A DNA stretch of 64,000 bases, from assembly GCF_001647085.1 (NCBI RefSeq), contig NZ_CP015520.1, positions 186,001-250,000 of the forward strand, given 5' to 3'. The position numbers and the translations under genes are program-made. Below the pieces are notes generated by a model, which did no database searches, had not been told where the DNA came from, and saw only the letters and a list, made by a program, of their open reading frames with translations. The DNA is from Thermococcus piezophilus (GTDB lineage: Archaea; Methanobacteriota_B; Thermococci; Thermococcales; Thermococcaceae). Positions 1 to 64,000 of the stretch are shown piece after piece; position 1 is the first letter of the stretch, and each line of letters starts with the position of its first letter.

Positions 1-2082
1 ACGGGTTACTATACTGGATCGCCCTTCGATGAGTTACTCAGGGGGTTCTTTGAGGCCATGCCCCTCGGCTTCGGTGAGCTGAAATTCGTCGTCGTCAACA
101 CCAACCCCAAGGGCATAGTCCAGATAACCTACAACACAGAGGTTGAGGTTCTCCCGCAGGCAGTTGAAGTCCGTGAGGAAACCATCCCAGAGGTAACCTA
201 CGAGGACATAGGCGGTCTCAGCGATGCGATTCAAAAGATTCGTGAGATGGTCGAGCTTCCGCTCAAACACCCAGAGCTCTTCGAGCGCCTTGGAATAGAC
301 CCCCCGAAGGGTGTGCTCCTCTACGGTCCACCTGGAACTGGAAAGACGCTCCTCGCTAAGGCCGTCGCCAACGAGGCTAACGCCCACTTCATAGCCATCA
401 ACGGGCCAGAGATAATGAGCAAATTCTACGGTGAGAGTGAAGAGCGCTTAAGGGAGATATTTAAAGACGCGGAGGAAAACGCACCAAGCATAATTTTCAT
501 CGACGAAATCGATGCTATTGCACCCAAAAGGGAAGAGGTTGTTGGAGAAGTCGAGAAGAGGGTCGTCTCGCAGTTGCTTACCCTGATGGATGGCCTCAAG
601 AGCCGCGGAAAGGTCATAGTCATTGCCGCCACCAACAGGCCCGATGCGATAGATCCGGCCCTCAGAAGGCCAGGAAGGTTCGACCGCGAGCTCGAGGTAG
701 GCGTGCCAGACAAGCAAGGCAGAAAAGAGATACTCCAGATACACACCAGAGGGATGCCTCTTGAGCCGGACTACGACAAGCAGACTGTCCTCAAGGTCGT
801 GGGAGATCTCCTGAGGAAGGAGACTTTCGAGGAGGAGAGGCTCAAGAAGATAATGGAAAAGGTTGAAAATGCCAAGAACGAGGAGGAAGTCAAGGAAATC
901 CTAAAGGACGACGGAGAGATCTACGCGGAGGTCAGGTTGAGGCTCATCGACAAGATGCTTGATGAACTGGCCGAGAAGACCCACGGCTTCGTTGGAGCTG
1001 ATCTGGCAGCGCTGGCAAGAGAGGCAGCAATGGTCGTCCTCAGGAGGCTCATCAAAGAGGGCAAGATAAGCCCCGAGCAGGAAAGGATTCCGCCCGAGGT
1101 TCTTCAGGAGCTGCGCGTCAAGAAAGCTGACTTTTACGAGGCTCTGAAGATGGTGGATCCCTCGGCGCTGAGGGAAGTCCTCATCGAGATGCCCAACGTC
1201 CGCTGGGAAGATGTCGGAGGCTTGGAGGAAGTCAAGCAGAAACTCCGTGAAGCCGTCGAGTGGCCGCTCAAGTACCCAAAAGCCTTCCAGAGGCTCGGAA
1301 TCGACCCACCGAGGGGTATACTGCTCTACGGTCCACCTGGAACTGGTAAGACCCTCCTCGCCAAGGCCGTCGCTACGGAAAGTGAAGCCAATTTTATTGG
1401 CATCCGTGGGCCAGAGGTTCTCTCAAAATGGGTCGGTGAGAGCGAGAAGCGCATAAGGGAAATCTTCCGCAAAGCTAGACAGGCCGCCCCGACTGTCATA
1501 TTTATCGACGAGATCGACGCAATAGCGCCAGCAAGGGGTAGCGACATGAACCGCGTCACGGACAGGCTGATCAATCAGCTCCTGACAGAGATGGACGGAA
1601 TCGAGAAGAACAGCGGTGTAATGGTTATAGCAGCCACCAACAGGCCGGACATTCTCGATCCAGCCCTGCTCAGGCCAGGAAGGTTCGACAGGATGATACT
1701 CGTGCCAGCGCCGGACGAGAAGGCCAGACTGGAGATACTCAAAGTCCACACCAGGCGTGTTCCTCTCGCAGGGGATGTCAACCTCAAAGAGCTGGCAAAG
1801 AGGACTGAAGGCTACAGCGGTGCCGACCTGGAAGCCCTCGTGAGGGAGGCGGCGCTTATGGCGATGCGCAGAATAATGTCCAAGCTTCCGAGGGAAGTCG
1901 TAGCGGAGCAGAGTGAAGAGTTCCTCGAGCAGCTGAAGGTATCAAAGAGGGACTTCGAGGAGGCACTAAAGACGGTCAGACCGAGCATAACGCCCTACAT
2001 GATAGAGTACTACAGAAACTTCGAGGAGACCAGAAAGACCCAGGAGGAAAAAGCGGGGAAGATGGACTACTTCACCTTCTGA
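1..2082 (+). CDS. CDC48/VCP-type AAA+ ATPase, copy A (5' truncated by window)
   Basis: The frame is open from base 1, so the N-terminus lies outside the window; 693 residues are visible. They hold the end of the CDC48 N-domain and two AAA+ modules. Each has a Walker A (GPPGTGKT), a Walker B ([10 protein letters not shown]) and a second region of homology (AATNRPD...[12 protein letters not shown] in D1, [12 protein letters not shown] in D2). Family members form hexameric unfoldases that extract or unfold protein substrates. A second copy lies at 18531-20924. Long tracts of the two copies are identical at the DNA level (see findings), while the linker and C-terminus differ. Copy A ends in a different tail (KMDYFTF). 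A T-rich stretch follows the stop. The family assignment is certain; the specific role of this paralogue is not. Confidence 0.96.
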
Positions 2083-2098
2083 TTTTCATTTCTATTTT
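2083..2098 (+). terminator. T-rich terminator after CDC48 copy A
   Basis: The stop codon is followed directly by a run of T with few interruptions (TTTTCATTTCTATTTT). Such runs terminate transcription in Thermococcales without needing a hairpin. The next gene has its own TATA-like sequence just downstream, which fits termination here. Read from sequence; not proven. Confidence 0.45.
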
Positions 2099-2159
2099 GG
2101 AAAAAGTTTTATACGTTGGTGTCCAACCGTTTACACGATTAAACCAAGGGGTGGATGAG

Positions 2160-2468
2160 ATGGTCAGGATAATAGCTTCCAAGCTTAGGGACGTCGAGCT
2201 GATAACTGACACAGGAATAAGGCTCGGCTGGGTTTACGATCTTAGCTTCGATGAGGAAACAGGCAATATTCTCGTTATCGTAGCCGAGCCCGACGAGGAC
2301 CTCGACACGAGCGAGTTCGTTACGGATCACGAGGGGCTTCTGCTAATTCCAATAAGCGCCGTCAAGAGTATCGGCGAGGTTATCATCATAGACTCCAGCA
2401 AGCTCGCCGTCAAGTCCAAGCTCAGGAGGATCGGCTCAGTAAATAAGACAGAAGCAACCGAGGGGTGA
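2160..2468 (+). CDS. PRC-barrel domain protein
   Basis: A 102-residue protein starting MVRIIASKLRD. It has the alternating strand pattern of a PRC barrel: a conserved hydrophobic segment (GWVYDLSFDEETGNILVIV), an acidic middle, and LLLIPISAVKSIGEVIII before a basic tail. PRC-barrel proteins in archaea are small and often linked to RNA or photosynthetic/ribosomal maturation factors; the role here is not known. The start was chosen because AAGGGGTG lies at the right distance upstream, and a TATA-like TTTTATA sits near 2107-2113. A longer in-frame reading to 2097 lacks a ribosome-binding site and would run through the promoter. Confidence 0.8.
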   Translation: MVRIIASKLRDVELITDTGIRLGWVYDLSFDEETGNILVIVAEPDEDLDTSEFVTDHEGLLLIPISAVKSIGEVIIIDSSKLAVKSKLRRIGSVNKTEATEG

Positions 2469-2480
2469 GTCTACTCCCTT

Positions 2481-3179
2481 TTAATACCCATCGTAGAGCC
2501 TTTCCGCCAAAAACCTTGGAAGATCAGCTTTGATTATCTTTCTGACCGCTTCCTGGACATCATATTCTACACGATGGAACTCGATTTTTTGAGTCTCAGT
2601 ATCGATAAGGGCATAGCTCGCCCTCCAGTCGCCGTCCCTCGGCTGGCCGACGCTGCCGGGGTTGATTATCCTCCTGCCAGCTATCTCCTTGAGCATTGGA
2701 ACGTGCGTGTGGCCGACGAGGAGGTCGTCCTGCTTAACGTAGCTCAGAACGGCCTTGAACTCGCTATCAGGAAGCCAGGGAAAGAGATATTCATCCAGCG
2801 GTGCCCTCGGCGAGCCGTGAATTAAGAGGTAGCTCCTCCCAGCCTCATCGATGAACAGTTGCCTTACGGGCAGTTTCCTCAAGAACTCGAGATTCTCGGT
2901 GCTCATAACGCGCTGGTGCCACCTAACGGCCTGTCTCGCGTAGGGGTTGAAGCCCCACTCGGTGCCAAAGGCTATCGCGTTGTCATGGTTTCCCCTGACA
3001 CAGAGTATTTTTCTCCGCTCCATCTGCTCCCTGAAGAACTCCACAACCTCGTTTGGTGAGGCACCGTAGCCGACCAGATCCCCCATGCAGAGGATTACGT
3101 CAGCGTCTTTAACCTCATCCCACACCGCCTGGAGAGCTTCCCAGTTGGAGTGAACATCGCTTATTAAGGAGATGAACAT
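2481..3179 (-). CDS. calcineurin-like metallophosphoesterase (YfcE/MJ0936-like)
   Basis: A 232-residue protein. All metal-ligand motifs of the calcineurin-like superfamily are present: SDVHSN at the N-terminus, GDLVGYG, GNHD, a later HGS, and GHTH near residue 170. The small size and the INPGSVGQPRDGD motif place it with archaeal YfcE-like phosphodiesterases, which cleave phosphodiesters with bound Mn2+ or Ni2+; the cellular substrate is unknown. I start at MFISLISDVHS because that puts the first motif where the family has it and GGATGGGG lies upstream; the frame stays open for 16 more codons. It converges with the PRC-barrel gene, leaving 12 nt between stops. Confidence 0.9.
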   Translation of the reverse strand: MFISLISDVHSNWEALQAVWDEVKDADVILCMGDLVGYGASPNEVVEFFREQMERRKILCVRGNHDNAIAFGTEWGFNPYARQAVRWHQRVMSTENLEFLRKLPVRQLFIDEAGRSYLLIHGSPRAPLDEYLFPWLPDSEFKAVLSYVKQDDLLVGHTHVPMLKEIAGRRIINPGSVGQPRDGDWRASYALIDTETQKIEFHRVEYDVQEAVRKIIKADLPRFLAERLYDGY

Positions 3180-3340
3180 AGCGTTCCCCATCCAATGTTC
3201 ACAGAAGGATATTAAAAACCTAGGCACACGCCTGAAGCCAAGAATATTAAGTCAACGAACCATTATGACAAAGCTAAAATCCATAAAAGGCCCAGAGAAA
3301 GCCATGATGGCAAAACCCAAAAATATAAGGTAGAAGGGGC

Positions 3341-4729
3341 TCACTCCCTCCTCTGTATCTTCTTCCAGCGGCTCCAGCGGTAGAGGGCAGCGAGCGCCTT
3401 TATCGCCCTCTCCGGCTCTGGGTAGGCTGGAATGCCCTCCTCGTTGAGCATGTCTATGGCTTCCTTGGCTTCTATGCCGCCGACGATGGCAACGACAAGT
3501 GGCTTCTTCCTGCCGCTCTCGTTGTACTCGCGGATGACTATCTTGGCGAGATCCCTCGGATCAAGCACGGCCGTCTGGCAGTAGAGCACAGCAATGCTGT
3601 GCATGTTCGGGTTCGCCAGGGCGTCCCTTATGGAACCCTCATAGGCCTCCGCGCCGGCCATACCGGTCAGATCAACGGGGTTCTTGTAGGAACCGAAGGG
3701 CGGCATGTGGTTGGCGAAGACCTTCAGGTCTTCCAGGTTGTCGTAGAGGTGCAGACCCTCTTCCTCAGCGGCGTCGGTGGCCATAACTCCAATTCCACCG
3801 CCGTTGGTGAGTATGATGAGGTTCTCGCCCTCTGGCTCCGGCAGGTTGCTCAGCGTTCTCGCCCAGTCAAAGGCCTCACCGATGGTTAAGGCCCTCAGAA
3901 TACCGCTCTGCTTGAAGGCGGCCTCGTAAATCTTGTCGGCACCGGCGAGCGAGCCAGTGTGGGAGGCTGCAGCTTTAGCACCGCGCTCGCTTCTTCCGGC
4001 CTTGATGATGATAATCGGCTTCTCCAAGCTGACCTCCTTGGCAACCTCCATGAAGCGCCTTCCGTCCTTGACGCCCTCCATGTAAATGAGTATAGCATTG
4101 GTGTTGTCGTCGGTCTTGAAGAACTCAAGCAGATCGGCGTCATCGATGTCGCTTTTGTTTCCAACGCTGACAACAGCTGAGAGACCGACCTTCTCGAGGA
4201 TGGTCCATCCCATGAGAGCTATTCCAAGAGCACCGCTCTGGCTGATGAGGGCGAGGTTACCTGGCATGACGTCGGTTGGGCCAAAGGTGGCATTCATCTT
4301 GGCTGGAGTGTAGACGACGCCGAAGATGTTCGGGCCAAGGATTCTCATACCATACTTGTTGGCGATCTCCACGAGTTGCCTCTCGATCTTCTTGCCCTCC
4401 TCGCCGAGCTCGCCAAAGCCAGAGCTTATGATGGGAAGAACTTTAACGCCCTTCTTGCCGCACTCCTCGACGACCTGCGAGACAAACTTGGCGGGAACAA
4501 CTACAACCGCCATATCGACGTCATCAGGAATATCGAGGATGCTCTTGTATGACTTAAACTTCCTGCCATTCATCTCGATTTCAACGCCCTTAACGTTAAC
4601 TGGGTAGATTTTTCCCTCGTAGCCATAATCAATAAGGTTCTTCATAATTGCGTATCCTATCTTGCCCGGCTTCTCCGAGGCCCCAATGATGGCGATGCTT
4701 TTTGGTCTGAAAAGTGCCTCCAAACTCAT
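3341..4729 (-). CDS. acdA: ADP-forming acetyl-CoA synthetase, alpha subunit
   Basis: A 462-residue protein with the alpha-subunit architecture: an N-terminal CoA-binding Rossmann domain (SIAIIGASEKPGKIGY) followed by two ligase-CoA domains (ALISQSGALGIALM; NLIILTNGGGIGVM). The phosphorylated catalytic histidine is His257 in SHTGSLAG, and the length matches Pyrococcus ACD alpha. The enzyme converts acyl-CoA, ADP and phosphate into acid, CoA and ATP, the main substrate-level phosphorylation in peptide- and sugar-fermenting Thermococcales. The beta subunit is not adjacent, as is usual in this order. I start at MSLEAL (ATG 4729), placed by GGGGTGA; an in-frame GTG nine bases upstream lies inside that site. 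Isoform (I or II) is not settled. Confidence 0.95.
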   Translation of the reverse strand: MSLEALFRPKSIAIIGASEKPGKIGYAIMKNLIDYGYEGKIYPVNVKGVEIEMNGRKFKSYKSILDIPDDVDMAVVVVPAKFVSQVVEECGKKGVKVLPIISSGFGELGEEGKKIERQLVEIANKYGMRILGPNIFGVVYTPAKMNATFGPTDVMPGNLALISQSGALGIALMGWTILEKVGLSAVVSVGNKSDIDDADLLEFFKTDDNTNAILIYMEGVKDGRRFMEVAKEVSLEKPIIIIKAGRSERGAKAAASHTGSLAGADKIYEAAFKQSGILRALTIGEAFDWARTLSNLPEPEGENLIILTNGGGIGVMATDAAEEEGLHLYDNLEDLKVFANHMPPFGSYKNPVDLTGMAGAEAYEGSIRDALANPNMHSIAVLYCQTAVLDPRDLAKIVIREYNESGRKKPLVVAIVGGIEAKEAIDMLNEEGIPAYPEPERAIKALAALYRWSRWKKIQRRE

Positions 4730-4883
4730 CTCCTTCACCCCTGGTGATATTTACAGTTTTCACGTCAGTAAAATAAGTTATAACTTTTCTCTTCACGTTT
4801 TGACGATAACCGAATCGGCATCCGTCAAAGGAACCCCTGGTTTCCAACCTTTAGAAAAAAGCATTTAAAATCTGCCACCCAAA

Positions 4884-4944
4884 CTTCCGAGTGATGATTC
4901 TTCCCTCGCCCGAACGGTAATGAACCTACGGTAGGCTGATGAAG
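4884..4944 (+). ncRNA. box C/D guide sRNA (candidate)
   Basis: The order and spacing fit an archaeal C/D sRNA. Box C GTGATGA is at 4891-4897, then 12 nt of guide (TTCTTCCCTCGC), a D' box CCGA at 4910-4913, a 3-nt spacer, a C' box GTAATGA at 4917-4923, 12 nt of guide (ACCTACGGTAGG), and box D CTGA at 4936-4939. CTTC (4884-4887) and GAAG (4941-4944) can pair as a terminal stem. A TATA-like CATTTAAAA at 4862-4870 sits about 25 nt before box C, so transcription should begin at the RNA's 5' end. D' and C' each differ from consensus at one position. Targets were not determined. The 3' end overlaps the start of the psiE-like gene. Confidence 0.62.
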
Positions 4945-5364
4945 ATGACGAGGATTGAAAACGAGAATACGGCCCAGTACACACAGGTGCACAAGCTCTT
5001 CAGAAAGGTGCTGGAGATTAGCTTCGACTTCGTGGTGATGATGTTCCTCTTTTTCATACTGTACCTCACCGTGTACTCCATATATCTCAACTTCAAGCTG
5101 ACTTACAGGGTGACCGAACCGAAGCTTCTGATAGCCAACGTCCTGGTCACCATAATCCTGATAGAGACCTACCGTATCCTCATAATCTACCTCAGACAGC
5201 ACCGTGTGAGTCTAACCCACATCCTCGAGGTCGGTATAGTTGCCCTGATTCAGAAGCTCATCGTGGCGTCAGATTTCGAGCACCTGGATTCGTTTAAGCT
5301 ATTATCCATAGCAGCCCTGCTGTTCGTTTTGGGCTATTTCTACATCAAGGTAGGTGAGGACTGA
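4939..5364 (+). CDS. PsiE-like four-helix membrane protein
   Basis: A 141-residue protein with four predicted membrane helices (about residues 27-50, 64-86, 92-112 and 118-136) and a charged N-terminal tail. Length, topology and the central [21 protein letters not shown] segment resemble the phosphate-starvation-inducible PsiE family, whose biochemical role is unknown. Its stop codon overlaps the FEN-1 start (TGATG), so the two are translationally coupled. The first ATG lies inside box D of the candidate sRNA and has no good ribosome-binding site; ATG 4945 is an alternative start. If so, sRNA and mRNA may share one promoter. The family call is moderate. Confidence 0.65.
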
Positions 5365-6389
5365 TGGGAGTACAGATCGGTGAGCTCCTTCCAAGGAAAG
5401 AAATCGAGCTGGAGAGCCTCTACGGGAGAAAGGTAGCCATCGATGCCTTCAACGCGCTTTACCAGTTCCTCTCAACCATTCGCCAGAGGGATGGGACCCC
5501 GCTGATGGATTCCCAGGGCAGAATAACCTCCCACCTGTCGGGACTCTTCTACCGCACGATAAACCTCATGGAAGCGGGGATAAAGCCTGCCTACGTCTTC
5601 GACGGGAAGCCACCGGACTTCAAAAGGAAGGAGCTCGAGAAGAGAAGGGAAGCGAGAGAAGAGGCAGAGGAGAAGTGGCACGAGGCCCTCGAGAGAGGCG
5701 ACCTCGAAGAGGCCAAGAAGTACGCCCAGAGGGCAACGCGCGTCAATGAGGGGTTGATAAACGACGCCAAGAAGCTTCTCGAACTGATGGGCATCCCAGT
5801 AGTTCAGGCCCCAAGCGAAGGCGAAGCTCAAGCGGCCTACATGGCGGCGAAGAAGAAGGTCTACGCCTCCGCTAGTCAGGACTACGACTCTCTCCTCTTT
5901 GGCGCGCCCAAGCTCGTGAGGAACCTCACAATAACGGGAAGGAGAAAGCTCCCGGGGAAAAACGTTTACGTGGAGGTCACGCCCGAACTGATCGTTCTTG
6001 AGGGGGTCTTGAAGGAGCTTGGCATCGACAGGGAAAAGCTGATTGAGATGGCAATCCTCGTCGGAACCGACTACAATCCTGGCGGAATCAAGGGTATAGG
6101 ACCCAAAAAAGCCCTGACTATAGTCAAACGCACCAAAGATCCGCTCAAGACTTACCAGAAGGAAAGCGAGATTGACCTCTACGCAATAAAGGAGTTCTTC
6201 CTCAATCCGCCTGTTACCGACGAGTTAAAGTTAGAGTGGAGAATGCCCGACGAGGAGGGCATCTTAAAGTTCCTCTGCGACGAGCACGACTTCAGCGAGG
6301 AGCGCGTTAAGAACGGCCTAGAGAGATTGAAAAAAGCAATAAAAGCGGGGAAGCAGTCCACGCTCGAGAGCTGGTTCGGGAGGAGGTGA
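5364..6389 (+). CDS. fen: flap endonuclease 1
   Basis: A 341-residue protein, close to the 340 of the Pyrococcus enzyme and colinear with it. FEN-1 removes 5' flaps during Okazaki-fragment maturation and repair. The two-metal acidic cluster is present: the Asp in [10 protein letters not shown], the Asp in [10 protein letters not shown], the Glu pair in [10 protein letters not shown], the two Asp in [12 protein letters not shown] and the Asp in [11 protein letters not shown] helix-hairpin-helix ([11 protein letters not shown]) follows. The C-terminus ([12 protein letters not shown]) carries a PCNA-binding PIP box. The start overlaps the stop of the upstream membrane-protein gene. The neighbour TFB converges from the other strand. 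Confidence 0.98.
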
Positions 6390-6414
6390 CTCCTCCCGAT
6401 TTAATTACCATAAA

Positions 6415-7314
6415 TCAAACCGGAATCTTCAGGTTCAGCTTCTCGACGAGCTCCTTGTAGCGGTTCCTAACGGTGACCTCCGTAACGCGGGCTACCTCGG
6501 CCACTTCCCTCTGGGTTCTCTTCTCATCCTCTAGCAGGCCAGCGATATATAGCGCCGCCGCGACCAGTCCAGCGGGGCTCTTTCCGCTCGTGAGGCCCCT
6601 ATCATAGGCTTCCTCGAGTATGGCTATGGCCCTCCTCCTGATCCTCTCGCTCAGACCCAGTTCATCGGCGAACTTGTTAACGTAGTCAGTGGGCTTGACA
6701 AAGAGCTTTTTAGGAGTCAAGTTGAGGTTCCTCGCTATAAAACGGAAGCTCCTGCCTATCTCCTTCTTGTCGACGCGGGAGATGTCCGCTATCTCGTCGA
6801 GCGTCCTGGGGACCTTAAGCAACCTGCAGGCGGCGTAAACACACGCTGCTATAACGCTCTCAATCGAACGGCCCCTTATGAGACCCTTTCTCACCGCCTC
6901 ACGGTAGAGTCTTGCGGCCTCCTCCTCGACATGTCTTGGAAGTTTAAGCTGGGAGGCTATCCTGTCGAGCTCACTCAGGGCAAAAGCCAAGTTACGCTCG
7001 GCAGCATCGCTAACCCTCAGCCTGGACTGCCACTTCCTCAGGCGGTACATCTTCTCACGCATAAGACCCGAGAGGTTCCTGTCGACACCTATGTCAGTGG
7101 AAAGGCCTTTATCGTGGAGGAGAATGCTCTCGGGAGCACCAACGCGAGCCCTCTTCTCCCTCTGAGATGCATCAAAAGCGCGCCACTCTGGACCCATATC
7201 GATGACGTTTTCTTCAATAACGTAACCGCAAACCTTACAAATGACCTCGCCCCTACCCGGGTCGTAGATGAACTCCATCGAACCGCAGACCGGGCAGATC
7301 CTATGCTTGCTCAC
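6415..7314 (-). CDS. tfb: transcription initiation factor B
   Basis: A 299-residue protein that recruits RNA polymerase to the TBP-TATA complex. It has an N-terminal zinc ribbon (CPVCGS...CKVCGY), the conserved B-finger/linker region (GPEWRAFDASQREKR), and two cyclin-fold repeats. The second repeat ends with the DNA-contacting helix REVAEVARVTEVTVRNRYK, which reads the BRE. Sequence and position beside fen match TFB1 of Pyrococcus and Thermococcus rather than the shorter TFB2. The start codon is GTG with GGGGTG upstream, and a TATA box (TTTATAAA) lies near 7338-7346 on this strand. Confidence 0.97.
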   Translation of the reverse strand: MSKHRICPVCGSMEFIYDPGRGEVICKVCGYVIEENVIDMGPEWRAFDASQREKRARVGAPESILLHDKGLSTDIGVDRNLSGLMREKMYRLRKWQSRLRVSDAAERNLAFALSELDRIASQLKLPRHVEEEAARLYREAVRKGLIRGRSIESVIAACVYAACRLLKVPRTLDEIADISRVDKKEIGRSFRFIARNLNLTPKKLFVKPTDYVNKFADELGLSERIRRRAIAILEEAYDRGLTSGKSPAGLVAAALYIAGLLEDEKRTQREVAEVARVTEVTVRNRYKELVEKLNLKIPV

Positions 7315-7352
7315 TCCAACACCCCCACTGGGGCGGCTTTTTTATAAAGTGT

Positions 7353-7634
7353 TTATAAATCTTCGCCTTTTTTCTTGGCAACATAGCGGAGAAGCCATGC
7401 CAAGTCTTCCCGCTTGAACGTAATCCTCTCCAAAACCCTGACGTCCCAGTCATCCTCTACAACGTTCGCATAAATCCAGAGAAAGACTGGATCGTCATCA
7501 GTGCCCACATGGAGATTCTTGTAAAGAATATCAACTGTCCCATCTACATTCTTCTTAACGGAAACGGCCTTCCATGTTTCCAGACTGACCTCTCCCTTTT
7601 CGTCGAGTATCCTGATTATCTCCTTAACGTCCAT
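7353..7634 (-). CDS. conserved small protein of unknown function
   Basis: A 93-residue acidic protein (MDVKEIIRILDEKGEV...). It reads as an N-terminal helix, then a beta-rich centre with aromatic residues (DPVFLWIYANVVEDDWDVRVLERI), then a basic C-terminal helix. I recognise no named domain. The start is fixed by GGAAGGTG five bases upstream; an earlier GTG would overlap the upstream gene and lacks a site. It is the last gene of a minus-strand series r-protein S19e - PDCD5 homologue - this gene, so it is probably co-transcribed with translation-related genes. Confidence 0.72.
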   Translation of the reverse strand: MDVKEIIRILDEKGEVSLETWKAVSVKKNVDGTVDILYKNLHVGTDDDPVFLWIYANVVEDDWDVRVLERITFKREDLAWLLRYVAKKKGEDL

Positions 7635-7651
7635 GGGGGCACCTTCCAAGC

Positions 7652-7990
7652 TCACCACTTAATCCTGTAGTCTTTTCTTGTTCTTGCATCCACCTGGGCA
7701 AGGATTCTCTTCAGCTTGGCGTCGTCTATTGGCTCGCGTATCTGTCCAGCCTGATACAGCTGGACGAGAACGAGCTCCACCTGGCGGGCCAGCTCGGGCC
7801 TTACCAGCTTGACCCTTCCAACCCTCTCCCTCGCCTCGGGGGTAAGTATGTGCCTCATTATGGCGTTGAGCTGAGCCTCAAGCTCCATCTCCTGCCTTAT
7901 AGCCTCCTCCTGGGCCTTCTGCTGTTCAAGGTACCTCTTCTGCAGTTCGAGGAGCTTCCTCTTTCTAATCTCCTCTATGTCCTCGGCCAT
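7652..7990 (-). CDS. PDCD5/TFAR19-family DNA-binding protein
   Basis: A 112-residue, highly charged helical protein. The N-terminal third is a Glu/Lys/Gln-rich helix (IRKRKLLELQKRYLEQQKAQ), followed by the compact three-helix core of the family (AIMRHILTPEARERVGRVKLVRPELARQVE) and the conserved end KDYRIKW. Archaeal homologues bind double-stranded DNA; the in vivo role is not settled. Length is normal. It sits directly downstream of rps19e in the same direction, an arrangement shared by many archaea, which points to a link with translation or ribosome assembly. Confidence 0.93.
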   Translation of the reverse strand: MAEDIEEIRKRKLLELQKRYLEQQKAQEEAIRQEMELEAQLNAIMRHILTPEARERVGRVKLVRPELARQVELVLVQLYQAGQIREPIDDAKLKRILAQVDARTRKDYRIKW

Positions 7991-8065
7991 TCTCTCACCT
8001 CCAGTTCAAACTGCACGGGAAGGTTAAAAAGGTTCTCTATTGGAAGGAAAGTAGAAGAGGTGAGC

Positions 8066-8518
8066 TCAGTACTTCTTGAGCTCCGGAATCTGCTCCTCAA
8101 GCTCCTTCTTGAGCTCGGTGGCAATCTTGTCGAGGAAGCTCTGTCCCTGTGGGGTAACGACCCTTCCCTCACCCGGAACCTTCTGGATGAAGCCAGCCTG
8201 CTCGAGCTGCTGGAGGGCCTTCCTGATGATGCTTCCACTTGCCTTGTAGAAGTGCTCCGGGGCGTGGCCGCGGTTCTTCCTGCTGCCATACCAGGTCCTG
8301 AGCCTCTCGATTCCGACCGGCCCGTTGATGTATACCTTCCTGAAGACTGAAGCAACCCTGTAGTACCACCAGTCCTCCTGCTCTGGAAGGCGCTCCTTGT
8401 GTCTGCTGGTCTTGACGAACGGAGCCCACTCAGGCGGCTTTATGGCCTCTATCTCCTTGAGCTTCTGAGCAACCCTCTCAACGAGCAAATCACCGGGAAC
8501 GTCATAAACTGTAGCCAT
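8066..8518 (-). CDS. rps19e: 30S ribosomal protein S19e
   Basis: A 150-residue r-protein of archaea and eukaryotes, a small-subunit component used in 3'-end maturation of 16S/18S rRNA in eukaryotes. Recognisable stretches are [14 protein letters not shown] at the N-terminus, [24 protein letters not shown]-like [14 protein letters not shown], and a winged-helix C-terminus ([17 protein letters not shown]). Length is typical. It lies in an operon with a YhbY-type RNA-binding protein upstream (3 nt gap) and the PDCD5 homologue downstream. Confidence 0.98.
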
Positions 8519-8521
8519 CCT

Positions 8522-8938
8522 TCAATCCCTCCCCTTCTTGAATTTCCTCCTGAATTGAGCGATGTCAAGCTTGACTTTCTTAACGGGCTTCTCTTCCCGC
8601 TTTTCCTTCGAAAGCTCCTTTCTCTGGAGCTTCCTTAAATACTTTTCCCACCCCTCTCTCGGCTTGAACAATATAAACCTTTTGCCCCTGACTTCGATGA
8701 GCTCGCTGTCGGTCAGCTCGGCCACCTTCTCTGCCAGCTCTTTCCGCTCCATACCTGTGCTGATAAGTGCGCCCTTCCGGATCTCGACCTTGAGTATACC
8801 GTCCTTCTCGAGCTGGGTGTTTATCTCGCTGATGACGCCTTCATCTAACCCCCTCTTACCTATCCAAGCTTTGGGTTCGATATCGTAATATTTAGCGCGA
8901 ATGGCTCGCCTCACTTTTCCGGGTAAGCGTTTCTCCAT
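8522..8938 (-). CDS. YhbY/CRM-type RNA-binding protein
   Basis: A 138-residue basic protein. The first 95 residues form a CRM (YhbY) domain: KRLPGKVRRAIRAKYYDIEP, the GKRGLDEGVISEINTQLE helix region, and ELIEVRGKRFILFK. CRM domains bind rRNA, and the bacterial YhbY protein associates with pre-50S particles. A basic tail rich in Lys/Arg follows. I start at ATG 8938 because GAGGTGA sits just upstream; a GTG three codons earlier is part of that site. Co-directional with rps19e, so it likely serves ribosome assembly. Confidence 0.82.
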   Translation of the reverse strand: MEKRLPGKVRRAIRAKYYDIEPKAWIGKRGLDEGVISEINTQLEKDGILKVEIRKGALISTGMERKELAEKVAELTDSELIEVRGKRFILFKPREGWEKYLRKLQRKELSKEKREEKPVKKVKLDIAQFRRKFKKGRD

Positions 8939-9013
8939 CTCTCTCACCTCTCGCCCTCCGGCTGAAGGCTTTATAAAAGTTTGGCTTTTAAAGGTTGCCT
9001 AAGGGGTGATGGC

Positions 9014-9616
9014 ATGGAAGTCTACCACCTCTACTCCGGCGGAAAAGACTCAAGCTTGGCCGCGTGGATTTTGGAGAGGATGGGTTATGACGTAAAGCTT
9101 GTAACGATTAGCTTCGGTCTGCTCGACAACTGGCGCCATGCCAAGGAAACCGCCGAAAGGCTTGGCTTTGAGCATCAAGTGCTCTACTTACCAAGGGACA
9201 CGCTGAAAAAGGCTGCGGAGATGTGTATACAGGACGGCCATCCAAACAACGCCATCCAGTTCATCCATGAGAGGGCCCTGGAGGCTGTGGCAAAGATTGC
9301 CGACCGGATTAGTGACGGCACTAGGAGAGACGATAGGGTTCCATTCCTCGACCTGCCCAAGACCCGCTCGCTGGAGGATCGGTTTAGCGTCGCCTACATC
9401 CGCCCGCTTCTCGGTCTGGGCTACAAGACAATAAGAGAACTCACCGAGATGCTGTTCATCGTTAAAATCAGGGAGAGCGAGGAACTCCAAAAGGCCGACT
9501 ACGAAGTCGAGCTCAGGTATTTGCTCAGGGAGAAGGGAATAGATCCTCTGGGGATTTTTCCTAGGAGGCACTATCAGTCGAGGGTTCTGGGCTGGAAGAC
9601 CGAAGAAACAAGATAA
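9014..9616 (+). CDS. PP-loop (N-type ATP pyrophosphatase) protein
   Basis: A 200-residue protein with the adenylating PP-loop SGGKDSSLAAW at residues 7-17, the signature of enzymes that activate a substrate with AMP (tRNA thiolation, NAD and queuosine-type enzymes). A second stretch, SDGTRRDDRVP, carries the Asp/Arg pattern of this fold. The substrate is unknown. I start at ATG 9014 (MEVYHLYSGGKDSS), placed by GGGGTGAT; the frame is open for 11 further codons upstream but without a site. It lies alone between two minus-strand r-protein operons. Confidence 0.78.
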   Translation: MEVYHLYSGGKDSSLAAWILERMGYDVKLVTISFGLLDNWRHAKETAERLGFEHQVLYLPRDTLKKAAEMCIQDGHPNNAIQFIHERALEAVAKIADRISDGTRRDDRVPFLDLPKTRSLEDRFSVAYIRPLLGLGYKTIRELTEMLFIVKIRESEELQKADYEVELRYLLREKGIDPLGIFPRRHYQSRVLGWKTEETR

Positions 9617-9623
9617 AAGGAAA

Positions 9624-9857
9624 TCAGAGCTCGAGGCTGAGCTTCCTGACGACTGGATCTTCGGCCTCTTCTGGCTGTATTTCCTCGATGCTTTCGATCC
9701 ATATCTTGGACCTGGGAACCCTGTGCTTGCTGCCTATCTCCGAGTAGACGAGCTCGGCAACATGCTCCGGCTTTAAAGCCCTGTACTCCTTGGTGAACGG
9801 CTGCTTCTTTCCGAGCCTCTCGAACACACCCTTAACGCGGAAGACCTTAACGTCCAT
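9624..9857 (-). CDS. rpl18a: 50S ribosomal protein L18a (LX)
   Basis: A 77-residue protein, the short archaeal form of eukaryotic eL20. It has the [22 protein letters not shown] start and the [25 protein letters not shown] core. It is translated from the same message as aIF6 upstream (14 nt gap), an order conserved across Thermococcales: L39e - L31e - aIF6 - L18a. All four act in large-subunit structure or assembly. Confidence 0.95.
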
Positions 9858-9871
9858 TCATCACACCTCCA

Positions 9872-10558
9872 TTAGTCGAGGAATCCCAAAGCCTCTTCAA
9901 TCTTAACTATCTCGGGTCCAGTGGTGAGGTGTCCAACCACTACACCGTGAGAGTTCGCCAGCATGCATGAACCGACGAATGGAACGCCCATGTTGGTAGT
10001 TCCAACGTAGATGTCAACCTTAAACAGGTCGCGGAGCCACTCAAGCTCCTCATCGGTTGCCTCTGGATGGACGAGGCCGCCCCTGTTGGTGACGACACCC
10101 ACACTGCCAACCGCGTGGTAGTCACCTATAATTCCCCTCTCGACCTCAACGCCGAGGATGTCCTCCAGCTTCTTGGCATCTTCCCTGGTAAACTTCGCGC
10201 TGACCAACGCGGCCCTGTCGTTGACCAGGATGAGGTTTCCAAAGGCAGTCAGAGTGCTCTGGAAGGGTTCTATAATCATGTCTATGCCGTACTCCTTGAG
10301 CTCGTTCTGGATGTGCTCAAGCTCTGAATCCCAGACGTAGTAGGGAACCACTATGGCGTTGGAGTTGCCAACGGCGAATATTCCGATAATCCTGGACTTC
10401 ATTATGCTGGTCTCGATGAGCGGAACCTTGAGGACCTCTCTAAGCACTTCGAGCTTTTTCTCTCCAAGGCCCTCCCTAATCAGGACTACCCTATCGGTCG
10501 CAACACCGTAGACGCCGAGATACGGAGAGTTCTCAAAATCGAGCTTTTCGATGTGCAT
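9872..10558 (-). CDS. eif6: translation initiation factor 6 (anti-association factor)
   Basis: A 228-residue protein with the fivefold pentein-like repeat of aIF6. The repeats are seen as recurring segments around NSNAIVVPYYV, NLILVNDRAALVS, GVVTNRGGLVHPEATDEE and NSHGVVVGHLTTGPEI. aIF6 binds the large subunit and blocks premature joining to the small subunit. Length is normal. It is placed between L31e and L18a in a ribosome operon, which supports the assignment. Confidence 0.98.
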   Translation of the reverse strand: MHIEKLDFENSPYLGVYGVATDRVVLIREGLGEKKLEVLREVLKVPLIETSIMKSRIIGIFAVGNSNAIVVPYYVWDSELEHIQNELKEYGIDMIIEPFQSTLTAFGNLILVNDRAALVSAKFTREDAKKLEDILGVEVERGIIGDYHAVGSVGVVTNRGGLVHPEATDEELEWLRDLFKVDIYVGTTNMGVPFVGSCMLANSHGVVVGHLTTGPEIVKIEEALGFLD

Positions 10559-10595
10559 CTCGTCACCTCTTTTATGAATTAAAAGGGAAAGGGAC

Positions 10596-10871
10596 TCACC
10601 GGGCGAGGTTCACGAAGGCGACCCTAACGCCGTCCTTCTCCTCAACCTTGACCTTAATGCGGAGCTTGTTGGGTGGCTTCTCCGCTCCGCGCTCCCAGAT
10701 CTTCTCGTTGACCTCAGGGGCGATGATGACCTCCTCGGCCTTGGCGTGCCTCGCTACCCACTCCTTAACGAACTTAGCTGCCCTTGGAGCCCTCTTCCAG
10801 CGCGGGACCCTCTTCTTAACCTTCCTAATCGGAACGGTGAATATGACCTCGTCTCCCGGATTAATCGGCAT
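10596..10871 (-). CDS. rpl31e: 50S ribosomal protein L31e
   Basis: A 91-residue r-protein located near the peptide exit tunnel in archaeal and eukaryotic ribosomes. It has the family's basic helix ([23 protein letters not shown]) and the [19 protein letters not shown] strand pair. The start codon lies 10 nt after the rpl39e stop with GGTGG as binding site. Length is typical. Confidence 0.97.
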
Positions 10872-10881
10872 TTACACCACC

Positions 10882-11037
10882 TCACTCCTTAAGCTTGGTC
10901 CTTCTCCACATTCTTCTCTTCGGGTGTGTCATGACCTTCCTGTTGGTCTTAACGATGACCCAGACCGGAACACGCCTGTTCTGCTTGGCGGCCTTAGCAA
11001 GACGGAGCTTCTTTGCAAGCGGCTTGTTTCTCGCCAT
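10882..11037 (-). CDS. rpl39e: 50S ribosomal protein L39e
   Basis: A 51-residue, very basic protein ([15 protein letters not shown]... ending WRRTKLKE), read directly on the minus strand. It is the smallest r-protein of the archaeal/eukaryotic large subunit and lines the exit tunnel. It heads the L39e-L31e-aIF6-L18a operon. GGAGG lies just upstream of the ATG (TCAGGAGGGATT). Confidence 0.97.
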
Positions 11038-11082
11038 TCATAATCCCTCCTGAGGTTATCGTGATGTCTAACGTTGCTTGAC

Positions 11083-12939
11083 CTATCCTTTTTTAAGCTT
11101 TTTTGTGGGCCTAAGTGCTTCTCGAATCAGCTCATTGACTCCTTCTTTTCCGCATACGTATCCCAGCTTTCTCATTCTAGAGTAGCCAATAACTGTATCT
11201 TTGCCCCTGTAAAATACAACGTCTGCGTCAAAAGGATACTTTTTGAAGCCCTGAAGGCCATCTTCGGATATTTCGCCCCTGAAAATGATGCATTTGCCGT
11301 CTTTGCACTCAAGAACCCTAACGTCCTCCGGCCAAAGAAGGTTGAGCCTCAATGCGTAATCCAGCACTTCCTCCTGGAGTTCAAGAGTGGAAAGATTGCC
11401 TTTCGACCTGTTGTGGTCGAGTATCATCATCAGAGCCTTCGTGAGGGCACATAGTGGAGGGTCATTATGCTCGTAGTCTCCCCCCAAGTTAATGTACGGG
11501 TTGGCATACAGGAACTCCGGAATTCTGCGCTTCCACATCATGAACTCGGCTGTTCTCGTCAGGCGAATTATCCTGTTAGAGATAACCCTGTAATCCTCGT
11601 ACCACCTTATATCGTTGCCCCACTTGAGGTTCACACGTTTGAGCTTTCCAAGCCAGATATCCTTGCTGAGCTTCGTCTTAAACAAGTTGTTTTCTTTTGC
11701 AAATTCGTAGGCCTGGAGGAAAAGTTCGTAGGCTTCCTTGACAAGCTTAAACCTTCTGAGGGCAAAGTTGTAAACCACAGCCTCACTCAAGTCCCATATG
11801 ATGTTCTGGATAGAGCCTGTTGGATCTTCAGCTTTTCCACTCTTCACTAACTCCCATTCTTTTTTCGCCTCCTCATGAAACTTCCTACCCTTTTCGTCGA
11901 ATTCTTTCAGTGTTTTCTGGTATTCTTCCCAATAGTTTCTTTCCTTTGGCTTGGGGAAACTCTCTAAGGTCTTCATGAGCTCCTTCGGGACTTCAAAGTT
12001 GTGGGATTCAAGGTAGTCCTTGATGCGGAGAAGAGCCTTCCTCCTGAGCGGAGATCTCTCTCTAGAAAGAATGGAAAGAGCTCGGGACAAAGTGTCCTTT
12101 GGAATCGGCATGGACTTCTCCATGAACGACCAGAGTTCGTGGAGTACCTCAGCCGTCTGAAGAGGATGATAAACGTCTGAATCTCTTGTCAGACTTAGAG
12201 AACGCTCCCTGCTCAGTTTTTTGAGCTTTTCAAGGAATTCCCACGTTTCCCTTATGCCTTTTTCTTCTCCTGTTGCGAAGAATAGTTCAAAGGCACGAGA
12301 AAAGTTTCTTGTTAAGAGAAGGATGTAATAACCCACACTTGCTTCATCTATTCCTCCAGAAAAGAGGGTTTTTGCCCATATTCTTGCCGTTGTAAACTCA
12401 GCGTTGATGGTCGCAATCTGTTCGTCAAGGGTCACGCTATGGACTACGCTGGGCTTAGAAACGGAAGGGATATTTAGTTCTTTCAAAGCATCCTCTGGCA
12501 CTCTGCCCTTTAGGTGTTTTTGGAGGGTTGTGAATGCCTCCCTTACAATGTCCAAAGCAACAAGATAATTACCCTTAGATAGCGCTCCTAACCTCTCTAA
12601 ATCCTTCTCAGAGATTTTTTCGTCCCCTCTGATTCCCTGAAGTATCTTGCACAGGAGTTTCGCAAGTTCCAGATAGGGCTCTAAATGTGGCTCTATGTAG
12701 TCCCGGAGGTTTTTCCCATTCTTTATTAAATGCTCTTCAAGGAGTCTGAGGTAGGAGCATGCCTCTGAACACAGTTCCCACTCTTCAGAACCAAAGAATC
12801 CTATGACAGCGTAGAGGATGTCCTGGATGATGCCCGGCAAGGGGTGTTCACCCTCATCTTTGAGGAACTTTTCAATATAGGGCTTTGATGATATGTAATT
12901 AGCTAACACTGCCTGCATGCGTAGAGTGTCCATGTGCAT
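11083..12939 (-). CDS. large helical protein of unknown function (618 aa)
   Basis: I do not recognise this protein. It is 618 residues, almost entirely alpha-helical by composition, charged, with no signal peptide or membrane helix, and seems built of TPR- or HEAT-like helical pairs (for example the segments around 30-90 and 200-260). Near the C-terminus is a compact beta-containing module (KCIIFRGEISEDGL...ADVVFYRGKDTVIGYSRMRK). It follows the secreted-protein gene by 11 nt with a good GGGGGGAT site, so the two are one unit. Base composition is noticeably richer in A+T than the flanking r-protein and mutase genes, suggesting an acquired or fast-evolving accessory pair. No nuclease or ATPase motif is visible. 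Confidence 0.7.
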   Translation of the reverse strand: MHMDTLRMQAVLANYISSKPYIEKFLKDEGEHPLPGIIQDILYAVIGFFGSEEWELCSEACSYLRLLEEHLIKNGKNLRDYIEPHLEPYLELAKLLCKILQGIRGDEKISEKDLERLGALSKGNYLVALDIVREAFTTLQKHLKGRVPEDALKELNIPSVSKPSVVHSVTLDEQIATINAEFTTARIWAKTLFSGGIDEASVGYYILLLTRNFSRAFELFFATGEEKGIRETWEFLEKLKKLSRERSLSLTRDSDVYHPLQTAEVLHELWSFMEKSMPIPKDTLSRALSILSRERSPLRRKALLRIKDYLESHNFEVPKELMKTLESFPKPKERNYWEEYQKTLKEFDEKGRKFHEEAKKEWELVKSGKAEDPTGSIQNIIWDLSEAVVYNFALRRFKLVKEAYELFLQAYEFAKENNLFKTKLSKDIWLGKLKRVNLKWGNDIRWYEDYRVISNRIIRLTRTAEFMMWKRRIPEFLYANPYINLGGDYEHNDPPLCALTKALMMILDHNRSKGNLSTLELQEEVLDYALRLNLLWPEDVRVLECKDGKCIIFRGEISEDGLQGFKKYPFDADVVFYRGKDTVIGYSRMRKLGYVCGKEGVNELIREALRPTKKLKKG

Positions 12940-12950
12940 TTTTATCCCCC

Positions 12951-14030
12951 CTATGCGTGTATGAACGCCACGTAAAAGTTTGACTTATACATCCTGTAAA
13001 CGGAAACTATACCCGGCTGGCCTTCCAGATTGCGATAGTACCCGTCCCTTATCAATGAGGTAACTCTGAAAACTGTGGTTCCCTTTGCCTCCCATTTCGT
13101 CAAATCTGAAGGGATTTTTGTGCTTTTTACATAAACAAAGTCAGGCCCCTTTGCGTTTGACCTTGGTGTTATGTCAACAGTAGAAGGGCCATATGCTTCG
13201 GGTTTTATTATTGCAAGATATGCTACTGCCTCACCTGTTGCTCCAATAATGAACCTAATCCCTTTTAAAGCCGCCAGCTCCCAGTTGCCTTCCTTTAAAT
13301 TCTTTACAGTAGCGTTAAGAGCAAGTTTGCCTGAAGGAACCTCAGCAATAACACCAACCAGTTCCCCAACGGTAACTCTAAAATCTGTTTTATGAACAAA
13401 TTCCTTTACGTAGATTCTTTTAGGAAGACCACCATAAAAGCCCTTTTCGTATATGTGAATTGTCTTTTCATCTTTCTTTCTCTCTTCTATGTAGTTGTAG
13501 AAGTACTGGTAAGCGCTATTGAGCTTTTCATGAATTTCATCACTGTATTCGTAAATGGCCTCGGCAACTTCGATGGAAAACATTACTACCGCCATTGCAA
13601 GGAGTGCATAAAGTGCGGTTAAAACCCATTTACCTACTACAAAAATTGGGATGGACATGACAGCCATAGCCGATGGGACGAACACACTAGTACCCGTGGA
13701 CATCGCGGTTCCCATTGATTTCATCGAAAGCAGTAATGGATGTTCGTTTGACCAACCCTGCGTGGATGTGGCAGATTTAACGTTAATGGCAGAACCGTCC
13801 ACGAACTCTTCAGGAGAAATACGACTCTCAATAAATGCCTTAACTTCCTCCGGTGTGTTCAAACTGGAGTTATCGGCTATAACGAGCTTCACTGGGACCC
13901 CATAAATCTCGATTTCATACACCCTTATTCCCGCGGTTGTCTGCTGAATCGCATCCTTGGTGGCGAGTGCGGGCTGTAGAACTAACCCGAATACTAAGAT
14001 TGAAATAAGCAGTCCAACAACCCTTCTCAC
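12951..14030 (-). CDS. secreted or membrane-anchored protein of unknown function
   Basis: A 359-residue protein starting at GTG. Residues 1-23 are a classical signal peptide (MRRVVGLLISILVFGLVLQPALA). The next ~100 residues are soluble. A hydrophobic stretch at about 118-155 forms one or two membrane helices, followed by a charged linker (YEYSDEIHEKLNSAYQYFYN) and a C-terminal domain of ~170 residues rich in strands. I recognise no family. It is co-transcribed with the 618-residue helical protein. A TATA box (TTTATAAATT) near 14059-14068 provides its own promoter, so the pair is an independent two-gene unit. Confidence 0.68.
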   Translation of the reverse strand: MRRVVGLLISILVFGLVLQPALATKDAIQQTTAGIRVYEIEIYGVPVKLVIADNSSLNTPEEVKAFIESRISPEEFVDGSAINVKSATSTQGWSNEHPLLLSMKSMGTAMSTGTSVFVPSAMAVMSIPIFVVGKWVLTALYALLAMAVVMFSIEVAEAIYEYSDEIHEKLNSAYQYFYNYIEERKKDEKTIHIYEKGFYGGLPKRIYVKEFVHKTDFRVTVGELVGVIAEVPSGKLALNATVKNLKEGNWELAALKGIRFIIGATGEAVAYLAIIKPEAYGPSTVDITPRSNAKGPDFVYVKSTKIPSDLTKWEAKGTTVFRVTSLIRDGYYRNLEGQPGIVSVYRMYKSNFYVAFIHA

Positions 14031-14055
14031 TCACATCACCGAGAAAAATCTAACG

Positions 14056-14070
14056 ACAAATTTATAAATT
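14056..14070 (-). promoter_or_regulatory. TATA promoter of the orphan two-gene unit
   Basis: Read on the minus strand, AAAATTTATAAATTTG is a near-ideal archaeal TATA box. Transcription about 25 nt downstream would start near 14037, just before the GGTGAT site and the GTG start at 14030. The leader is therefore very short. Confidence 0.6.
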
Positions 14071-14123
14071 TTACTCGGCAGAAATGAAAATCTAACCAAA
14101 CACTTGAAAGAAAGATAGAAAGC

Positions 14124-15812
14124 TCAGAATATCAGTGGCGCTCTGTACTCGCCCCAGACCTCACGAAGGACGTCAGTGACCTCTCCAAGCGTCGCGAGGT
14201 GCCTGTGGGCCTCGATTATGTAAGGCATGAGGTTCTCGTCCTCCTTTTCTGCCGCGTTCCTGAGCTTGTCAAGAGCCTCTTCAACCTTCTTGCTGTCCCT
14301 CTCGGAGCGGAGCTTCTTAAGGCGTTCAATCTGCTTCTCCCTGATGCTCGGGTCGACCTTGAGTATCTCGACTTCAAGAGGCTCGTCCACGATGAACTCG
14401 TTGACACCAACGATGATGCGCTTCTTCTCCTCGACCTCCTTCTGGACCTTGTAGGCGCTCTCCGCTATCTCCTTCTGGATGTAGCCCCTCTCGATGGCCC
14501 TCATCATTCCGCCCATCTTCTGAATCTTTTCGATGTACTTCAAAGCTTCCTCGTAGATGTGATCGGTGAGCCATTCGATGTAATATGAACCTCCAAGCGG
14601 GTCTATCGTATCAACAACGCCGCTTTCGTAGGCGATAATCTGCTGGGTTCTCAATGCAATCCTAACGCTCTTCTCCGTCGGAAGGCTCAGAGCCTCATCG
14701 TAGGAGTTGGTGTGCAGGGACTGGGTTCCTCCGAGAACCGCTGCCAGGGCCTGAATTGCGACCCTAACAATGTTGTTCTCGGGCTGCTGAGCTGTAAGAG
14801 TTGAACCTGCCGTCTGGGTATGGAAGCGCAGGAGCATCGACTTCGGGTTCTTGGCGTTGAACCACTCCTTCATTATGTAGGCCCAGAGCCTTCTGGCAGC
14901 TCTAAATTTAGCTATCTCCTCGAGGAAGTTGTTGTGGGCGTTGAAGAAGAAGCTCAATCTTGGGGCGAACTTATCAACGTCCATTCCTCTCTCTATAACA
15001 GCTTTAACGTACTCTATTCCATCGGCGAGCGTGAAGGCGACCTCCTGAACGGCGTTCGCTCCAGCCTCCCTTATGTGGTAGCCGCTTATTGAAATTGGGT
15101 TCCACTTTGGAACATGCTCAGCGCAGTACATGATGATGTCAGTGGTGAGCCTCATGCTCGGCTGCGGTGGGAAGATGTAGGTACCGCGAGCGATGTACTC
15201 CTTGAGGATGTCGTTCTGAACGGTTCCGCGGAGCTGTTCAGGCTTAACGCCCTGCTCCTCGGCAACGAGGATATACATGGCGAGAAGGTTGGCAGCGGTC
15301 GAGTTGATGGTCATCGAGGTCGAGACCTTATCGAGCGGTATTCCGTCGAAGAGAATCCTCATGTCCCAGAGAGAATCTATGGCAACGCCGACCTTTCCGA
15401 CCTCACCCTCACTCATCGGGTGGTCGGAGTCGTAGCCTATCTGCGTGGGCAAGTCAAAGGCGACGCTCAAACCCGTCTGTCCCTGGCTGAGAAGATACTT
15501 ATAGCGTTTGTTGCTCTCCTCAGCCGTTCCAAAACCTGCGTACTGTCTCATGGTCCAGAAACGGCCGCGGTACATGGTTGCATAAACGCCCCTCGTGAAG
15601 GGGTATTCACCAGGGAAACCGAGCTTCTCGAGGTAGTCCCAGTCCTCGCTGAGGTCAGCGGGGGTGTAAACGCGCTTTATTTCAAAGCCATCGTCCGTCA
15701 TAAACTTCTCTTTTCTTTCAGGCCTCTTCGCGATGAGGGGCTTAACAACGTTTTCCTCCCACTTCCCCTCGGCCTGCTTTATGGCCTTGAGCTTCTCCTT
15801 ATCGAACGTCAT
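14124..15812 (-). CDS. mcmA1: methylmalonyl-CoA mutase, large (catalytic) subunit
   Basis: A 562-residue protein holding the (beta/alpha)8 substrate-binding domain of methylmalonyl-CoA mutase. Family marks are [29 protein letters not shown], the [22 protein letters not shown] segment and [19 protein letters not shown] (only parts quoted). It lacks the C-terminal B12-binding domain, which archaea encode as a separate small subunit; that gene is not in this window. The enzyme interconverts methylmalonyl-CoA and succinyl-CoA. The start at MTFDKEK (ATG 15812) is set by AGGTGG; a GTG three codons earlier is within the site. The gene is intact in contrast to several neighbours. Confidence 0.95.
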
Positions 15813-15899
15813 CCGTACCACCTGCCCTTATTTTGACAGGCGACTATAAAAAGCTTTTACATAGTGAAAGGTGAGGCTTGATAATGGATAAAATATCCA

Positions 15900-16332
15900 T
15901 CACTCAAGCCGCCCCTCCAGATAGATAACCGCCCCCGGGAGGGCCAGTAGTCCTGCGATGATAAGGTAGCCCGTGTACTGCATCAGCTCCCTCGCCTGCT
16001 CCATGGCGTCCTCTTTTTTCATCCTCAAGAGGCGCCCCATGTAAATGAGGAACTCAAAGATCGCCATGTCCTCGTAGGCTATCGGCACCTCAGGCATGTA
16101 GCCGACCCGCTTCATTATCTCGACTCTCTAGCGTGGCATCTCAAGACCGAAAATCATTATCTCGCCGTAGGTCGACTTGAGCGCATCGGTCAGCATCTTT
16201 ATGGTGGTAGTCTTTCCGGCGCCGTTAGGTCCGAGAAAGCTGTACACCACGCCCCCAGGACGCTCAGGTCGAGAAGGTAGACTACGTTCTGCTTGCCGAA
16301 GAACTTGGTGCAATGACATATTCGTCGCTCAT
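15900..16332 (-). pseudogene. ABC transporter ATPase remnant fused to a permease tail
   Basis: Read on the minus strand, the start MSDEYVIA is followed by FFGKQNVVYLLDLSV in a second frame and GGVVYSFLGPNGAGKTTTIK in a third, so two frameshifts separate the N-terminus from the Walker A motif. An in-frame TAG at 16128-16130 follows MIFGLEMPR, and reading resumes as RVEIMKRVGYMPEVPIAYED. After RELMQYTG the ATPase stops abruptly: signature, Walker B and H-loop are missing. The remaining YLIIAGLLALPGAVIYLEGRLE looks like the last helix of a permease. A deletion therefore joined the ATPase to its downstream permease gene. Clearly non-functional. Confidence 0.85.
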
Positions 16333-16394
16333 CTCAACACTAAGAGATATATAGAAACGAAGTTCCTAAAAGAGTTTTGATGAAGAACTAATTG

Positions 16395-17252
16395 ATGATA
16401 CTCCGAAACCTCGGCCTCGACAGTTCCACCAGGATAGCCTTCCAGAGCCACGCCCACACCGACCACTTCGTTAGCGGTGAGGTTATTTACGCGACAAGAG
16501 CCACGAAGTTCCTCAGCCACCTGAGAAAGGGTGGATTTTACAAGGAGATCGAGTTCGGCAAAACCTTTTACCTCGACGATTACAGGGCAAAGCTCTATCC
16601 GGCCGGTCACATGCTCGGCTCCGCCGGGATAAAGCTGTGGCTGGACACGGGGACGGTTTTCTACACCGGCGACACTAAGTGGTTCAAGCTAAGAACCGCT
16701 GAGAAGAGCCGCTTCCCGAGGGCTGACTTTTTGATAATCGAGGCAACCTTTGGCGTTCCAGCGTTCACTTTTCCCTCGCCGAGGGAGGCTGAGAAAAAGA
16801 TGATTGCCTTCGTGGAGGAGGCCTTGGACAGGGGACAAAGGCCAACTCTCTACGTCAATCAGATGGGAAAGGCCCAAGAGGTCATGAAGATACTCGACGT
16901 CCACGGCTACACGGTCAGGCCGTCGCGGGAGATGCTAAAGGTGGCGAGGGTCTACACGAAGTTTGGAGTGGAGTTTGGAAACGTTGACGCCAACGGCGAT
17001 GTAGTTCTGCGCTCCTACCGCTCTCCCAAAGTAGAGAACTCTCTCTCACCCTGGGAGCTGACGGTTTCTGGCTTCGGAAGGTTAAAGCTTAGTAACCACG
17101 CGGATTTCTGGGAGCTGATTCGGATAGTGGAGAGGGTAAAGCCCGAGAGGGTCTTCACGGTTTATGGGTTTGCGGGGGAGTTCGCGAGGATTCTGCGGGG
17201 ACTGGGTTACCCAGCGGAGGCTGTTGAGCCAAACGCCGTCCTAGAACTTTAA
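16395..17252 (+). CDS. MBL-fold protein, exonuclease/beta-CASP-like
   Basis: A 285-residue metallo-beta-lactamase-fold protein. Metal ligands are visible in SHAHTDH (around residue 19), GHMLGSAG, the Asp in YTGDTKWF, and a late His in LSNHADFWELI. The layout resembles archaeal mRNA 3'-end processing-factor homologues and single-stranded nucleases of the beta-CASP group, but at under 300 residues it is much shorter than aCPSF1, so it is a small relative of unknown substrate. ATG 16395 is preceded by a TTG in the same frame; neither has a strong ribosome-binding site. It is divergent from the ABC remnant. Confidence 0.82.
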   Translation: MILRNLGLDSSTRIAFQSHAHTDHFVSGEVIYATRATKFLSHLRKGGFYKEIEFGKTFYLDDYRAKLYPAGHMLGSAGIKLWLDTGTVFYTGDTKWFKLRTAEKSRFPRADFLIIEATFGVPAFTFPSPREAEKKMIAFVEEALDRGQRPTLYVNQMGKAQEVMKILDVHGYTVRPSREMLKVARVYTKFGVEFGNVDANGDVVLRSYRSPKVENSLSPWELTVSGFGRLKLSNHADFWELIRIVERVKPERVFTVYGFAGEFARILRGLGYPAEAVEPNAVLEL

Positions 17253-17293
17253 CCTTAAAAGGTGTGCGACGAATAAAAGGAGAGAGATGTCTT

Positions 17294-17787
17294 ATGGATC
17301 TTGGGAGGCTAATTTATGCACTCCTCATAATCGCGGCCGGATCGTTAATTTCAAAGCTTGTAGGGCTCGGCATAAGAAAATCGATGACCAAGTTTAACCT
17401 GCGCGACATCATCCTCGACTTCCTCGAGTACTTTGTCGTCGTTGTGGGAGTCATGTTCTCAATCTTCTCCGCCCTAAGCTACCTCGGCTATCGGATAGAG
17501 GGGCTGACGATAAGCGTCACCGCCTTCATCGGCATCCTCATGGGCTTTGGACTGCACGACATGCTGAACAACATAGCAGCTGGGGCGTGGATCTCGGCGG
17601 TCAGACCTTTCGAGATAGGTGGCTATGTGAACCTGTGAACCTGAAGGACTACAAGGGCGTCGTCAAGGAAATAAACGCCACAAACATTGTTCTAATCGGG
17701 AACGACAGAGAGACCGTCACCATTCCCACCAAACTCGTCTGGAACGCGCCCATCGTGAGGTTCGAAGAAAAGAAGACCAAAGAATGA
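17294..17787 (+). pseudogene. small MscS-type mechanosensitive channel, frameshifted
   Basis: The first 115 codons encode two to three membrane helices (LIYALLIIAAGSLISKLVGL; FVVVVGVMFSIFSALSYLGY; ISVTAFIGILMGFGLHDM) and the start of the MscS pore-to-beta domain (NNIAAGAWISAVRPFEIGGYV). Reading then stops at TGA 17636-17638. An 8-nt tandem duplication, GTGAACCT GTGAACCT, causes the shift; with one copy removed the frame continues as GGYVNLKDYKGVVKEINATN and on to 17787 (IPTKLVWNAPIVRFEEKK). Without the duplication it would be a 161-residue MscS-like channel. Either a slipped-strand mutation or an assembly artefact. Confidence 0.82.
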
Positions 17788-17827
17788 AGCAGGTTTTATT
17801 CACCGATGTACACTAAAAGACACAAAA

Positions 17828-17869
17828 CTTTATAAACTCATCTTTTTTAGTTACTACTGGTAACCAAAA
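17828..17869 (+). promoter_or_regulatory. hsp20 promoter with Phr-like heat-shock operator
   Basis: A TATA box (CTTTATAAAC) lies at 17829-17838. Starting seven bases further on, 17845-17869 is an inverted repeat: TTTTAGTTAC, spacer TACTG, GTAACCAAAA. Its arms pair except for one position. The repeat covers the expected transcription start. In Pyrococcus the heat-shock repressor Phr binds a palindrome with outer T/A and inner TTAC/GTAA elements at exactly this location upstream of hsp20. Assignment to Phr is by analogy. Confidence 0.7.
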
Positions 17870-17878
17870 GGTGAAGGG

Positions 17879-18379
17879 GTGGTGCCGGTGGTCTGGAGGA
17901 GGGACCGCCCTTACTGGGACCCGTTCGACATAATGAGAGAAATCCAGGAGGAGATTGACGCAATATTCAGGGACTTCATGCGCGGACCAAGGCTCTGGAG
18001 CAACCGCGAGGGGCCAGCTTACGAAGAGCTTACCAGCGAGGTCTGGAGGGAGCCATTCGTTGACATCTTCGACAGTGGCGACGAGTTCGTCATCACTGCC
18101 GAGCTTCCAGGAGTCAGAAAGGAGGACATCAAGGTCAGGGTTACTGACGACACGGTTTACATCGAGGCTCAGGTCAGGCGCAAGAAGGAGCTTGAGCGCG
18201 AGGGAGCCATAAAGATCGAGCGCTACTACAGCGGCTACAGGAGAGTCATCAGGCTCCCGGAGGAGGTCATCCCGGAGAAGACCAAGGCCAAGTACAACAA
18301 CGGCGTCCTTGAAATCAGGATTCCAAAGAAGCACCCGACCAAGAAGGAAGGAGAGGGCTTCGAGGTTAAGATTGAGTGA
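17879..18379 (+). CDS. hsp20: small heat-shock protein Hsp20
   Basis: A 166-residue alpha-crystallin-type chaperone. The N-terminal arm (RPYWDPFDIMREIQEEIDAIF) is followed by the alpha-crystallin domain (about residues 58-150; PFVDIFDSGDEFVITAELPG to VLEIRIPKK, with the A-x-x-n-G-v-L motif AKYNNGVLEI). The IPK tail serves oligomer contacts. It holds unfolded proteins during heat stress. The start is one of two adjacent GTG codons (17879 or 17882) after AAGGTGAAG. A Phr-like operator controls it and a CDC48-type ATPase follows, the same order as the two Phr targets hsp20 and aaa+ ATPase of Pyrococcus furiosus. Confidence 0.95.
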   Translation: MVPVVWRRDRPYWDPFDIMREIQEEIDAIFRDFMRGPRLWSNREGPAYEELTSEVWREPFVDIFDSGDEFVITAELPGVRKEDIKVRVTDDTVYIEAQVRRKKELEREGAIKIERYYSGYRRVIRLPEEVIPEKTKAKYNNGVLEIRIPKKHPTKKEGEGFEVKIE

Positions 18380-18402
18380 CGCTTTCGTTTTAAGGGAAGA
18401 CA

Positions 18403-18457
18403 GGGGGCACCCCCTTATCTTCCTCTACCATCAAACCCCGTGGTGGGGCTTCGCCCC
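18403..18457 (+). other. GC-rich hairpins between hsp20 and CDC48 copy B
   Basis: The 151-nt gap holds two palindromes: GGGGGCACCCCC at 18403-18414 and GGGGC-TTC-GCCCC at 18445-18457, within a C-rich stretch ending CTGCAACCCC. No clear TATA box is placed 25 nt before the CDC48 leader, although TTTTAAGG at 18388-18395 and ATAAAATC at 18470-18477 are candidates. The hairpins may reduce read-through from hsp20 or protect the 3' end. No reading frame spans the gap. Function is inferred only. Confidence 0.4.
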
Positions 18458-18530
18458 CTGCAACCCCAGATAAAATCAAACTGCAAAAATCAAGATCATT
18501 GGTCATGAAAAAGTTTGGAGGTGGTGAGAA

Positions 18531-20924
18531 ATGATCGAAAAGAGAGAAGTTAAGCTGAAGGTCGCGTCTGCATATCAGCGCGACGTTGGAAGAGGGATAG
18601 TTAGGATAGACAGAAAAGCCATGCGCGAGATTGACGTCCAGCCGGGTGATATCATCGAGATCATCGGAACCAAGAACACCGCCGCGGTCGTTTGGCCAGC
18701 TTACCCAGAGGATGAGGGACTTAACATCATTAGGATGGATGGAACCATCAGGAAGAACGCTGGAGTTGGACTTGGCGACGAGGTTACGGTCAGAAAGGCA
18801 GAGGTCAAGGAAGCCAAAAAGGTCATAGTTGCCCCGACCGAGCCGATACGCTTTGGGCACGACTTCATTGAGTGGCTCCACAGCAGGCTCGTCGGTAGGC
18901 CAGTCGTCAGGGGAGACTACATCAAGGTAGGCATACTAGGTCAGGAGCTTACCTTCGTCGTCACCACGACAACTCCAGCTGGTATAGTCCAGATAACTGA
19001 GTTTACCGACTTCACCGTCAGCGAGAAGCCCGTCAAGGAGGTCAGCAAGACGGCAGCACTCGGCGTCACATACGAGGACATAGGTGGCCTCAAGGACGTC
19101 ATCCAGAAGATCAGGGAGATGATAGAGCTCCCGCTCAAGCATCCGGAGATATTCGAGAAGCTCGGCATCGAGCCGCCGAAGGGTGTGCTCCTCTACGGTC
19201 CACCTGGAACTGGAAAGACGCTCCTCGCTAAGGCCGTCGCCAACGAGGCTAACGCCCACTTCATAGCCATCAACGGGCCAGAGATAATGAGCAAATTCTA
19301 CGGTGAGAGCGAGGAAAGGCTCAGAGAGGTATTCAATGAGGCAGAGGAGAACGCCCCAGCGATAATCTTCATAGACGAGATTGACGCAATTGCTCCCAAG
19401 AGGGAAGAGACCCACGGCGAAGTCGAGAAGAGGGTCGTCTCGCAGTTGCTTACCCTGATGGATGGCCTCAAGAGCCGCGGAAAGGTCATAGTCATTGCCG
19501 CCACCAACAGGCCCGATGCGATAGATCCGGCCCTCAGAAGGCCAGGAAGGTTCGACCGCGAGCTCGAGGTAGGCGTGCCAGACAAGCAAGGCAGAAAAGA
19601 GATACTCCAGATACACACCAGAGGGATGCCAATCGAGCCAGAGTTCATGGTCAGCAAGGTCAAGAAGATACTCGAAAACCTTCGTGGCGACGAGCGCTTC
19701 AGGGATGTCATCGACAGGGCCATAGAGAAGGTGGAAAGGGCCAAGACCGAGGAGGAAATCAAGGAGATACTCATGGAGCTCGATGAGAGGCTCTACGATG
19801 AGGTCAAGGTCAAGCTCATCGACGACCTGCTGGAGGAGCTGGCCGAGAAGACCCACGGCTTCGTTGGAGCTGATCTGGCAGCGCTGGCAAGAGAGGCAGC
19901 AATGGCCGCTCTGAGGAGGCTCATCAAGGAGGGCAAGATAGACTTCGAGGCTGAGCACATACCGAAGGAGGTCTTGGAGGAGCTCAAGGTCACCAAGAGG
20001 GACTTCTACGAGGCCCTCAAGATGGTCGAGCCGTCAGCGCTCAGGGAGGTGCTCCTCGAGGTTCCGAACGTCCGCTGGGACGACATCGGTGGCCTTGAAG
20101 ATGTTAAGCAGGAGCTCAAAGAGGCCGTCGAGTGGCCGCTCAAGTACCCGGAGGCCTTCCTTGGACTGGGCATAACCCCACCGAAGGGAATACTCCTCTA
20201 CGGTCCACCGGGAACCGGTAAGACGCTATTAGCCAAGGCAGTGGCCACGGAGAGCGAAGCCAACTTCATCGCCATAAGGGGGCCAGAGGTGCTCAGCAAG
20301 TGGGTCGGTGAAAGCGAGAAGAACATCCGCGAGATATTCCGCAAGGCCAGGCAGGCTGCCCCGACGGTGATATTCATCGATGAGATTGACGCCATAGCAT
20401 CGCGTAGGGGAACCGACGTTAACAGGGTCACCGACAGGCTCATCAATCAGCTGCTCACCGAGATGGACGGCATAGCAGAGAACAGCGGTGTAGTGGTTAT
20501 AGCAGCTACCAACAGGCCAGACATCATAGATCCAGCCCTGCTGAGGCCTGGACGCTTTGACAGAATGATACTCGTGCCAGCGCCGGACGAGAAGGCCAGA
20601 CTGGAGATACTCAAAGTCCACACCAGGAACGTGCCGCTCGCTGGGGACATCAGCCTCGAGGAGCTCGCCAAGAGAACGGAGGGTTACACCGGAGCTGACA
20701 TAGCGGCAGTGGTCAGGGAGGCTGCCATGCTAGCCATGAGGAAGGCCCTCCAGGAGGGCATCATCAAGCCTGGAATGAAGGCCGATGAGATACGCAGGAA
20801 AGTCAAGGTCACGATGAAGGACTTCGAGGAGGCACTGGAGAAGATAGGCCCGAGCGTGAGCAAGGAGACCATGGAGTACTACAAGAGAATCCAGGAGCAG
20901 TTCAAGCAGTCACGCGGAGCGTGA
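18531..20924 (+). CDS. CDC48/VCP-type AAA+ ATPase, copy B (VAT)
   Basis: A complete 797-residue CDC48 homologue. Residues 1-180 are the double-psi-barrel N-domain ([32 protein letters not shown]). D1 has Walker A at about 223 (GPPGTGKT) and Walker [12 protein letters not shown] at about 280; D2 has Walker A at about 559 and Walker B at about 613 with [14 protein letters not shown] charged insert of ~90 residues lies between the D1 ATPase core and its lid. The C-terminus is [22 protein letters not shown] lies before the ATG. The length and the place after hsp20 match the Phr-regulated AAA+ ATPase of P. furiosus. Four tracts are DNA-identical to copy A. Confidence 0.97.
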
Positions 20925-20929
20925 GCCAG

Positions 20930-20945
20930 TGAACGATAGTTCACG
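20930..20945 (+). other. short inverted repeat after CDC48 copy B
   Basis: GTGAAC-GATA-GTTCAC is a perfect six-base inverted repeat with a four-base loop a few bases after the stop codon. It could stabilise the mRNA 3' end or aid termination. No T run follows, so it is not a typical terminator. The next gene has its own TTTTAA-rich promoter near 20978. Confidence 0.4.
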
Positions 20946-21015
20946 CGGGACGAGGGGCTGATGGCCAAGTCTCTAACCTTTTAACCTTTTGAGCGCATCT
21001 TTTCTGGGTGATGCT

Positions 21016-21522
21016 ATGGAAGTAGTAAGGAAGCTCCAGGGGGTCTATGGGCTAACGCTGGTTCTCATGATGTACCTCTACCCCCTCACTATAGTGGGCC
21101 TGCTCCTTCTTAGGAGAGTGCTCGAAAAGCTCGGCAGAGAAGAGCTCGGCCACGCGGTTAGGCTTTCGACAGTTGCCTTTCTCCTCTCGATGCCACTCTA
21201 CGTGGCGAAGATATTCCTCGGCATATCTGGCTGGGCGAAAGTGCTCGGAATAACTCCAATTGAAACGAGCCCGCTCGTTTACAACGGCGTTCACGTGGTC
21301 TTCCTGTTTCTGCAGGCGCTCTCACTCTACTACATTTACAAGACCCTCGACGTGCTTGCCGGGATGACCGAACAGACGATACTGAGAACCGCTGGACTGA
21401 TTTTGATACTCTCAATCCCGATGCACTTCGTCAGCATCAACGTCTACTTTGCCGCGACGCTAACTGGACTGGTGCTCATCCTGTTCGGTTTAGAAAATGC
21501 CAAGGACGTAGTTGCATGGTAG
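21016..21522 (+). CDS. multi-pass membrane protein of unknown function
   Basis: A 168-residue protein with five predicted membrane helices (about 10-32, 47-66, 88-107, 115-140 and 143-162) and few charged residues outside the connecting loops (LRRVLEKLGREELGHAVRL). I do not recognise the family. The start at ATG 21016 is set by GGGTGAT five bases before it. A promoter-like TTTTAACCTTTT lies at about 20978-20990. It stands alone between CDC48 copy B and a degenerate region. Confidence 0.68.
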   Translation: MEVVRKLQGVYGLTLVLMMYLYPLTIVGLLLLRRVLEKLGREELGHAVRLSTVAFLLSMPLYVAKIFLGISGWAKVLGITPIETSPLVYNGVHVVFLFLQALSLYYIYKTLDVLAGMTEQTILRTAGLILILSIPMHFVSINVYFAATLTGLVLILFGLENAKDVVAW

Positions 21523-21727
21523 CGTGCTGCTGAGCATACCGAAAGACGGTCTCCAGATATAAGGATGAGGCGAGGAAGGCCATGGGCTATGGCATAGCGA
21601 GGGGCGAGCATTACAAAGGCGACGTCGCCCTTATGGCGCGCCCGCCCGAAGGGATGGCCAAGAGGTGGCTAACACGATTGTCATCGCTAAGTTGTGGTGT
21701 AATGGAGAAGAAAGAGAGCCAGAGAAA
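21523..21727 (+). other. degenerate stretch with an unassigned coding-like fragment
   Basis: About 205 nt without an intact gene. One frame reads KDEARKAMGYGIARGEHYKG and then DVALMARPPEGMAKRWLTRL, with Thermococcus-like codon choice but no start signal, followed by a stop. It may be the tail of a lost gene. I cannot name the family. The stretch also lacks a promoter-like element for the neighbouring genes except the TATA box at about 21911 further on. Confidence 0.25.
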
Positions 21728-21877
21728 TCACTCAAGTTTCTCAAGCTCAAAAACCCTTGCGTCCTTCTTTTTCATTTCCCTGACGGCCATCATCCTGGCC
21801 TCGTCGGCGGTCTCGGCGTGGAAAACAACCCTTTCATCCGAGTTCCTCCCACCGTGAAGGATGAGGGCCCATTTCAT
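21728..21877 (-). CDS. small protein of unknown function (49 aa)
   Basis: A short minus-strand gene starting MKWALILHGGRNSDERVVFH and ending ARVFELEKLE. A GGCGGTGG site precedes the ATG. The sequence reads as a strand-helix-strand unit (WALILHGG; ADEARMMAVREMKKKD; ARVFELEKL), the pattern of a small beta-alpha-beta fold, and codon use is normal for the genome. It is too short for confident family assignment. It is divergent from the JAMM gene. Confidence 0.6.
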   Translation of the reverse strand: MKWALILHGGRNSDERVVFHAETADEARMMAVREMKKKDARVFELEKLE

Positions 21878-21942
21878 TTTACCACCGCCGAAATTCTGTC
21901 ACTCGTCCAAAATTTATAAGCTTAACGGGTATATTCTCAAAC

Positions 21943-22389
21943 ATGAAGTTAATGATTCGACAAGGAAATCTAAAGCAGATTATCGAGACGGCAAGGAAAT
22001 CCGAAATCGAAATATGCGGCTTCCTATTTGGAAGGAAGAAAGAAGGGGAGGCTATTGTTGAAAAAATTCGCTTCATCACCAATCGCCTGAACTCATCCAC
22101 AGGGTTTGAAATGGAGCCCCTTGAAATGGTGCAGACCATAGATGAGGCAGAGGAAAGGGGACTTGAAGTTGTCGGCATCTTCCACTCCCACCTAAAGTGC
22201 CCACCGAGGCCGAGCGGGAATGATCTGCCTGGTATGATGCTCTGGCCAGTTGTGTGGCTGATAGTTGATGATAATGGAAACTACAGAGCTTTTGTGCTTG
22301 AGGGAGAGAAAGTTCTGGAAGTTCCTGTTGAAATCGTGAGTAGCATTACGGACCGATGGCAAAGAGGGTCAAAAAAGGGAGAATGTTGA
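21943..22389 (+). CDS. JAMM/MPN+ metallopeptidase (PfJAMM1-like)
   Basis: A 148-residue protein with the full JAMM motif: a Glu in EIEICGFLFG (about residue 22) and H-S-H-x7-S-x2-D in FHSHLKCPPRPSGND (about residue 80). JAMM proteases coordinate Zn2+ and cut isopeptide or linear bonds of ubiquitin-like proteins; archaeal relatives process SAMP/ThiS-like modifiers, also releasing them for sulfur transfer in molybdopterin synthesis. The MobB-like gene on the opposite strand downstream fits that theme. A TATA box (TTTATAAGC) at about 21914-21922 lies so close to the ATG that the message should be leaderless or nearly so. Confidence 0.92.
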   Translation: MKLMIRQGNLKQIIETARKSEIEICGFLFGRKKEGEAIVEKIRFITNRLNSSTGFEMEPLEMVQTIDEAEERGLEVVGIFHSHLKCPPRPSGNDLPGMMLWPVVWLIVDDNGNYRAFVLEGEKVLEVPVEIVSSITDRWQRGSKKGEC

Positions 22390-22432
22390 TGGAAAAGGAT
22401 TGAAAGTGTTGGATTTAGGGACTTCGAAAGAC

Positions 22433-23167
22433 TCAATAATCCCTTATGATTATTTCTATCTTCCTCCCACCCCTGTAACCCTTCATTGCCGAGAGCATAC
22501 CCTTAATCGTCTTCTCGACGAGCTCCTGTACCCAGTCCTTCATTGGAAGAACTTGGCCGTCTATCCTGACGGTGACCTTCGGCTTTGAGCTGAGAACCCT
22601 ACAGTCGTTGAGCGTTTTCTCGCCTTTGACAATCATCCTCGCCATCTCGGCGCACTTGTACCCACACATCCTGCAGTCTATGTTGGGCAGCATGAAGGCG
22701 CGCTTCTCTATAAGGTCTGCGAGCCTCTCGGGCTCGGTGAGGGCGTTTATAACCGGCAATCCGTCAACCTCGTCAATCCCACTTTCGGCTATGATCCCAC
22801 TCACCGCTATCGCTAGACCCTTGTTGAGCTCGAGGATGTCCTTGGCATCTCTCGCACAGATGACCCTGGGCAAGTGTTGCACCGATTTAAAGCCCTCCAA
22901 CAGAAGAAAATCGGCGTTGACCATCGAAAAGAGGGCATTTATGTCCTTGGCCCTGAAGAGGAGCGCATCAGTGTCGTGGGCCTTCACGATGACAGCATCG
23001 GCAATCTTTGAGAAGCGCCAAGTGTCGCTGTTCTCTCTGTCGAAGTCTGCATGCATGCTCTTGGCTATCGCAACTCTGTAACCGCGCTCTTTCAGAACTC
23101 TTGCGACTGCTTCAAGGGTCGCTGTTTTCCCGCTCTTTTTATAACCAACAAAGGATATGGCCTTCAT
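22433..23167 (-). CDS. mobB: MobB-like GTPase with C-terminal four-cysteine domain
   Basis: A 244-residue protein. The N-terminal two thirds are the P-loop domain of MobB (SFVGYKKSGKTATLEAVARVL, then DFLLLEGFKSVQHLPRVIC), which binds GTP and assists attachment of GMP to molybdopterin. Residues from about 163 onward add a cysteine cluster, DCRMCGYKCAEMARMIVKGE...DC, that looks like a [4Fe-4S]-binding module fused in archaea. It overlaps no neighbour and is followed (minus strand) by nothing coding. An LSm-protein gene lies 9 nt upstream and may share its message. Confidence 0.85.
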   Translation of the reverse strand: MKAISFVGYKKSGKTATLEAVARVLKERGYRVAIAKSMHADFDRENSDTWRFSKIADAVIVKAHDTDALLFRAKDINALFSMVNADFLLLEGFKSVQHLPRVICARDAKDILELNKGLAIAVSGIIAESGIDEVDGLPVINALTEPERLADLIEKRAFMLPNIDCRMCGYKCAEMARMIVKGEKTLNDCRVLSSKPKVTVRIDGQVLPMKDWVQELVEKTIKGMLSAMKGYRGGRKIEIIIRDY

Positions 23168-23176
23168 ATTATCACC

Positions 23177-23395
23177 TCAGAGGAGCATTATCCAGTTAAG
23201 GTCATCGATTTTAACTATCAGAGCCTTGGCCTTGTTGCCGACTATGTCCACGACGTCCTTCAGGAGAATAACCTCCTCGTCGAAGCCCTCGAGTATTCCA
23301 GTGAAAGAATGTTCGCTGCTAACGGCTAACGCTACCCTCTTTCCCTTCCAAGTTTCGAGCGTCTTGTCGAGGAGGTACTGCTTCCCCTCGCTCAT
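23177..23395 (-). CDS. LSm-domain small protein
   Basis: A 72-residue protein with an Sm1-like segment (KRVALAVSSEHSFTGILEGFDEEVILLKDV) and a shorter Sm2-like end (KALIVKIDDLNWIML). The spacing and the G-x-L-x-G-F-D-E-x-x-x-L-x-D pattern are those of LSm folds, which form RNA-binding rings. It differs from the canonical archaeal SmAP1, being shorter with a weaker Sm2 motif, so the ring type is unknown. It precedes the MobB-like gene in an apparent operon. Confidence 0.75.
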   Translation of the reverse strand: MSEGKQYLLDKTLETWKGKRVALAVSSEHSFTGILEGFDEEVILLKDVVDIVGNKAKALIVKIDDLNWIMLL

Positions 23396-23456
23396 CGTCT
23401 CACCTCTAAAACCAAAAACCTATAAGGCTTTTAACCGTTTCCCGTTCGGTGATAGA

Positions 23457-24284
23457 ATGAGGTTCGTCACAAAGAACGAGGCAATCAGGAGAGCCTTCCT
23501 CGCGGATTTGAAGAGGGAAGGAATCAAGTTCGAGCTTCACGAGAGGTTGAGCTACGAAAGCTTTGCTGGCTACCTTCTAGAGGGTACGTTGGAGGAAATC
23601 GGCGCGAAGATAGAGGTTCTCAACGGCGCCGATAGGGAGGCCCTGAAAGAGGGCTTCCTGTCATTCAAGGAGAGCCTAAATCACCTACTCGAGCACATCA
23701 AGGTGGGCGAGCACATCGAGAGCCTGATCCAAGAAGGGCCGTGGATGGCCGAGCTCCTCGACCAGCTCATGAAGAACGGGGCGATAGACTACAGCGACGG
23801 AGTGGTGAAGCTTAAAGAAGACGTTGACATTATGAGCCTGAAGTTCGAGTTCAAATTCCCCTTCAACCTTGTCCACAATCCAGAGGGAGTCGAGAAGGTA
23901 GCCAAGCAGTTCGCCCTCACCGACCTCGTCCCGGAGTATGAGTTCGAGATACTAGAGCTTGACATAGCCAAGATAAACACCCTCGGAAAGCTCGCGAGCA
24001 GGTACTTCCCGGAGGACTACCTTCTGAGGGTCTACTTTGCACTCATTGGAAGGGCTATAGTTGCTACCGAAGTTCTGAAGGCCATCGGAAAGGAGAAGGT
24101 GCCTGAAGAAGACCTCATAAACGCATTCCTGAAGACCTCACCGATGGAGATCCCAACGGAGAAGGGAATGCTCGTCATAAACTTTACCAGAAAGGCCCTG
24201 GAAGAAACTCTAAGGCTCCTGAAGAAGTTTGGCTACATAGAAACAAAGGCCGGGAAGGTAAAGAAACTGAAGAACCTCTTTTGA
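23457..24284 (+). CDS. conserved protein of unknown function (275 aa)
   Basis: A 275-residue soluble protein, helical, acidic, with no membrane segment. It starts MRFVTKNEAIRRAFLADLKR and ends KAGKVKKLKNLF. The last 90 residues look like a winged-helix or helical bundle (EEDLINAFLKTSPMEIPTEKG; ALEETLRLLKKFGYIETKAGKVK), where IETKAGKVKKL resembles the wing and end of a winged helix. I cannot name the family. A TATA-like CTATAAGG at about 23420 gives it its own promoter. The open frame continues 100 codons upstream, but over the LSm and MobB genes, so the ATG at 23457 is used here. Confidence 0.7.
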   Translation: MRFVTKNEAIRRAFLADLKREGIKFELHERLSYESFAGYLLEGTLEEIGAKIEVLNGADREALKEGFLSFKESLNHLLEHIKVGEHIESLIQEGPWMAELLDQLMKNGAIDYSDGVVKLKEDVDIMSLKFEFKFPFNLVHNPEGVEKVAKQFALTDLVPEYEFEILELDIAKINTLGKLASRYFPEDYLLRVYFALIGRAIVATEVLKAIGKEKVPEEDLINAFLKTSPMEIPTEKGMLVINFTRKALEETLRLLKKFGYIETKAGKVKKLKNLF

Positions 24285-24299
24285 GGTTTCTTTTTATTT
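24285..24299 (+). terminator. T-rich terminator, convergent
   Basis: GGTTTCTTTTTATTTTC directly follows the stop. The T runs on the plus strand fit factor-independent termination in Thermococcales. Confidence 0.5.
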
Positions 24300-24655
24300 T
24301 CAACACCCCTGACAGTCCGTGGGTCCTTTGGATTCCAACGCCTCCGATGGCTTTGAAGGAAGTAATATCAAGCCAATTGGCATCAGGATTCCACTGATTG
24401 TGCTGAAGAAAATCAGCGAGAGCACCATCGGAATTATGAGTTTGTCCTTGGCTTTTTTGTAGTCACCCATATCAACGAGCTCAATCACTTCAATGGAGCG
24501 TTTGTAAATCCACCATACGAGTATGAAGGCCAGAACCGCGAGAATTATCCCGATTATGATTATCAGGAGTGCCAGCCCTCAAGAACACCGGCTATGAGCG
24601 AGATTATTCCTCCAATCTTTATCAGCAGTTTCGCAATCTCAGCGTCGCCATGGAA
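24300..24655 (-). pseudogene. small membrane protein, frameshifted remnant
   Basis: The 3' part is open and encodes ALLIIIIGIILAVLAFILVW, WWIYKRSIEVIELVDMGDYK and a second membrane pair ending in PTDCQGC. Upstream, HGDAEIAKLLIKIGGIISL and IAGVLEG lie in another frame, and the join at about 24572 needs a one-base shift. No start codon remains in the N-terminal frame, where a TGA directly precedes HGDAEIAK. A membrane protein of ~110 residues with two hairpins has decayed. The family is not recognised with certainty. Confidence 0.65.
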
Positions 24656-24700
24656 TCACCTAAACGTTAGTATGCGGAGAAACGATATAAAAAGTTACCC

Positions 24701-25411
24701 CTATAAGTCTAAAGCCGAAAACCACGTGACTTTAGCGCTCCCATTCCCCTCCAGCCATTTTAACAGTTCCTGGGCGAAGACAAACTTCTTCCTCTTGCTC
24801 TCCCAGACGGGGGAGTGCTCCCTCAGGCTGGGTTTGCTCCACTTTCCGACGGTTTCCCCGAAGTCGAAGCCGACAAGAACTATCTCCCTCGCCCCGAGGG
24901 CCTCTGCAAGAAAAGCGGCCCTATCTCCGTCGGTGAAACCTCCAAAGTTGTAAACAATGTCAAGAGGCTCCGTCTGGCACGTCCCGAGAATTCGCTGGAA
25001 GATGGGTACATAAACATTCATTTTCTCGATGTTGTCGCCGTGGGCGTGGATTACCAAGAAAGACCCTCTATCGTTGGCTATTTTCAGATCAGGAATTCTG
25101 CCGTCCAAGTCGGTGACTACTATATCGGGAACCAATCCAAACTCAAGTAAGGCTGACGTTGCCCCATCAGCCGCTATGAGAGTCCCGTCAGAGAAGTCAA
25201 ACTTTTCCAGGGCCTTTTCCAGACTTGGACCCGCACCAAAAACGTAGATCTTCCTCTCGATAACCGCCCCAAGCTCCTCCTTCAGGATATACTCATCACC
25301 TTCCAACAGAAGTGCTCGCAGTATTTGGGCAGCTTCGCGGTCTTTCTCAATGGAATAACCCATCTCCCGGACGATCCTGAGGTAGAATGGCTCCCATTCC
25401 TTCCACTCCAT
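24701..25411 (-). CDS. 6-hydroxymethylpterin diphosphokinase (MptE-like, DUF115)
   Basis: A 236-residue protein. A Rossmann-like core is visible: KIYVFGAGPSLEKALEKF, GTLIAADGATSALLEFG, PDIVVTDLDG and, near the C-terminus, EIVLVGFDFGETVGKW. This is the DUF115/MptE pattern; archaeal MptE transfers diphosphate from ATP to 6-hydroxymethyl-7,8-dihydropterin in the methanopterin/folate-type pathway. The start at MEWKEWEPF (ATG 25411) follows TTGGTGAG; the frame is open 26 codons further but overlaps the promoter of the gene. It lies next to the Mut7-C gene in the same direction. Confidence 0.85.
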   Translation of the reverse strand: MEWKEWEPFYLRIVREMGYSIEKDREAAQILRALLLEGDEYILKEELGAVIERKIYVFGAGPSLEKALEKFDFSDGTLIAADGATSALLEFGLVPDIVVTDLDGRIPDLKIANDRGSFLVIHAHGDNIEKMNVYVPIFQRILGTCQTEPLDIVYNFGGFTDGDRAAFLAEALGAREIVLVGFDFGETVGKWSKPSLREHSPVWESKRKKFVFAQELLKWLEGNGSAKVTWFSALDL

Positions 25412-25443
25412 CGGCTCACCAACCAGACTTCGGGTGGAAGTTT

Positions 25444-25905
25444 TTAAATCCTCCTCAGCCTCTTGTCGATTTTGAGCATCTCCCTCCACTGCCTTCCTGG
25501 CCAGTATATCTGCTCGCAGTTCCCGCAGACGTAGAACTCGTCGTAGCGTTCATAAACACTCTGTGGAACTTTCCCTTTAATCTCTTCTTTCTTAACAGGC
25601 CTTATCGGACCGTTGCACTTTGGACACCTCGCATTGGCCGGAAAGAGCTCCCTGAACTCCAAGCTGTACTTTTTGAGCTCCTCAACCTGTTCTTCAAGGA
25701 AGTTCGAGGAGAGGTGGATTACCTCAGCCCCGAGCTTTTTTGCCCTTTCAGCCAAGCCAGAGTCCCTCGTGAGTATTACTCTCCCCTCGGCGAGTGCAAC
25801 TTGAATTATCCCCTCGTCGTCCGTGATGCCGTAGAGAGTATCGTAGCCGTAAAGGCGGAGCCATCTTGCCAAACGACCCAGCATCATGTCAGCGATGAAT
25901 TTCAT
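25444..25905 (-). CDS. Mut7-C RNase domain protein
   Basis: A 153-residue protein with the Mut7-C layout: a PIN-like RNase core (MKFIADMMLGRLARWLRLYGYDT, RVILTRDSGLAERA, VIHLSSN) with Asp residues for metal binding, then a zinc ribbon (CPKCNGPI...CGNCEQIYWPG). Such proteins are predicted ribonucleases found across archaea. I start at MKFIADMML. A TATA box read on the minus strand (CTTTATAAGG, about 25927-25936) is 25-27 nt before this ATG, which implies a leaderless mRNA. Confidence 0.88.
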   Translation of the reverse strand: MKFIADMMLGRLARWLRLYGYDTLYGITDDEGIIQVALAEGRVILTRDSGLAERAKKLGAEVIHLSSNFLEEQVEELKKYSLEFRELFPANARCPKCNGPIRPVKKEEIKGKVPQSVYERYDEFYVCGNCEQIYWPGRQWREMLKIDKRLRRI

Positions 25906-25967
25906 GGAAAAACTTGGGAACAATCCTTATAAAGGAAATATTTCACAGCTATAAAACAGGGGATGGC

Positions 25968-26627
25968 ATGATAGTCTACTTCATTGGCACGGGCGGCAGC
26001 GAGGGCATTCCATCCCACCTATGCACCTGTCCCTCATGCAGCGAAGCGAGAAACTTCGGCTTTGCTCAGAGAAAGCCTTCAACGCTGGCGGTAATCACGG
26101 AAAATAGAAAAGCTGTTATCTTCGACGTTGGGACGGACATAAGGGACCACCTTAACGTACCCCTTAAGGCGATTTTTCTTACACATTGGCATCACGACCA
26201 CCTCTACGGCCTCTAGAGACCCGAGGTAATAAAGCCCGGCGATACAGTGAAGGTTGACACGCTGAGGATTATCGCCCTCAGGCTTAACCACCAGGTTGAA
26301 ACCCTCGGCTACCTCATAGAAGAAGACGGAAGGGCTAGCTCTGCTCTACGATACCAAGGAACTGCCCGAGGAGACCCGGGAGATTCTCAGGAAAAGGCCC
26401 CTCTGAGACTGGCGATAGTCGATGCCACTTATCCTTCCGGATTCAGCGATCCATACCACAACAACGTTGATGAGGCCGCTGAGAGTGGGCTTGAAATTGC
26501 AGAGAGAACAGTGCTGAGCCACATATCCCATAAAAACCTGCCCTTCCTGGAGTTCACCAAACACGTACGTAAAAGGTGGGGCAACAAAGTTCTGGTCGCA
26601 TACGATGGGATGGTCTTCTACGTCTGA
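25968..26627 (+). pseudogene. MBL-fold hydrolase (PhnP-like), decayed
   Basis: The N-terminus reads MIVYFIGTGGSEGIPSHLC with CTCPSCSEAR and the metal motif THWHHDHLYGL, then meets TAG at 26214-26216. The segment expected between this motif and VIKPGDTVKVDTLRI is missing, so part of the gene is deleted. Further on, ALLYDTKELPEETREILRKR lies in another frame, bounded by two compensating single-base shifts near 26335 and 26405. The end (TVLSHISHKNLPFLEFTKHV) is intact with the final His motifs. Four separate lesions show long-standing decay. Confidence 0.85.
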
Positions 26628-26670
26628 GTTAATGTTTTATTCTCCGCTTTCTAACTTCCACGGTGGTTGC

Positions 26671-27232
26671 ATGAGGGTTCTCAAGCTGGCAAAGCGGAGA
26701 AAGACTGTAAGGCAGTTCCTCTCCCCTAAGCCTCCGATGGATGCAATTATGAGAGCAATAGAAGCCGCAAAGAAGCCCCCTCAGGGATGAACGCGCAGCC
26801 GTGGCACTTCGTCGTAATCGATGACGAGTGGCTCAAGAGCAGGATAAGAAAGCTTTGCGAAGATACCGAGAGGAGGTTCTACGAGAAGGTTGAAGGAGAT
26901 CTCGGTGAGTGGCTTCAGGAAAAAGGGTTCTCACCAGAGAGGCCCTTCCTGAGCGATGCACCCCCCGGATACTCGTCTTCGGCAACACCAAAGCGCCCTA
27001 CTGACTCCAGTCGGTCTGGATAGCGGTTGGCTACCTCCTCCTCGCGCTGGAGGAAGAAGTGCTCGGCACGGTTACGTACACGCCACCGAATCCGAGGCTG
27101 GTAGAAGAGCTTTTGAACGCTCCAAAGGACTACAAGCTCCAGATCATCCTCCCCGTTGGATATCCTGCTGATCTGAAGCCAAAGTACGAGAGGAAAAGGC
27201 TGGAGGAAGTCATGAGCCCCAACGGGTTTTAG
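26671..27232 (+). pseudogene. nitroreductase-family flavoprotein, decayed
   Basis: The start VLKLAKRRKTVRQFLSPKPP is typical of nitroreductase-family NAD(P)H:FMN oxidoreductases. A shift at about 26787 separates it from GMNAQPWHFVVIDDEWL, the expected continuation. A second shift near 26955 breaks LSDAPPG from ILVFGNTKAPY, and a TGA follows where Trp is expected (before LQSVWIAVGYLLLALEEE). The C-terminus (ILPVGYPADLKPKYERKRLE) is preserved. It overlaps the convergent proC remnant by 4 nt. Confidence 0.85.
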
Positions 27233-28000
27233 ACCTTTTTTGAGAGTATCTTCGACTTTTTGGTCGCCGCGTCTATGGCATTCATCACCGCCGTCCTCAC
27301 CCTTCCTTCTTCGAGCCCAAAGACGCCGTCTATCATAGTCCCACAGGGGGCTATCACCCCCCACCCCGGCCAGATGTCTGTCCGTCTCCATGAGGCGCTT
27401 CGTCGTCCCGAGGAGGGTCTGGAGGGCGGCGAGCCAGGCAATTTCTCTCGGCAGACCGACCCTTAAGCGGCCGTAGACCATCGCCTCAAGGAACACCGTC
27501 ACGTAGGCAGGTCCGGAACCGCTGAGTCCCGTTATGGCGTCCATGTGCTCCTCCTCAACCTTTATGTACTTTCCAAAGGCTGAAAAGAAATTTTCAACGG
27601 TTTTCAGGTCGTCATCATTTAGGTCAGTGACATATGCCGTAAAAGACTCCTTGACGAGAACGGCTATGTTGGGCATCGCCCTGACCACTTTAGCCTTCGG
27701 AACTTTTCTCTCTATGTATTCGAGCCCTATGCCAGCGGCCAGCGATATTAGCAGCTTTCCGTCGAGCTTTTCCCTATCTCGTACAGCACTGCCCAACTTT
27801 GTTCGGCTTGACCGCGAGAAAACAACATCAGCCCATTCCGCCGCCTTCACGTTGTCCCGCGTGAGCTTTACGCCATGCTCCTCAAGCCATTTGACCTTCT
27901 CAATGTTTCTCCAGGTAGCGATGACCTCATGGCCAGCCTCGCTCAGGGCTTTGGCAACTGCACTTTCCGTAGTTCCAGCGCCGATAACGGCAACCCTCAT
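27229..28000 (-). pseudogene. proC: pyrroline-5-carboxylate reductase, decayed
   Basis: The nucleotide-binding start MRVAVIGAGTTESAVAKALS and the central LVKESFTAYVTDLNDDDLKT and ITGLSGSGPAYVTVFLEAMV are those of ProC, which makes proline from P5C. Near 27775-27800 the expected FLAVKPNKVGQ is found in another frame, so two shifts flank it. After LAALQTLLGTTKRLMET the frame is lost, and the true C-terminus (DGVFGLEEGRVRTAVMNAID and ATKKSKILSKKV) continues in a different frame to the stop at 27229. The enzyme cannot be made, pointing to proline dependence unless another route exists. Confidence 0.85.
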
Positions 28001-28197
28001 CCCATCACTGGCGGAAGTTCGTTCCTGTCCAGATAACGTTTTGGGCAGTTGGGGGTCATGGTGACAAGATGTTCCCGTATATGGGGAACTACTGGCGGAA
28101 ATGGATGGTTGGAGTTTATCCAGTTGGTACAACGGCCAGCCTTCCTGTCCAAGGGTTTAAACAGGGGCAACGTTCCCCATAATCCCAGTGGTCGTCA

Positions 28198-28521
28198 TGG
28201 CAGAACCGAAGGTGATGCCCCACCAATATTGGTAACCCCCTTCGGGGATGAGGGGATTAGGAAACTTGTTCTCAGGGCACTGAACGAGAACCAGCGGCTG
28301 ATCTGAGGAGCGTTAACGGAAGACAACGCTCCCTCAACGCCCTCATTGAGGAGCTCAGCAGGAAAAGGAAGAAGCCTATATCAACCCTCAAACTGAACGC
28401 CAAGATACTAAATGATCTCGGCCTCATAGACTACTGAACCAGGGACGACCTCAACCCGGTCTGCCTTACCGAGCACGGGTTCTTTGTTCTTAATCTTCAG
28501 GAGGTTGATGAAAATGAGTGA
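28198..28521 (+). pseudogene. winged-helix regulator remnant at head of aromatic operon
   Basis: Starting MAEPKV, then in another frame VTPFGDEGIRKLVLRALNEN, then NALIEELSRKRKKPISTLKL and NAKILNDLGLIDY, and finally VCLTEHGFFVLNLQEVDENE. The pieces have the helix pattern of an archaeal winged-helix transcription regulator, and the last segment ends just before the transketolase start, as in a leading regulator gene. At least two frameshifts and one stop interrupt it. Family assignment rests on pattern only. Confidence 0.5.
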
Positions 28522-29179
28522 AGCCGTTTTCAGGCTCTGCAACATGGTCGAGAGGGTCAACAGCTTCCACCTGAGCCCCTCCGAGACCTGTCTGGATATA
28601 CCCTCGGCAGTACTCGAAAGGACGGGCGAGGAAGACGTGGTGATGCTCAGCAAGGGCCACTCCGCACCCGCTTTTTACGTAACCCTCCACGAGATGAGCC
28701 TCACAACATGGGAAGAGCTACTGACGTTCGCCGACATAGACGGCCTGCCGAGCCATGTTGCGAGGGGATTGCCCTTCATTGAGGTCTCCAGTGGCTCCCC
28801 CGGGTAGGGTCTGTCAGTGGCAAACGGCATAGCACTGGCCAAGAGGGCGGACGGAAGGGGTGGAAAGGTTTACGTCATCCTCGGCAACGGCGAGCTCGAT
28901 GAGGGTCAGGTGTGGGAGGCATCCATGACCGCTTCCCATTACAGCCTCAACAACGTGATAGCGATCGTTGACAGGAACTACTTCCAGCTCACCGGCGGAA
29001 CCGAGGAGACGCTGAGGAAGGAACCCCTGGCAGACAAGTGGCGCGTCTTCGGCTGGACGGTCATAGAAGTTCCTAACGAGAGGAGCACGATAGAGACGAC
29101 TCTGGACTACGCCGAGAGAATCAATGGCAGGCCCAAGGTCATAATAGCGAGTGGGAGAAGTGATAGAGAGCTTCCGTGA
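28514..29179 (+). pseudogene. transketolase N-terminal subunit, decayed
   Basis: The thiamine-diphosphate domain is readable: VVMLSKGHSAPAFYVTL, LPSHV, then SSGSPG, a TAG at 28804-28806 where Gln is expected (family G-x-L-G-Q-G-L-S), then GLSVANGIALAKRADGRGGK and the ThDP motif LGNGELDEGQVWEASM. The C-terminus stops in SGRSDRELP, earlier than in homologues, and merges into the start of the C-terminal subunit gene, suggesting a small deletion there. In Thermococcales these split transketolases feed erythrose-4-phosphate to the aromatic pathway. Confidence 0.85.
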
Positions 29180-29620
29180 AGCCTTTGGACGGGCCCTCGG
29201 GGAGATTGAAAGGGAAGAACTGAAGCTGGTAGTTCTCGATGCAGACGTGAAGAACTCAACGAGGACGTCACACTTTGAGAAGGCCTTCCCAAACAGGTTC
29301 TTTCAGGTGGGGATAAGCGAGCAGGACATGGTATCGATGGCAGCTGGCTTTGCAATAGCCGGGAAGATACCCCTGGCCTCGGCCTTCGCCTCGTTCCTCA
29401 TGAGGGGTGGGAGCAGATAAGGAACACCGTCGCGAGGGACAACCTGAACGTCAAGCTCGTCTCGACCCACTCTGGCTTCTCTGACTACCTCGACGGCTCC
29501 TTCCACCAGTGTCTGGAGGACGTTGCCCTCATGAGAGTGCTCCCCAACGTGAGGGTTATCATACCCGCGGACGCACCCTCTGTTGAGGTTCTCCTCAGGG
29601 AGGCCGAGGCGAGGGGATGC
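29151..29620 (+). pseudogene. transketolase C-terminal subunit, truncated by deletion
   Basis: GEVIESFREAFGRALGEIER starts the pyrimidine-binding subunit, followed by [20 protein letters not shown] and [21 protein letters not shown] frameshift near 29403 separates FLMRG from [20 protein letters not shown]. The frame continues through [20 protein letters not shown] to [12 protein letters not shown], about residue 155, then passes straight into sequence belonging to AroE. The rest of the subunit (roughly half) is gone. Confidence 0.85.
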
Positions 29621-29750
29621 CTTACGGTAGACGACCTCTGGATGCTCGTCTATCATGGGCTGAAAGCTTCCGCCTCTGGACGGGAGTGAGTCCCGACGTT
29701 GATTTCATGAGGAGGGTTGCGCTTGAAGGGCTCAGCAAGCGTGGCTGCCA
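29612..29750 (+). pseudogene. aroE: shikimate dehydrogenase C-terminal fragment
   Basis: [11 protein letters not shown] and, after a one-base shift, [20 protein letters not shown] match the conserved end of shikimate dehydrogenases (G-M-L-v-x-Q-A-x-x-A-F-x-L-W-T-G-v-x-P-d-v). Only this tail remains. In related genomes the order is transketolase halves, aroF, aroB, aroD, aroE, aroK, so one deletion has removed the intervening genes and left the AroE tail attached to transketolase. It overlaps the aroK start as expected for the operon. Confidence 0.75.
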
Positions 29751-30535
29751 CGGTGGTTAACACCTTCGCAACCGGAAAGGAGGCGGCAATCGGGATTGAT
29801 ATGTGGACAAGTGCGAGGGTTAAAGTAACCTCTGGGGGGTGGAGAGGAAAATACTTGTGAGGGAAAAAGAGGTTAAGGACTGTAGGTTCGTCCGGGCGGT
29901 GGTAGGCCTCCTCAGGGAGCTCACGGGCGGGGACTTCGGAATCAGGTTTAAGATAACCTCTGAAATACCAGTAGGAAAGGGCCTGAAGAGTAGCTCCGCC
30001 GCGGCCAACGCCCTCACGGAGGCACTCGTCAAGGCACTGAAGCTCGACATTGAGCCCTTACAGGTCGTCAGGCTTGGTGTGGAAGCCGCGAAGCGGGCCG
30101 GCGTTACGCTCACGGGGGCCTTCGACGACGCCTGCGCTTCCTACTTCGGCGGCCTCTGCATAACGGACAACACAGAAAACGAGCTACTCGGGAGGAGGGA
30201 AGTGGAAGGTGAAACCGTTGTGCTCATGCCCGGGGAGAGCCTTATGACGGAGAGCCTGAGGGGGCTAGACTTTTCCGTGTTGAGGCCGTACGTTGAGGAA
30301 GCATTCAGGCTTGCGCTGGCCCGGGGAGTGGAGAAAGGCGGCGGTGATAAACGGGTTAATATCCGGGACGTTCCTCGGCCACGATACGAAGCCCTTCAGA
30401 GTGGCCATGAGTATGGGCGCCGTTCCGGGCCTCAGTAGGAAGGGACCGGCGGTCTTCGCCATTACCGACGAGCCCGAAAGGCTGGCCGAGGCTTGGGAGC
30501 CCTTTGGGGAGGTTGAAATAAGAAATCTAAGGTGA
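29723..30535 (+). pseudogene. aroK: archaeal (GHMP) shikimate kinase, frameshifted
   Basis: GSASVAATVVNTFATGKEAA and [17 protein letters not shown] begin the GHMP-type shikimate kinase used by archaea. A shift near 29835 leads into [20 protein letters not shown], the ATP-binding motif [17 protein letters not shown] and [21 protein letters not shown] second shift near 30345 leads into [20 protein letters not shown] and the conserved end [20 protein letters not shown]. All domains are present; only the two shifts inactivate it. Confidence 0.88.
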
Positions 30536-30541
30536 TCTGGA

Positions 30542-30943
30542 GTGGGAGCGATAATAAGGCCAGTTGGTGAAGTGACCGGCGAGATGGAGGCACCGCCCTC
30601 GAAGAGCTACACCCACAGGGCGTACTTCCTAGCCCTCCTCGCCGAGGGAAGGAGCGTCCTGAGGGCGAGGCAGCTCAGGTTCAAGGAGAGCGACAGGGTA
30701 AGGGCGATGGCCGTCAACCTCTCAAGAATGGGGATACGGGTAAGGGAGCTTCCGGACGGGCTGGAGATAGAGGGGGAAGGCCTAAGGGAGGGCAGTTTGA
30801 GACCTTCAACGACCACAGGATAGCCATGGCCATGGTCGTGGCGGCGCTGGGGGCGAGGGGAGAAAGCGTTATCCCTGAAACGGGGAGAGTTTCCAAATCC
30901 CCCCTTGCTTCTTAAACGACCTTAGGAGGCTGGTGAGATGAGG
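30542..30943 (+). pseudogene. aroA: EPSP synthase with large internal deletion
   Basis: The N-terminus ([36 protein letters not shown]) is followed immediately by [20 protein letters not shown], which in the family lies about 250 residues later. Most of the enzyme has been deleted. After [11 protein letters not shown] a shift leads to [20 protein letters not shown], and another shift separates GRVSKS from LNDLRRLVR at the end. EPSP synthase joins shikimate-3-phosphate and PEP; the product here cannot be active. The stop overlaps the aroC start. Confidence 0.88.
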
Positions 30944-32003
30944 TTGCTCGGCTACACCCTCTTCGGCGAGAGCCATGGAAAAGCCATTGGGGTTGTCATC
31001 ATGGAAGTGCCCCCCGGGATCGAGGTTCGAGAAGGAGAGCTCACGGCAGAGCTCGAAAGAAGGAAGGGGATAAGGAGGTTCGCAACGAAGAGGAAGGAGG
31101 GGGAACAGACCCGGTATACTCTCGGGAGTCTTCAGGGGACACACCACGGGGACGCCAATAGCCCTCATCGTGGAGAACCTGGACGTTGAGTCATCCTACT
31201 ACGAGGAGATAAAGGACACTCCAAGACCAGGACACGGGGACTACCCGGCCAGAATAACATACTTCGGCTACAACGACTACAGGGGAAGGGCACCTGTCAG
31301 GCAGGCTCACGGTCGGGATCGTGGTGGCTGGATACTTCGCCAAAAAGATACTGGAGAGGTTTTGGGATCGAGGTCAGGGCTTACATAGAGAGGATAGACC
31401 CCGTTGAGGCTAGGGAGTTGAGCGTCGAGGAGGTGTTCTCATCGGAGAACCTGTACTGCCCCGACGAAGAGGCCTTCCGGGAGATGCGAGAGGTTATGGA
31501 AGACGCTAGGAAGAGCAGGGACAGCGTTGGAGGGATCATGGAAGCTGTGGCAAGGAACGTTCCGCAGGGCTGGGCGGCCCCTATGAGGAGGACATAGAGG
31601 CGGATCTGGCATCGGCTTCCTTCAGGATACCGGCGGTCAGGGGGTGGAGTTCGGTTTGGGCTTCAGGTTTGGGGAGCTCAAGGGAAGCGAGGCCAACGAC
31701 CCCTTCATCATAAGGAACGGTAAGGTCGTTACTGAGACGAACAACCACGGGGGTTTTCTCGGTGGAATGACGACGGGCATGCCAACAGTGGCTAGGGTTG
31801 TCGTAAAGCCCACCCCGTCGATATATCTTCCCCAGAGAACGGTGAACCTCTGGGGATGAAAGAGGAGTGGGTAAGGCTCAGGGGGCGCTTTGACTCGTGC
31901 ATCGTCCCCAAGGCCCTGCCCGTCGTTGAGGGGGGCGATGGCCATAGTCTTGGCGGATCATCTGCTCAGGAGAATGGCCTGGGTGGGATTTGAAAATGCA
32001 AGA
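30938..32003 (+). pseudogene. aroC: chorismate synthase, multiply frameshifted
   Basis: LGYTLFGESHGKAIGVVIME starts the enzyme; RRKGIRRFATKRKEGEQTRY follows. A shift near 31135 leads to GTPIALIVENLDVESSYYEE and DTPRPGHGDYPARITYFGYN. More shifts occur near 31290, 31360 and 31570; recognisable segments are [79 protein letters not shown] and RGRFDSCIVPKALPVVEG. All conserved motifs can be found in order, so decay is by small indels. Chorismate synthase is the last common step to Phe, Tyr and Trp. Confidence 0.88.
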
Positions 32004-32236
32004 TAGGGTTCTTAAAATAAAGGAGCTCAGGGCGAGATCGACAGGATAGATGAGGAGATAATTAGACTGCTCGAGAAGAGGCTCGAAGTTGCTAGGGAGA
32101 TAGGGACGCTAAAGGCCGCGGCGGGCCTACCCATTATAGACAATGAGCGGGAGAGGGAGGTTTTAGAAAGGGCCAAAAAGTTCAGGAGAGTTTTTGAAGC
32201 AATAATATCGGTGAGCAGGAATGTTCAACATCTATG
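31994..32236 (+). pseudogene. chorismate mutase (AroQ type), one frameshift
   Basis: MQDRVLKIKELR is followed, after a one-base shift near 32030, by EIDRIDEEIIRLLEKRLEVA and REIGTLKAAAGLPIIDNERE, the three-helix AroQ pattern with its conserved R-L and E-x-R segments. The total length would be about 80 residues, as usual. The gene's stop overlaps the start of the aminotransferase. Confidence 0.82.
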
Positions 32237-33313
32237 AGTTCTTCAACAGGATAAACGAGCTCGACCCTAAAATAAGGCTAGACGCCGGCCAACCAGACAT
32301 CCCTGTTGATGGAGAAATAATAGCTGAAACTGTGAGGGCGCTTCGAGCCGGAGAAACCGGTTACACCTCAACGGCCGGGATAGGAGAGCTCAGGGAAGCC
32401 ATAGAGAACCTCGAGGGGATTTCCCCGGAGGAGGTCGTGGTGGGTCTGGGTGCGAAGATATTCATCTCGGCGGTGATAGCGAGAGCAAGGAGGATCGCAG
32501 TCGTTTCCCCACTGGAACGCTTACACGCTCATAGCCAAGAGGTTCAAAAAAGATGTCGAGGTGATAAAGACCTAGCTTAAGGATGGATGGCTCCCCCAGG
32601 TTGAGGAGATAAACGCCGACCTGCTCATACTGAACTATCCGAACAACCTGACGGGGAGGGTTCCCTCGAGAGAAAAGCTTAAAAGAATTCTTGAAGCTGC
32701 TGAGGAAAGGGGCATCAAGGTTCTTTCGGATGAAGTCTACGCTGAGTTGAGCTTCAATGAGCACACCCCAGGTAGGGAGCTCTACGAGAACGCCATAACT
32801 GTGAAGAGCTTCTTAAAGCTCTATTCCATGACGGGCTTCCGCCTCGGCTATGCAATAGCCCAAGAAGAGGACGCCAAAAAGTTGAGAGGGTTCATCGAGG
32901 TGACCGCCACTTGCGTGCCTCCCTTTGTCCAGAGGGCTGGGATAAAGGCCCTCGAGCTCAGGGACAGGATCAAGAAGAGGGTTAGGAACGAGTACAGGAT
33001 GAGAGTGAAAAGGGCGGTCAGGATACTCAATGGTCTGGAGTTTTATCCCCCAGAAGGGGCGTTTTATGTCTTTCTGCACGTCCCAGGGGATGGTCTCTCC
33101 TTTGCGGAGCGGCTTCTTAACCGGGGAGTAGCTGTCTTTCCAGGAGTTGCTTTTGGTGACTATAGGGACTTCATTAGGATATCCTTTACCTGGAAGGGGT
33201 TTGAAGAGGGACTCAAGATAATAAGGGAGGAGGTAGAATGGGCATCGAAATCGTCGGCTACGGAAAAATGGGAAGGTTCTTTAGGGAATGTCTTGGCGAG
33301 GAGCACGAGGTGA
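32221..33313 (+). pseudogene. class I/II aminotransferase of the aromatic operon, decayed
   Basis: MFNIYEFFNRINELDPKIRL and DAGQPDIPV begin a PLP-dependent aminotransferase. Near 32510 the frame shifts (WNAYTLIAKRFKKDVEVIKT is found in another frame) and a TAG follows at 32575-32577. The remainder is open: ADLLILNYPNNLTGRV, VLSDEVYAELSF, the PLP-lysine region VKSFLKLYSMTGFRLGYAIA and the substrate-Arg region DFIRISFTWKGFEEGLKIIR. SFSK has become SFLK. The family member makes Phe/Tyr from keto acids. Confidence 0.85.
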
Positions 33314-34005
33314 GGGTGTACTCGCAGCACGAGCGAATGGACTTCGACTCGCTGAGTGAGCTTTACTCGTGGGCAGAACCTGTAATCCTTGCCTCATTCA
33401 TCTCCGCACTTCCACACCAGCTTAAGGAGCTCTCCGCACTTTCAAAGGAACTCGGAGGGGCAAAGGTAATCTTTGACATAGCAACGTTCAAAGCAGACAT
33501 CGTTGGTCTTTACAGGCACTTTCCGAGGGAGGTTAAGGTCGCCAGTATCCACCTAACGTTTGGGTCTGGGACGGCTTCCTACGAAGCATAAAGTTCATAG
33601 TGGTTCCAGTGCCAGGGAGGGAGGAGGATTCTAAGGTCGTTGGGGAGTTAATAAAATCCCTTGGCGGAAAAGTGGAGTTCCTTGAGGCCAGAACCTACGA
33701 TAGGATCATGGGCTTCGTCATAGGCGTTCCCTACTTTCTGGGACTCTCCTATCTGGCGCTCTCAATGGAGGGAGGGCTGGGAAGGTTCGGGGGCACCTCC
33801 CACGCTTTCTTAGAGACTTACGGAAAGGCCGTTCTCAACGACTCGCAGGACTTCGTCGAGGAGGTTCTTAAACGCTCAAGGGGGAGATAGAGGAGTCCCC
33901 GCAGTTTCTGCGAGAAGGGAAGCCGAACCCGAGCAAGCCTAGAAAGAGGCTTAGTGAGAAGGAGATAAAAAAGCCTACAAAAGGTTCTACAGGGCTTTAG
34001 AGTGA
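33238..34005 (+). pseudogene. tyrA: prephenate dehydrogenase, frameshifted
   Basis: MGIEIVGYGKMGRFFRECLG carries the NAD-binding glycine motif. After IHLTFGSGTASYE a shift at about 33587 leads into KFIVVPVPGREEDSKVVGEL, then IMGFVIGVPYFLGLSYLALS. Near 33885 a further shift, and another near 33970, lead into the helical tail (PQFLREGKPNPSKPRKRLSE; KKAYKRFYRALE), ending at TGA 34003-34005. It is the last gene of the decayed aromatic operon. Confidence 0.83.
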
Positions 34006-34250
34006 TAAAATACTCCTTACCGCTTCGTTGACGTCAGTCACGCCCCTGCCGACCATCAGGAAATCGAAATCGCCGTATTCCCTCCAGTAGTTTTCCACTA
34101 GGAGCTCATCGTTGTGGGTGTGGCCGATGTAAACGCCGTATTCTCCCCTAATGAGCTCTCAGAGGACGCAGGGGTCGGGCTTCACGTAGAGCTCCCTTGT
34201 CACGGCGTTCTTGAAGCGGTAGCCACGAATTTCACAATAAAAACCGTCAT
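33997..34250 (-). pseudogene. small protein of unknown function, decayed
   Basis: MTVF is followed after a shift by YCEIRGYRFKNAVTRELYVK, PDPCVL, a TGA at about 34158-34160, then ELIRGEYGVYIGHTHNDELL, WREYGDFDFLMVGRGVTDVN and EAVRSILSL. Removing one shift and one stop gives a protein of ~84 residues. I do not recognise the family. It converges on the tyrA tail with a 9-nt overlap and abuts the phosphatase gene upstream. Confidence 0.6.
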
Positions 34251-34693
34251 TTTTTCAAAAATTTTTCTAACATCTTTAAAACGTTCAGCTGGTCGGGTGT
34301 CTCGACGGCAGTTGGTCTGAGCGAGCGGACGCGGTAGAGCGCCTCTCTCAGCGACAATCCTTTGGAGTACATCAGCCATGCAACCGCCACAGTCCCACTC
34401 CTCCCTGAGCCGCCGAGACAGTGTATCAGAACCCGCTTGCCTTCCCTCGTTTTCTCCCCGATCCACCGGAGTATTTCAAGGAGCGCTTCAAGGCTTGGAG
34501 CAGTAAAGTCAGGAATCGGGCTGTGGAGAACTTCCGGGCCGAGTTCTTTCAGCTTTTCGAGGCCATAGAAGAGCTCATGATCCTCGACCAGTACAACGAA
34601 GGCCCCGAACTCCTCAGCAAGTCTTGGAATGTCCTCAGGATAGGGCATTGAAGAGAAGGCAACGTTCTCGGATATGAACCTCGGGTTTATCAT
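34247..34693 (-). CDS. dual-specificity protein phosphatase
   Basis: A 148-residue protein with the Cys-phosphatase signature HCLGGSGRSGTVAVAWLM (H-C-x5-R-S/T) at about residue 92, and the upstream Asp-bearing loop SPIPDFTAPSLE that supplies the general acid. Such small archaeal phosphatases dephosphorylate Tyr and Ser/Thr. GGGGTGGTG precedes ATG 34693. The gene is intact although both its minus-strand neighbour and the convergent operon are pseudogenes. Confidence 0.92.
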   Translation of the reverse strand: MINPRFISENVAFSSMPYPEDIPRLAEEFGAFVVLVEDHELFYGLEKLKELGPEVLHSPIPDFTAPSLEALLEILRWIGEKTREGKRVLIHCLGGSGRSGTVAVAWLMYSKGLSLREALYRVRSLRPTAVETPDQLNVLKMLEKFLKK

Positions 34694-34838
34694 CACCACC
34701 CCTAAGAGGGTATGACCACGCGAAGATAAGCCTTACTTCAGCACTAACCCAGTGGTTACAACCAAAACCTATTTAGGAGCCATCAAATAAATATCACCGT
34801 GCAAATTCCGGGGAGCAATCCCTGGCGGGGTGATAGTT

Positions 34839-35591
34839 ATGAAAAAGATTTACGAATTTTTCCTGGTTGGGATTCTGCTCCTAAGCGTTCTCGCGGCTGG
34901 ATGCATTAGCAACACAGAGACCTCCATAACTCCCACGGAAACTTCGACGCCCACCGATACGATTCCGCTAGTTGCTGATTCAAATGGAAACATCGACACG
35001 CAAAACCTGCAGTCATACATTGACTCCCTTCCAGCCGCACCTCTAACGGAAGAGGAAAAGAATGGTCTGCTCTACATGGTCGAGGAGGAAAAACTTGCCC
35101 ACGACGTTTACGTTAAGCTCTACGACAAGTGGGGGCTTCAGATATTCAACAACATAGCCCAGAGTGAGACAACCCACATCGACACCGTTAGAATGCTCCT
35201 CCAGAAGTACAACCTCACAGACCCAACGATAAACGAAGGAGTAGGTGAATTCCAGAACCCACACCTCCAGGAGCTCTACAACCAGCTTATCGAGATGGGA
35301 ATGCAGAGCGAAGTTGACGCCCTTAAGGTTGGAGCTCTGATAGAAGAGCTAGACATAGTAGACCTCCAGGAGAGAATAGCCCAGACGAACAAGGTTGACA
35401 TAATAACCGTCTACGAGAACCTCATGATGGGTTCGAGGAACCACCTCAGGTCCTTCGTGAGCACCCTTAAGAACAGGGGAGTTACCTACGAGCCCCAGAT
35501 TCTCAGCAAGGAGGAGTACGAGGAGATCATCAGCAGCCCGATGGAGACCGGGGGACAGGGCGGACCGCAGGGATACGGCAACAACGGATGA
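34839..35591 (+). CDS. DUF2202 ferritin-like lipoprotein, copy 1
   Basis: A 250-residue exported protein. Residues 1-22 form a lipoprotein signal with lipobox LAAGC, followed by a Thr/Pro/Ser-rich linker to about residue 60. The globular part is a DUF2202 four-helix bundle related to ferritins: EEEKLAHDVYVKLYDKWG, AQSETTHIDTVRMLLQKYNL, VDALKVGALIEELDIVDLQE and NLMMGSRNHLRSF provide the Glu/His positions (EEEKLAxD, E-x-x-H, E and H) that could bind iron. A Gly/Gln-rich tail ends it. GGGGTGATAG precedes the ATG. A close paralogue lies at 36513. The function of DUF2202 is unproven; a role in metal or oxidant handling at the membrane is inferred. Confidence 0.86.
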   Translation: MKKIYEFFLVGILLLSVLAAGCISNTETSITPTETSTPTDTIPLVADSNGNIDTQNLQSYIDSLPAAPLTEEEKNGLLYMVEEEKLAHDVYVKLYDKWGLQIFNNIAQSETTHIDTVRMLLQKYNLTDPTINEGVGEFQNPHLQELYNQLIEMGMQSEVDALKVGALIEELDIVDLQERIAQTNKVDIITVYENLMMGSRNHLRSFVSTLKNRGVTYEPQILSKEEYEEIISSPMETGGQGGPQGYGNNG

Positions 35592-35612
35592 ACTGTTTCT
35601 TTTCTATCTTTT
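35592..35612 (+). terminator. T-rich terminator after DUF2202 copy 1
   Basis: CTGTTTCTTTTCTATCTTTTTCC follows the stop and holds three T runs. It overlaps the 3' end of the convergent nitrilase remnant. Confidence 0.5.
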
Positions 35613-36256
35613 TCCAAGTTCGTAGATCAGAATCTCTTCCCCACGGCTCTGAGCCAAGAGTTCTCCATTCGCCTCAAAGACCCACGCCCCACCAGGCGGA
35701 TGAGCGTTAACGATAAATGTCCTAACCCCAAAAGCCTAACACGTTCAGACATCGCTTCGATGTCCTCTACGGCGATTTCTCCACCCCTCTGGGGAGTACT
35801 CCATAGGCACGAATAGGTAGTCCGGTCTTTTTCTTCGAATCCACTTCGCTATCCTCCTGTTGTAGAGGTCGCCGCAGATGATTATCGCGAGCTTCCCGAA
35901 CTCCATCCTTGCTGTCCTCACGGTGTTGCCGGTGCAGAACCTCATGGGCTCCTGGAACTTGCGGTGCTTCAAGACAATCTCGCCCTCGCGGTCTATAAGG
36001 AGCGCCGAGTTGTAGGTGCAGTTCTTGTAGGGCTCAAGGAGGCCAAGTATAACGTAAATCGAGTCCTCCCTCGCCAGGCGGCTCACCTGTGAGACTACCT
36101 CGTCGTAGAGGACTGCCCGACTGAAGTCCCACTTCTCAAATCCCATGAGGCAGTACTCCGGGAAGACCAAGATGTCCGGGCCGTGTTGGAGGGCCTCCAC
36201 AAAGCGCTGCTCGAACTCACGCCAGTTGGCCTCAAAGTCATGACTTTAACCTTCAT
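35604..36256 (-). pseudogene. carbon-nitrogen hydrolase (nitrilase family), decayed
   Basis: MKVKVMT is followed after a shift and a probable deletion by FEANWREFEQRFVEALQHGP and DILVFPEYCLMGFEKWDF. The catalytic triad is still readable: Glu in FPEYC, Lys in LKHRKFQEP and Cys in AIIICGDLYN. Near 35793 the frame shifts and continues as GEIAVEDIEAMSERVRLLG, another shift follows near 35730, and the end is TFIVNAHPPGGAWVFEANGE. The N-terminal sheet is shortened. The original enzyme would be an amidase-like hydrolase of unknown substrate. Confidence 0.83.
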
Positions 36257-36451
36257 GGGATTAGAACAAGTCTCAAGGTCATCACCCGCACACTTTCGTT
36301 CTTACTACCAGTCTCCTTTTAAATCCATCACGCCAAATGCACGAAACGGCCTCCCACTACAGCCCGCCATATTCAGTGCACAGCGCCGATGATTGAGGTA
36401 ATGTCCCTCGTCCCTTTCATCTCCAGCCACTCCCCACTTCTCTAACCCGAA

Positions 36452-36496
36452 AGATTTATAAAGTTGCTATCATATGTAACATTAAAATTACATATG
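36452..36496 (+). promoter_or_regulatory. promoter with perfect 9-bp palindromic operator
   Basis: TATA box ATTTATAAAG at 36454-36463. Ten nt further is a perfect inverted repeat, CATATGTAA (36471-36479) and TTACATATG (36488-36496) with an 8-nt AT spacer. The expected transcription start (about 36482-36486) falls in the spacer, so a bound dimer would block initiation. The other DUF2202 gene lacks this element. Confidence 0.7.
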
Positions 36497-36512
36497 GGAA
36501 AAGGTGATAAAA

Positions 36513-37280
36513 ATGCCTGGTAAGAAGCTTTACGGGCTCCTGATCATAGGGGTTATATTCTTCGGGGTTTTCAGCGCAGGATGCATAACCACGGAGGAAG
36601 ACGCTACGACCACAGAGTCCTCAATTCCCACTGTGACTCAGGGTTACGGTCCCGAGGCAGCCCCGCACGGACCATCCAGCAACGTGACGGCTGGCGGCTT
36701 TGCTGACATCACGTACAACGTGGACTACGTTTATTCACTCCCAACCGAGGACTTAAGCTTGGAAGAGATTCAGGCGGTCCTCTACATGCGCGAGGAGGAG
36801 AAGCTCGCGAGGGACGTTTACCTGACTCTCTACGAGAAGTGGGGTGAACCAATATTCAACAACATAGCCCAGAGCGAGCAGGCCCACATGGACATGGTGC
36901 TGGCACTCATCGAGAAGTACAACCTGACCGACCCAGCCGCAGGCAAGGACATTGGCGAGTTCGAGAACCCCGAGCTTCAAAAGCTCTATGACCAGCTCAT
37001 TGAGCAGGGAATGCAGAGTGAAGTTGCGGCCCTCGAAGTGGGAGCACTCATAGAGGAGGTTGACATCAAGGACCTTGAAGAGTGGCTGGCCAAGACCGAC
37101 AACGAGGACATTAAGTACGTCTTCGAGAACCTCATGATGGGCTCAAGGAACCACCTCAGGGCATTTACCAACGTGCTCTCAAGGCAGTACGGGATAACCT
37201 ACGAGCCCCAGATACTACCGCAGGATGAGTACGAGGCCATAGTAAACTCCCCAATGGAGAGGGGAATGCCGACTGGCTGA
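36513..37280 (+). CDS. DUF2202 ferritin-like lipoprotein, copy 2
   Basis: A 255-residue lipoprotein precursor with lipobox SAGC at about residue 26, a Thr/Ser-rich linker and a DUF2202 four-helix bundle. Conserved positions match copy 1: REEEKLARDVYLTLYEKWG, AQSEQAHMDMVLALIEKYNL, VAALEVGALIEEVDIKDLEE and NLMMGSRNHLRAFTNVL. The start ATG 36513 follows AAAGGTGA; a GTG three codons earlier is within that site. The gene is intact while both flanking genes are pseudogenes, and it has a strong palindromic operator, so it is probably in regulated use. Confidence 0.87.
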   Translation: MPGKKLYGLLIIGVIFFGVFSAGCITTEEDATTTESSIPTVTQGYGPEAAPHGPSSNVTAGGFADITYNVDYVYSLPTEDLSLEEIQAVLYMREEEKLARDVYLTLYEKWGEPIFNNIAQSEQAHMDMVLALIEKYNLTDPAAGKDIGEFENPELQKLYDQLIEQGMQSEVAALEVGALIEEVDIKDLEEWLAKTDNEDIKYVFENLMMGSRNHLRAFTNVLSRQYGITYEPQILPQDEYEAIVNSPMERGMPTG

Positions 37281-37393
37281 AGATTTCTTTCTTTTCTCCC
37301 TCTACTCGGCCAGAGGGGCAACGCCCCGAAGCAGATCTGATGGGCGGAAGTAACTATTTAAAACTCTTTTGCGTTGTAAGTTTGGTGGGTACG

Positions 37394-38400
37394 ATGTTCC
37401 AGAACTTGCTACACAGCCGTCCCCTCTATGAAAAACCTGAGAGGAGTACGATATTGAGAGGGATGAAACCATAAAACCTGCTCCTTCGGCGTTGAGACTG
37501 TTCCTGTTGCCCTCGCCGGAGATTTAATTGTTGGAAGTGTCCACGACGGGAAGAACTACAGGACAATACTAGCAAAGCTATGCGGTGAGGAAATAAAGAC
37601 AGTGAAATTCCTCTCAGGCAAGAACAACTGGGAGGGGCACTGCGTAGCAAAGCTCGACGACGGCTACCTCCTCGGAGGAGCGGTTGAAGGAATTACCCCT
37701 CCAGAAGGCGGGAGCGGCTGGAAATCCTACGTGACAAGGCTCGACGGTAGCTTAAACGTCCTCTGGGAGTGGAAGATTAGGATTAGGGGCAACGAAGCGG
37801 TTTATTCAATTCTCCCCGCGGAAGGGTCAATCTTCATAGCCAGTGAGACCGGAAAGCCCGAGAATAAAGGGTTCTTCATAGGGAAGCTCTCGATGGACGG
37901 CGAGCTCCTCTGGCTGAGGGACTTCGGGAACTGGGAGAAGCAGTAATAGGTTCGCTTGTTCCTGGAGAGAGGCCAAAGCTCGTCGGGAGCGTAAAAGAGG
38001 GACGCTGGGAGGTTAGAGCCTTTGACTTTGACTCCCAAGGGGAGCTTCTCGGAGAGGAAGCCCTTGCGGAAGGAATAGCCTTTACCGCGACGCTCTGGGA
38101 GGGGAAGCTCCTCCTTGCTGGATGTGGGGACAAAAACCTCTGGGTTCGTCTCGGAGGGAAGATATTGAGCTCGGCAATGGAGCGACCACATCTCTGCTCC
38201 CGATGAATGGAGAGCTCCTCGTCGGGGGCGAGCTCGGAGGGAATGCAGTGGTCGTCAAAATATCCAAGAAAGGAGATATAGTCGTTAGGGAGCTCTGGGA
38301 GAACGGCGGGGTTGAGGTTTTGGGAGAGAACGTTGCTCTCGGTGTGAGAGAACGGGAAAGAAAAACGGAAATGGTCGTCACTTCCTTCTCAGGGTTCTGA
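37394..38400 (+). pseudogene. beta-propeller-like protein, decayed
   Basis: Pieces recur with a beta-propeller blade pattern: TVPVALAGDLIVGSVHDGKN, then GHCVAKLDDGYLLGGAVEG, WKSYVTRLDGSLNVLWEWKI, and IGKLSMDGELLWLRDFGNWE, then after a shift at about 37945 VIGSLVPGERPKLVGSVKEG and AFDFDSQGELLGEEAL, and after another shift near 38155 SLLPMNGELLVGGELGGNAV. At least three frameshifts interrupt it. The G-D-L/G-E-L repeats suggest about five blades. No catalytic motif is visible and the family is not certain. Confidence 0.65.
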
Positions 38401-39206
38401 CTCTGATATAAACGACCGCGAGCATTGTTAAACCCATTGTTACGCCAATAACGAGGCCGTAAACCGAGAAGGTTTCGGCAATGTAGTTCAGAATTCCCTC
38501 TGTGCTGTTCATAAGAACGACCGGTGAGAGCAGGAGCAGAAGGATTCCGGCCAGTATCATCTTCCTCGCGCGCTCGTGTTTTATATACAGGTATTAGGTC
38601 TACAAGCCAGTGGACTGCCATGACAACGAGCAGGCTTTTTGTGTAGAGGTAACCAAGCCCCAGCACGAGACCGGTTAGGGTGTTTGACAGCAGTACCTTC
38701 CAGATCCTGTCGGGATGAGAGAACTTGTGGGATATCCCAAAGAACAGGGAAACGGCAATCAGTTCCACAAAGGGGTTCCAGAGCGATAGCAAGCCCAAAA
38801 AGATGTAGCGGAAGACCAGCTCCTCGGGCAGGGCCACGCTTATCACCTGCAAGAGAGCCAGCTGGCCGAAGCTCGCTCTGCGAATTAGCTCGACCATTTC
38901 CCTGTCCTCTTCCGATTCTGGCTTAAGGAAGCGCCGGAACTCGCCCACAGCCGGCAGGAAGCTGAGGACTGCGAGGGCGGGAAGAACCAAGAAGTCTCCC
39001 ACCGGGAAGCTCCACCTAATGAAGTAAACCCCCGGACAGAGGAGCGTTATGAAACCCGCCAGCAGGACGTCAAAGGCGGAAACGACGAGCCAATAAGCGG
39101 CGATTTCGCCGAGCTTGTCCTTCAACCTGACACTCAGTCTCGGAAAGTAGAGGGGGCTCGTTATCCAGATGAAGAAGGCGATGGCAAAGACCGCAAGCGG
39201 GTTCAT
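38378..39206 (-). pseudogene. CPBP (CAAX-type) intramembrane protease, one frameshift
   Basis: An eight-helix membrane protein with the CPBP motifs: EELVFRYIFLG (E-E-x3-R), FFGISHKFSH and HWLVDLIPV (H-x3-D/N). At about 38583 a run of four A (TATAAAACACG) shifts the frame; with three A it would continue YKHERARK into MILAGILLLLLSPVVLMNST and end at 38378. The start ATG 39206 is preceded by GAGGTGG. Only this one lesion is visible, so it may be a recent mutation or a sequencing error in a homopolymer. Confidence 0.78.
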
Positions 39207-39356
39207 GGAACCACCTCACTCCGGACGTTCTCCATTTCTTCGGCAGGGCCGACACTCAGTCCCAAACCCCTGGACTACCTCTCCATGAGCATAACTGGAT
39301 TAAGCTTCATAGATAAATATTTTAAAATCCTTCTAGGTTGTAATGTTGGTGGTCGC

Positions 39357-39891
39357 ATGAGGCCCGTAATCCTGAAGGGGGAGAAGGTTCCCTGGCGATA
39401 CTCCTCCGCGAGGACTTAAGGAAGAGCTGGAAGTGGTTCAACGACAGGAGCACGGTCAGAGGTATGTTCCACTCGGCTTACTCCACACTACCCGAGGAGG
39501 AATAGGAGTTTTATGCGGATTTGAAGAAGAACAAGGACAAAGCACCCACCTTTGCCGTTATCGAGAACGAGAGCGGAGGCTCATAAGAATAGCAGGCTTT
39601 AACTGGATAAACTGACAGGCAAGATGGAGAGAAATCTTTTACTATCTCGCGCCGGAGGAGAGGAGTAAAGGTTACGGGAGCGAGACCGTCAGATTGCTCT
39701 GTGAGTACGCCTTCAGGCACCGGAACCTACACAAGGTATGGGCGAAGGTTCACGCGGACAACGTTCCCTCAATCCGGGTTCTGGAGAAGAACGGCTTCGT
39801 GCTGGCTGGCAGGTTGAGGGATCACGTTTGGAACGACGGGAGATACGTTGATGAGCTCATCTACGAGCGCTTCAGGGGTGAAGGAGGTTGA
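39357..39891 (+). pseudogene. GNAT acetyltransferase (RimJ/RimL-like), decayed
   Basis: MRPVILKGEKV is followed after a shift by LLREDLRKSWKWFNDRSTVR and YSTLPEEE, a TAG at 39505-39507, EFYADLKKNKDKAPTFAVIE, another shift, then RIAGFNWIN and a TGA where Trp is expected at 39613-39615. The acetyl-CoA part is open: FYYLAPEERSKGYGSETVRL (R-x-x-G-x-G/A pattern), LHKVWAKVHADNVPSIRVLE and KNGFVLAGRLRDHVWNDGRY. Two stops and two or more shifts inactivate it. Confidence 0.83.
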
Positions 39892-41134
39892 TTGAGAGGT
39901 TCGACCTTGAGCTGGTCCTCGACATTGAGAACGGCACGCTACACGGAAAAGCCGTTGAAGCCCTCGCCGGAAAAAGCGATACGTTCCTCCTCAACAGGGG
40001 TTTGTGGTAGGAAGGGCTTCAACCGGTTTCTCCCAGGAGGTAACGGGCCTCAGGGGCCTTGAGGTTTTCAGGGTGAACGCCGTAAGGCGCAAAAAGCCAG
40101 TTGGGAAGGTTGAGATTTCCTACTCGGGCGAACTGGAGAGCTAGGGGGAGGTATTCCCCTACCTCAAGAACTCAATTAACCGAGACTACAGCCTCCTGAG
40201 GACGGATTCGCTCTTCTACCCGATTCCGGCGGAGCCGAGCTTTGAAGACCTCGTTGAGTACGTTGTAAGCTCGAACTTTGACACCGAAATAACGGCTGAG
40301 GGCGTTCTTGAGGATTTAACGATAGCCTTTGGTGGAGAAATAAAGGGAAATAAGCTGAGAATCGAAGGGATAAACAGGCTTGACATAGCGGTGGCGCCTT
40401 TCAAAGTCATCGAGGAGAGGCCTATCCGCCTGTTCGTCCTGAGCGAGGAAGGAACCGAGAGAACCATTGAGCTACTCGGGAAGACCAACGACTTCTACTC
40501 TTCGCTTTTCGGGAGAAAAAGCACACCTACACCATCATCGAGACGCCCGAAAACTACGGCGGACAGGCTGGGGAGAGCTACGCCCTCATCCCCGGAAGCT
40601 CCCTAAGGGCAGAAAATCCCTCGGGCATCTATCACGAACTCACTCATCGCTGGAACCCCAGGCAACGCCGGAGGCTCACATGAGCAGGTTTTTCGACGAG
40701 GCTTTCGCTAACTATCTGACGGCTCTTACGATAGGGGAAATCCATGGGAAGAAGTGTTCCGGGACTTCTTGGCCAGGCTGGAGGAAAGATATGCGGAAAT
40801 TGCCAAGAAGCATCCGGAGATTAGAACCCTTAGCTACAACGTCACCGAAAGGGAAGTAGATATCCCCTCACCGCCGGGAAGCCTCGCGAGCTTTACCGGA
40901 ACGGCAAACGGCATAGAGTTCGGTCGCCTCGTTTATCCCAACTCGACAGCGGTTGCGAAGGCCCAGGAATACGTCGTGGACCTGCTAAGGGAAAACGGCT
41001 TCCAGCAGGATGCCGGAGGGAAGGCATTCTGGGAAAGGGAAAACGTAACGTATGCGGTTTACGGAACCTACAGGGACTATTATTACGTCCTGTTCATCGC
41101 GAGAGTCCGGGGCGGGAGCGTGAACGAAGGATAG
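39888..41134 (+). pseudogene. M1-like (gluzincin) metallopeptidase, decayed
   Basis: A TTG start overlaps the preceding stop. The N-terminal beta domain is seen as FDLELVLDIENGTLHGKAVE. In the catalytic domain, GIYHELTHRWNP carries HExxH; after a shift, QATPEAHMSRFFDEAFANYL places the third zinc ligand Glu at the spacing of gluzincins. A C-terminal helical part (VFRDFLARLEERYAEIAKKH) follows and then a separate ~70-residue module (GRLVYPNSTAVAKAQEYVVD ... YYYVLFIARV). At least four frameshifts and a TAG near 40142 break the gene. Original role: probably a membrane-linked aminopeptidase-like enzyme. Confidence 0.7.
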
Positions 41135-41159
41135 AACGTCTCTCTCAATTCTTCTGGAC

Positions 41160-41974
41160 CATCGCTGTCATTGGCCCCTCGCCGGGCAAGGTTCTAGGCC
41201 TCTTCCTGCTAGTAGAGATTGTGGAGAGGACTTCAACATCACGGCCGACTTCATAAACATCCCCGAAGTTAGCGTGGCCGACTGGTGCACCGGCAGAGCC
41301 GGGGACGTTGAGTTCATGCTCTGGTTTATCCGAACGTTAGCGCATATTTCGAAGCGAGGGACGAGCTGACCGAAAAGCTTCTCGCAGACGGCTGGAAAAG
41401 GACAGACGACGGGAGAGACCCCTACTACCGGAGCTTTGCCCGCAGCGAGGATACCCTCGTCGTCTACGCCCAGTACCGCTACACGTACTACATCGCCATC
41501 GCCCTCAAGAAGCCCAGATACTCAACCAGCGACCTCGTCTGGCACGTGATCGGCACGGGCGGAGCGAGTCCCGAAACCATGCTATCCTTCGGGGAGCTGA
41601 AAGGGGACCTCCGTTCGGAGAACTGGACGGATCAGGTCGGTCTGAAGGTTGAGGGGTACGTTTACAGCCTGGAGGGCAACATGGCCGAAAGCGACGCAAA
41701 GGCACTGGTACTGTTCTACCCAGAGCGGCTCGTCCACGAGGTCTACCTGAGACTCAAAAAGACCCTGCTCGATAACGGGTGGGCCGAGAGGGACTGCGTC
41801 GAGCTTCCGTCCCACGACGGAATGAGGCACCTCCTGGCAAACGACCTCTTCGAGAGCTCCGGGAAGGCCACGTACATCGAGGTCTTAAGGTACGGGGACA
41901 TGGACGTCATGATCATTATCTACGGAGAAAAGCTCAGCGTCAAAGGTGCCGCAAAGGCCATATGGAGAAAATAA
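41160..41974 (+). pseudogene. protein of unknown function with repeated module, decayed 5' end
   Basis: From about 41333 one frame is open to TAA 41974. It contains VYPNVSAYFEARDELTEKLL, VVYAQYRYTYYIAIALKKPR and, after a linker, LVLFYPERLVHEVYLRLKKT. The first of these matches the module at the end of the preceding pseudogene (VYPNSTAVAKAQEYVVDLLR), so the module occurs at least twice and perhaps three times here. The 5' part (ITADFINIPEVSVADW, then a shift near 41325) is damaged and no start codon with a site is left. Family not recognised. Confidence 0.55.
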
Positions 41975-41976
41975 GT

Positions 41977-42186
41977 TCAACGCCGCCTGGAACTGAAGGC
42001 GTCCTTTAAAGGCGCAGACGGATCAAAGTCCTCAACCAGCTCATCGACGACCTCGCCCGGAAGGCCTTCGCGCAGAAGCTCCCCCCTGAACCGCCGCTTC
42101 GCCCGGTTAGTCACCCTAATCAAACCAACGACCTTGAACGCTATGGCGGGCAGTCGAAGAAAAAAGCGGAAAAATGGGAGCATCAT
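41977..42186 (-). CDS. small basic protein of unknown function (69 aa)
   Basis: MMLPFFRFFLRLPAIAFKVV begins with a hydrophobic/basic helix, then GLIRVTNRAKRRFRGELLRE and an acidic end (VVDELVEDFDPSAPLKDAF). It abuts the upstream truncated gene (3 nt apart) in the same direction. The frame is intact. I do not recognise the family; the pair is probably an old operon whose first gene has lost its start. Confidence 0.5.
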   Translation of the reverse strand: MMLPFFRFFLRLPAIAFKVVGLIRVTNRAKRRFRGELLREGLPGEVVDELVEDFDPSAPLKDAFSSRRR

Positions 42187-42189
42187 CCC

Positions 42190-42560
42190 TCACTCCCCCT
42201 TTTTCCCTCCCTCTTCGGAGTTCTGCGGACCGCCGTGAATCGTTATGTTGCCAAAACCGCCCTTTCCAAAGTTGGCCAGTATCTCCATGAGCTTCTTGCC
42301 GGGGTTTATCGCGTCCATGTACTCCCTCGTCAGCTCAAGGGCAGCATCTTTATCCATTCCGGCCTCGGTGAGGTTCTTGTAGAACTCTGCCACGCTCCTG
42401 CCCATCGCCTGAATCCTCTCCGGGCTGTAAAGCTCGTTGAGGAGCTCCTTGAGCGGCTGGAGGATATCTTCAATCATGTCGCCGACCCTCTCCATGATGG
42501 CGGGTATCTTGTCGAGGTCTTTGTCGCCCCCGTAGGCCTCGATAAGGATTTCGAGAACAC
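42190..42560 (-). pseudogene. helical protein of unknown function, 5' end lost at a rearrangement
   Basis: The 3' part is open: VLEILIEAYGGDKDLDKIPA, ERVGDMIEDILQPLKELLNE, AALELTREYMDAINPGKKLM and a Gly-rich end. At about 42560 the coding sense switches: upstream bases no longer code on this strand but form the end of a plus-strand transporter. The start codon and any N-terminal residues are gone. Family not recognised. Confidence 0.6.
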
Positions 42561-42813
42561 GTTCTGGTTCCCGTTCTACCGCTCGTGGCAGTTCTCGCTG
42601 ATTCCGAAGGAGCGGGCCAGCGAGTTCCACGCGGCGATATCGAGCTACAACAGGCTGATTGGCCTCGTCACGCCATTCAGTGCCGGCGCACTGGCGAGCG
42701 TACATGCGACGCTTCCTTACGCGGCGAGCTTGGGGCTGTTCCTCTTAGCTGGGGTACTTTTCGTTAGAGGGGAAGCCTTTAGAAAGGCGAAGGTAAGAAG
42801 CAGCCCCCAGTGA
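42560..42813 (+). pseudogene. MFS transporter C-terminal fragment
   Basis: FWFPFYRSWQFSLIPKERAS, EFHAAISSYNRLIGLVTPFS and two membrane helices (PFSAGALASVHATLPYAASL; LGLFLLAGVLFVRGEAF) read as the last quarter of a major-facilitator protein. There is no start, and the upstream side is the opposite-strand gene at 42190. A deletion or inversion joined the two. The stop at 42811-42813 is followed directly by the HAD-phosphatase remnant. Confidence 0.65.
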
Positions 42814-42824
42814 GGAGATGGAAA

Positions 42825-43406
42825 ATGAAGAAGGTCGCGGTAATAGACATCGAGGGAACTTTAACAGACTTCGAGTTCTGGAGGGAGATGGCCAGAATAA
42901 CCGAAAAACGGGAGATAAAGGAGCTTCTTGAAAAGGGCCTCTCCGGAGAGGTGGAGTGGCTGGATTCCCCCTCAAACGGGTGGGGCTCATAAGAGGTATC
43001 GACGAGGGACGTTCCTCAGACGAGGGAGAAGGTAAACGTGAGTCCTGAGGCGAGAGAGCTCGTTGAAACGCTCAAGGAGAAGGGCTTTAAGGTGGTTCTC
43101 ATCAGCGGTTCCTTTGAGGAGGTTCTTGAGTCCTTTAAGGAACTCGGAGATGAGTTCATGGCCAATCGGGCAATCTTTGAGGATGGGAAGTTCCAGGGAA
43201 TAAGGCTAAGATTCCGGGATAAAGTGGAGTTCCTCAAAAGATTCAGGGATGGGTTTATCCTCGCTATGGGAGATGGTTACGCGGACGCCAAGATGTTCGA
43301 GAGGGCTGACATGGGGATAGCCGTCGGCAGGGAGATACCCGGGGCGGATCTTCTGGTAAAAGACCTGAAAGAGCTGGTGGATTTCATAAAGAATCTAAAG
43401 CCTTAG
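42825..43406 (+). pseudogene. HAD phosphatase (SerB-like), two frameshifts
   Basis: MKKVAVIDIEGTLTDFEFWR gives HAD motif I with D-x-E instead of the usual D-x-D. Between 42965 and 43015 two single-base shifts hide LKRVGLIRGIDEGRF; after them the frame runs SPEARELVETLKEKGFKVVL, ISGSFEEVLESFKELG (motif II) and ILAMGDGYADAKMFERADMG (motif IV). The end is KELVDFIKNLKP. An intact relative with the same D-x-E variant is at 54842. Confidence 0.8.
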
Positions 43407-44145
43407 TTCTCAGCCGCCAGCCATCAATGTCAAAACTGCCCATTCTATCGAAGACGTGAGTTATCACTTCCTCCAAGTTTTTGGCCTCGCGCCTCTCAAG
43501 AGCCTTCAGAAACAGCTTCACGAACTCCCCATCGGGAAACTCTTCAAATATATATGCTTTTCTGAACCCCTCGTCGCTGAAGAGCCTGTAAACTTTGCTC
43601 GCTGGAGGAATTTCAACACCCCAGAACTTCGAATAAACCTCAAGGGCTCTTCCGAGAGCCAGGTGGTAGAGGTAGCCAGAGCTGGGATCGTTCCTGTCTT
43701 CAGCGTCCTTCATACTGTCGAGCATGTCCCAGAGGGAGTACTTAGCTACTTCCATCCAGGTCTCGTCGGGCCGTTCAAAGGGTCTCTTCATGTATTCCAG
43801 CGCTTCCGCTTTGAGAACCTCGGCTATTCCAGTCCTGTCAAAGAGCACTTTCCCACTTACTATAATCCTCGCTGTGGCCCGGCTGTTCTGGGCAAACTCC
43901 TTCTCAAAGTAGTGCCTGATCTGCCTCGCTGGATTTGCGAAGTACTCGATTAAAGTCCCATTTATAACGACGTTTCCCCTCTCCCTCCATTCCACGTCAT
44001 CGGAGAGCACGATGTAAACGTCTACATCGGAGTATCTGGTCTGTAGCCCAACTGCATAGCTTCCAGTTAGCAGAGCGGCCTCAACGAAGTCCTTCTCCTT
44101 CCAGGGTTCAGGGAACTTTCTGAGGGCAGAGTCCTAGCTCTGCAC
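43384..44145 (-). pseudogene. nucleotidyltransferase-domain protein, premature stop
   Basis: Residues after the N-terminus show the pol-beta nucleotidyltransferase motif LLTGSYAVGLQTRYSDVDVY (G-S-x10-D-x-D), followed by a ~180-residue helical region (RIIVSGKVLFDRTG; LYHLALGRALEVYSKFWGV). The only plausible start is GTG 44145 (MQS), but a TAG at 44134-44136 follows three codons later; a single base change from a sense codon would restore SALRKFPEPWKEKDFVEAAL. It directly follows the MFS exporter gene. The 3' end overlaps the HAD remnant by 23 nt. Confidence 0.7.
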
Positions 44146-44146
44146 T

Positions 44147-45381
44147 TTAGCACCCCTTAAGCGTTTGTTTTAGACGTTTTCCACATGGTGAAAAATCGGC
44201 ATACATTGCCCCAAGCAATAAAAACACAGGAAGCATGATAGCAAAGCTCCCCTCGATTCCAAGAGCGTTCACGATATTTCCAATCAGGGCATAGAGAGCC
44301 ACACCAACAGAAGCAGAGATGCTCATCCGCGTAGAGAGAATAGTGCTCCGGTACTCACTCGGTATGACTTCGTTGATAAGCAGGGTGTAAGTCGTGAAAT
44401 AAATTGCCTCTCCTAATGAGTAAATAGACAGTGCTATCACCCCAATAGCCACTGCTGAGGCTCCAGCAAATAAAGCATACGAGAGGAACATTCCGCCTAT
44501 TGACACTAGGGACAACCGAAAGTAATTCCTATCCGTCCCTCTTTCAATTCTGACGGACTTAAGGAGTACAATCCCAGCCACAATTCCCATTATGGACTTT
44601 AGAGAGTACAATATTCCTAAAGTGTCCGTATCCATCCCAGCAGGACCCGTGAAGTACAGTTGCCAGGAGTAGATAAAATGAAGATGAACAATCGAGAAAA
44701 TTACATCTGTAAAAATCAGATAAAGGATCCGTTTGTCTTTCAATGACAATTTTACCCCTCTATGACTATGGCCAGCACGTTTTTCTTCTTGTCTCCCCAG
44801 TTCTCGGGGAGTAGCAACAAAGCTAATAAAGCTGCAAGAAGGTTCAAAACTGCAGCAGCATAAAACACACTCCTCATACCAAGATATGCAATTATCACAC
44901 TGTTCACCAGACCAATAACAAGAGAGCCCGCACTGTTAATGGACTTTAGAAGTCCAAAAGCGTTTTTGGCTTCTTCTCTCGCCATGTTTTGTTTCTCGAC
45001 TTCTGTGAAATACCAGGCCCGAAGGGTACCCGAGATTAGAGAGGAGCCTACGGCGGCCAAGGCATAAGCGAACACACAAAAGGCAAAACCCTTGGAAAGA
45101 CTGATTAAGAACATACTCACTCCGTAGAAAATCAAGCCAAGCACCAATGTTCTTCTCCTTCCGTATTTATCAGCAATCCCACCCGTGAAAATATCAGTAG
45201 CAAACATGACGAAAAGGTACAATGAATATAAGTATCCAACTTGCGAATAGCTAAGCTTAATGACATCTTTAAAATAAACCGTCAAAACAGGCGTTACAAT
45301 ATTCCTGCCGTAGAATATTGCAACACTAACCAGAATCATATTGAGAGATACTTTACTAAGCGAGACAAATGATTTAAAAAT
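44147..45381 (-). pseudogene. MFS exporter, single frameshift (RiPP-like cluster)
   Basis: Twelve membrane helices of a major-facilitator protein: MILVSVAIFYGRNIVTPVLT, the loop motif GGIADKYGRRRTLVLG, and the second half from ILYLIFTDVIFSIVHLHFIY to FAIMLPVFLLLGAMYADF. Between the halves, IVIEG meets TAA; one additional G in GAGGGGTAAAATTG would restore EGVKLSLKDKRIL. The 5' end has GGGGGTGAT but the expected codon is ATT (45381); the first ATG is at 45339. The gene follows the maturase by 12 nt and is AT-rich. It probably exported the cluster's product. Confidence 0.72.
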
Positions 45382-45392
45382 TAAATCACCCC

Positions 45393-46727
45393 CTATTTTT
45401 TGAGCAAACAATAAGAATATTCGGGACGTACTGGTGGAAAACTCCCAGATGCAAATGGGCATTTTGTCAAATCCCGCCTATTAAGGGCATTTCTCCAGAT
45501 AGTTTCAAGAGATTCTTTCCTGAGATCTCCAAGAAAAATATCCCAAACACTACTGCACTGGATTATTTTTCCATCATATCTAATCCTCAAATCCATTGTA
45601 CCAGTAGGACAGTTATCATAATTAAACTCTGGTGTTAGTGCTGGAGTGTATATAGATAGGAAAGACCTGTAATCTACGGTAATTTCCAGCTCATTGTTGG
45701 CCCTATTTATCGTGTTAAAGAACTGAACCAGCATATCCGAATTCAACATGGAAGGTCCTTTGTTGATGGCCCCTTTTCCAATAGGCAGATAATGAAGCAA
45801 TGTAACATGAGACACCCCCAATGAATCTAGAAAAGTCAAATGTTCCCACAGGATCTGAATATTAACTGTACTTATAACAGACTTAACATGAACATCAATA
45901 TTTTCTCTTTTAAGCAACTTAATGTTATGTATACTCCTCCTGAATATGTTTACAGCAACATCTTGAGGGACATTTAAATATTTTTGCATAGTCCACTGCA
46001 TTTCCATGAAGGCTTACTGCAATAGGCATGGGGGGCAAAAGTTTTAAAGCATTCAGTTGCCTGTGGACTAAATATCTGTTTGTTATGACAGTCGCATAGA
46101 GGCCATGGTCCCTTATAGTCCCAATGATATTATAAAGGTCTTTTCTAGTTAATGGCTCGCCACCCAGCAATACAAAATAAAAGACTCCAAGGTCACTCGC
46201 CTGATTTATGACATCTTTAATCTCCTCAAACGTCATTTCGTTCCCAATATGTTTATCCCCATGCGCATAACAAAAATTACAGGAAAAATTGCATTTTTTA
46301 GTTATCTCCCATATCAATCTTATTGGGGCACTAAGGGGGGACATGCCCTTATGGTAAATGTTAGGGTTTCCAATCTTCGGATACTCTTTTGTTTGCGCTT
46401 TCAACATTTTTAGATTAATGTTAACTTGGTATTTTCCATATTCACCTAGCGCCGCCTTAATTGAATCGAGAAAAGAATCCAATTCTTTTCTGGATATCCC
46501 GGCTTTATTCAGAGCATTCACGACAGTAAGATACTCCAAATTTCTTGCTTTTTTATAGACCACGGAAATCTGTTGGGCAGCGCTAGTCCTTTATCTGCCA
46601 CAAGAAGTGGTGCTCTCAATCTAGGAAGAAAAATTAATCCCCCATATCTTTCTTTTCGTATAAGCATTCCTTCTAGATATGTTATAAATCTATCATTCGA
46701 TAAAGAAATAAGAGAAGAGGGTTTCAT
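45393..46727 (-). pseudogene. radical SAM/SPASM peptide maturase with N-terminal RRE-like domain, frameshifted
   Basis: From ATG 46727 (after GAGGTGA) the first ~55 residues include RKERYGGLIFLPRLRAPLLV, the beta-hairpin start of a PqqD-like recognition element. A shift near 46565 continues into KARNLEYLTVVNALNKAGIS, the helical part. The radical SAM core follows: LIWEITKKCNFSCNFCYAHG (CxxxCxxC), then FYFVLLGGEPLTRKDLYNII. A second shift near 45985 continues YLNVPQDVAVNIFRRSIHNI. The C-terminus has a SPASM-type cysteine set (CPTGTMDLRIRYDGKIIQC, later CPF and YSYC). Total ~445 residues. Such enzymes modify ribosomal peptides; here the upstream small gene is the likely substrate. Confidence 0.75.
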
Positions 46728-46742
46728 GGGAAAACTCACCTC

Positions 46743-46877
46743 TCAATTCTCAATCTTAACCTGCGGGAGCTGTACAAAGATCCTCGAATCTTCATAGTGG
46801 TGTGCACACGCCCCAACCTTAACGGCTTTCTCTAGAACCCCCACTACATATTGGGAGTTATCATTCTTCCTCTTCAT
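46743..46877 (-). CDS. candidate RiPP precursor peptide (44 aa)
   Basis: A short gene reading MKRKNDNSQYVVGVLEKAVK, VGACAHHYEDSRIFVQLP and QVKIEN, ending 15 nt before the maturase start. GGGGAT lies five bases before the ATG, and a TATA box with an overlapping palindrome lies upstream. The first half is basic and helical, as leader peptides often are; the second half carries the single Cys, two His and several modifiable residues. Size, position and promoter fit a precursor peptide for the radical SAM enzyme. No known precursor family is recognised, so this remains a proposal. Confidence 0.5.
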   Translation of the reverse strand: MKRKNDNSQYVVGVLEKAVKVGACAHHYEDSRIFVQLPQVKIEN

Positions 46878-46902
46878 CGTAAATCCCCAATCTTCAAGAA
46901 TA

Positions 46903-46929
46903 ACTTAAAGTGTTTAAGTTTATAATTTT
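46903..46929 (-). promoter_or_regulatory. promoter and palindromic operator of the RiPP-like cluster
   Basis: On the minus strand AAAATTATAAAC (46918-46929) is a TATA box. Directly downstream is a perfect inverted repeat, ACTTAAA-CAC-TTTAAGT (46903-46919), lying between TATA and the expected start near 46895. A repressor bound there would block polymerase. No regulator gene is adjacent. Confidence 0.55.
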
Positions 46930-46987
46930 CTTAACCTCCCCTGTTTTAAACCTATAGTTTTAGACGTAAAGTGTTACAATTTGCAGT

Positions 46988-47551
46988 TCAAAACTCCGGA
47001 ATCCTTATCGGCGCCTGAAGTTCCTTCTCCGAGCTTTCGAGGTTTGTGGCGAGCATCTTTATCCTTTCAACACCCTTGATTTCCTTTATGAACTCGGCAA
47101 CGCTCTTCGGCACGAGCTCCTCCCAGGGTTCTCCTTCCACCATACGCTTCCTTATTTCGGTTGCAGAGAGGATGTCCTTCCTGAACATGGGTTGTACTAT
47201 GACCTCGTATCCCCGCTCACGGAAGAGCTGAGCGACAAGAGAGTTTCCAGTGAAGACAACATCAAATCTTGGAACCATGCTCTGGACGTAGGTTGACCAG
47301 ATGGCGTTGAAGTTGATGTCTGGTAGCGGAATCAGGTAGTAGCGCTTCTCCAGACCCGCCTCGTCCAGAGCCCTTATGAGCATCTCCATCCTTTCGCTCG
47401 TCATGAAGGGATTCTTGAGCGTGTGGCTGGCCTGGGCGCTGCCGATGCCTATTATTACCTCGTCCACCTGCGAGAAAACAAACTCAAGGGCCTTTATGTG
47501 CCCGTTGTGAACCGGCTGGAAACGGCCGACGAACAGACCGCGCTTCGGCAT
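46988..47551 (-). CDS. nadM: nicotinamide-nucleotide adenylyltransferase
   Basis: A 187-residue protein of the archaeal NadM type. It has the nucleotidyltransferase HxGH motif (GRFQPVHNGHIKALEF), the IGSAQASHTLKNPFMTSER segment and the second motif ILSATEIRKRM (I-S-x-T-x-x-R). It joins ATP and NMN to give NAD. The start ATG 47551 follows GAGGTGAT; a GTG three codons earlier lies in that site. It follows the SAM hydrolase gene by 12 nt. Confidence 0.96.
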   Translation of the reverse strand: MPKRGLFVGRFQPVHNGHIKALEFVFSQVDEVIIGIGSAQASHTLKNPFMTSERMEMLIRALDEAGLEKRYYLIPLPDINFNAIWSTYVQSMVPRFDVVFTGNSLVAQLFRERGYEVIVQPMFRKDILSATEIRKRMVEGEPWEELVPKSVAEFIKEIKGVERIKMLATNLESSEKELQAPIRIPEF

Positions 47552-47563
47552 TTTAATCACCTC

Positions 47564-48352
<789 letters not shown>

Positions 48353-48385
48353 TTATTAACGTTAGTGCTTAAGAGGCTTTGGAAG

Positions 48386-49990
48386 ATGGTCATGAGGAAG
48401 ACGCTTGTTCCGGTTGTGTTCATTTCCGTGGTACTGGTCTTCGGCTGCCTCTTCAAGCCTCCGGCCGAGGTTAGGTTCTCGGTTGATAAAACTCTGGTCA
48501 GGCCAGGCGGCACTCTTCACGTGATGGTCTTCGTCAACAACACAGGAAAGGTTGGTCTCACGGGTGCGACGCTCATCCTTGGCGACGACAACTTTCAAAT
48601 CCTGCAGGAGCCCAAGTTTCCTGATCTGCTGAAAGTTGGCGACAGCGTTCAACTCGTGTGGATCCTGAGGGCGCCCCTAAAACCGGGGGTCTACAACTTA
48701 AAGCTCTCCCTCGAGCTAACGGACGAGCTTAAGCGCTCCTGGACCGGTTTCTACGGGCAGTTTAGAATCACTGTATCAGACGAGGCAGGCCCTCCAGATG
48801 AGTTGAAGCTTAATGTGGAAGCTCCATCCACACTAACAGGCGGAAAAACTGCGCAGATAAACGTCACCATCGAAAACACGCTGGAGGTTCCAGTGGACCT
48901 CCGAGACATAAGTTTCAACCTTATGGATGGGATGAAGCTCCTCAGTGCCGACGCCCTTCCGGATACCCTGGATGCCCACAAGAAGATCGAACTAAGCTAC
49001 ACCATCAAGGCCCCCTATGCCTACAGAGACGGTTACATCTCGGTCATAGTCAAATACTCCCTCAGCGGCGCCGAGAGCAGCATAGTAAAAAGCGTGCCGC
49101 TCAAAGTCGTGTGGAGGCCCTGGGAGGAGGATGACGAGACCCTGCAAACGGCCTATGGGCTCAGGTATCACTGGATAACCGACGAGTACATAGTGGATGG
49201 CTACTGGATGGAGCGCTACAACTCGACATCGGCATTTAATGGGACTGATCTGAGGAACCTAACGCTCAAGGTAATCGGCAACGCAGAATCAGAGTTCCAG
49301 GCTGCTCAGGCCATCTACGACTGGATGATGAGGACATACTCCTTCGGGGACACCACTTCAACCCTCGAGCCCTCAAAGATCCTCCTGCAGGACAGGATAA
49401 GTTATGCCGAAGCCCAGATACTTATGACCGCGATGCTGCGCTCAGTGAACGTTCCCGCCAGGATAGTTACGCTCTTCAACGGAACCAACTGCACCCTCTG
49501 GCCGATGACCGAGTTCTACACCGCAGATAGCTGGTACGTAGCTGACATCAAGCACGGCTTTGTTGGCTCACTGGACGAGTACTTGGCCAGTCCCTACTTC
49601 CCCAAGCTGTATCAGCTCGTAACGCGCGACGGATACAGGGTCGTTGCTCAGTCCCCCTCAAGCCTCAACGGGCACGGGCACGTGGACGTCACGGGAGATT
49701 TCCTGGCTGATCTCGAGGACAGGCTCCTTAGAATAGTAACCGAGAGGCTCAAGCCAGAGCTGCGCTCCAAGCTCATGATAGTAATGAACAACCTCGATGA
49801 GAACCAGAGGCTCTACGCCCTCTTCCTGTTCTCGGCCCCAAACAAGGAGGACCTCAACAGAGTGCTCTCCACCTACAGCACACGCAAAATAGAGCAAGAC
49901 GTAAAAACCATGTACGAGTTCTACAGGACGATGACATGGAGCGACGACTTCACAAGATACTGGAAAATATTCGCGGGTGAGGTTGGATGA
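48386..49990 (+). CDS. lipoprotein with transglutaminase-like domain
   Basis: A 534-residue exported protein. A lipobox (VLVFGC) ends the signal at about residue 22. Two Ig-like/CARDB-type beta domains follow ([40 protein letters not shown]), then at about 305-400 a transglutaminase-like fold ([37 protein letters not shown]). The expected catalytic Cys (G-D-C-x-x-x-A) is replaced (I-S-Y-A-E-A) and the His motif is altered, so it may be inactive or binding-only. A C-terminal helical region ends at the Trm56 start with overlapping codons (4 nt). TATA-like ACTTTATTAAC at 48350-48360 gives a nearly leaderless mRNA. Confidence 0.82.
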
Positions 49991-50529
49991 TTGTAGTGCT
50001 TCGCCTTGGACACAGGCCTGAGAGAGACAAAAGAATAACGACACACGTAGCCTTGACTGCGAGAGCCTTCGGCGCGGATAAAATAATAATCGCGGCAGAG
50101 GCTGACGAGCACGTAAAGAAGAGCGTTGAGGACATGGTTAAGCGATGGGGGGGTCCCTTTGAAATAACCTTCAATCCGAGCTGGAAAAGGATAATGCGCA
50201 AGTGGAAAGGGGTGGGCGGAATAATAGCCCACCTGACCATGTACGGCATTCACATCGACGATGCGGTTCCAAAGATTAAGGAAGAGCTGAAATCGGGAAG
50301 GGACATCATGGTGGTCGTTGGAGCGGAAAAGGTGCCAAAAGAAGTTTACGAGATGGCCGACTACAACGTGGCCGTCGGAAACCAGCCCCACAGCGAGGTT
50401 GCCGCTTTAGCGGTCTTTCTCGACAGGCTGCTCGATGGTGAAGGACTCAAGAAAGAGTTCAGGAAAGCCAGGCTCAAGATAATCCCACAGGAAAAAGGCA
50501 AGAAGGTCGTCGAGCTAGAGGAGGAATGA
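49987..50529 (+). CDS. tRNA (cytidine-56 2'-O)-methyltransferase
   Basis: A 180-residue SPOUT-family protein, aTrm56, which methylates C56 in the T-loop of archaeal tRNAs using SAM. Conserved stretches: [50 protein letters not shown] and the knot segment [20 protein letters not shown] followed by [20 protein letters not shown]. Length is typical. It overlaps both neighbours by 4 nt, so the lipoprotein, Trm56 and the CDP-alcohol transferase are one operon. Confidence 0.95.
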
Positions 50530-51095
50530 GAATGGCCCTAAACAGATACCGCCCGGCGGTCAAAGGCTACCTTGAGGCAATAGTGCGGCCATTAGCAAAG
50601 ACCGGCCTGAGTCCAAACCACCTGACGGTCATCGGACTTATGATAAGCCTCGCCGGTGCCTATCTCTTCTACCGCGGCGAACAGTTTACCGCCGCCTTGG
50701 TACTCCTCTTCGGCTCTCTCGTGGATGCCCTCGACGGAACGCTCGCCAGGCTGACTGGGAAGACAAGCCGCTTTGGCGCCTTTCTCGACTCCACCTTCGA
50801 TAGAATAAGCGACGGGGCTGTACTTTTTGGGATAGCCCTCGGTAACCTGGTAGACTGGAAGGTGGCGTTTATAGCCTTCATGGGGAGCTACCTCGTCAGC
50901 TACGAACGCTGCCGAGCGGAGCTGGCCGGCTCAGGAACCCTGGCGGTAGGAATATCCGAAAGGGCTGAGCGACTTCTCATCCTGATAATCACCGCACTCG
51001 TTAGACACGTTGATTACGGTGTTTATATCGTTGCCGTGCTCGCTTGGATAACCGTCTTCCAGAGGATGTGGGCTGCTTACCAGAGGCTGAGGTGA
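50526..51095 (+). CDS. CDP-alcohol phosphatidyltransferase (archaetidylinositol phosphate synthase-like)
   Basis: A 189-residue membrane protein with the CDP-alcohol transferase motif D-G-x2-A-R-x8-G-x3-D-x3-D, seen as [20 protein letters not shown] followed by [11 protein letters not shown]. Six membrane helices fit the rest. Archaeal members join CDP-archaeol with inositol-1-phosphate or other alcohols in polar lipid synthesis. The start overlaps the Trm56 stop (ATGA); MALNRYRP two codons later is a possible alternative. The inositol specificity is inferred from size and family. Confidence 0.88.
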
Positions 51096-51102
51096 AGCAA
51101 TA

Positions 51103-51174
51103 GGGGATGACGAAAATTTCGCTAGCTGAAACCGCGCTTCGCGCTGGATGATGAGCCCTGCCGTTACCGACCCC
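51103..51174 (+). ncRNA. box C/D guide sRNA with hairpin linker
   Basis: Boxes in order: terminal GGGG 51103-51106; C ATGACGA 51107-51113; guide AAATTTCGCTAG (12 nt); D' CTGA 51126-51129; linker of 18 nt holding GCGC-TTC-GCGC; C' ATGATGA 51148-51154; guide GCCCTGCCGTTA (12 nt); D CCGA 51167-51170; terminal CCCC 51171-51174. Exact 12-nt spacings and the closing stem make chance unlikely. The D' guide is complementary over ten bases to UAGCGAAAUU, from memory part of conserved 23S rRNA helix 71, which would direct ribose methylation at the C of GCG (5 nt from D'). No own TATA box; it may be processed from the upstream operon mRNA. Confidence 0.75.
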
Positions 51175-51217
51175 TCGCCGCGACCTCTTTTTATCCCTCA
51201 AGAAAAGAGAGAGGTTT

Positions 51218-51928
51218 TCAATCCTCCTGCAGGCCCTTCACGATATCAACTACCTCGCTCAGCTGTGAGACCACAAAGTCGCAGTTCACCCAGAGCTCGC
51301 GCTTGGCCCCGCTCGGATCGAGGAGGACGCTGAAGATACCAACGTTCTTGGCTCCAACGCAGTCTTTAGCCGGATTGTCGCCGATGTATACTGCCTCTTC
51401 TGGCCTAACGCCCGCCTTCTGAAGAGCCAGCTCGAAGGGTCTCGGATGTGGCTTGTAAAAACCCGCATCCTCACTGGTGGTTATTGAATCGAAGAGGTCG
51501 TAAATACCGAGGGCCTTCAGATGGGCCTCGATGTAATCGTTGTCGGAATCCGTGATTATTCCAACGTGGAGGCGGAGTTCTTTGAGGGCCCTGATTGTTT
51601 CGACGGCATCGTCGAAGAGCCTTCCATAGCGCTCGTGCATGGCTATGCTTATCTCCCAGAAGTCCTCCGGAATGGTGAAGTCGTAACGCTGGGCGACAGT
51701 TTCAATTGCCCCTGTGTCAACGTCCCTTATTCTGACGTAAGGCTTTCCTGCGAGCTCCTTAAAGAGGGCAGAGCTCTCAGCCTCATACTCCTTCCAGATT
51801 CTGATAACATCGAGGTCATCCCTGCCTGCCCTCTTGAGAACCTCCTCGACTATATGCTGGTGGGTGACGTTCTCACCCTCCTTCGTTATGAGCGTGCCCA
51901 CGAAGTCAAAGAACACCGCCTTCAGCAT
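51218..51928 (-). CDS. HAD-superfamily hydrolase
   Basis: A 236-residue haloacid-dehalogenase-fold protein: motif I FFDFVGTLITKEG (D-x-V, the second Asp replaced), helical cap, motif II GIITDSDNDYIEAHL, motif III Lys in DAGFYKPHPRPFELAL, and motif IV VYIGDNPAKDCVGAKN. The layout resembles archaeal phosphoglycolate-phosphatase-like or haloacid dehalogenase-like enzymes, but the altered motif I makes activity uncertain. Start ATG 51928 (MLKAVFFDF) follows GGTGAT; longer readings have no site. Confidence 0.85.
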   Translation of the reverse strand: MLKAVFFDFVGTLITKEGENVTHQHIVEEVLKRAGRDDLDVIRIWKEYEAESSALFKELAGKPYVRIRDVDTGAIETVAQRYDFTIPEDFWEISIAMHERYGRLFDDAVETIRALKELRLHVGIITDSDNDYIEAHLKALGIYDLFDSITTSEDAGFYKPHPRPFELALQKAGVRPEEAVYIGDNPAKDCVGAKNVGIFSVLLDPSGAKRELWVNCDFVVSQLSEVVDIVKGLQED

Positions 51929-52079
51929 CGTTATCACCGTAAAAACTCCGGGGATGACGTTAAAACGCTTCCTTTGGCACAACGACAACTTTATACAGAA
52001 GGAATTTCGAAGATTTGCCTATATGACAGAAAAACTTTGGAAAAGCTTTTATCAGTGTTGGAACCACGGGGAGAAAAAC

Positions 52080-52367
52080 ATGGGGGTGAGGGAAATCGAA
52101 GCGATACTCCTCGTCTGGGGCGTCCGAGACGAGGTTTTGGAAAAGCTCCCCGTGAAGGGATACTGGCTCTACGGGGAGTACGACTTCATTGCGAAGGTGG
52201 AGTTCATAAGCGAGAAGGAAGCCGAGGAGTTCGTGAGAGAACTTAGAAGGCTCATTCATGGGGGCACTTTCAAGCTCATCCCGGTCAAGCTTTCTGCCGT
52301 TAAGAACATCAATCGAAGCGAGGCAAAGGTAAGCGTGCTCGAAAGCATCAAAGTCTCGGCCCTATGA
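52080..52367 (+). CDS. small alpha/beta protein, Lrp-ligand-domain-like
   Basis: A 95-residue protein with strand-helix-strand-strand-helix order (IEAILLVWGVRD; GYWLYGEYDFIAKVEF; KEAEEFVRELRRL; FKLIPVKLSAVKNI). The pattern Y-W-L-x-G-x-Y-D-F-I-A-x-V is that of the dimeric alpha/beta barrel seen in AsnC/Lrp ligand domains (stand-alone RAM-like). It has no DNA-binding part. The start ATG 52080 is preceded by GGGGAG and a TATA-like CTTTTATC at about 52046-52053. Its 3' end overlaps the convergent ASCH gene by 20 nt. Confidence 0.65.
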   Translation: MGVREIEAILLVWGVRDEVLEKLPVKGYWLYGEYDFIAKVEFISEKEAEEFVRELRRLIHGGTFKLIPVKLSAVKNINRSEAKVSVLESIKVSAL

Positions 52368-52917
52368 GCCCTTTCTTTTTCAACTCCTCGTAGGCCCTTT
52401 TCAGGGCGTCCCGTATTAAGTATCTCTTGTTCAGACCCCCAAGCTTATAGGCGGCCTTCCTAAGGCTCCCAGACTTCAGAAAGAGCTCAAGTAGCTTTCT
52501 ATCCTCCTCGGGGAGGTCAAGGTGATTGAGGGCCATCTCCGCTATCTCAGTTGGCAGGTTCCCCTCGTAGGCATAGTCTGAGGATGTGACGGGTTTATCG
52601 AACTTTTCAACGAGCCTGAAAACGACCACGTGGGCCTTTGAGTCATCTGTAACGTGATGGTAGTGCTCTTTCAGAGCCTCAATCAGCTCCTCTCTGCTTG
52701 AGAACCCATCAAGAAACGCGTCCTCATCGGTAAGCTCCCCAACGGTTTTGCTTTCGACACTCTCGATTACGGCCTTTGCTATAGCGTAGCCACCTGAGTG
52801 GATGAGCACTTCGTCGCCGAACTGGAGGTTTGGTCTTCTGCCCAACCTCACTGTGGCTCTTTTCTTGCCCTTGAGGATTAAATCGGCGTATTTACCGTCG
52901 AACTCGAGGTGCTTCAT
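52348..52917 (-). CDS. ASCH-domain protein with C-terminal helical extension
   Basis: A 189-residue protein. Residues 1-105 form an ASCH fold (YADLILKGKKRATVRLGRRP; GDEVLIHSGGYAIAKAVIES), which binds RNA or modified nucleotides. Residues 130-189 form a helical, basic extension (RKLLELFLKSGSLRKAAYKL; LIRDALKRAYEELKKKG) that looks like a helix-turn-helix with an added helix. It lies 3 nt after another ASCH gene in the same direction, giving a tandem pair. Function unknown. Confidence 0.82.
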   Translation of the reverse strand: MKHLEFDGKYADLILKGKKRATVRLGRRPNLQFGDEVLIHSGGYAIAKAVIESVESKTVGELTDEDAFLDGFSSREELIEALKEHYHHVTDDSKAHVVVFRLVEKFDKPVTSSDYAYEGNLPTEIAEMALNHLDLPEEDRKLLELFLKSGSLRKAAYKLGGLNKRYLIRDALKRAYEELKKKGLIGPRL

Positions 52918-52920
52918 GAC

Positions 52921-53256
52921 TTACACCTCGCCGATCAGCTTGAACTTTATGACCATGATCCCATACCTGTTCTCCTTCCACTTGGGGTACATGTTGTGGA
53001 ACCGCTTCACGGCCCTCTCAAAGCTCGGCTCGTCGGGGAAGATCTTCTTAATTGGCTCCTCGCGCAGAACCTGCCTGAACGTCTCGTAGCGTTTGACACC
53101 AGTAACAACTGCCGGAACCTCGTTGTTGAAGAGTATCTTGTCGCCGGGCTTTATGTTCCTCAGCTGGGGGTAAGCTACCCTGACCTCTATCCTCTTTTCC
53201 CCGGACTTTATCATCTCGAGGTACTCGTCTTTCACGTACAGCCTGTAGACCTTCAT
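52921..53256 (-). CDS. ASCH-domain protein (stand-alone)
   Basis: A 111-residue protein: [59 protein letters not shown] and the end [19 protein letters not shown] are those of a compact ASCH domain with the conserved K-x-x-E-x-R ridge for RNA or nucleotide binding. The start ATG 53256 follows GTGGTGAAG; upstream codons to 53301 are possible but without a site. It leads the tandem ASCH pair. Confidence 0.84.
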
Positions 53257-53349
53257 CTTCACCACGTTTCCCTTTTTCACTCCACTTAAAAGTTTAGCCA
53301 ATGGAAACTTTTAAATCCTTTAGCGCCGCAGATAGTTTAGGTGTAAGGA

Positions 53350-53517
53350 ATGAAAAGAAACGCCCAGGGCGCGATAGAGTACCTCTTTATGCTGGCCGCG
53401 GTGCTTGTGCTTGTGCTTATGGCAGCGAGAGTGGTGCTCAACGGCACGAAGAATCTCAACGAGGCAATATCTAATTACATCACTCAGGTTAGAAAGCAGA
53501 TTCTCGAAGACCTTTGA
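53350..53517 (+). CDS. class III signal-peptide (pilin-like) protein
   Basis: A 55-residue protein. MKRNAQGAIEYLFMLAAVLV carries the class III (archaeal type IV pilin) signal: a short basic stretch, Q-G-A-x-E-Y, then one hydrophobic helix. Cleavage by a prepilin peptidase would fall just before or in QGAIEY. Only ~30 residues follow the helix (LNGTKNLNEAISNY...ILEDL), far shorter than archaellin, so this could be a minor pilin. The prepilin-peptidase-like gene starts 9 nt downstream. A TTTTAAATCC at about 53308-53317 serves as TATA box. Confidence 0.85.
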   Translation: MKRNAQGAIEYLFMLAAVLVLVLMAARVVLNGTKNLNEAISNYITQVRKQILEDL

Positions 53518-53526
53518 GGTGGGATT

Positions 53527-54657
53527 ATGGACTACGTTCCACTCATTCTGGGGCTGGTTATGGGCGTAGCTACCTCGTACACTGACATGAAGACTGGCTT
53601 TATCGACGACCTCCATGTATTTCCGATAGCTGGTCTGAGTATAGTTTATCACCTCTACAGAGGTTTCTTCGTTGAGCACAACACCATGCTTGCGCTCTCA
53701 GGGCTTATCGGTTTCTTCATCGGGCTTGTCCTGGGCCTTGTTCTATACTTCCTCGGCGCTTGGGCGAGCGGAGACGTTGTAATACTGGCGGGTTTCTCCG
53801 CCCTGCTGCCATATCCCCCATCAACGGCCTCCCTAATCCCGCCATATGCCTTGAACTATCCGCTCTATCCCATCTCCATACTCCTCAACAGCATCATCGC
53901 GATATTCCCCTTTATATTCCTCTACTCGTTTGGGGTACTCATAGCCAGGAAAAAGTTCAGCGAGCTGAAAGAGATACTCACCAGCGGTGTCAGGCTCACC
54001 GTTGAGGTTGTGCTCTGGATAACCGCGGCACTGGGGCTGCAGATAGCCCTCTACAACACGACTGGAACCGTGTTCGGTGGTCTTCTTGGATGGGTATTCA
54101 CGTTCATTGTAGTGGTGGCACTTGGAAGGGCCAGGAAGTTCGGTGATGCATTTGGACTTCTCGTGCTCGGTTACCTGCTTTACCTCGACCCCAGAATGGC
54201 TCTCTGGATATTCGCCAGGCTGCTCGCGGTGATATACCTCCTCAAGGTCTTCTTCTCGACCGTCAAGTTCATGCGCACCGAGGTTCTCATGGAAGAGGTG
54301 CCCCTTGAAGAGCTTGAGGAATGGGACATTCTCGGCGAGACGATATTCGAGAAGAACGGCCAGATAGGGAGAGACAGAACAGATTCCTTTGTCCGCCTGA
54401 AGATCTCCCTCCTAACGGCCAATCTCGAAGTCCTAAGGCCAAACTACGGCAGGGTCATAGCGTCCCCCACAGCAGAAGGGCTAAAGAAGGAGCAGATCGA
54501 GGAACTCAAGCGCCTTGTTGAGGAGGGAAAGCTTGAAAACCGCTTTTTGAGGAAGAAGGCTATGCCCTTTGCCCCTGCGCTCTTCATCGGCTTCCTAATA
54601 GCATACTTCTGGGGCGACATCTTCTGGTGGATACAGCTCAAAATAGCCGGCCTCTGA
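53527..54657 (+). CDS. A24-type prepilin/prearchaellin peptidase-like protein
   Basis: A 376-residue multi-pass membrane protein. Two Asp motifs typical of GxGD-type aspartyl peptidases appear: the first in ATSYTDMKTGFIDDLH (about residue 20) and the second in LGAWASGDVVILAGFSALLP (GD, about residue 88). Eight or more helices follow. From about 255 a soluble acidic domain (EVLMEEVPLEELEEWDILGE...LKISLLTANLEVLRPNYGRV) precedes two last helices. Such a long form resembles archaeal EppA-type or PibD-like peptidases for pilins. The preceding pilin-like gene is its likely substrate. Confidence 0.83.
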   Translation: MDYVPLILGLVMGVATSYTDMKTGFIDDLHVFPIAGLSIVYHLYRGFFVEHNTMLALSGLIGFFIGLVLGLVLYFLGAWASGDVVILAGFSALLPYPPSTASLIPPYALNYPLYPISILLNSIIAIFPFIFLYSFGVLIARKKFSELKEILTSGVRLTVEVVLWITAALGLQIALYNTTGTVFGGLLGWVFTFIVVVALGRARKFGDAFGLLVLGYLLYLDPRMALWIFARLLAVIYLLKVFFSTVKFMRTEVLMEEVPLEELEEWDILGETIFEKNGQIGRDRTDSFVRLKISLLTANLEVLRPNYGRVIASPTAEGLKKEQIEELKRLVEEGKLENRFLRKKAMPFAPALFIGFLIAYFWGDIFWWIQLKIAGL

Positions 54658-54660
54658 GCA

Positions 54661-54670
54661 AGGCTTTTTA
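54661..54670 (+). promoter_or_regulatory. TATA box of the sRNA locus
   Basis: AGGCTTTTTAAC at 54661-54672 is a TATA-like element. Its predicted start, about 25 nt on, coincides with the first base of the hairpin at 54692. Confidence 0.5.
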
Positions 54671-54691
54671 ACCCCTCTTCCAATCCCTCAA

Positions 54692-54751
54692 CGGCCCGGC
54701 TTCCCGCCCTCTCCGCGGAGAAGTGAAGCGGGGGTTCCGGTCGGGCCGACA
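54692..54751 (+). ncRNA. candidate H/ACA-type guide RNA hairpin
   Basis: A 7-bp stem CGGCCCG (54692-54698) with CGGGCCG (54742-54748) is followed immediately by ACA at 54749-54751. Inside, CCCGC (54703-54707) pairs with GCGGG (54728-54732), leaving an asymmetric pocket (GCTT on the 5' side, GGTTCCGGT on the 3' side) about 16 nt from the ACA, as in archaeal H/ACA guides. The apex has a CTC-CGCG-GAG hairpin next to AAGTGAA. A perfect kink-turn is not seen, so the type is uncertain; a tRNA cloverleaf does not fit. Its TATA box and its place before a C/D sRNA support an RNA gene. Confidence 0.4.
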
Positions 54752-54827
54752 GGGGGATGACGAGCTTTTGCTTTGCTGAAACCGCGCTTCGCGCGGCGTC
54801 GTGATGAACACGCCCTTCACCGACCCC
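54752..54827 (+). ncRNA. box C/D guide sRNA with hairpin linker, second copy
   Basis: Order: GGGGG 54752-54756; C ATGACGA 54757-54763; guide GCTTTTGCTTTG (12 nt); D' CTGA 54776-54779; linker 54780-54800 with CCGCGC-TTC-GCGCGG, a perfect 6-bp hairpin; C' GTGATGA 54801-54807; guide ACACGCCCTTCA (12 nt); D CCGA 54820-54823; CCCC closing stem. The run from D' through the linker (CTGAAACCGCGCTTCGCGC) is identical to the sRNA at 51103, while the guides differ. Both use D box CCGA. Targets not assigned. It directly follows the possible H/ACA hairpin. Confidence 0.75.
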
Positions 54828-54841
54828 GAAGAAGAAAGGAA

Positions 54842-55465
54842 TCACTCGAGGAGCCCCTCGATTATCTCCATGACCTCGTGCAGGCTCTCGACGTTGTGAT
54901 CGCCCTCAACTCCCTCGTGCGGATTTATAGCAATGCTGACATCGGCAACACGGAACATGCTAAGGTCGTTGTAGCCGTCGCCGACCGCAACAGTCAGCTC
55001 CGGGTTGAACTCCTTCTTTAGCTCCTCCAAAATCCTCCCCTTGCTCTCGAAATCCACTACAGACTTTACCTTTCCGGTGACGAAGCCATTCTCATCAAAA
55101 ATCAGCTCGTTGGCGAAGACGTAATCAACGCCGAGCTCTCTGGCTATCCTTCCCGCGAGGCACATCAGTCCGCTGCTCAGTATCACTATTTTGAAGTCGT
55201 TCTCCTTTAGAAATTCGATGAGCTCCCATGCACCATCCATGTACTCCACAGAGTTAGCCCATTCCATTATCTCCTCCCTTGTATGACCCCTCCAGAGCAA
55301 AGCGTCGAGCTCTGCCCACGTTGCGTAGTCAAACTCCCCAGCGAAGAAGCGCTCAGCGTATTCCTTTCCCTTCTCCCACGTTCCGAACTTCTTATGAAGC
55401 TCCACCCAGCTGGAGACGGATTTAACAAGCGTTCCCTCAAGGTCAAAGGCAATCAGTCTCACCAT
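54842..55465 (-). CDS. HAD phosphatase, phosphoserine-phosphatase-like
   Basis: A 207-residue protein. Motif I is LIAFDLEGTLVKS (D-x-E), motif II is KIVILSSGLMCLAGRIAREL, and motif IV is LTVAVGDGYNDLSMFRVADV. This matches the SerB-like group. The cap is short and helical. Start ATG 55465 (MVRLIAFDLEG) follows GGTGGGAT. An inactivated relative lies at 42825-43406. Serine-phosphate specificity is not shown. Confidence 0.86.
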   Translation of the reverse strand: MVRLIAFDLEGTLVKSVSSWVELHKKFGTWEKGKEYAERFFAGEFDYATWAELDALLWRGHTREEIMEWANSVEYMDGAWELIEFLKENDFKIVILSSGLMCLAGRIARELGVDYVFANELIFDENGFVTGKVKSVVDFESKGRILEELKKEFNPELTVAVGDGYNDLSMFRVADVSIAINPHEGVEGDHNVESLHEVMEIIEGLLE

Positions 55466-55503
55466 AATCCCACCAGAAGAAAAGCTCATCACGACTTAAA
55501 AGC

Positions 55504-56196
<693 letters not shown>

Positions 56197-56215
56197 TCAA
56201 CCTTGCCCTTCATCT

Positions 56216-58150
56216 TCAGACTTTCTTGGCTTGGTACCAAGCAAGGGCTATGATGACAAGGGCACCCAGGACAAAGCCCAAGACACCCCACATAGCCTTT
56301 GCAGACGTCGGAGTGTAAGGAACGGTCTGAACGTTGGTAACCGTAGTCTCAAAAGTCTGGGTTTCCGTTGTGGTGTACGTCTCTGTTACAGTCACAGTGC
56401 CATTGGAAGGAACTGCAGTGGTTTCGATTACATCAGCTGTGGTCTCGTTTCCCGGGGAAACAGTTACATCGAGATTAAGAACTGTTGAGTCCATGATCCC
56501 AAATGGGGTCTCAATCCGAAGGATGAATTCCTTTGTCCCCTCGGTGTACGGGATTGCCTTCAAGCTGAGGGTAACGTTCTCGCCCGAAAGGAGGGAGAGG
56601 GGGGCGATCATAATGTCTCCCCTAGAAGAGAACGCATCATCTAGCCCAACGGCAACACCCTGAGGCAGAGCTACTGTGAGGTTTGCAGGAACCGAAACGT
56701 CCCCCGTGTTGGTAACTGTAACCATAATTAGGGCAGGGTGGTATATAGGAACCTGGTTGGGGGCCTCAACACTAAGCTCATACGAAATGTTGGACGGTTC
56801 GATACTAACCCGGAGGTCATTTGAGCGGAAATTCAGAACTGTGTATCCCCCACAAGCCAATTCGGAAGGGGCAACTGCTTCAGCCTCAACGTGTCCCAGG
56901 GTGAGGCTGCCGGAGCGATGGGGGAGAAGTTTGACCTCAAAGGTCTTTTTCTCACTGGGTCTGATCCTCTGAAGGAACAATTCTTTCCCCGATAGTATCT
57001 CGACGTCACCCTCTGGGACAAATTTCAGGGAAACGTTTGAGAGATCCACAGTACCAGTGTTCTGAACTGTCACCATTGCAGTCATGGGGACGTACTGCTT
57101 GCCGCCATCAGAGGAGACGCTTATCAACAGGTTCGCAACCTTGTCTACGCTAGGTATCTTGGTCTCATCCACCATGGCAAAGAAAGTCGCGGTTCCGTTG
57201 CTGGCTATACTCTCAAGGCCAACGGCGGCGCCACCATAATAGAGGAGAGATGAGATCGGATCTGCCGAAAGCTTGGCAATTCTTAGTACTTCACCACATG
57301 AGTTGCGGAGTGACACAGTGGCGCCACCGAAGTAATAGTCGTAGCTGATTATGTAGGGCCCGACTTTCTGGGTCTGACCTGGGGAAAGCATGAATGTTAA
57401 ATCAGGAACCGTTTCAACGTCAATAGATGCACCGATGAAGTTAACCACGACCTTCACATAATCAACACCCACGAGTTCCTCAACTTTAACGTGGAAGACC
57501 CCTACATTAGCCTCTTTTCCAACCTCAATGGGATATGTATTGTTTTTATAAGTGAAAAAAACAGTCTCAATGAATCCACCGGTTGTGTTCTCAACGGTGG
57601 CGTTTGAGAACGTTAGGATATGGCCATAAGCACTGACGTTCTGACCCCGCTTCAGGTATCCCTCAAAAATCTTGGGGTACGCAGACACCTTAACGCGGAT
57701 ATTCCCAAAGGTGAAGTCAGAGGATGTGAACTCCTTCGACTCGTTGCCTTTACTCACCCTCAGCTTTGCTCCCGAGCTGTCTACGGACAGTACTGAGATC
57801 GTGTAGTCTCCAAAGGTGACGTTCTGGCCCGGGAAAACATGGGAGAAGTTAACTTTGATGAGCACAAGCGACTCACTGTTTGCAAGGACACGGAAATACG
57901 TGAGCCTAGTCTGGCCAAAGGTGAGACTCTCCCCAAGTTTAACAATGAAAGTATGTGACGTGCTACCATTCAGCAGAACCACCATCAGCGAACCGTCATC
58001 AAAGGAGACGTCCCTCAGCTCTATGATGGTGTCCCCGAGAGTTATAACACCGGGAACACCCATCCAGCCTGTGAAGGAGGAAGCACCTACTCTCCCTATC
58101 AGTGGAAAAAGGAGGATTATCACCGCAGCAATGGCCATAAACTTCCTCAC
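56216..58150 (-). CDS. large extracellular membrane-anchored protein downstream of flaJ
   Basis: A 644-residue protein starting at GTG, whose G overlaps the flaJ stop (GTGA). Residues 1-22 are a signal peptide. The ectodomain is beta-rich, with repeated segments of the type GDTIIELRDVSFDDGSL, TFGQTRLTYFRV, TFGDYTISVLSV and TFGNIRVKVSAY at intervals of ~60 residues, then COG/NEW3-like domains (VQNTGTVDLSNVSLKFVPEG; VTNTGDVSVPANLTVALPQG). A Thr-rich stretch precedes the C-terminal helix (WGVLGFVLGALVIIALAW) and KKV. It seems an S-layer- or sheath-type protein. Being coupled to the archaellum operon suggests a link with the archaellum envelope passage, by inference. Confidence 0.78.
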   Translation of the reverse strand: MRKFMAIAAVIILLFPLIGRVGASSFTGWMGVPGVITLGDTIIELRDVSFDDGSLMVVLLNGSTSHTFIVKLGESLTFGQTRLTYFRVLANSESLVLIKVNFSHVFPGQNVTFGDYTISVLSVDSSGAKLRVSKGNESKEFTSSDFTFGNIRVKVSAYPKIFEGYLKRGQNVSAYGHILTFSNATVENTTGGFIETVFFTYKNNTYPIEVGKEANVGVFHVKVEELVGVDYVKVVVNFIGASIDVETVPDLTFMLSPGQTQKVGPYIISYDYYFGGATVSLRNSCGEVLRIAKLSADPISSLLYYGGAAVGLESIASNGTATFFAMVDETKIPSVDKVANLLISVSSDGGKQYVPMTAMVTVQNTGTVDLSNVSLKFVPEGDVEILSGKELFLQRIRPSEKKTFEVKLLPHRSGSLTLGHVEAEAVAPSELACGGYTVLNFRSNDLRVSIEPSNISYELSVEAPNQVPIYHPALIMVTVTNTGDVSVPANLTVALPQGVAVGLDDAFSSRGDIMIAPLSLLSGENVTLSLKAIPYTEGTKEFILRIETPFGIMDSTVLNLDVTVSPGNETTADVIETTAVPSNGTVTVTETYTTTETQTFETTVTNVQTVPYTPTSAKAMWGVLGFVLGALVIIALAWYQAKKV

Positions 58151-59877
58151 GGTATCACCCCCAAGAGGTGAAAGGCGATCTGGGCAGTTTCCCCACCAGA
58201 GCTTATCCCCATCATCCTCGCCATAAGGGTCTGGCCGAGGTACATTCCCACGGCAAATATCCATGAAAGTATTACAAAGTACCTCACAGTACCGAGGATG
58301 TGACCCCCGTCGGCCAGCTTAATGACCAAGCCCGAGAGGAGAGAGTGGAGCACCATCATAACGAGCATCAAGTACACGAGGAACCTCATTCCTGAAGGTG
58401 GGATGACATGGATTATATCGCCTATGTACTCCGTTGGCACCTCCATCTGAGAAAACATCTGGCTTATCGAGACCGCCACCTGGAAGGAGGCCGCCAGTGC
58501 GAAGGCAAAGGCGCCTGTGAGACCGTAGATTATACCTACAAAGCTCGCTATGCTCTGCTGCCTCTTTCTTCTTAGACGAACGAGTCTCTCAAAGTTCCTG
58601 CTTATGATCAGACCAACGTAGTCGGGCTCGGCACCCATCCGGAGGCTCTCACGGAATATCTCGGAGAAAATTCCGATGAGCCAGCTTCCGGTCCCTGCTA
58701 TGAAGAAGTCCCATGCTCTGTCCCTGTCCACGCGGACGGCAAGGCGTCTGTAGAGAGCCCGGATATCCTGTGTAAGGGAACCAAAGTCGTGGGCGCTGAG
58801 GTACTTAAGGACGAGGACAAGGGAAGCACCGCTTGCAGCGAGGGATGAACCCAGGCTCCTAATAAAGGCTGCGAAGTTCTCATCCTTCCTGAATATCGAC
58901 CCTTCTTCCCTATTGACGACGTGGCCCAGGTAGAAAAACGGAGTTAACACTCCGGCGAGGATGAAGGGTTCCGGAATTGAGTAGCGCGGCCTTAGAACCG
59001 CCAAGTAAAGCAGAGCCACAATGATACTGCCTAAAACAGAATAAATCGCCGCCATTTTTATCCTCTTCCGGCGCGGGTCTTCTATTCCCCTGCGGTCTGC
59101 CCATATTGGGTCATCAGGCATTCTGAACTTAACGACGAGGAGTATACCGACCTCAGCCGCAAGGATCATCACGACCGCGTAGAGTCCCATGGTGGTAATA
59201 TCCATGCCGGTGATTATAGGGCCGATGATGACAAAAGAGGCTATAAACACAACCGAGATAATTATGGACTCATATATCTCCTTAAAGACGTCAAGGTCGT
59301 AAAGCGCGCCCTCATAAAAGGTTTGATAGTCGTCCATAACCGTCTGCTGCTCCTGAAAGAGGTAATCCTTCAAGTCAACACCACTGTCAAGGGAATAGGC
59401 TAGCCTGTCAAGAAAGTCAGCGAACATCGTGCTCGGAGTTCTCCTCGCGAGGAAACGGAAGGCTTCAGGCATAGAGAGGTGGAGCCTGTTAACTATTGTA
59501 TGAACCTTCTTCAGCTCGTCCGCTATGGCGCCGAGCTTGGGGTCGTGGGAGAGTACCGCAATGAGGTCGGCACGGCTCATCTCGCTCGTAGATAGAACCG
59601 CGAAGTAGGTGATGAAGTACGGCATTTTTGAGTTTATTGATATCCTCTTTGAATCGGCCACGATGTAAGGATAAGCAGCAGCGTAAACGAGGAGGACAAC
59701 TGGTATTAGGAACATGAGAACCTTAAGGGCAGTGGGCATGTAGAGGAAGGTCGTTATAACTCCAACGGCGAGAAAAATGGTTGCCGAGATGGCCATGTAG
59801 GGTATGAGCACTTTCCGTAGGTATGTCCTCATGTCAAGGTCTGCCTTGGTGAAGATGCTGATTTTCCCGTCACTCAT
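58147..59877 (-). CDS. flaJ: archaellum membrane platform protein FlaJ/ArlJ
   Basis: A 576-residue polytopic protein homologous to TadC/PilC platform components. Membrane helices lie at about 26-75 and in the two conserved T2SSF regions (FADFLDRLAYSLDSGVDLKD; SLAASGASLVLVLKYLSAHD; MGAEPDYVGLIISRNFERLV), ending with SGLVIKLADGGHILG. It anchors the FlaI motor in the membrane. The start ATG 59877 follows GAGGTGAGG. It lies 13 nt after flaI and its stop is coupled to the next gene. Confidence 0.95.
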   Translation of the reverse strand: MSDGKISIFTKADLDMRTYLRKVLIPYMAISATIFLAVGVITTFLYMPTALKVLMFLIPVVLLVYAAAYPYIVADSKRISINSKMPYFITYFAVLSTSEMSRADLIAVLSHDPKLGAIADELKKVHTIVNRLHLSMPEAFRFLARRTPSTMFADFLDRLAYSLDSGVDLKDYLFQEQQTVMDDYQTFYEGALYDLDVFKEIYESIIISVVFIASFVIIGPIITGMDITTMGLYAVVMILAAEVGILLVVKFRMPDDPIWADRRGIEDPRRKRIKMAAIYSVLGSIIVALLYLAVLRPRYSIPEPFILAGVLTPFFYLGHVVNREEGSIFRKDENFAAFIRSLGSSLAASGASLVLVLKYLSAHDFGSLTQDIRALYRRLAVRVDRDRAWDFFIAGTGSWLIGIFSEIFRESLRMGAEPDYVGLIISRNFERLVRLRRKRQQSIASFVGIIYGLTGAFAFALAASFQVAVSISQMFSQMEVPTEYIGDIIHVIPPSGMRFLVYLMLVMMVLHSLLSGLVIKLADGGHILGTVRYFVILSWIFAVGMYLGQTLMARMMGISSGGETAQIAFHLLGVIP

Positions 59878-59890
59878 AACCCTCACCTCG

Positions 59891-61531
59891 TCAGATTCTA
59901 AAGCTCAGTCCCTCAATACCGCGCTGGTAGAATGCCTTGATCTCCCTGTAGACGTCCCAGTAGTTTGTTATACCCAGTTCGACCATCCTCTGAAGGATCT
60001 TCGCACGTAGGAATAGCTCATTGTAAATCTCCTTTGGGTCCTCGTAGCCCGCTATTTCGGCTATCTTCCTCTCTAAGATGTAAGAGTTGTTGAAACCACG
60101 GAAGATGTGCCTGTCTGATACTGGATCCCACTCGAAGACGTTCCTTGTGGCCACACCGCCGAGCTCCTCGTAGTAGCCCTCGATCTCGACGACGTTGATG
60201 GTCCTCCTAAGGAACTTACCCTTGACATAGACCGCCTGCTGGAAGACTGCTATGTTAAGGTTGTCAATGAATGTTATCGGGACGTTGATTGGATGCCCAG
60301 TGAAACGCTGTATCATCTTCTTAATGTCACCCGCGTGGAAGGTGCTCATGACAGGATGGCCTGTCTGCATGGCCTGGAACGCGATGGCACCCTCAGCGCC
60401 ACGGATCTCACCGACGATTATGTAGTTCGGCCTTGAACGGAGTGCCGCCTTTAGGAGGTCAAAGAGCGTAACCCTGCTTTCCTCAGGACCGCGCTCACGG
60501 GTTATAAGGCGCTGCCACACCGGATGCGGAACCTGAACCTCCGGCGTATCCTCGGCGGTATATATCTTTGAGCCAGGTTTGATAAAGGGAATAATCGAGT
60601 TCAAAAGCGTAGTCTTACCTGAAGCTGTTTCACCACAGACAAAGACACTCATACCGTATTCGATGGCTATCCAAAGGTATGCGGCAACCTCGGCGCTTAG
60701 CGTTCCCCAGGCTATCAGCTGAACAATGCTTATCGGAGTTGCCGAGAACTTACGGATGGTTGCGCTTGGGCCCCTGATGGATATGTCCGGTGAGTAGATT
60801 ATGTTGATACGGGAACCGTCTGGGAGAGCACCGTCAACAATGGGCGTTCTATCACTTACAGGCCTTCCGATGCGCTCAGATATGTTCTTGAAGTAGTCGG
60901 CTAGCTTGACGTTGTCGCCGAAGGTTATGTTGGTCTGCATCATCTCGAATATTTTATGGACAAGAGAGACATTGTTGGCACCGATGATATGGATGTCCTC
61001 AATATAGGGGTCCCTAGCTATCGGCTCGAGGGGGCCAATTCCGATGATATCGCGCTTGATGAGGTAGCGGAACTTCTCCATCTCGTCCTTGGTGATCGTG
61101 AAGTGCTGTCCTCTGCTGAAGAGGCCGCCCTTGCTCGACTTGATGAGGGCCAACACCGCCTCGTCGAAGAGAGCATCAAGAAAGCGCTCGAACTCCTCCT
61201 GCTCCTCCGGTATCTCCCTCGATGGGGCCAGCTCCAGTATCTTGTCACGGATCATGCTGTACTTTTGCTCCTCTTCCCTGCTTTCGATACGGGGCTCTAT
61301 GACGATGTACTTCTTTTCGGCAGTGGCAGGGTCGCCGTAGATGTGGATGAATATCGGATCACCGACGGGGTAGAGTATGTTGGGGTAGAGGATTTCTTTC
61401 ATGTCCCTGCTGAGCTGGGCGTGAAACTCAGGCAACTTACCGTACTTACGCCTGAACTGGTCAACATACTTTCTGAGATGCGGGTTCCTCGCCATCGCTT
61501 CCTCAAAGGTGTCGCTGAACGCCTGCGCCAT
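59891..61531 (-). CDS. flaI: archaellum motor ATPase FlaI/ArlI
   Basis: A 546-residue secretion-type ATPase of the VirB11/PilT superfamily. It has an N-terminal domain ending near LIKRDIIGIGPLEPIARDPY, Walker A CGETASGKTTLLNSIIPF, Asp and His boxes (KIYTAEDTPEVQVPH; LRSRPNYIIVGEIRGAE; GHPVMSTFHAGD) in the expected order. It powers archaellum assembly and rotation. The start ATG 61531 (MAQAFSD) lies 2 nt after the FlaH stop and uses its GGTGGT. Confidence 0.97.
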   Translation of the reverse strand: MAQAFSDTFEEAMARNPHLRKYVDQFRRKYGKLPEFHAQLSRDMKEILYPNILYPVGDPIFIHIYGDPATAEKKYIVIEPRIESREEEQKYSMIRDKILELAPSREIPEEQEEFERFLDALFDEAVLALIKSSKGGLFSRGQHFTITKDEMEKFRYLIKRDIIGIGPLEPIARDPYIEDIHIIGANNVSLVHKIFEMMQTNITFGDNVKLADYFKNISERIGRPVSDRTPIVDGALPDGSRINIIYSPDISIRGPSATIRKFSATPISIVQLIAWGTLSAEVAAYLWIAIEYGMSVFVCGETASGKTTLLNSIIPFIKPGSKIYTAEDTPEVQVPHPVWQRLITRERGPEESRVTLFDLLKAALRSRPNYIIVGEIRGAEGAIAFQAMQTGHPVMSTFHAGDIKKMIQRFTGHPINVPITFIDNLNIAVFQQAVYVKGKFLRRTINVVEIEGYYEELGGVATRNVFEWDPVSDRHIFRGFNNSYILERKIAEIAGYEDPKEIYNELFLRAKILQRMVELGITNYWDVYREIKAFYQRGIEGLSFRI

Positions 61532-61532
61532 A

Positions 61533-62231
61533 TTACACCACCGCCGCAATTTCTACTATCAGTCCAACCTTCGGCTCCACACGGAACGGGATAATCTTCT
61601 GAAATATGCCCTTGGCGTTGTTGTACTTGACTATAGTTGCCGAGTTTTTGAGATCACCACCGAAGACCTTAACGCTGAGCCTTACCAGCATGGTGGAGGC
61701 TTCCTCAAGGACGAAGAGAGAATCCCTGTCGACTTCCTCGATATTGGCGGTGAGTATTATCACCTTGCCGAGGGAGGCCATCTTCTTGACGTAGAGGAGG
61801 AAGTCGCGGACAGCGCTTGGGTCCTGCTCGCGGGAGAAGAGGGAGGAGAATGAATCAATGATCATGATGTCCGGCTCCCAGAGGCGGGGCTCCCCGAAGA
61901 GTCTGCTAAAGAACTTTCTCTTCTCACTCACACCAGTAAGTAGCGGGTAAAGAGAGACGAAAATGAGCTTCTTCCTGATTATAAAGGGGATTATATCATA
62001 ACCAAGGGACTCCATCTGCTTTATGTACTCAACGGTAGTGTACTGACTTGAAATGTAACTGGCAGTGTAGCCGTTCATGAGAAAGCCATAGAGAAGGCGC
62101 TGAACAAATATAGACTTACCGCTACCCCTATCACCCTCGACGAGCATGATGGTGCCCGCGGGAATGCCCCCGCCGAGACGCCTGTGGAGCTCATCGCCCT
62201 TAAGCTCAATCTTGAGGAGTTCCTCGACCAA
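61533..62231 (-). CDS. flaH: archaellum regulatory ATPase FlaH/ArlH
   Basis: A RecA-fold protein of ~232 residues with Walker A EGDRGSGKSIFVQRLL and Walker B-like DIMIIDSFSSLFSREQDP. FlaH rings bind ATP and stimulate FlaI in the archaellum motor. The N-terminus VEELLKIELKGDELHRRLGG matches relatives. The start is uncertain: I use TTG 62231, preceded by GGTGGTGGT; GTG 62243 is the earliest in-frame alternative. It overlaps no gene but is 2 nt from flaI. Confidence 0.92.
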   Translation of the reverse strand: MVEELLKIELKGDELHRRLGGGIPAGTIMLVEGDRGSGKSIFVQRLLYGFLMNGYTASYISSQYTTVEYIKQMESLGYDIIPFIIRKKLIFVSLYPLLTGVSEKRKFFSRLFGEPRLWEPDIMIIDSFSSLFSREQDPSAVRDFLLYVKKMASLGKVIILTANIEEVDRDSLFVLEEASTMLVRLSVKVFGGDLKNSATIVKYNNAKGIFQKIIPFRVEPKVGLIVEIAAVV

Positions 62232-62286
62232 GATGACCACCACCGTCTCGCGTTATTTTACCCGAGGATGATAAAGGCCGCCGACG

Positions 62287-62766
62287 TCATGGGGCCTTGA
62301 AGACCAGGCTGCGTCTCTTGCCGTTTTCAAGAACCACCATGATGGTGTAGTACTGTCCGGATGTAAGGAGACTACCTTTGGTGACTTTTATCACGCCGAC
62401 CTCGTAGGGGCCGAGAGTAGTTATTGTATTCCCATAGACATCGGTGAAAGTGAGGTTCGCAGGGGGCACCATATCCCCGTCAATAAACACCTGAACTGCA
62501 TCGGCAGTGAATGGAAAGGGTTCCTTCCCTATGTTCTTGATGTAAAACGTATACGTGTAGGGCCCAGTTCCACTTACTGGTATGTTGTTCGGGTCATTTA
62601 TGATGGAGAAGTCAGTCCTGAGCTGATCTGCCAGCATTGCCCCTCTATCGTTCATGCCGTGGGCTATGTCGTTGGTGATATAAGCTAATCCGCCGGCAAC
62701 GCTACCGGCAACGATCACAGCCACAATGAACATAATCAACTCGCTCGCTGGCCCTCCTGCGGCCAT
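62287..62766 (-). CDS. flaG: archaellum stator-type protein FlaG/ArlG
   Basis: A 159-residue protein: one N-terminal membrane helix (ELIMFIVAVIVAGSVAGGLA), then a beta-sandwich of archaellin type (TYTFYIKNIGKEPFPFTADA; VFIDGDMVPPANLTFTDVYG; EVGVIKVTKGSLLTSGQYYT). FlaG with FlaF forms filaments in the periplasm that anchor the archaellum to the S-layer. Its ATG overlaps the FlaF stop (TGATG), with GGGTGAG as site. Confidence 0.93.
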   Translation of the reverse strand: MAAGGPASELIMFIVAVIVAGSVAGGLAYITNDIAHGMNDRGAMLADQLRTDFSIINDPNNIPVSGTGPYTYTFYIKNIGKEPFPFTADAVQVFIDGDMVPPANLTFTDVYGNTITTLGPYEVGVIKVTKGSLLTSGQYYTIMVVLENGKRRSLVFKAP

Positions 62767-63242
62767 CAGCTCACCCCCATTGGACACTGGGTCGAGTAGC
62801 TGTTCACAATATAGGCCAATTTGGCTGAGTCATAATAATACTCAACCAGCAGCATACATCCGTTGTCAAATCCAAACGTGGCATAGTTAATGGCACCGCT
62901 GATATCAGCTCCCCCAGTGACCGTAATGGTGTAATAATTGTTTGGTATCAAATAGCCAAGATTAACGGACGACACGTAGGTTCCGTTATGAAGTACAACA
63001 ACGGTTCCACTAATGGTCTGACCCAAATACTTGAAAGACACACTCACATCAGAGGAACCGGACGCAGTAATGCTTACATCACCAACATCGAAATGAACCT
63101 GAGAAAGCCTGAGCTCGTACCAGTCCTCGCGGGCGGCCTGGACGTTGGAGTAGCTGTTTTCCCACGCGGTGTAAAGGGTGCTGGCGGCTATTAAAAAAGA
63201 AATAAAGATTATGGCCGTACTCGCTGATACGCTGAATCCCAT
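62766..63242 (-). CDS. flaF: archaellum stator-type protein FlaF/ArlF
   Basis: A 158-residue protein with an N-terminal membrane helix (STAIIFISFLIAASTLYTAW) and an extracellular beta-sandwich (FDVGDVSITASGSSDVSVSF; YLIPNNYYTITVTGGADIS). FlaF binds S-layer protein and holds the archaellum. It starts 32 nt after the FlaD stop (ATG 63242 with CGGGGAG-like GAGGGGGGCGG) and couples to flaG. Confidence 0.93.
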   Translation of the reverse strand: MGFSVSASTAIIFISFLIAASTLYTAWENSYSNVQAAREDWYELRLSQVHFDVGDVSITASGSSDVSVSFKYLGQTISGTVVVLHNGTYVSSVNLGYLIPNNYYTITVTGGADISGAINYATFGFDNGCMLLVEYYYDSAKLAYIVNSYSTQCPMGVS

Positions 63243-63274
63243 AGGCCGCCCCCCTCTCCCTGAAGTCCTGCACC

Positions 63275-64000
63275 TCAGATACCGTAAAACTCGTCGAGGG
63301 TCTTTTCGAGCATCTTGATTTCGCGCTCAAGCTTGTCTAGGACGTTCCTGTTTATCCTGAGTCCTCTGAGCCTCTCGATGAAGAGCAAGCTTATGAGGTG
63401 ATCCTGGACGGTGAGCTTCTCGGCCGGCTTCCACTCGGGGTCCCTGTGGTGCGGCCTGGTACCCTTGGCATAGCGCAGGAGCTGGTTGAGCACTTCCTCA
63501 CTTATCCAGCCTATCTCATAGTAAAACTCAAGCACTCTCTCAAGGTTCTGGATACCAACCCTGTCGATAAGGAATCCAAGCCACTTAAGGGCTATCATGG
63601 TGGAAACGATGTCCTCGTGGAGCTTTTCAAGGCGTGCCTTCTTTGGCTCCTCCTCAAAGAGCAGGCTTGCGATGTCCTCCGGGATCTGGATCTTCTCAGC
63701 CATCTCAACACCACCTTCCTCCCTTTTGATTTCCTCAGGTTTAACCTCATGAGCGGGAACCTCTTCAATCGAAACTTCCTCGGCTACCTCGGGGACGGCC
63801 TCAACTTCCCCAACAATTCCTTCCTGCGGAGCCTCTTCGGGAAGTTCCTCCACGTTTCCAGTCTCTTCCGGAAGCACCTCGACTTCTTCCACCCCTGGGA
63901 CTTCCTCAGTCCCTTCAACTTCCTCAGGGGCAGTCTCTTCAGTGGGAGCCTCTACCTCCTCAACACCCATTATTTCTTCCACCGGGGCTTCCTCTGCTGC
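63275..64000 (-). CDS. flaD: archaellum protein FlaD (partial, 5' end outside window)
   Basis: The frame is open to the window edge; 241 codons are visible. The first ~95 residues are almost only Glu, Pro, Val, Thr (EVEAPTEETAPEEVEGTEEV), a low-complexity acidic linker. The C-terminal ~140 residues are the FlaD/E domain (MAEKIQIPEDIASLLFEEEP; IVSTMIALKWLGFLIDRVGI; LNQLLRYAKGTRPHHRDPEW). FlaD/E link the archaellum motor to chemotaxis signalling. An internal ATG at 63703 has a good AAGGTGGTG site and would give a 142-residue FlaE-like form. Confidence 0.92.
   Translation of the reverse strand, partial: AAEEAPVEEIMGVEEVEAPTEETAPEEVEGTEEVPGVEEVEVLPEETGNVEELPEEAPQEGIVGEVEAVPEVAEEVSIEEVPAHEVKPEEIKREEGGVEMAEKIQIPEDIASLLFEEEPKKARLEKLHEDIVSTMIALKWLGFLIDRVGIQNLERVLEFYYEIGWISEEVLNQLLRYAKGTRPHHRDPEWKPAEKLTVQDHLISLLFIERLRGLRINRNVLDKLEREIKMLEKTLDEFYGI

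Follow-up and report, generated by a model that had tools for sequence, protein, structure and literature searches.

A probable radical-SAM RiPP cassette with an MFS transporter at the NMNAT locus of Thermococcus piezophilus and its relatives

Does the AT-rich segment next to NMNAT, a housekeeping gene, of Thermococcus piezophilus encode an undescribed modified peptide, as a first-pass annotation had proposed, and is the system intact? The window, which is the whole stretch of 64,000 nucleotides that was analysed, contains on its minus strand, in order, the NMNAT gene, a 44-codon ORF, a radical SAM gene, an MFS gene, and a nucleotidyltransferase gene. The unit between the NMNAT and nucleotidyltransferase genes is about 2.9 kb and AT-rich. 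Its GC content is 0.36-0.44, versus 0.50-0.58 in the flanks, which bears out the earlier remark on raised A+T content. Pfam matches in the window unit were Radical_SAM (E 3.6e-16), SPASM (E 6.9e-6), and MFS_1 (E 2.2e-24). The unit is probably a radical-SAM RiPP cassette that combines peptide modification with MFS export and/or immunity. The features of the unit and its neighbours are as follows.

47560-46988, minus strand: NMNAT gene.
46918..46930, minus strand: promoter element resembling TATA/BRE, GAAAATTATAAAC, some 40-50 nt ahead of the peptide start.
46904..46918, no strand: short palindrome CTTAAAGTGTTTAAG, present in the window sequence.
46743..46877, minus strand: gene for the 44-aa precursor-like peptide MKRKNDNSQYVVGVLEKAVKVGACAHHYEDSRIFVQLPQVKIEN (homologues, invariant positions, pN below pS).
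45393..46727, minus strand: maturase gene with an RRE-like N-terminus, a radical SAM core, and a Twitch-like C-terminus; two frame shifts here.
46727-46584, 46542-45982, and 45980-45396, minus strand: frame pieces of the maturase gene.
46584..46727, minus strand: portion of the N-terminal, RRE-like domain that precedes the first shift (106-aa model of an intact homologue).
44147..45339, minus strand: MFS transporter gene in two frame pieces (one shift); start set by comparison with relatives.
From about 44130 (44134) to 43384, minus strand: nucleotidyltransferase gene.
44117..46990, no strand: full extent of the inserted segment, set by BLAST comparison of its flanks with genomes G040, G038, and G026, where the site is empty.

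The peptide has homologues in three genomes besides the window genome (G000). A search of 94 Thermococcaceae genomes retrieved them from G018, G061, and G048 with E values of 3e-12 to 2e-11. They are 45 aa long and 57-63% identical to the window peptide in that search, with 55-57% identity given for the family. When 115 genomes of the phylum were searched with a profile, only these four had convincing matches. The family is defined by an alignment of four sequences, of which two hardly differ, and 22 of its 45 positions are invariant, nearly all between Y10 and E43. The invariant core is YVVG.L.K..KVGAC.H..ED...F.QLPQ. The alignment has invariant Glu and Asp residues and one invariant Cys, Cys24. 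Between G018 and G048, pN was 0.08 and pS was 0.71, which indicates purifying selection. The 44-residue ORF, which had been taken for a gene in the first-pass annotation, is borne out by these homologues and by the selection on them.

The peptide matched nothing in Pfam and none of the known precursor families. This would fit a small accessory protein, such as a leader peptide or an attenuator, with the enzyme acting elsewhere. We regard that as very improbable. Conservation extends over the C-terminal half and concerns the residues themselves as well as the length, and the closest architectures to the maturase (SkfB, SuiB, and CteB) all belong to peptide maturases. The ORF is treated below as a candidate precursor.

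Of the 115 genomes, four carry both the peptide and a close maturase; all four are Thermococcus, and neither gene is found in the other 111. The other maturase matches listed were at most 35% identical. The maturases of G018, G061, and G048 are intact, contain 443 aa, and are 64-65% identical overall to the window pieces; functional relatives had been expected elsewhere, and these three fit. A small ORF was sought upstream of the homologous maturases and is present before every intact close homologue. The gap between the peptide and maturase genes is 12-13 nt in G018, G061, and G048, where it contains a Shine-Dalgarno sequence. The 15-nt gap reported for the window is correct if the maturase ATG is at 46727, as in the relatives. 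Phylum-wide profile searches retrieved no further peptide or close maturase. A scan of 84,980 genomes for wider spread retrieved only two Thermococcus sp. MAGs, both already among the relatives, and no maturase was retrieved from viruses in IMG/VR.

An AT-rich element like GAAAATTATAAAC lies at the matching place in G018, G061, and G048 and in the alleles that have only the MFS gene (compared by eye, with no significance test). The proposed TATA box thus keeps its position. The palindrome CTTAAAGTGTTTAAG has no clear counterpart in the relatives, and so no function is inferred for it. The proposed ribosome-binding site is weak in the window and strong in G018 and G061 (GGAGGTGAT). The genomes show that the predicted peptide and RRE-radical SAM-Twitch genes stand behind one promoter-like element and are always paired, with the MFS gene after them.

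The maturase contains the radical SAM motif CxxxCxxC (Cys 144/148/151), and an intact homologue matched Pfam Radical_SAM with an E value of 2.6e-19, in line with the first reading of this motif. That reading had also claimed a PqqD-like N-terminus. The model of the N-terminal 106 residues of an intact homologue (pLDDT 84) has a beta-beta-beta-alpha-alpha-alpha (beta3-alpha3) topology, which is that of PqqD and the RRE. Its seven best matches in the PDB were chains of CteB, TbiB1, McbBCD, and TigE, all from RiPP biosynthesis, with a best E value of 0.23 and no match individually significant. SuiB and another lasso RRE appeared further down the ranking. The full-length model has low confidence (pLDDT 55); whole-protein structural matches were SuiB (E 1.4e-8), SkfB (2.5e-6), and PqqE (7.2e-6). 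Sequence methods miss the domain. Pfam gave no match to the N-terminal 73 residues of the window maturase, and its PqqD profile did not match the maturase N-terminus. An hhalign comparison with Thermococci RRE domains gave a probability of 1.4%, and a PDB sequence search returned spurious repeat-protein matches only. The RRE assignment rests on fold and ranking for that reason. From its topology, the PDB ranking, and the full-length SuiB and SkfB matches, the N-terminus models as a RiPP-recognition fold. The PqqD likeness therefore stands for the fold and for the company of mostly RiPP-recognition proteins in the top ranks, but not for PqqD sequence profiles.

The C-terminus differs from the earlier description. 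A SPASM domain had been proposed, and Pfam SPASM does cover 46-49 of its 67 positions in the maturases. The intact homologues have only three conserved C-terminal Cys (Cys372, Cys390, and Cys422), and the seven-Cys SPASM motif CX9-15GX4C-CX2CX5CX3C-C is absent. SPASM was rejected on this count. The Twitch domain of SkfB, BtrN, and MoaA is a truncated SPASM with Cys before and after a hairpin and after helix alpha2', and the three Cys here match this pattern, with the spacing seen in SkfB. By this pattern the maturase is a predicted Twitch enzyme and not a SPASM enzyme. Its auxiliary cluster would have at most three conserved Cys ligands, so that one site is open, we infer for the substrate.

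The maturase approached none of the NCBIfam equivalog cut-offs and reached none of those for sactipeptides or ranthipeptides. It also scores with the PqqE and mycofactocin MftC profiles. These scores and the PqqE structural match would suit a peptide from which a redox cofactor or a catalytic prosthetic group is built, like PQQ or mycofactocin, with the enzyme beginning the conversion; so would the invariant Glu and Asp of the peptide. However, the unit contains no further cofactor-biosynthesis genes, a membrane transporter is next to the maturase, and the patchy, mobile distribution is unusual for a cofactor. A cofactor scaffold is accordingly judged highly unlikely.

Among described systems, the sporulation killing factor of Bacillus subtilis, the sactipeptide made by SkfB from SkfA, has the same domain order, with an N-terminal RRE, a radical SAM core, and a C-terminal Twitch domain. 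In both systems a small precursor is paired with one maturase. The Twitch-domain Cys of SkfB are Cys333, Cys351, and Cys385/387 (PMC6231123). The first two are 18 residues apart, as are Cys372 and Cys390 here, and the next follows after a further 32-34 residues. The maturase here has three C-terminal Cys rather than five and has no CxC. It scores 49 bits with the SkfB family TIGR04403, for which the cut-off is 300. The precursor, unlike SkfA, has one conserved Cys and belongs to no known family, and the nearest transporter here is of the MFS type. SuiB, CteB, and ChlB are RRE-radical SAM peptide maturases and gave the best structural matches; they share the RRE and the radical SAM core with this enzyme. 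SuiB and CteB carry a SPASM domain with two auxiliary clusters (PMC6231123), whereas one Twitch site is found here, and the precursors are unrelated. The StsB-type sactipeptide maturases (NF045574) gave 85-92 bits, among the best full-length NCBIfam scores, and the cut-off of 625 excludes membership. By analogy, the system may work like SkfB- or SuiB-type RiPP systems while lying outside the named equivalogs that were checked.

The RRE-like domain of the maturase would bind the leader, probably at YVVGVL, which resembles a beta strand. The core around KVGAC.H..ED...F.QLPQ would then be modified by the radical SAM cluster together with the Twitch cluster and its open site. With one conserved Cys, each peptide can carry at most one Cys-derived crosslink. 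The modification would most likely be a single thioether that links Cys24 to a carbon close by, in the backbone or in a side chain, to which we give somewhat under an even chance. A C-C crosslink that involves F34 or another aromatic residue would be an outside chance, and epimerisation a slimmer one. These three grades are our judgement and were not computed. A host protease would remove the leader. The unit has no protease gene of its own. The MFS protein may pump out the product, protect the cell from it, or both.

The MFS gene follows the peptide and maturase genes in all four unit-bearing genomes, and its homologue in G018 is intact with 388 aa. It had been placed 12 nt after the maturase. 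It does follow, but the start conserved in relatives is 53 nt past the maturase stop. The earlier label of exporter needs amending: the MFS gene also occurs without peptide and maturase, in G025, G055, and G057, behind a similar promoter region. Its product is therefore more than an exporter dedicated to this peptide and may serve another substrate. In G018, the MFS gene is followed by genes for two ABC permeases and an ATPase. They were considered as unit members and rejected, because they adjoin the nucleotidyltransferase or NMNAT gene in genomes without peptide, maturase, and MFS, and they are absent from the window.

The MFS gene, with the ABC genes, may instead be an older, unrelated efflux locus. 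The genes for peptide and maturase would then merely have inserted behind the promoter of that locus, and the modified peptide would remain intracellular, perhaps with a regulatory role. The three genomes with the MFS gene but no peptide and maturase, and two (G043 and G022) with ABC genes but no MFS gene, can be read in this way. An MFS protein that acts as an immunity pump would lead one to expect exporter-only alleles just as much, and the MFS gene follows peptide and maturase in 4 of 4 genomes, including G000, which has no ABC genes. We consider the older efflux locus unlikely and prefer an MFS protein that serves the peptide.

In the window, two frame shifts in the maturase gene and one in the MFS gene, as described earlier, were confirmed. 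These shifts, three within about 2.7 kb, would suit a decaying pseudogene, as would an in-frame TAG close to where the adjacent nucleotidyltransferase gene (43384-44134) probably starts. The maturase pieces have no in-frame stop in 430 codons, however. Between window and relatives, dN is about 0.25 and dS is saturated; between G018 and G048, the nonsynonymous value is 0.08 and the synonymous value is 0.54. Split genes are also common in this assembly. When 400 kb of G000 was compared with 800 kb of G018, 12 of the 132 G018 genes with a close counterpart were split in G000 (about 9%), versus 2 of 132 in the reverse comparison, and several of the split genes span three frames. Given the lack of in-frame stops, the strong purifying selection, and this rate of split genes, the three shifts are most likely sequencing errors. 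The first-pass annotation had left the choice between inactivation and error, and error is the likelier of the two. A decaying pseudogene is improbable, and a genuine inactivation, if of very recent date, would be a lesser possibility. A HAD-type gene near the unit (window 42810-43406) is also broken by frameshifts. With about 9% of the tested genes in the first 400 kb of G000 split, readings that depend on frames elsewhere in this genome should be treated with caution.

The insertion site is defined by close relatives. In G040, G038, and G026, whose NMNAT proteins are 97-99.5% identical to that of the window, the NMNAT and nucleotidyltransferase genes adjoin directly and the site is empty. 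The left junction of the insert is the NMNAT stop codon, and the right junction (44094-44117) falls inside the nucleotidyltransferase gene, in its 5' end. Other genomes contain other forms. The order in G018 is NMNAT, peptide, maturase, MFS, two ABC permeases, ATPase, and a deleted nucleotidyltransferase. G061 and G048 contain NMNAT, peptide, maturase, and MFS as far as the contig end. G025, G055, and G057 contain NMNAT, MFS, and ABC genes, and G049 contains MFS and ABC genes on a short contig. In G043 and G022, NMNAT is followed by ABC genes.

These forms have sharp edges. In G055 and G057, the DNA on either side of the missing genes matches G048, promoter region and MFS start included. Between G025 and G018, identity rises to 98-99% exactly at the maturase stop codon. 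Over most of the maturase and MFS genes, G018 and G061 share 98-99% identity, and their flanks are 61-84% identical in most blocks and up to 89%. In a tree of the neighbouring genes, in which some inner nodes are weak, the four unit-bearing genomes are scattered, each beside genomes without the unit. Because of the high cassette identity against diverged flanks, the identity jumps at allele edges, and the scattered placement, the predicted cassette is taken to have moved recently and to pass horizontally between genomes at one fixed site, with homologous recombination as the probable route. It would thus move at the NMNAT locus in full, MFS-only, ABC-only, and empty forms. The N-terminus of the window nucleotidyltransferase (DSALRKFPEPWKEKDF) is unlike that in the nearest relatives (MEADWKLALEQFIEDWKIKDF) but similar to the G018 remnant, so that part of this gene probably arrived with the transferred segment. 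In G018, the nucleotidyltransferase gene beside the ABC genes (L040, 4503-4754) is internally deleted.

Other small ORFs were found beside radical SAM genes in further genomes. L060 (G037), L026 (G016), and L031 (G063) contain another conserved ORF of ~35 aa (..QFEEPQ.VPLESEET.W.LW.VWGK..) about 50 nt before an RRE-SPASM maturase of 463-466 aa. The G037 enzyme scores 171 bits with WgkB. This pair is a predicted second RiPP family in Thermococcus, of the WGK type. L014 (G046) contains a small ORF, MNDPKEIPQIVEEETEEWTFSDTQKGNEKWGSIL, 72 nt before a 472-aa maturase, which is 27% identical to that of the window and has a fuller set of C-terminal Cys. L021 (G093) and L024 (G080) contain tandem small ORFs with YxPPxGxDxG starts (MSYLPPVGGDVG... 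and MGEYIPPIGEDLG...) before radical SAM genes of 384-397 aa, which may represent a third family of precursors.

Genome mining predicts rSAM-modified RiPPs, including sactipeptides and ranthipeptides, across Euryarchaeota (PMC12144867). The experimentally verified archaeal RiPPs named there are haloarchaeal lanthipeptides, and Thermococcales are absent from its main text (PMC12144867). In the open-access literature searched, rSAM RiPPs of archaea appear as predictions only, and it contained nothing specific on Thermococcales RiPPs or on a peptide-maturase-MFS cassette.

The proposal of an undescribed modified peptide in Thermococcales is supported by both the conserved precursor-like ORF and the RRE-fold N-terminus. 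The full, MFS-only, ABC-only, and empty forms at the NMNAT locus are as expected of a competition peptide with a resistance gene. More tentatively, the cassette could represent an undescribed RiPP class of hyperthermophiles, with a single-Cys peptide and a three-Cys, open-site Twitch enzyme. Thermococcus would use the product as a competition peptide. Alleles of the full, exporter-only, and empty kinds would circulate by homologous recombination at one locus, and exporter-only strains would be immune non-producers. Some members of Thermococcus can be grown and genetically handled. The precursor-maturase pair, with its intact homologues, would make radical-SAM peptide chemistry testable in hyperthermophiles. 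The natural full, exporter-only, and empty alleles are candidate producer, immune, and sensitive strains.
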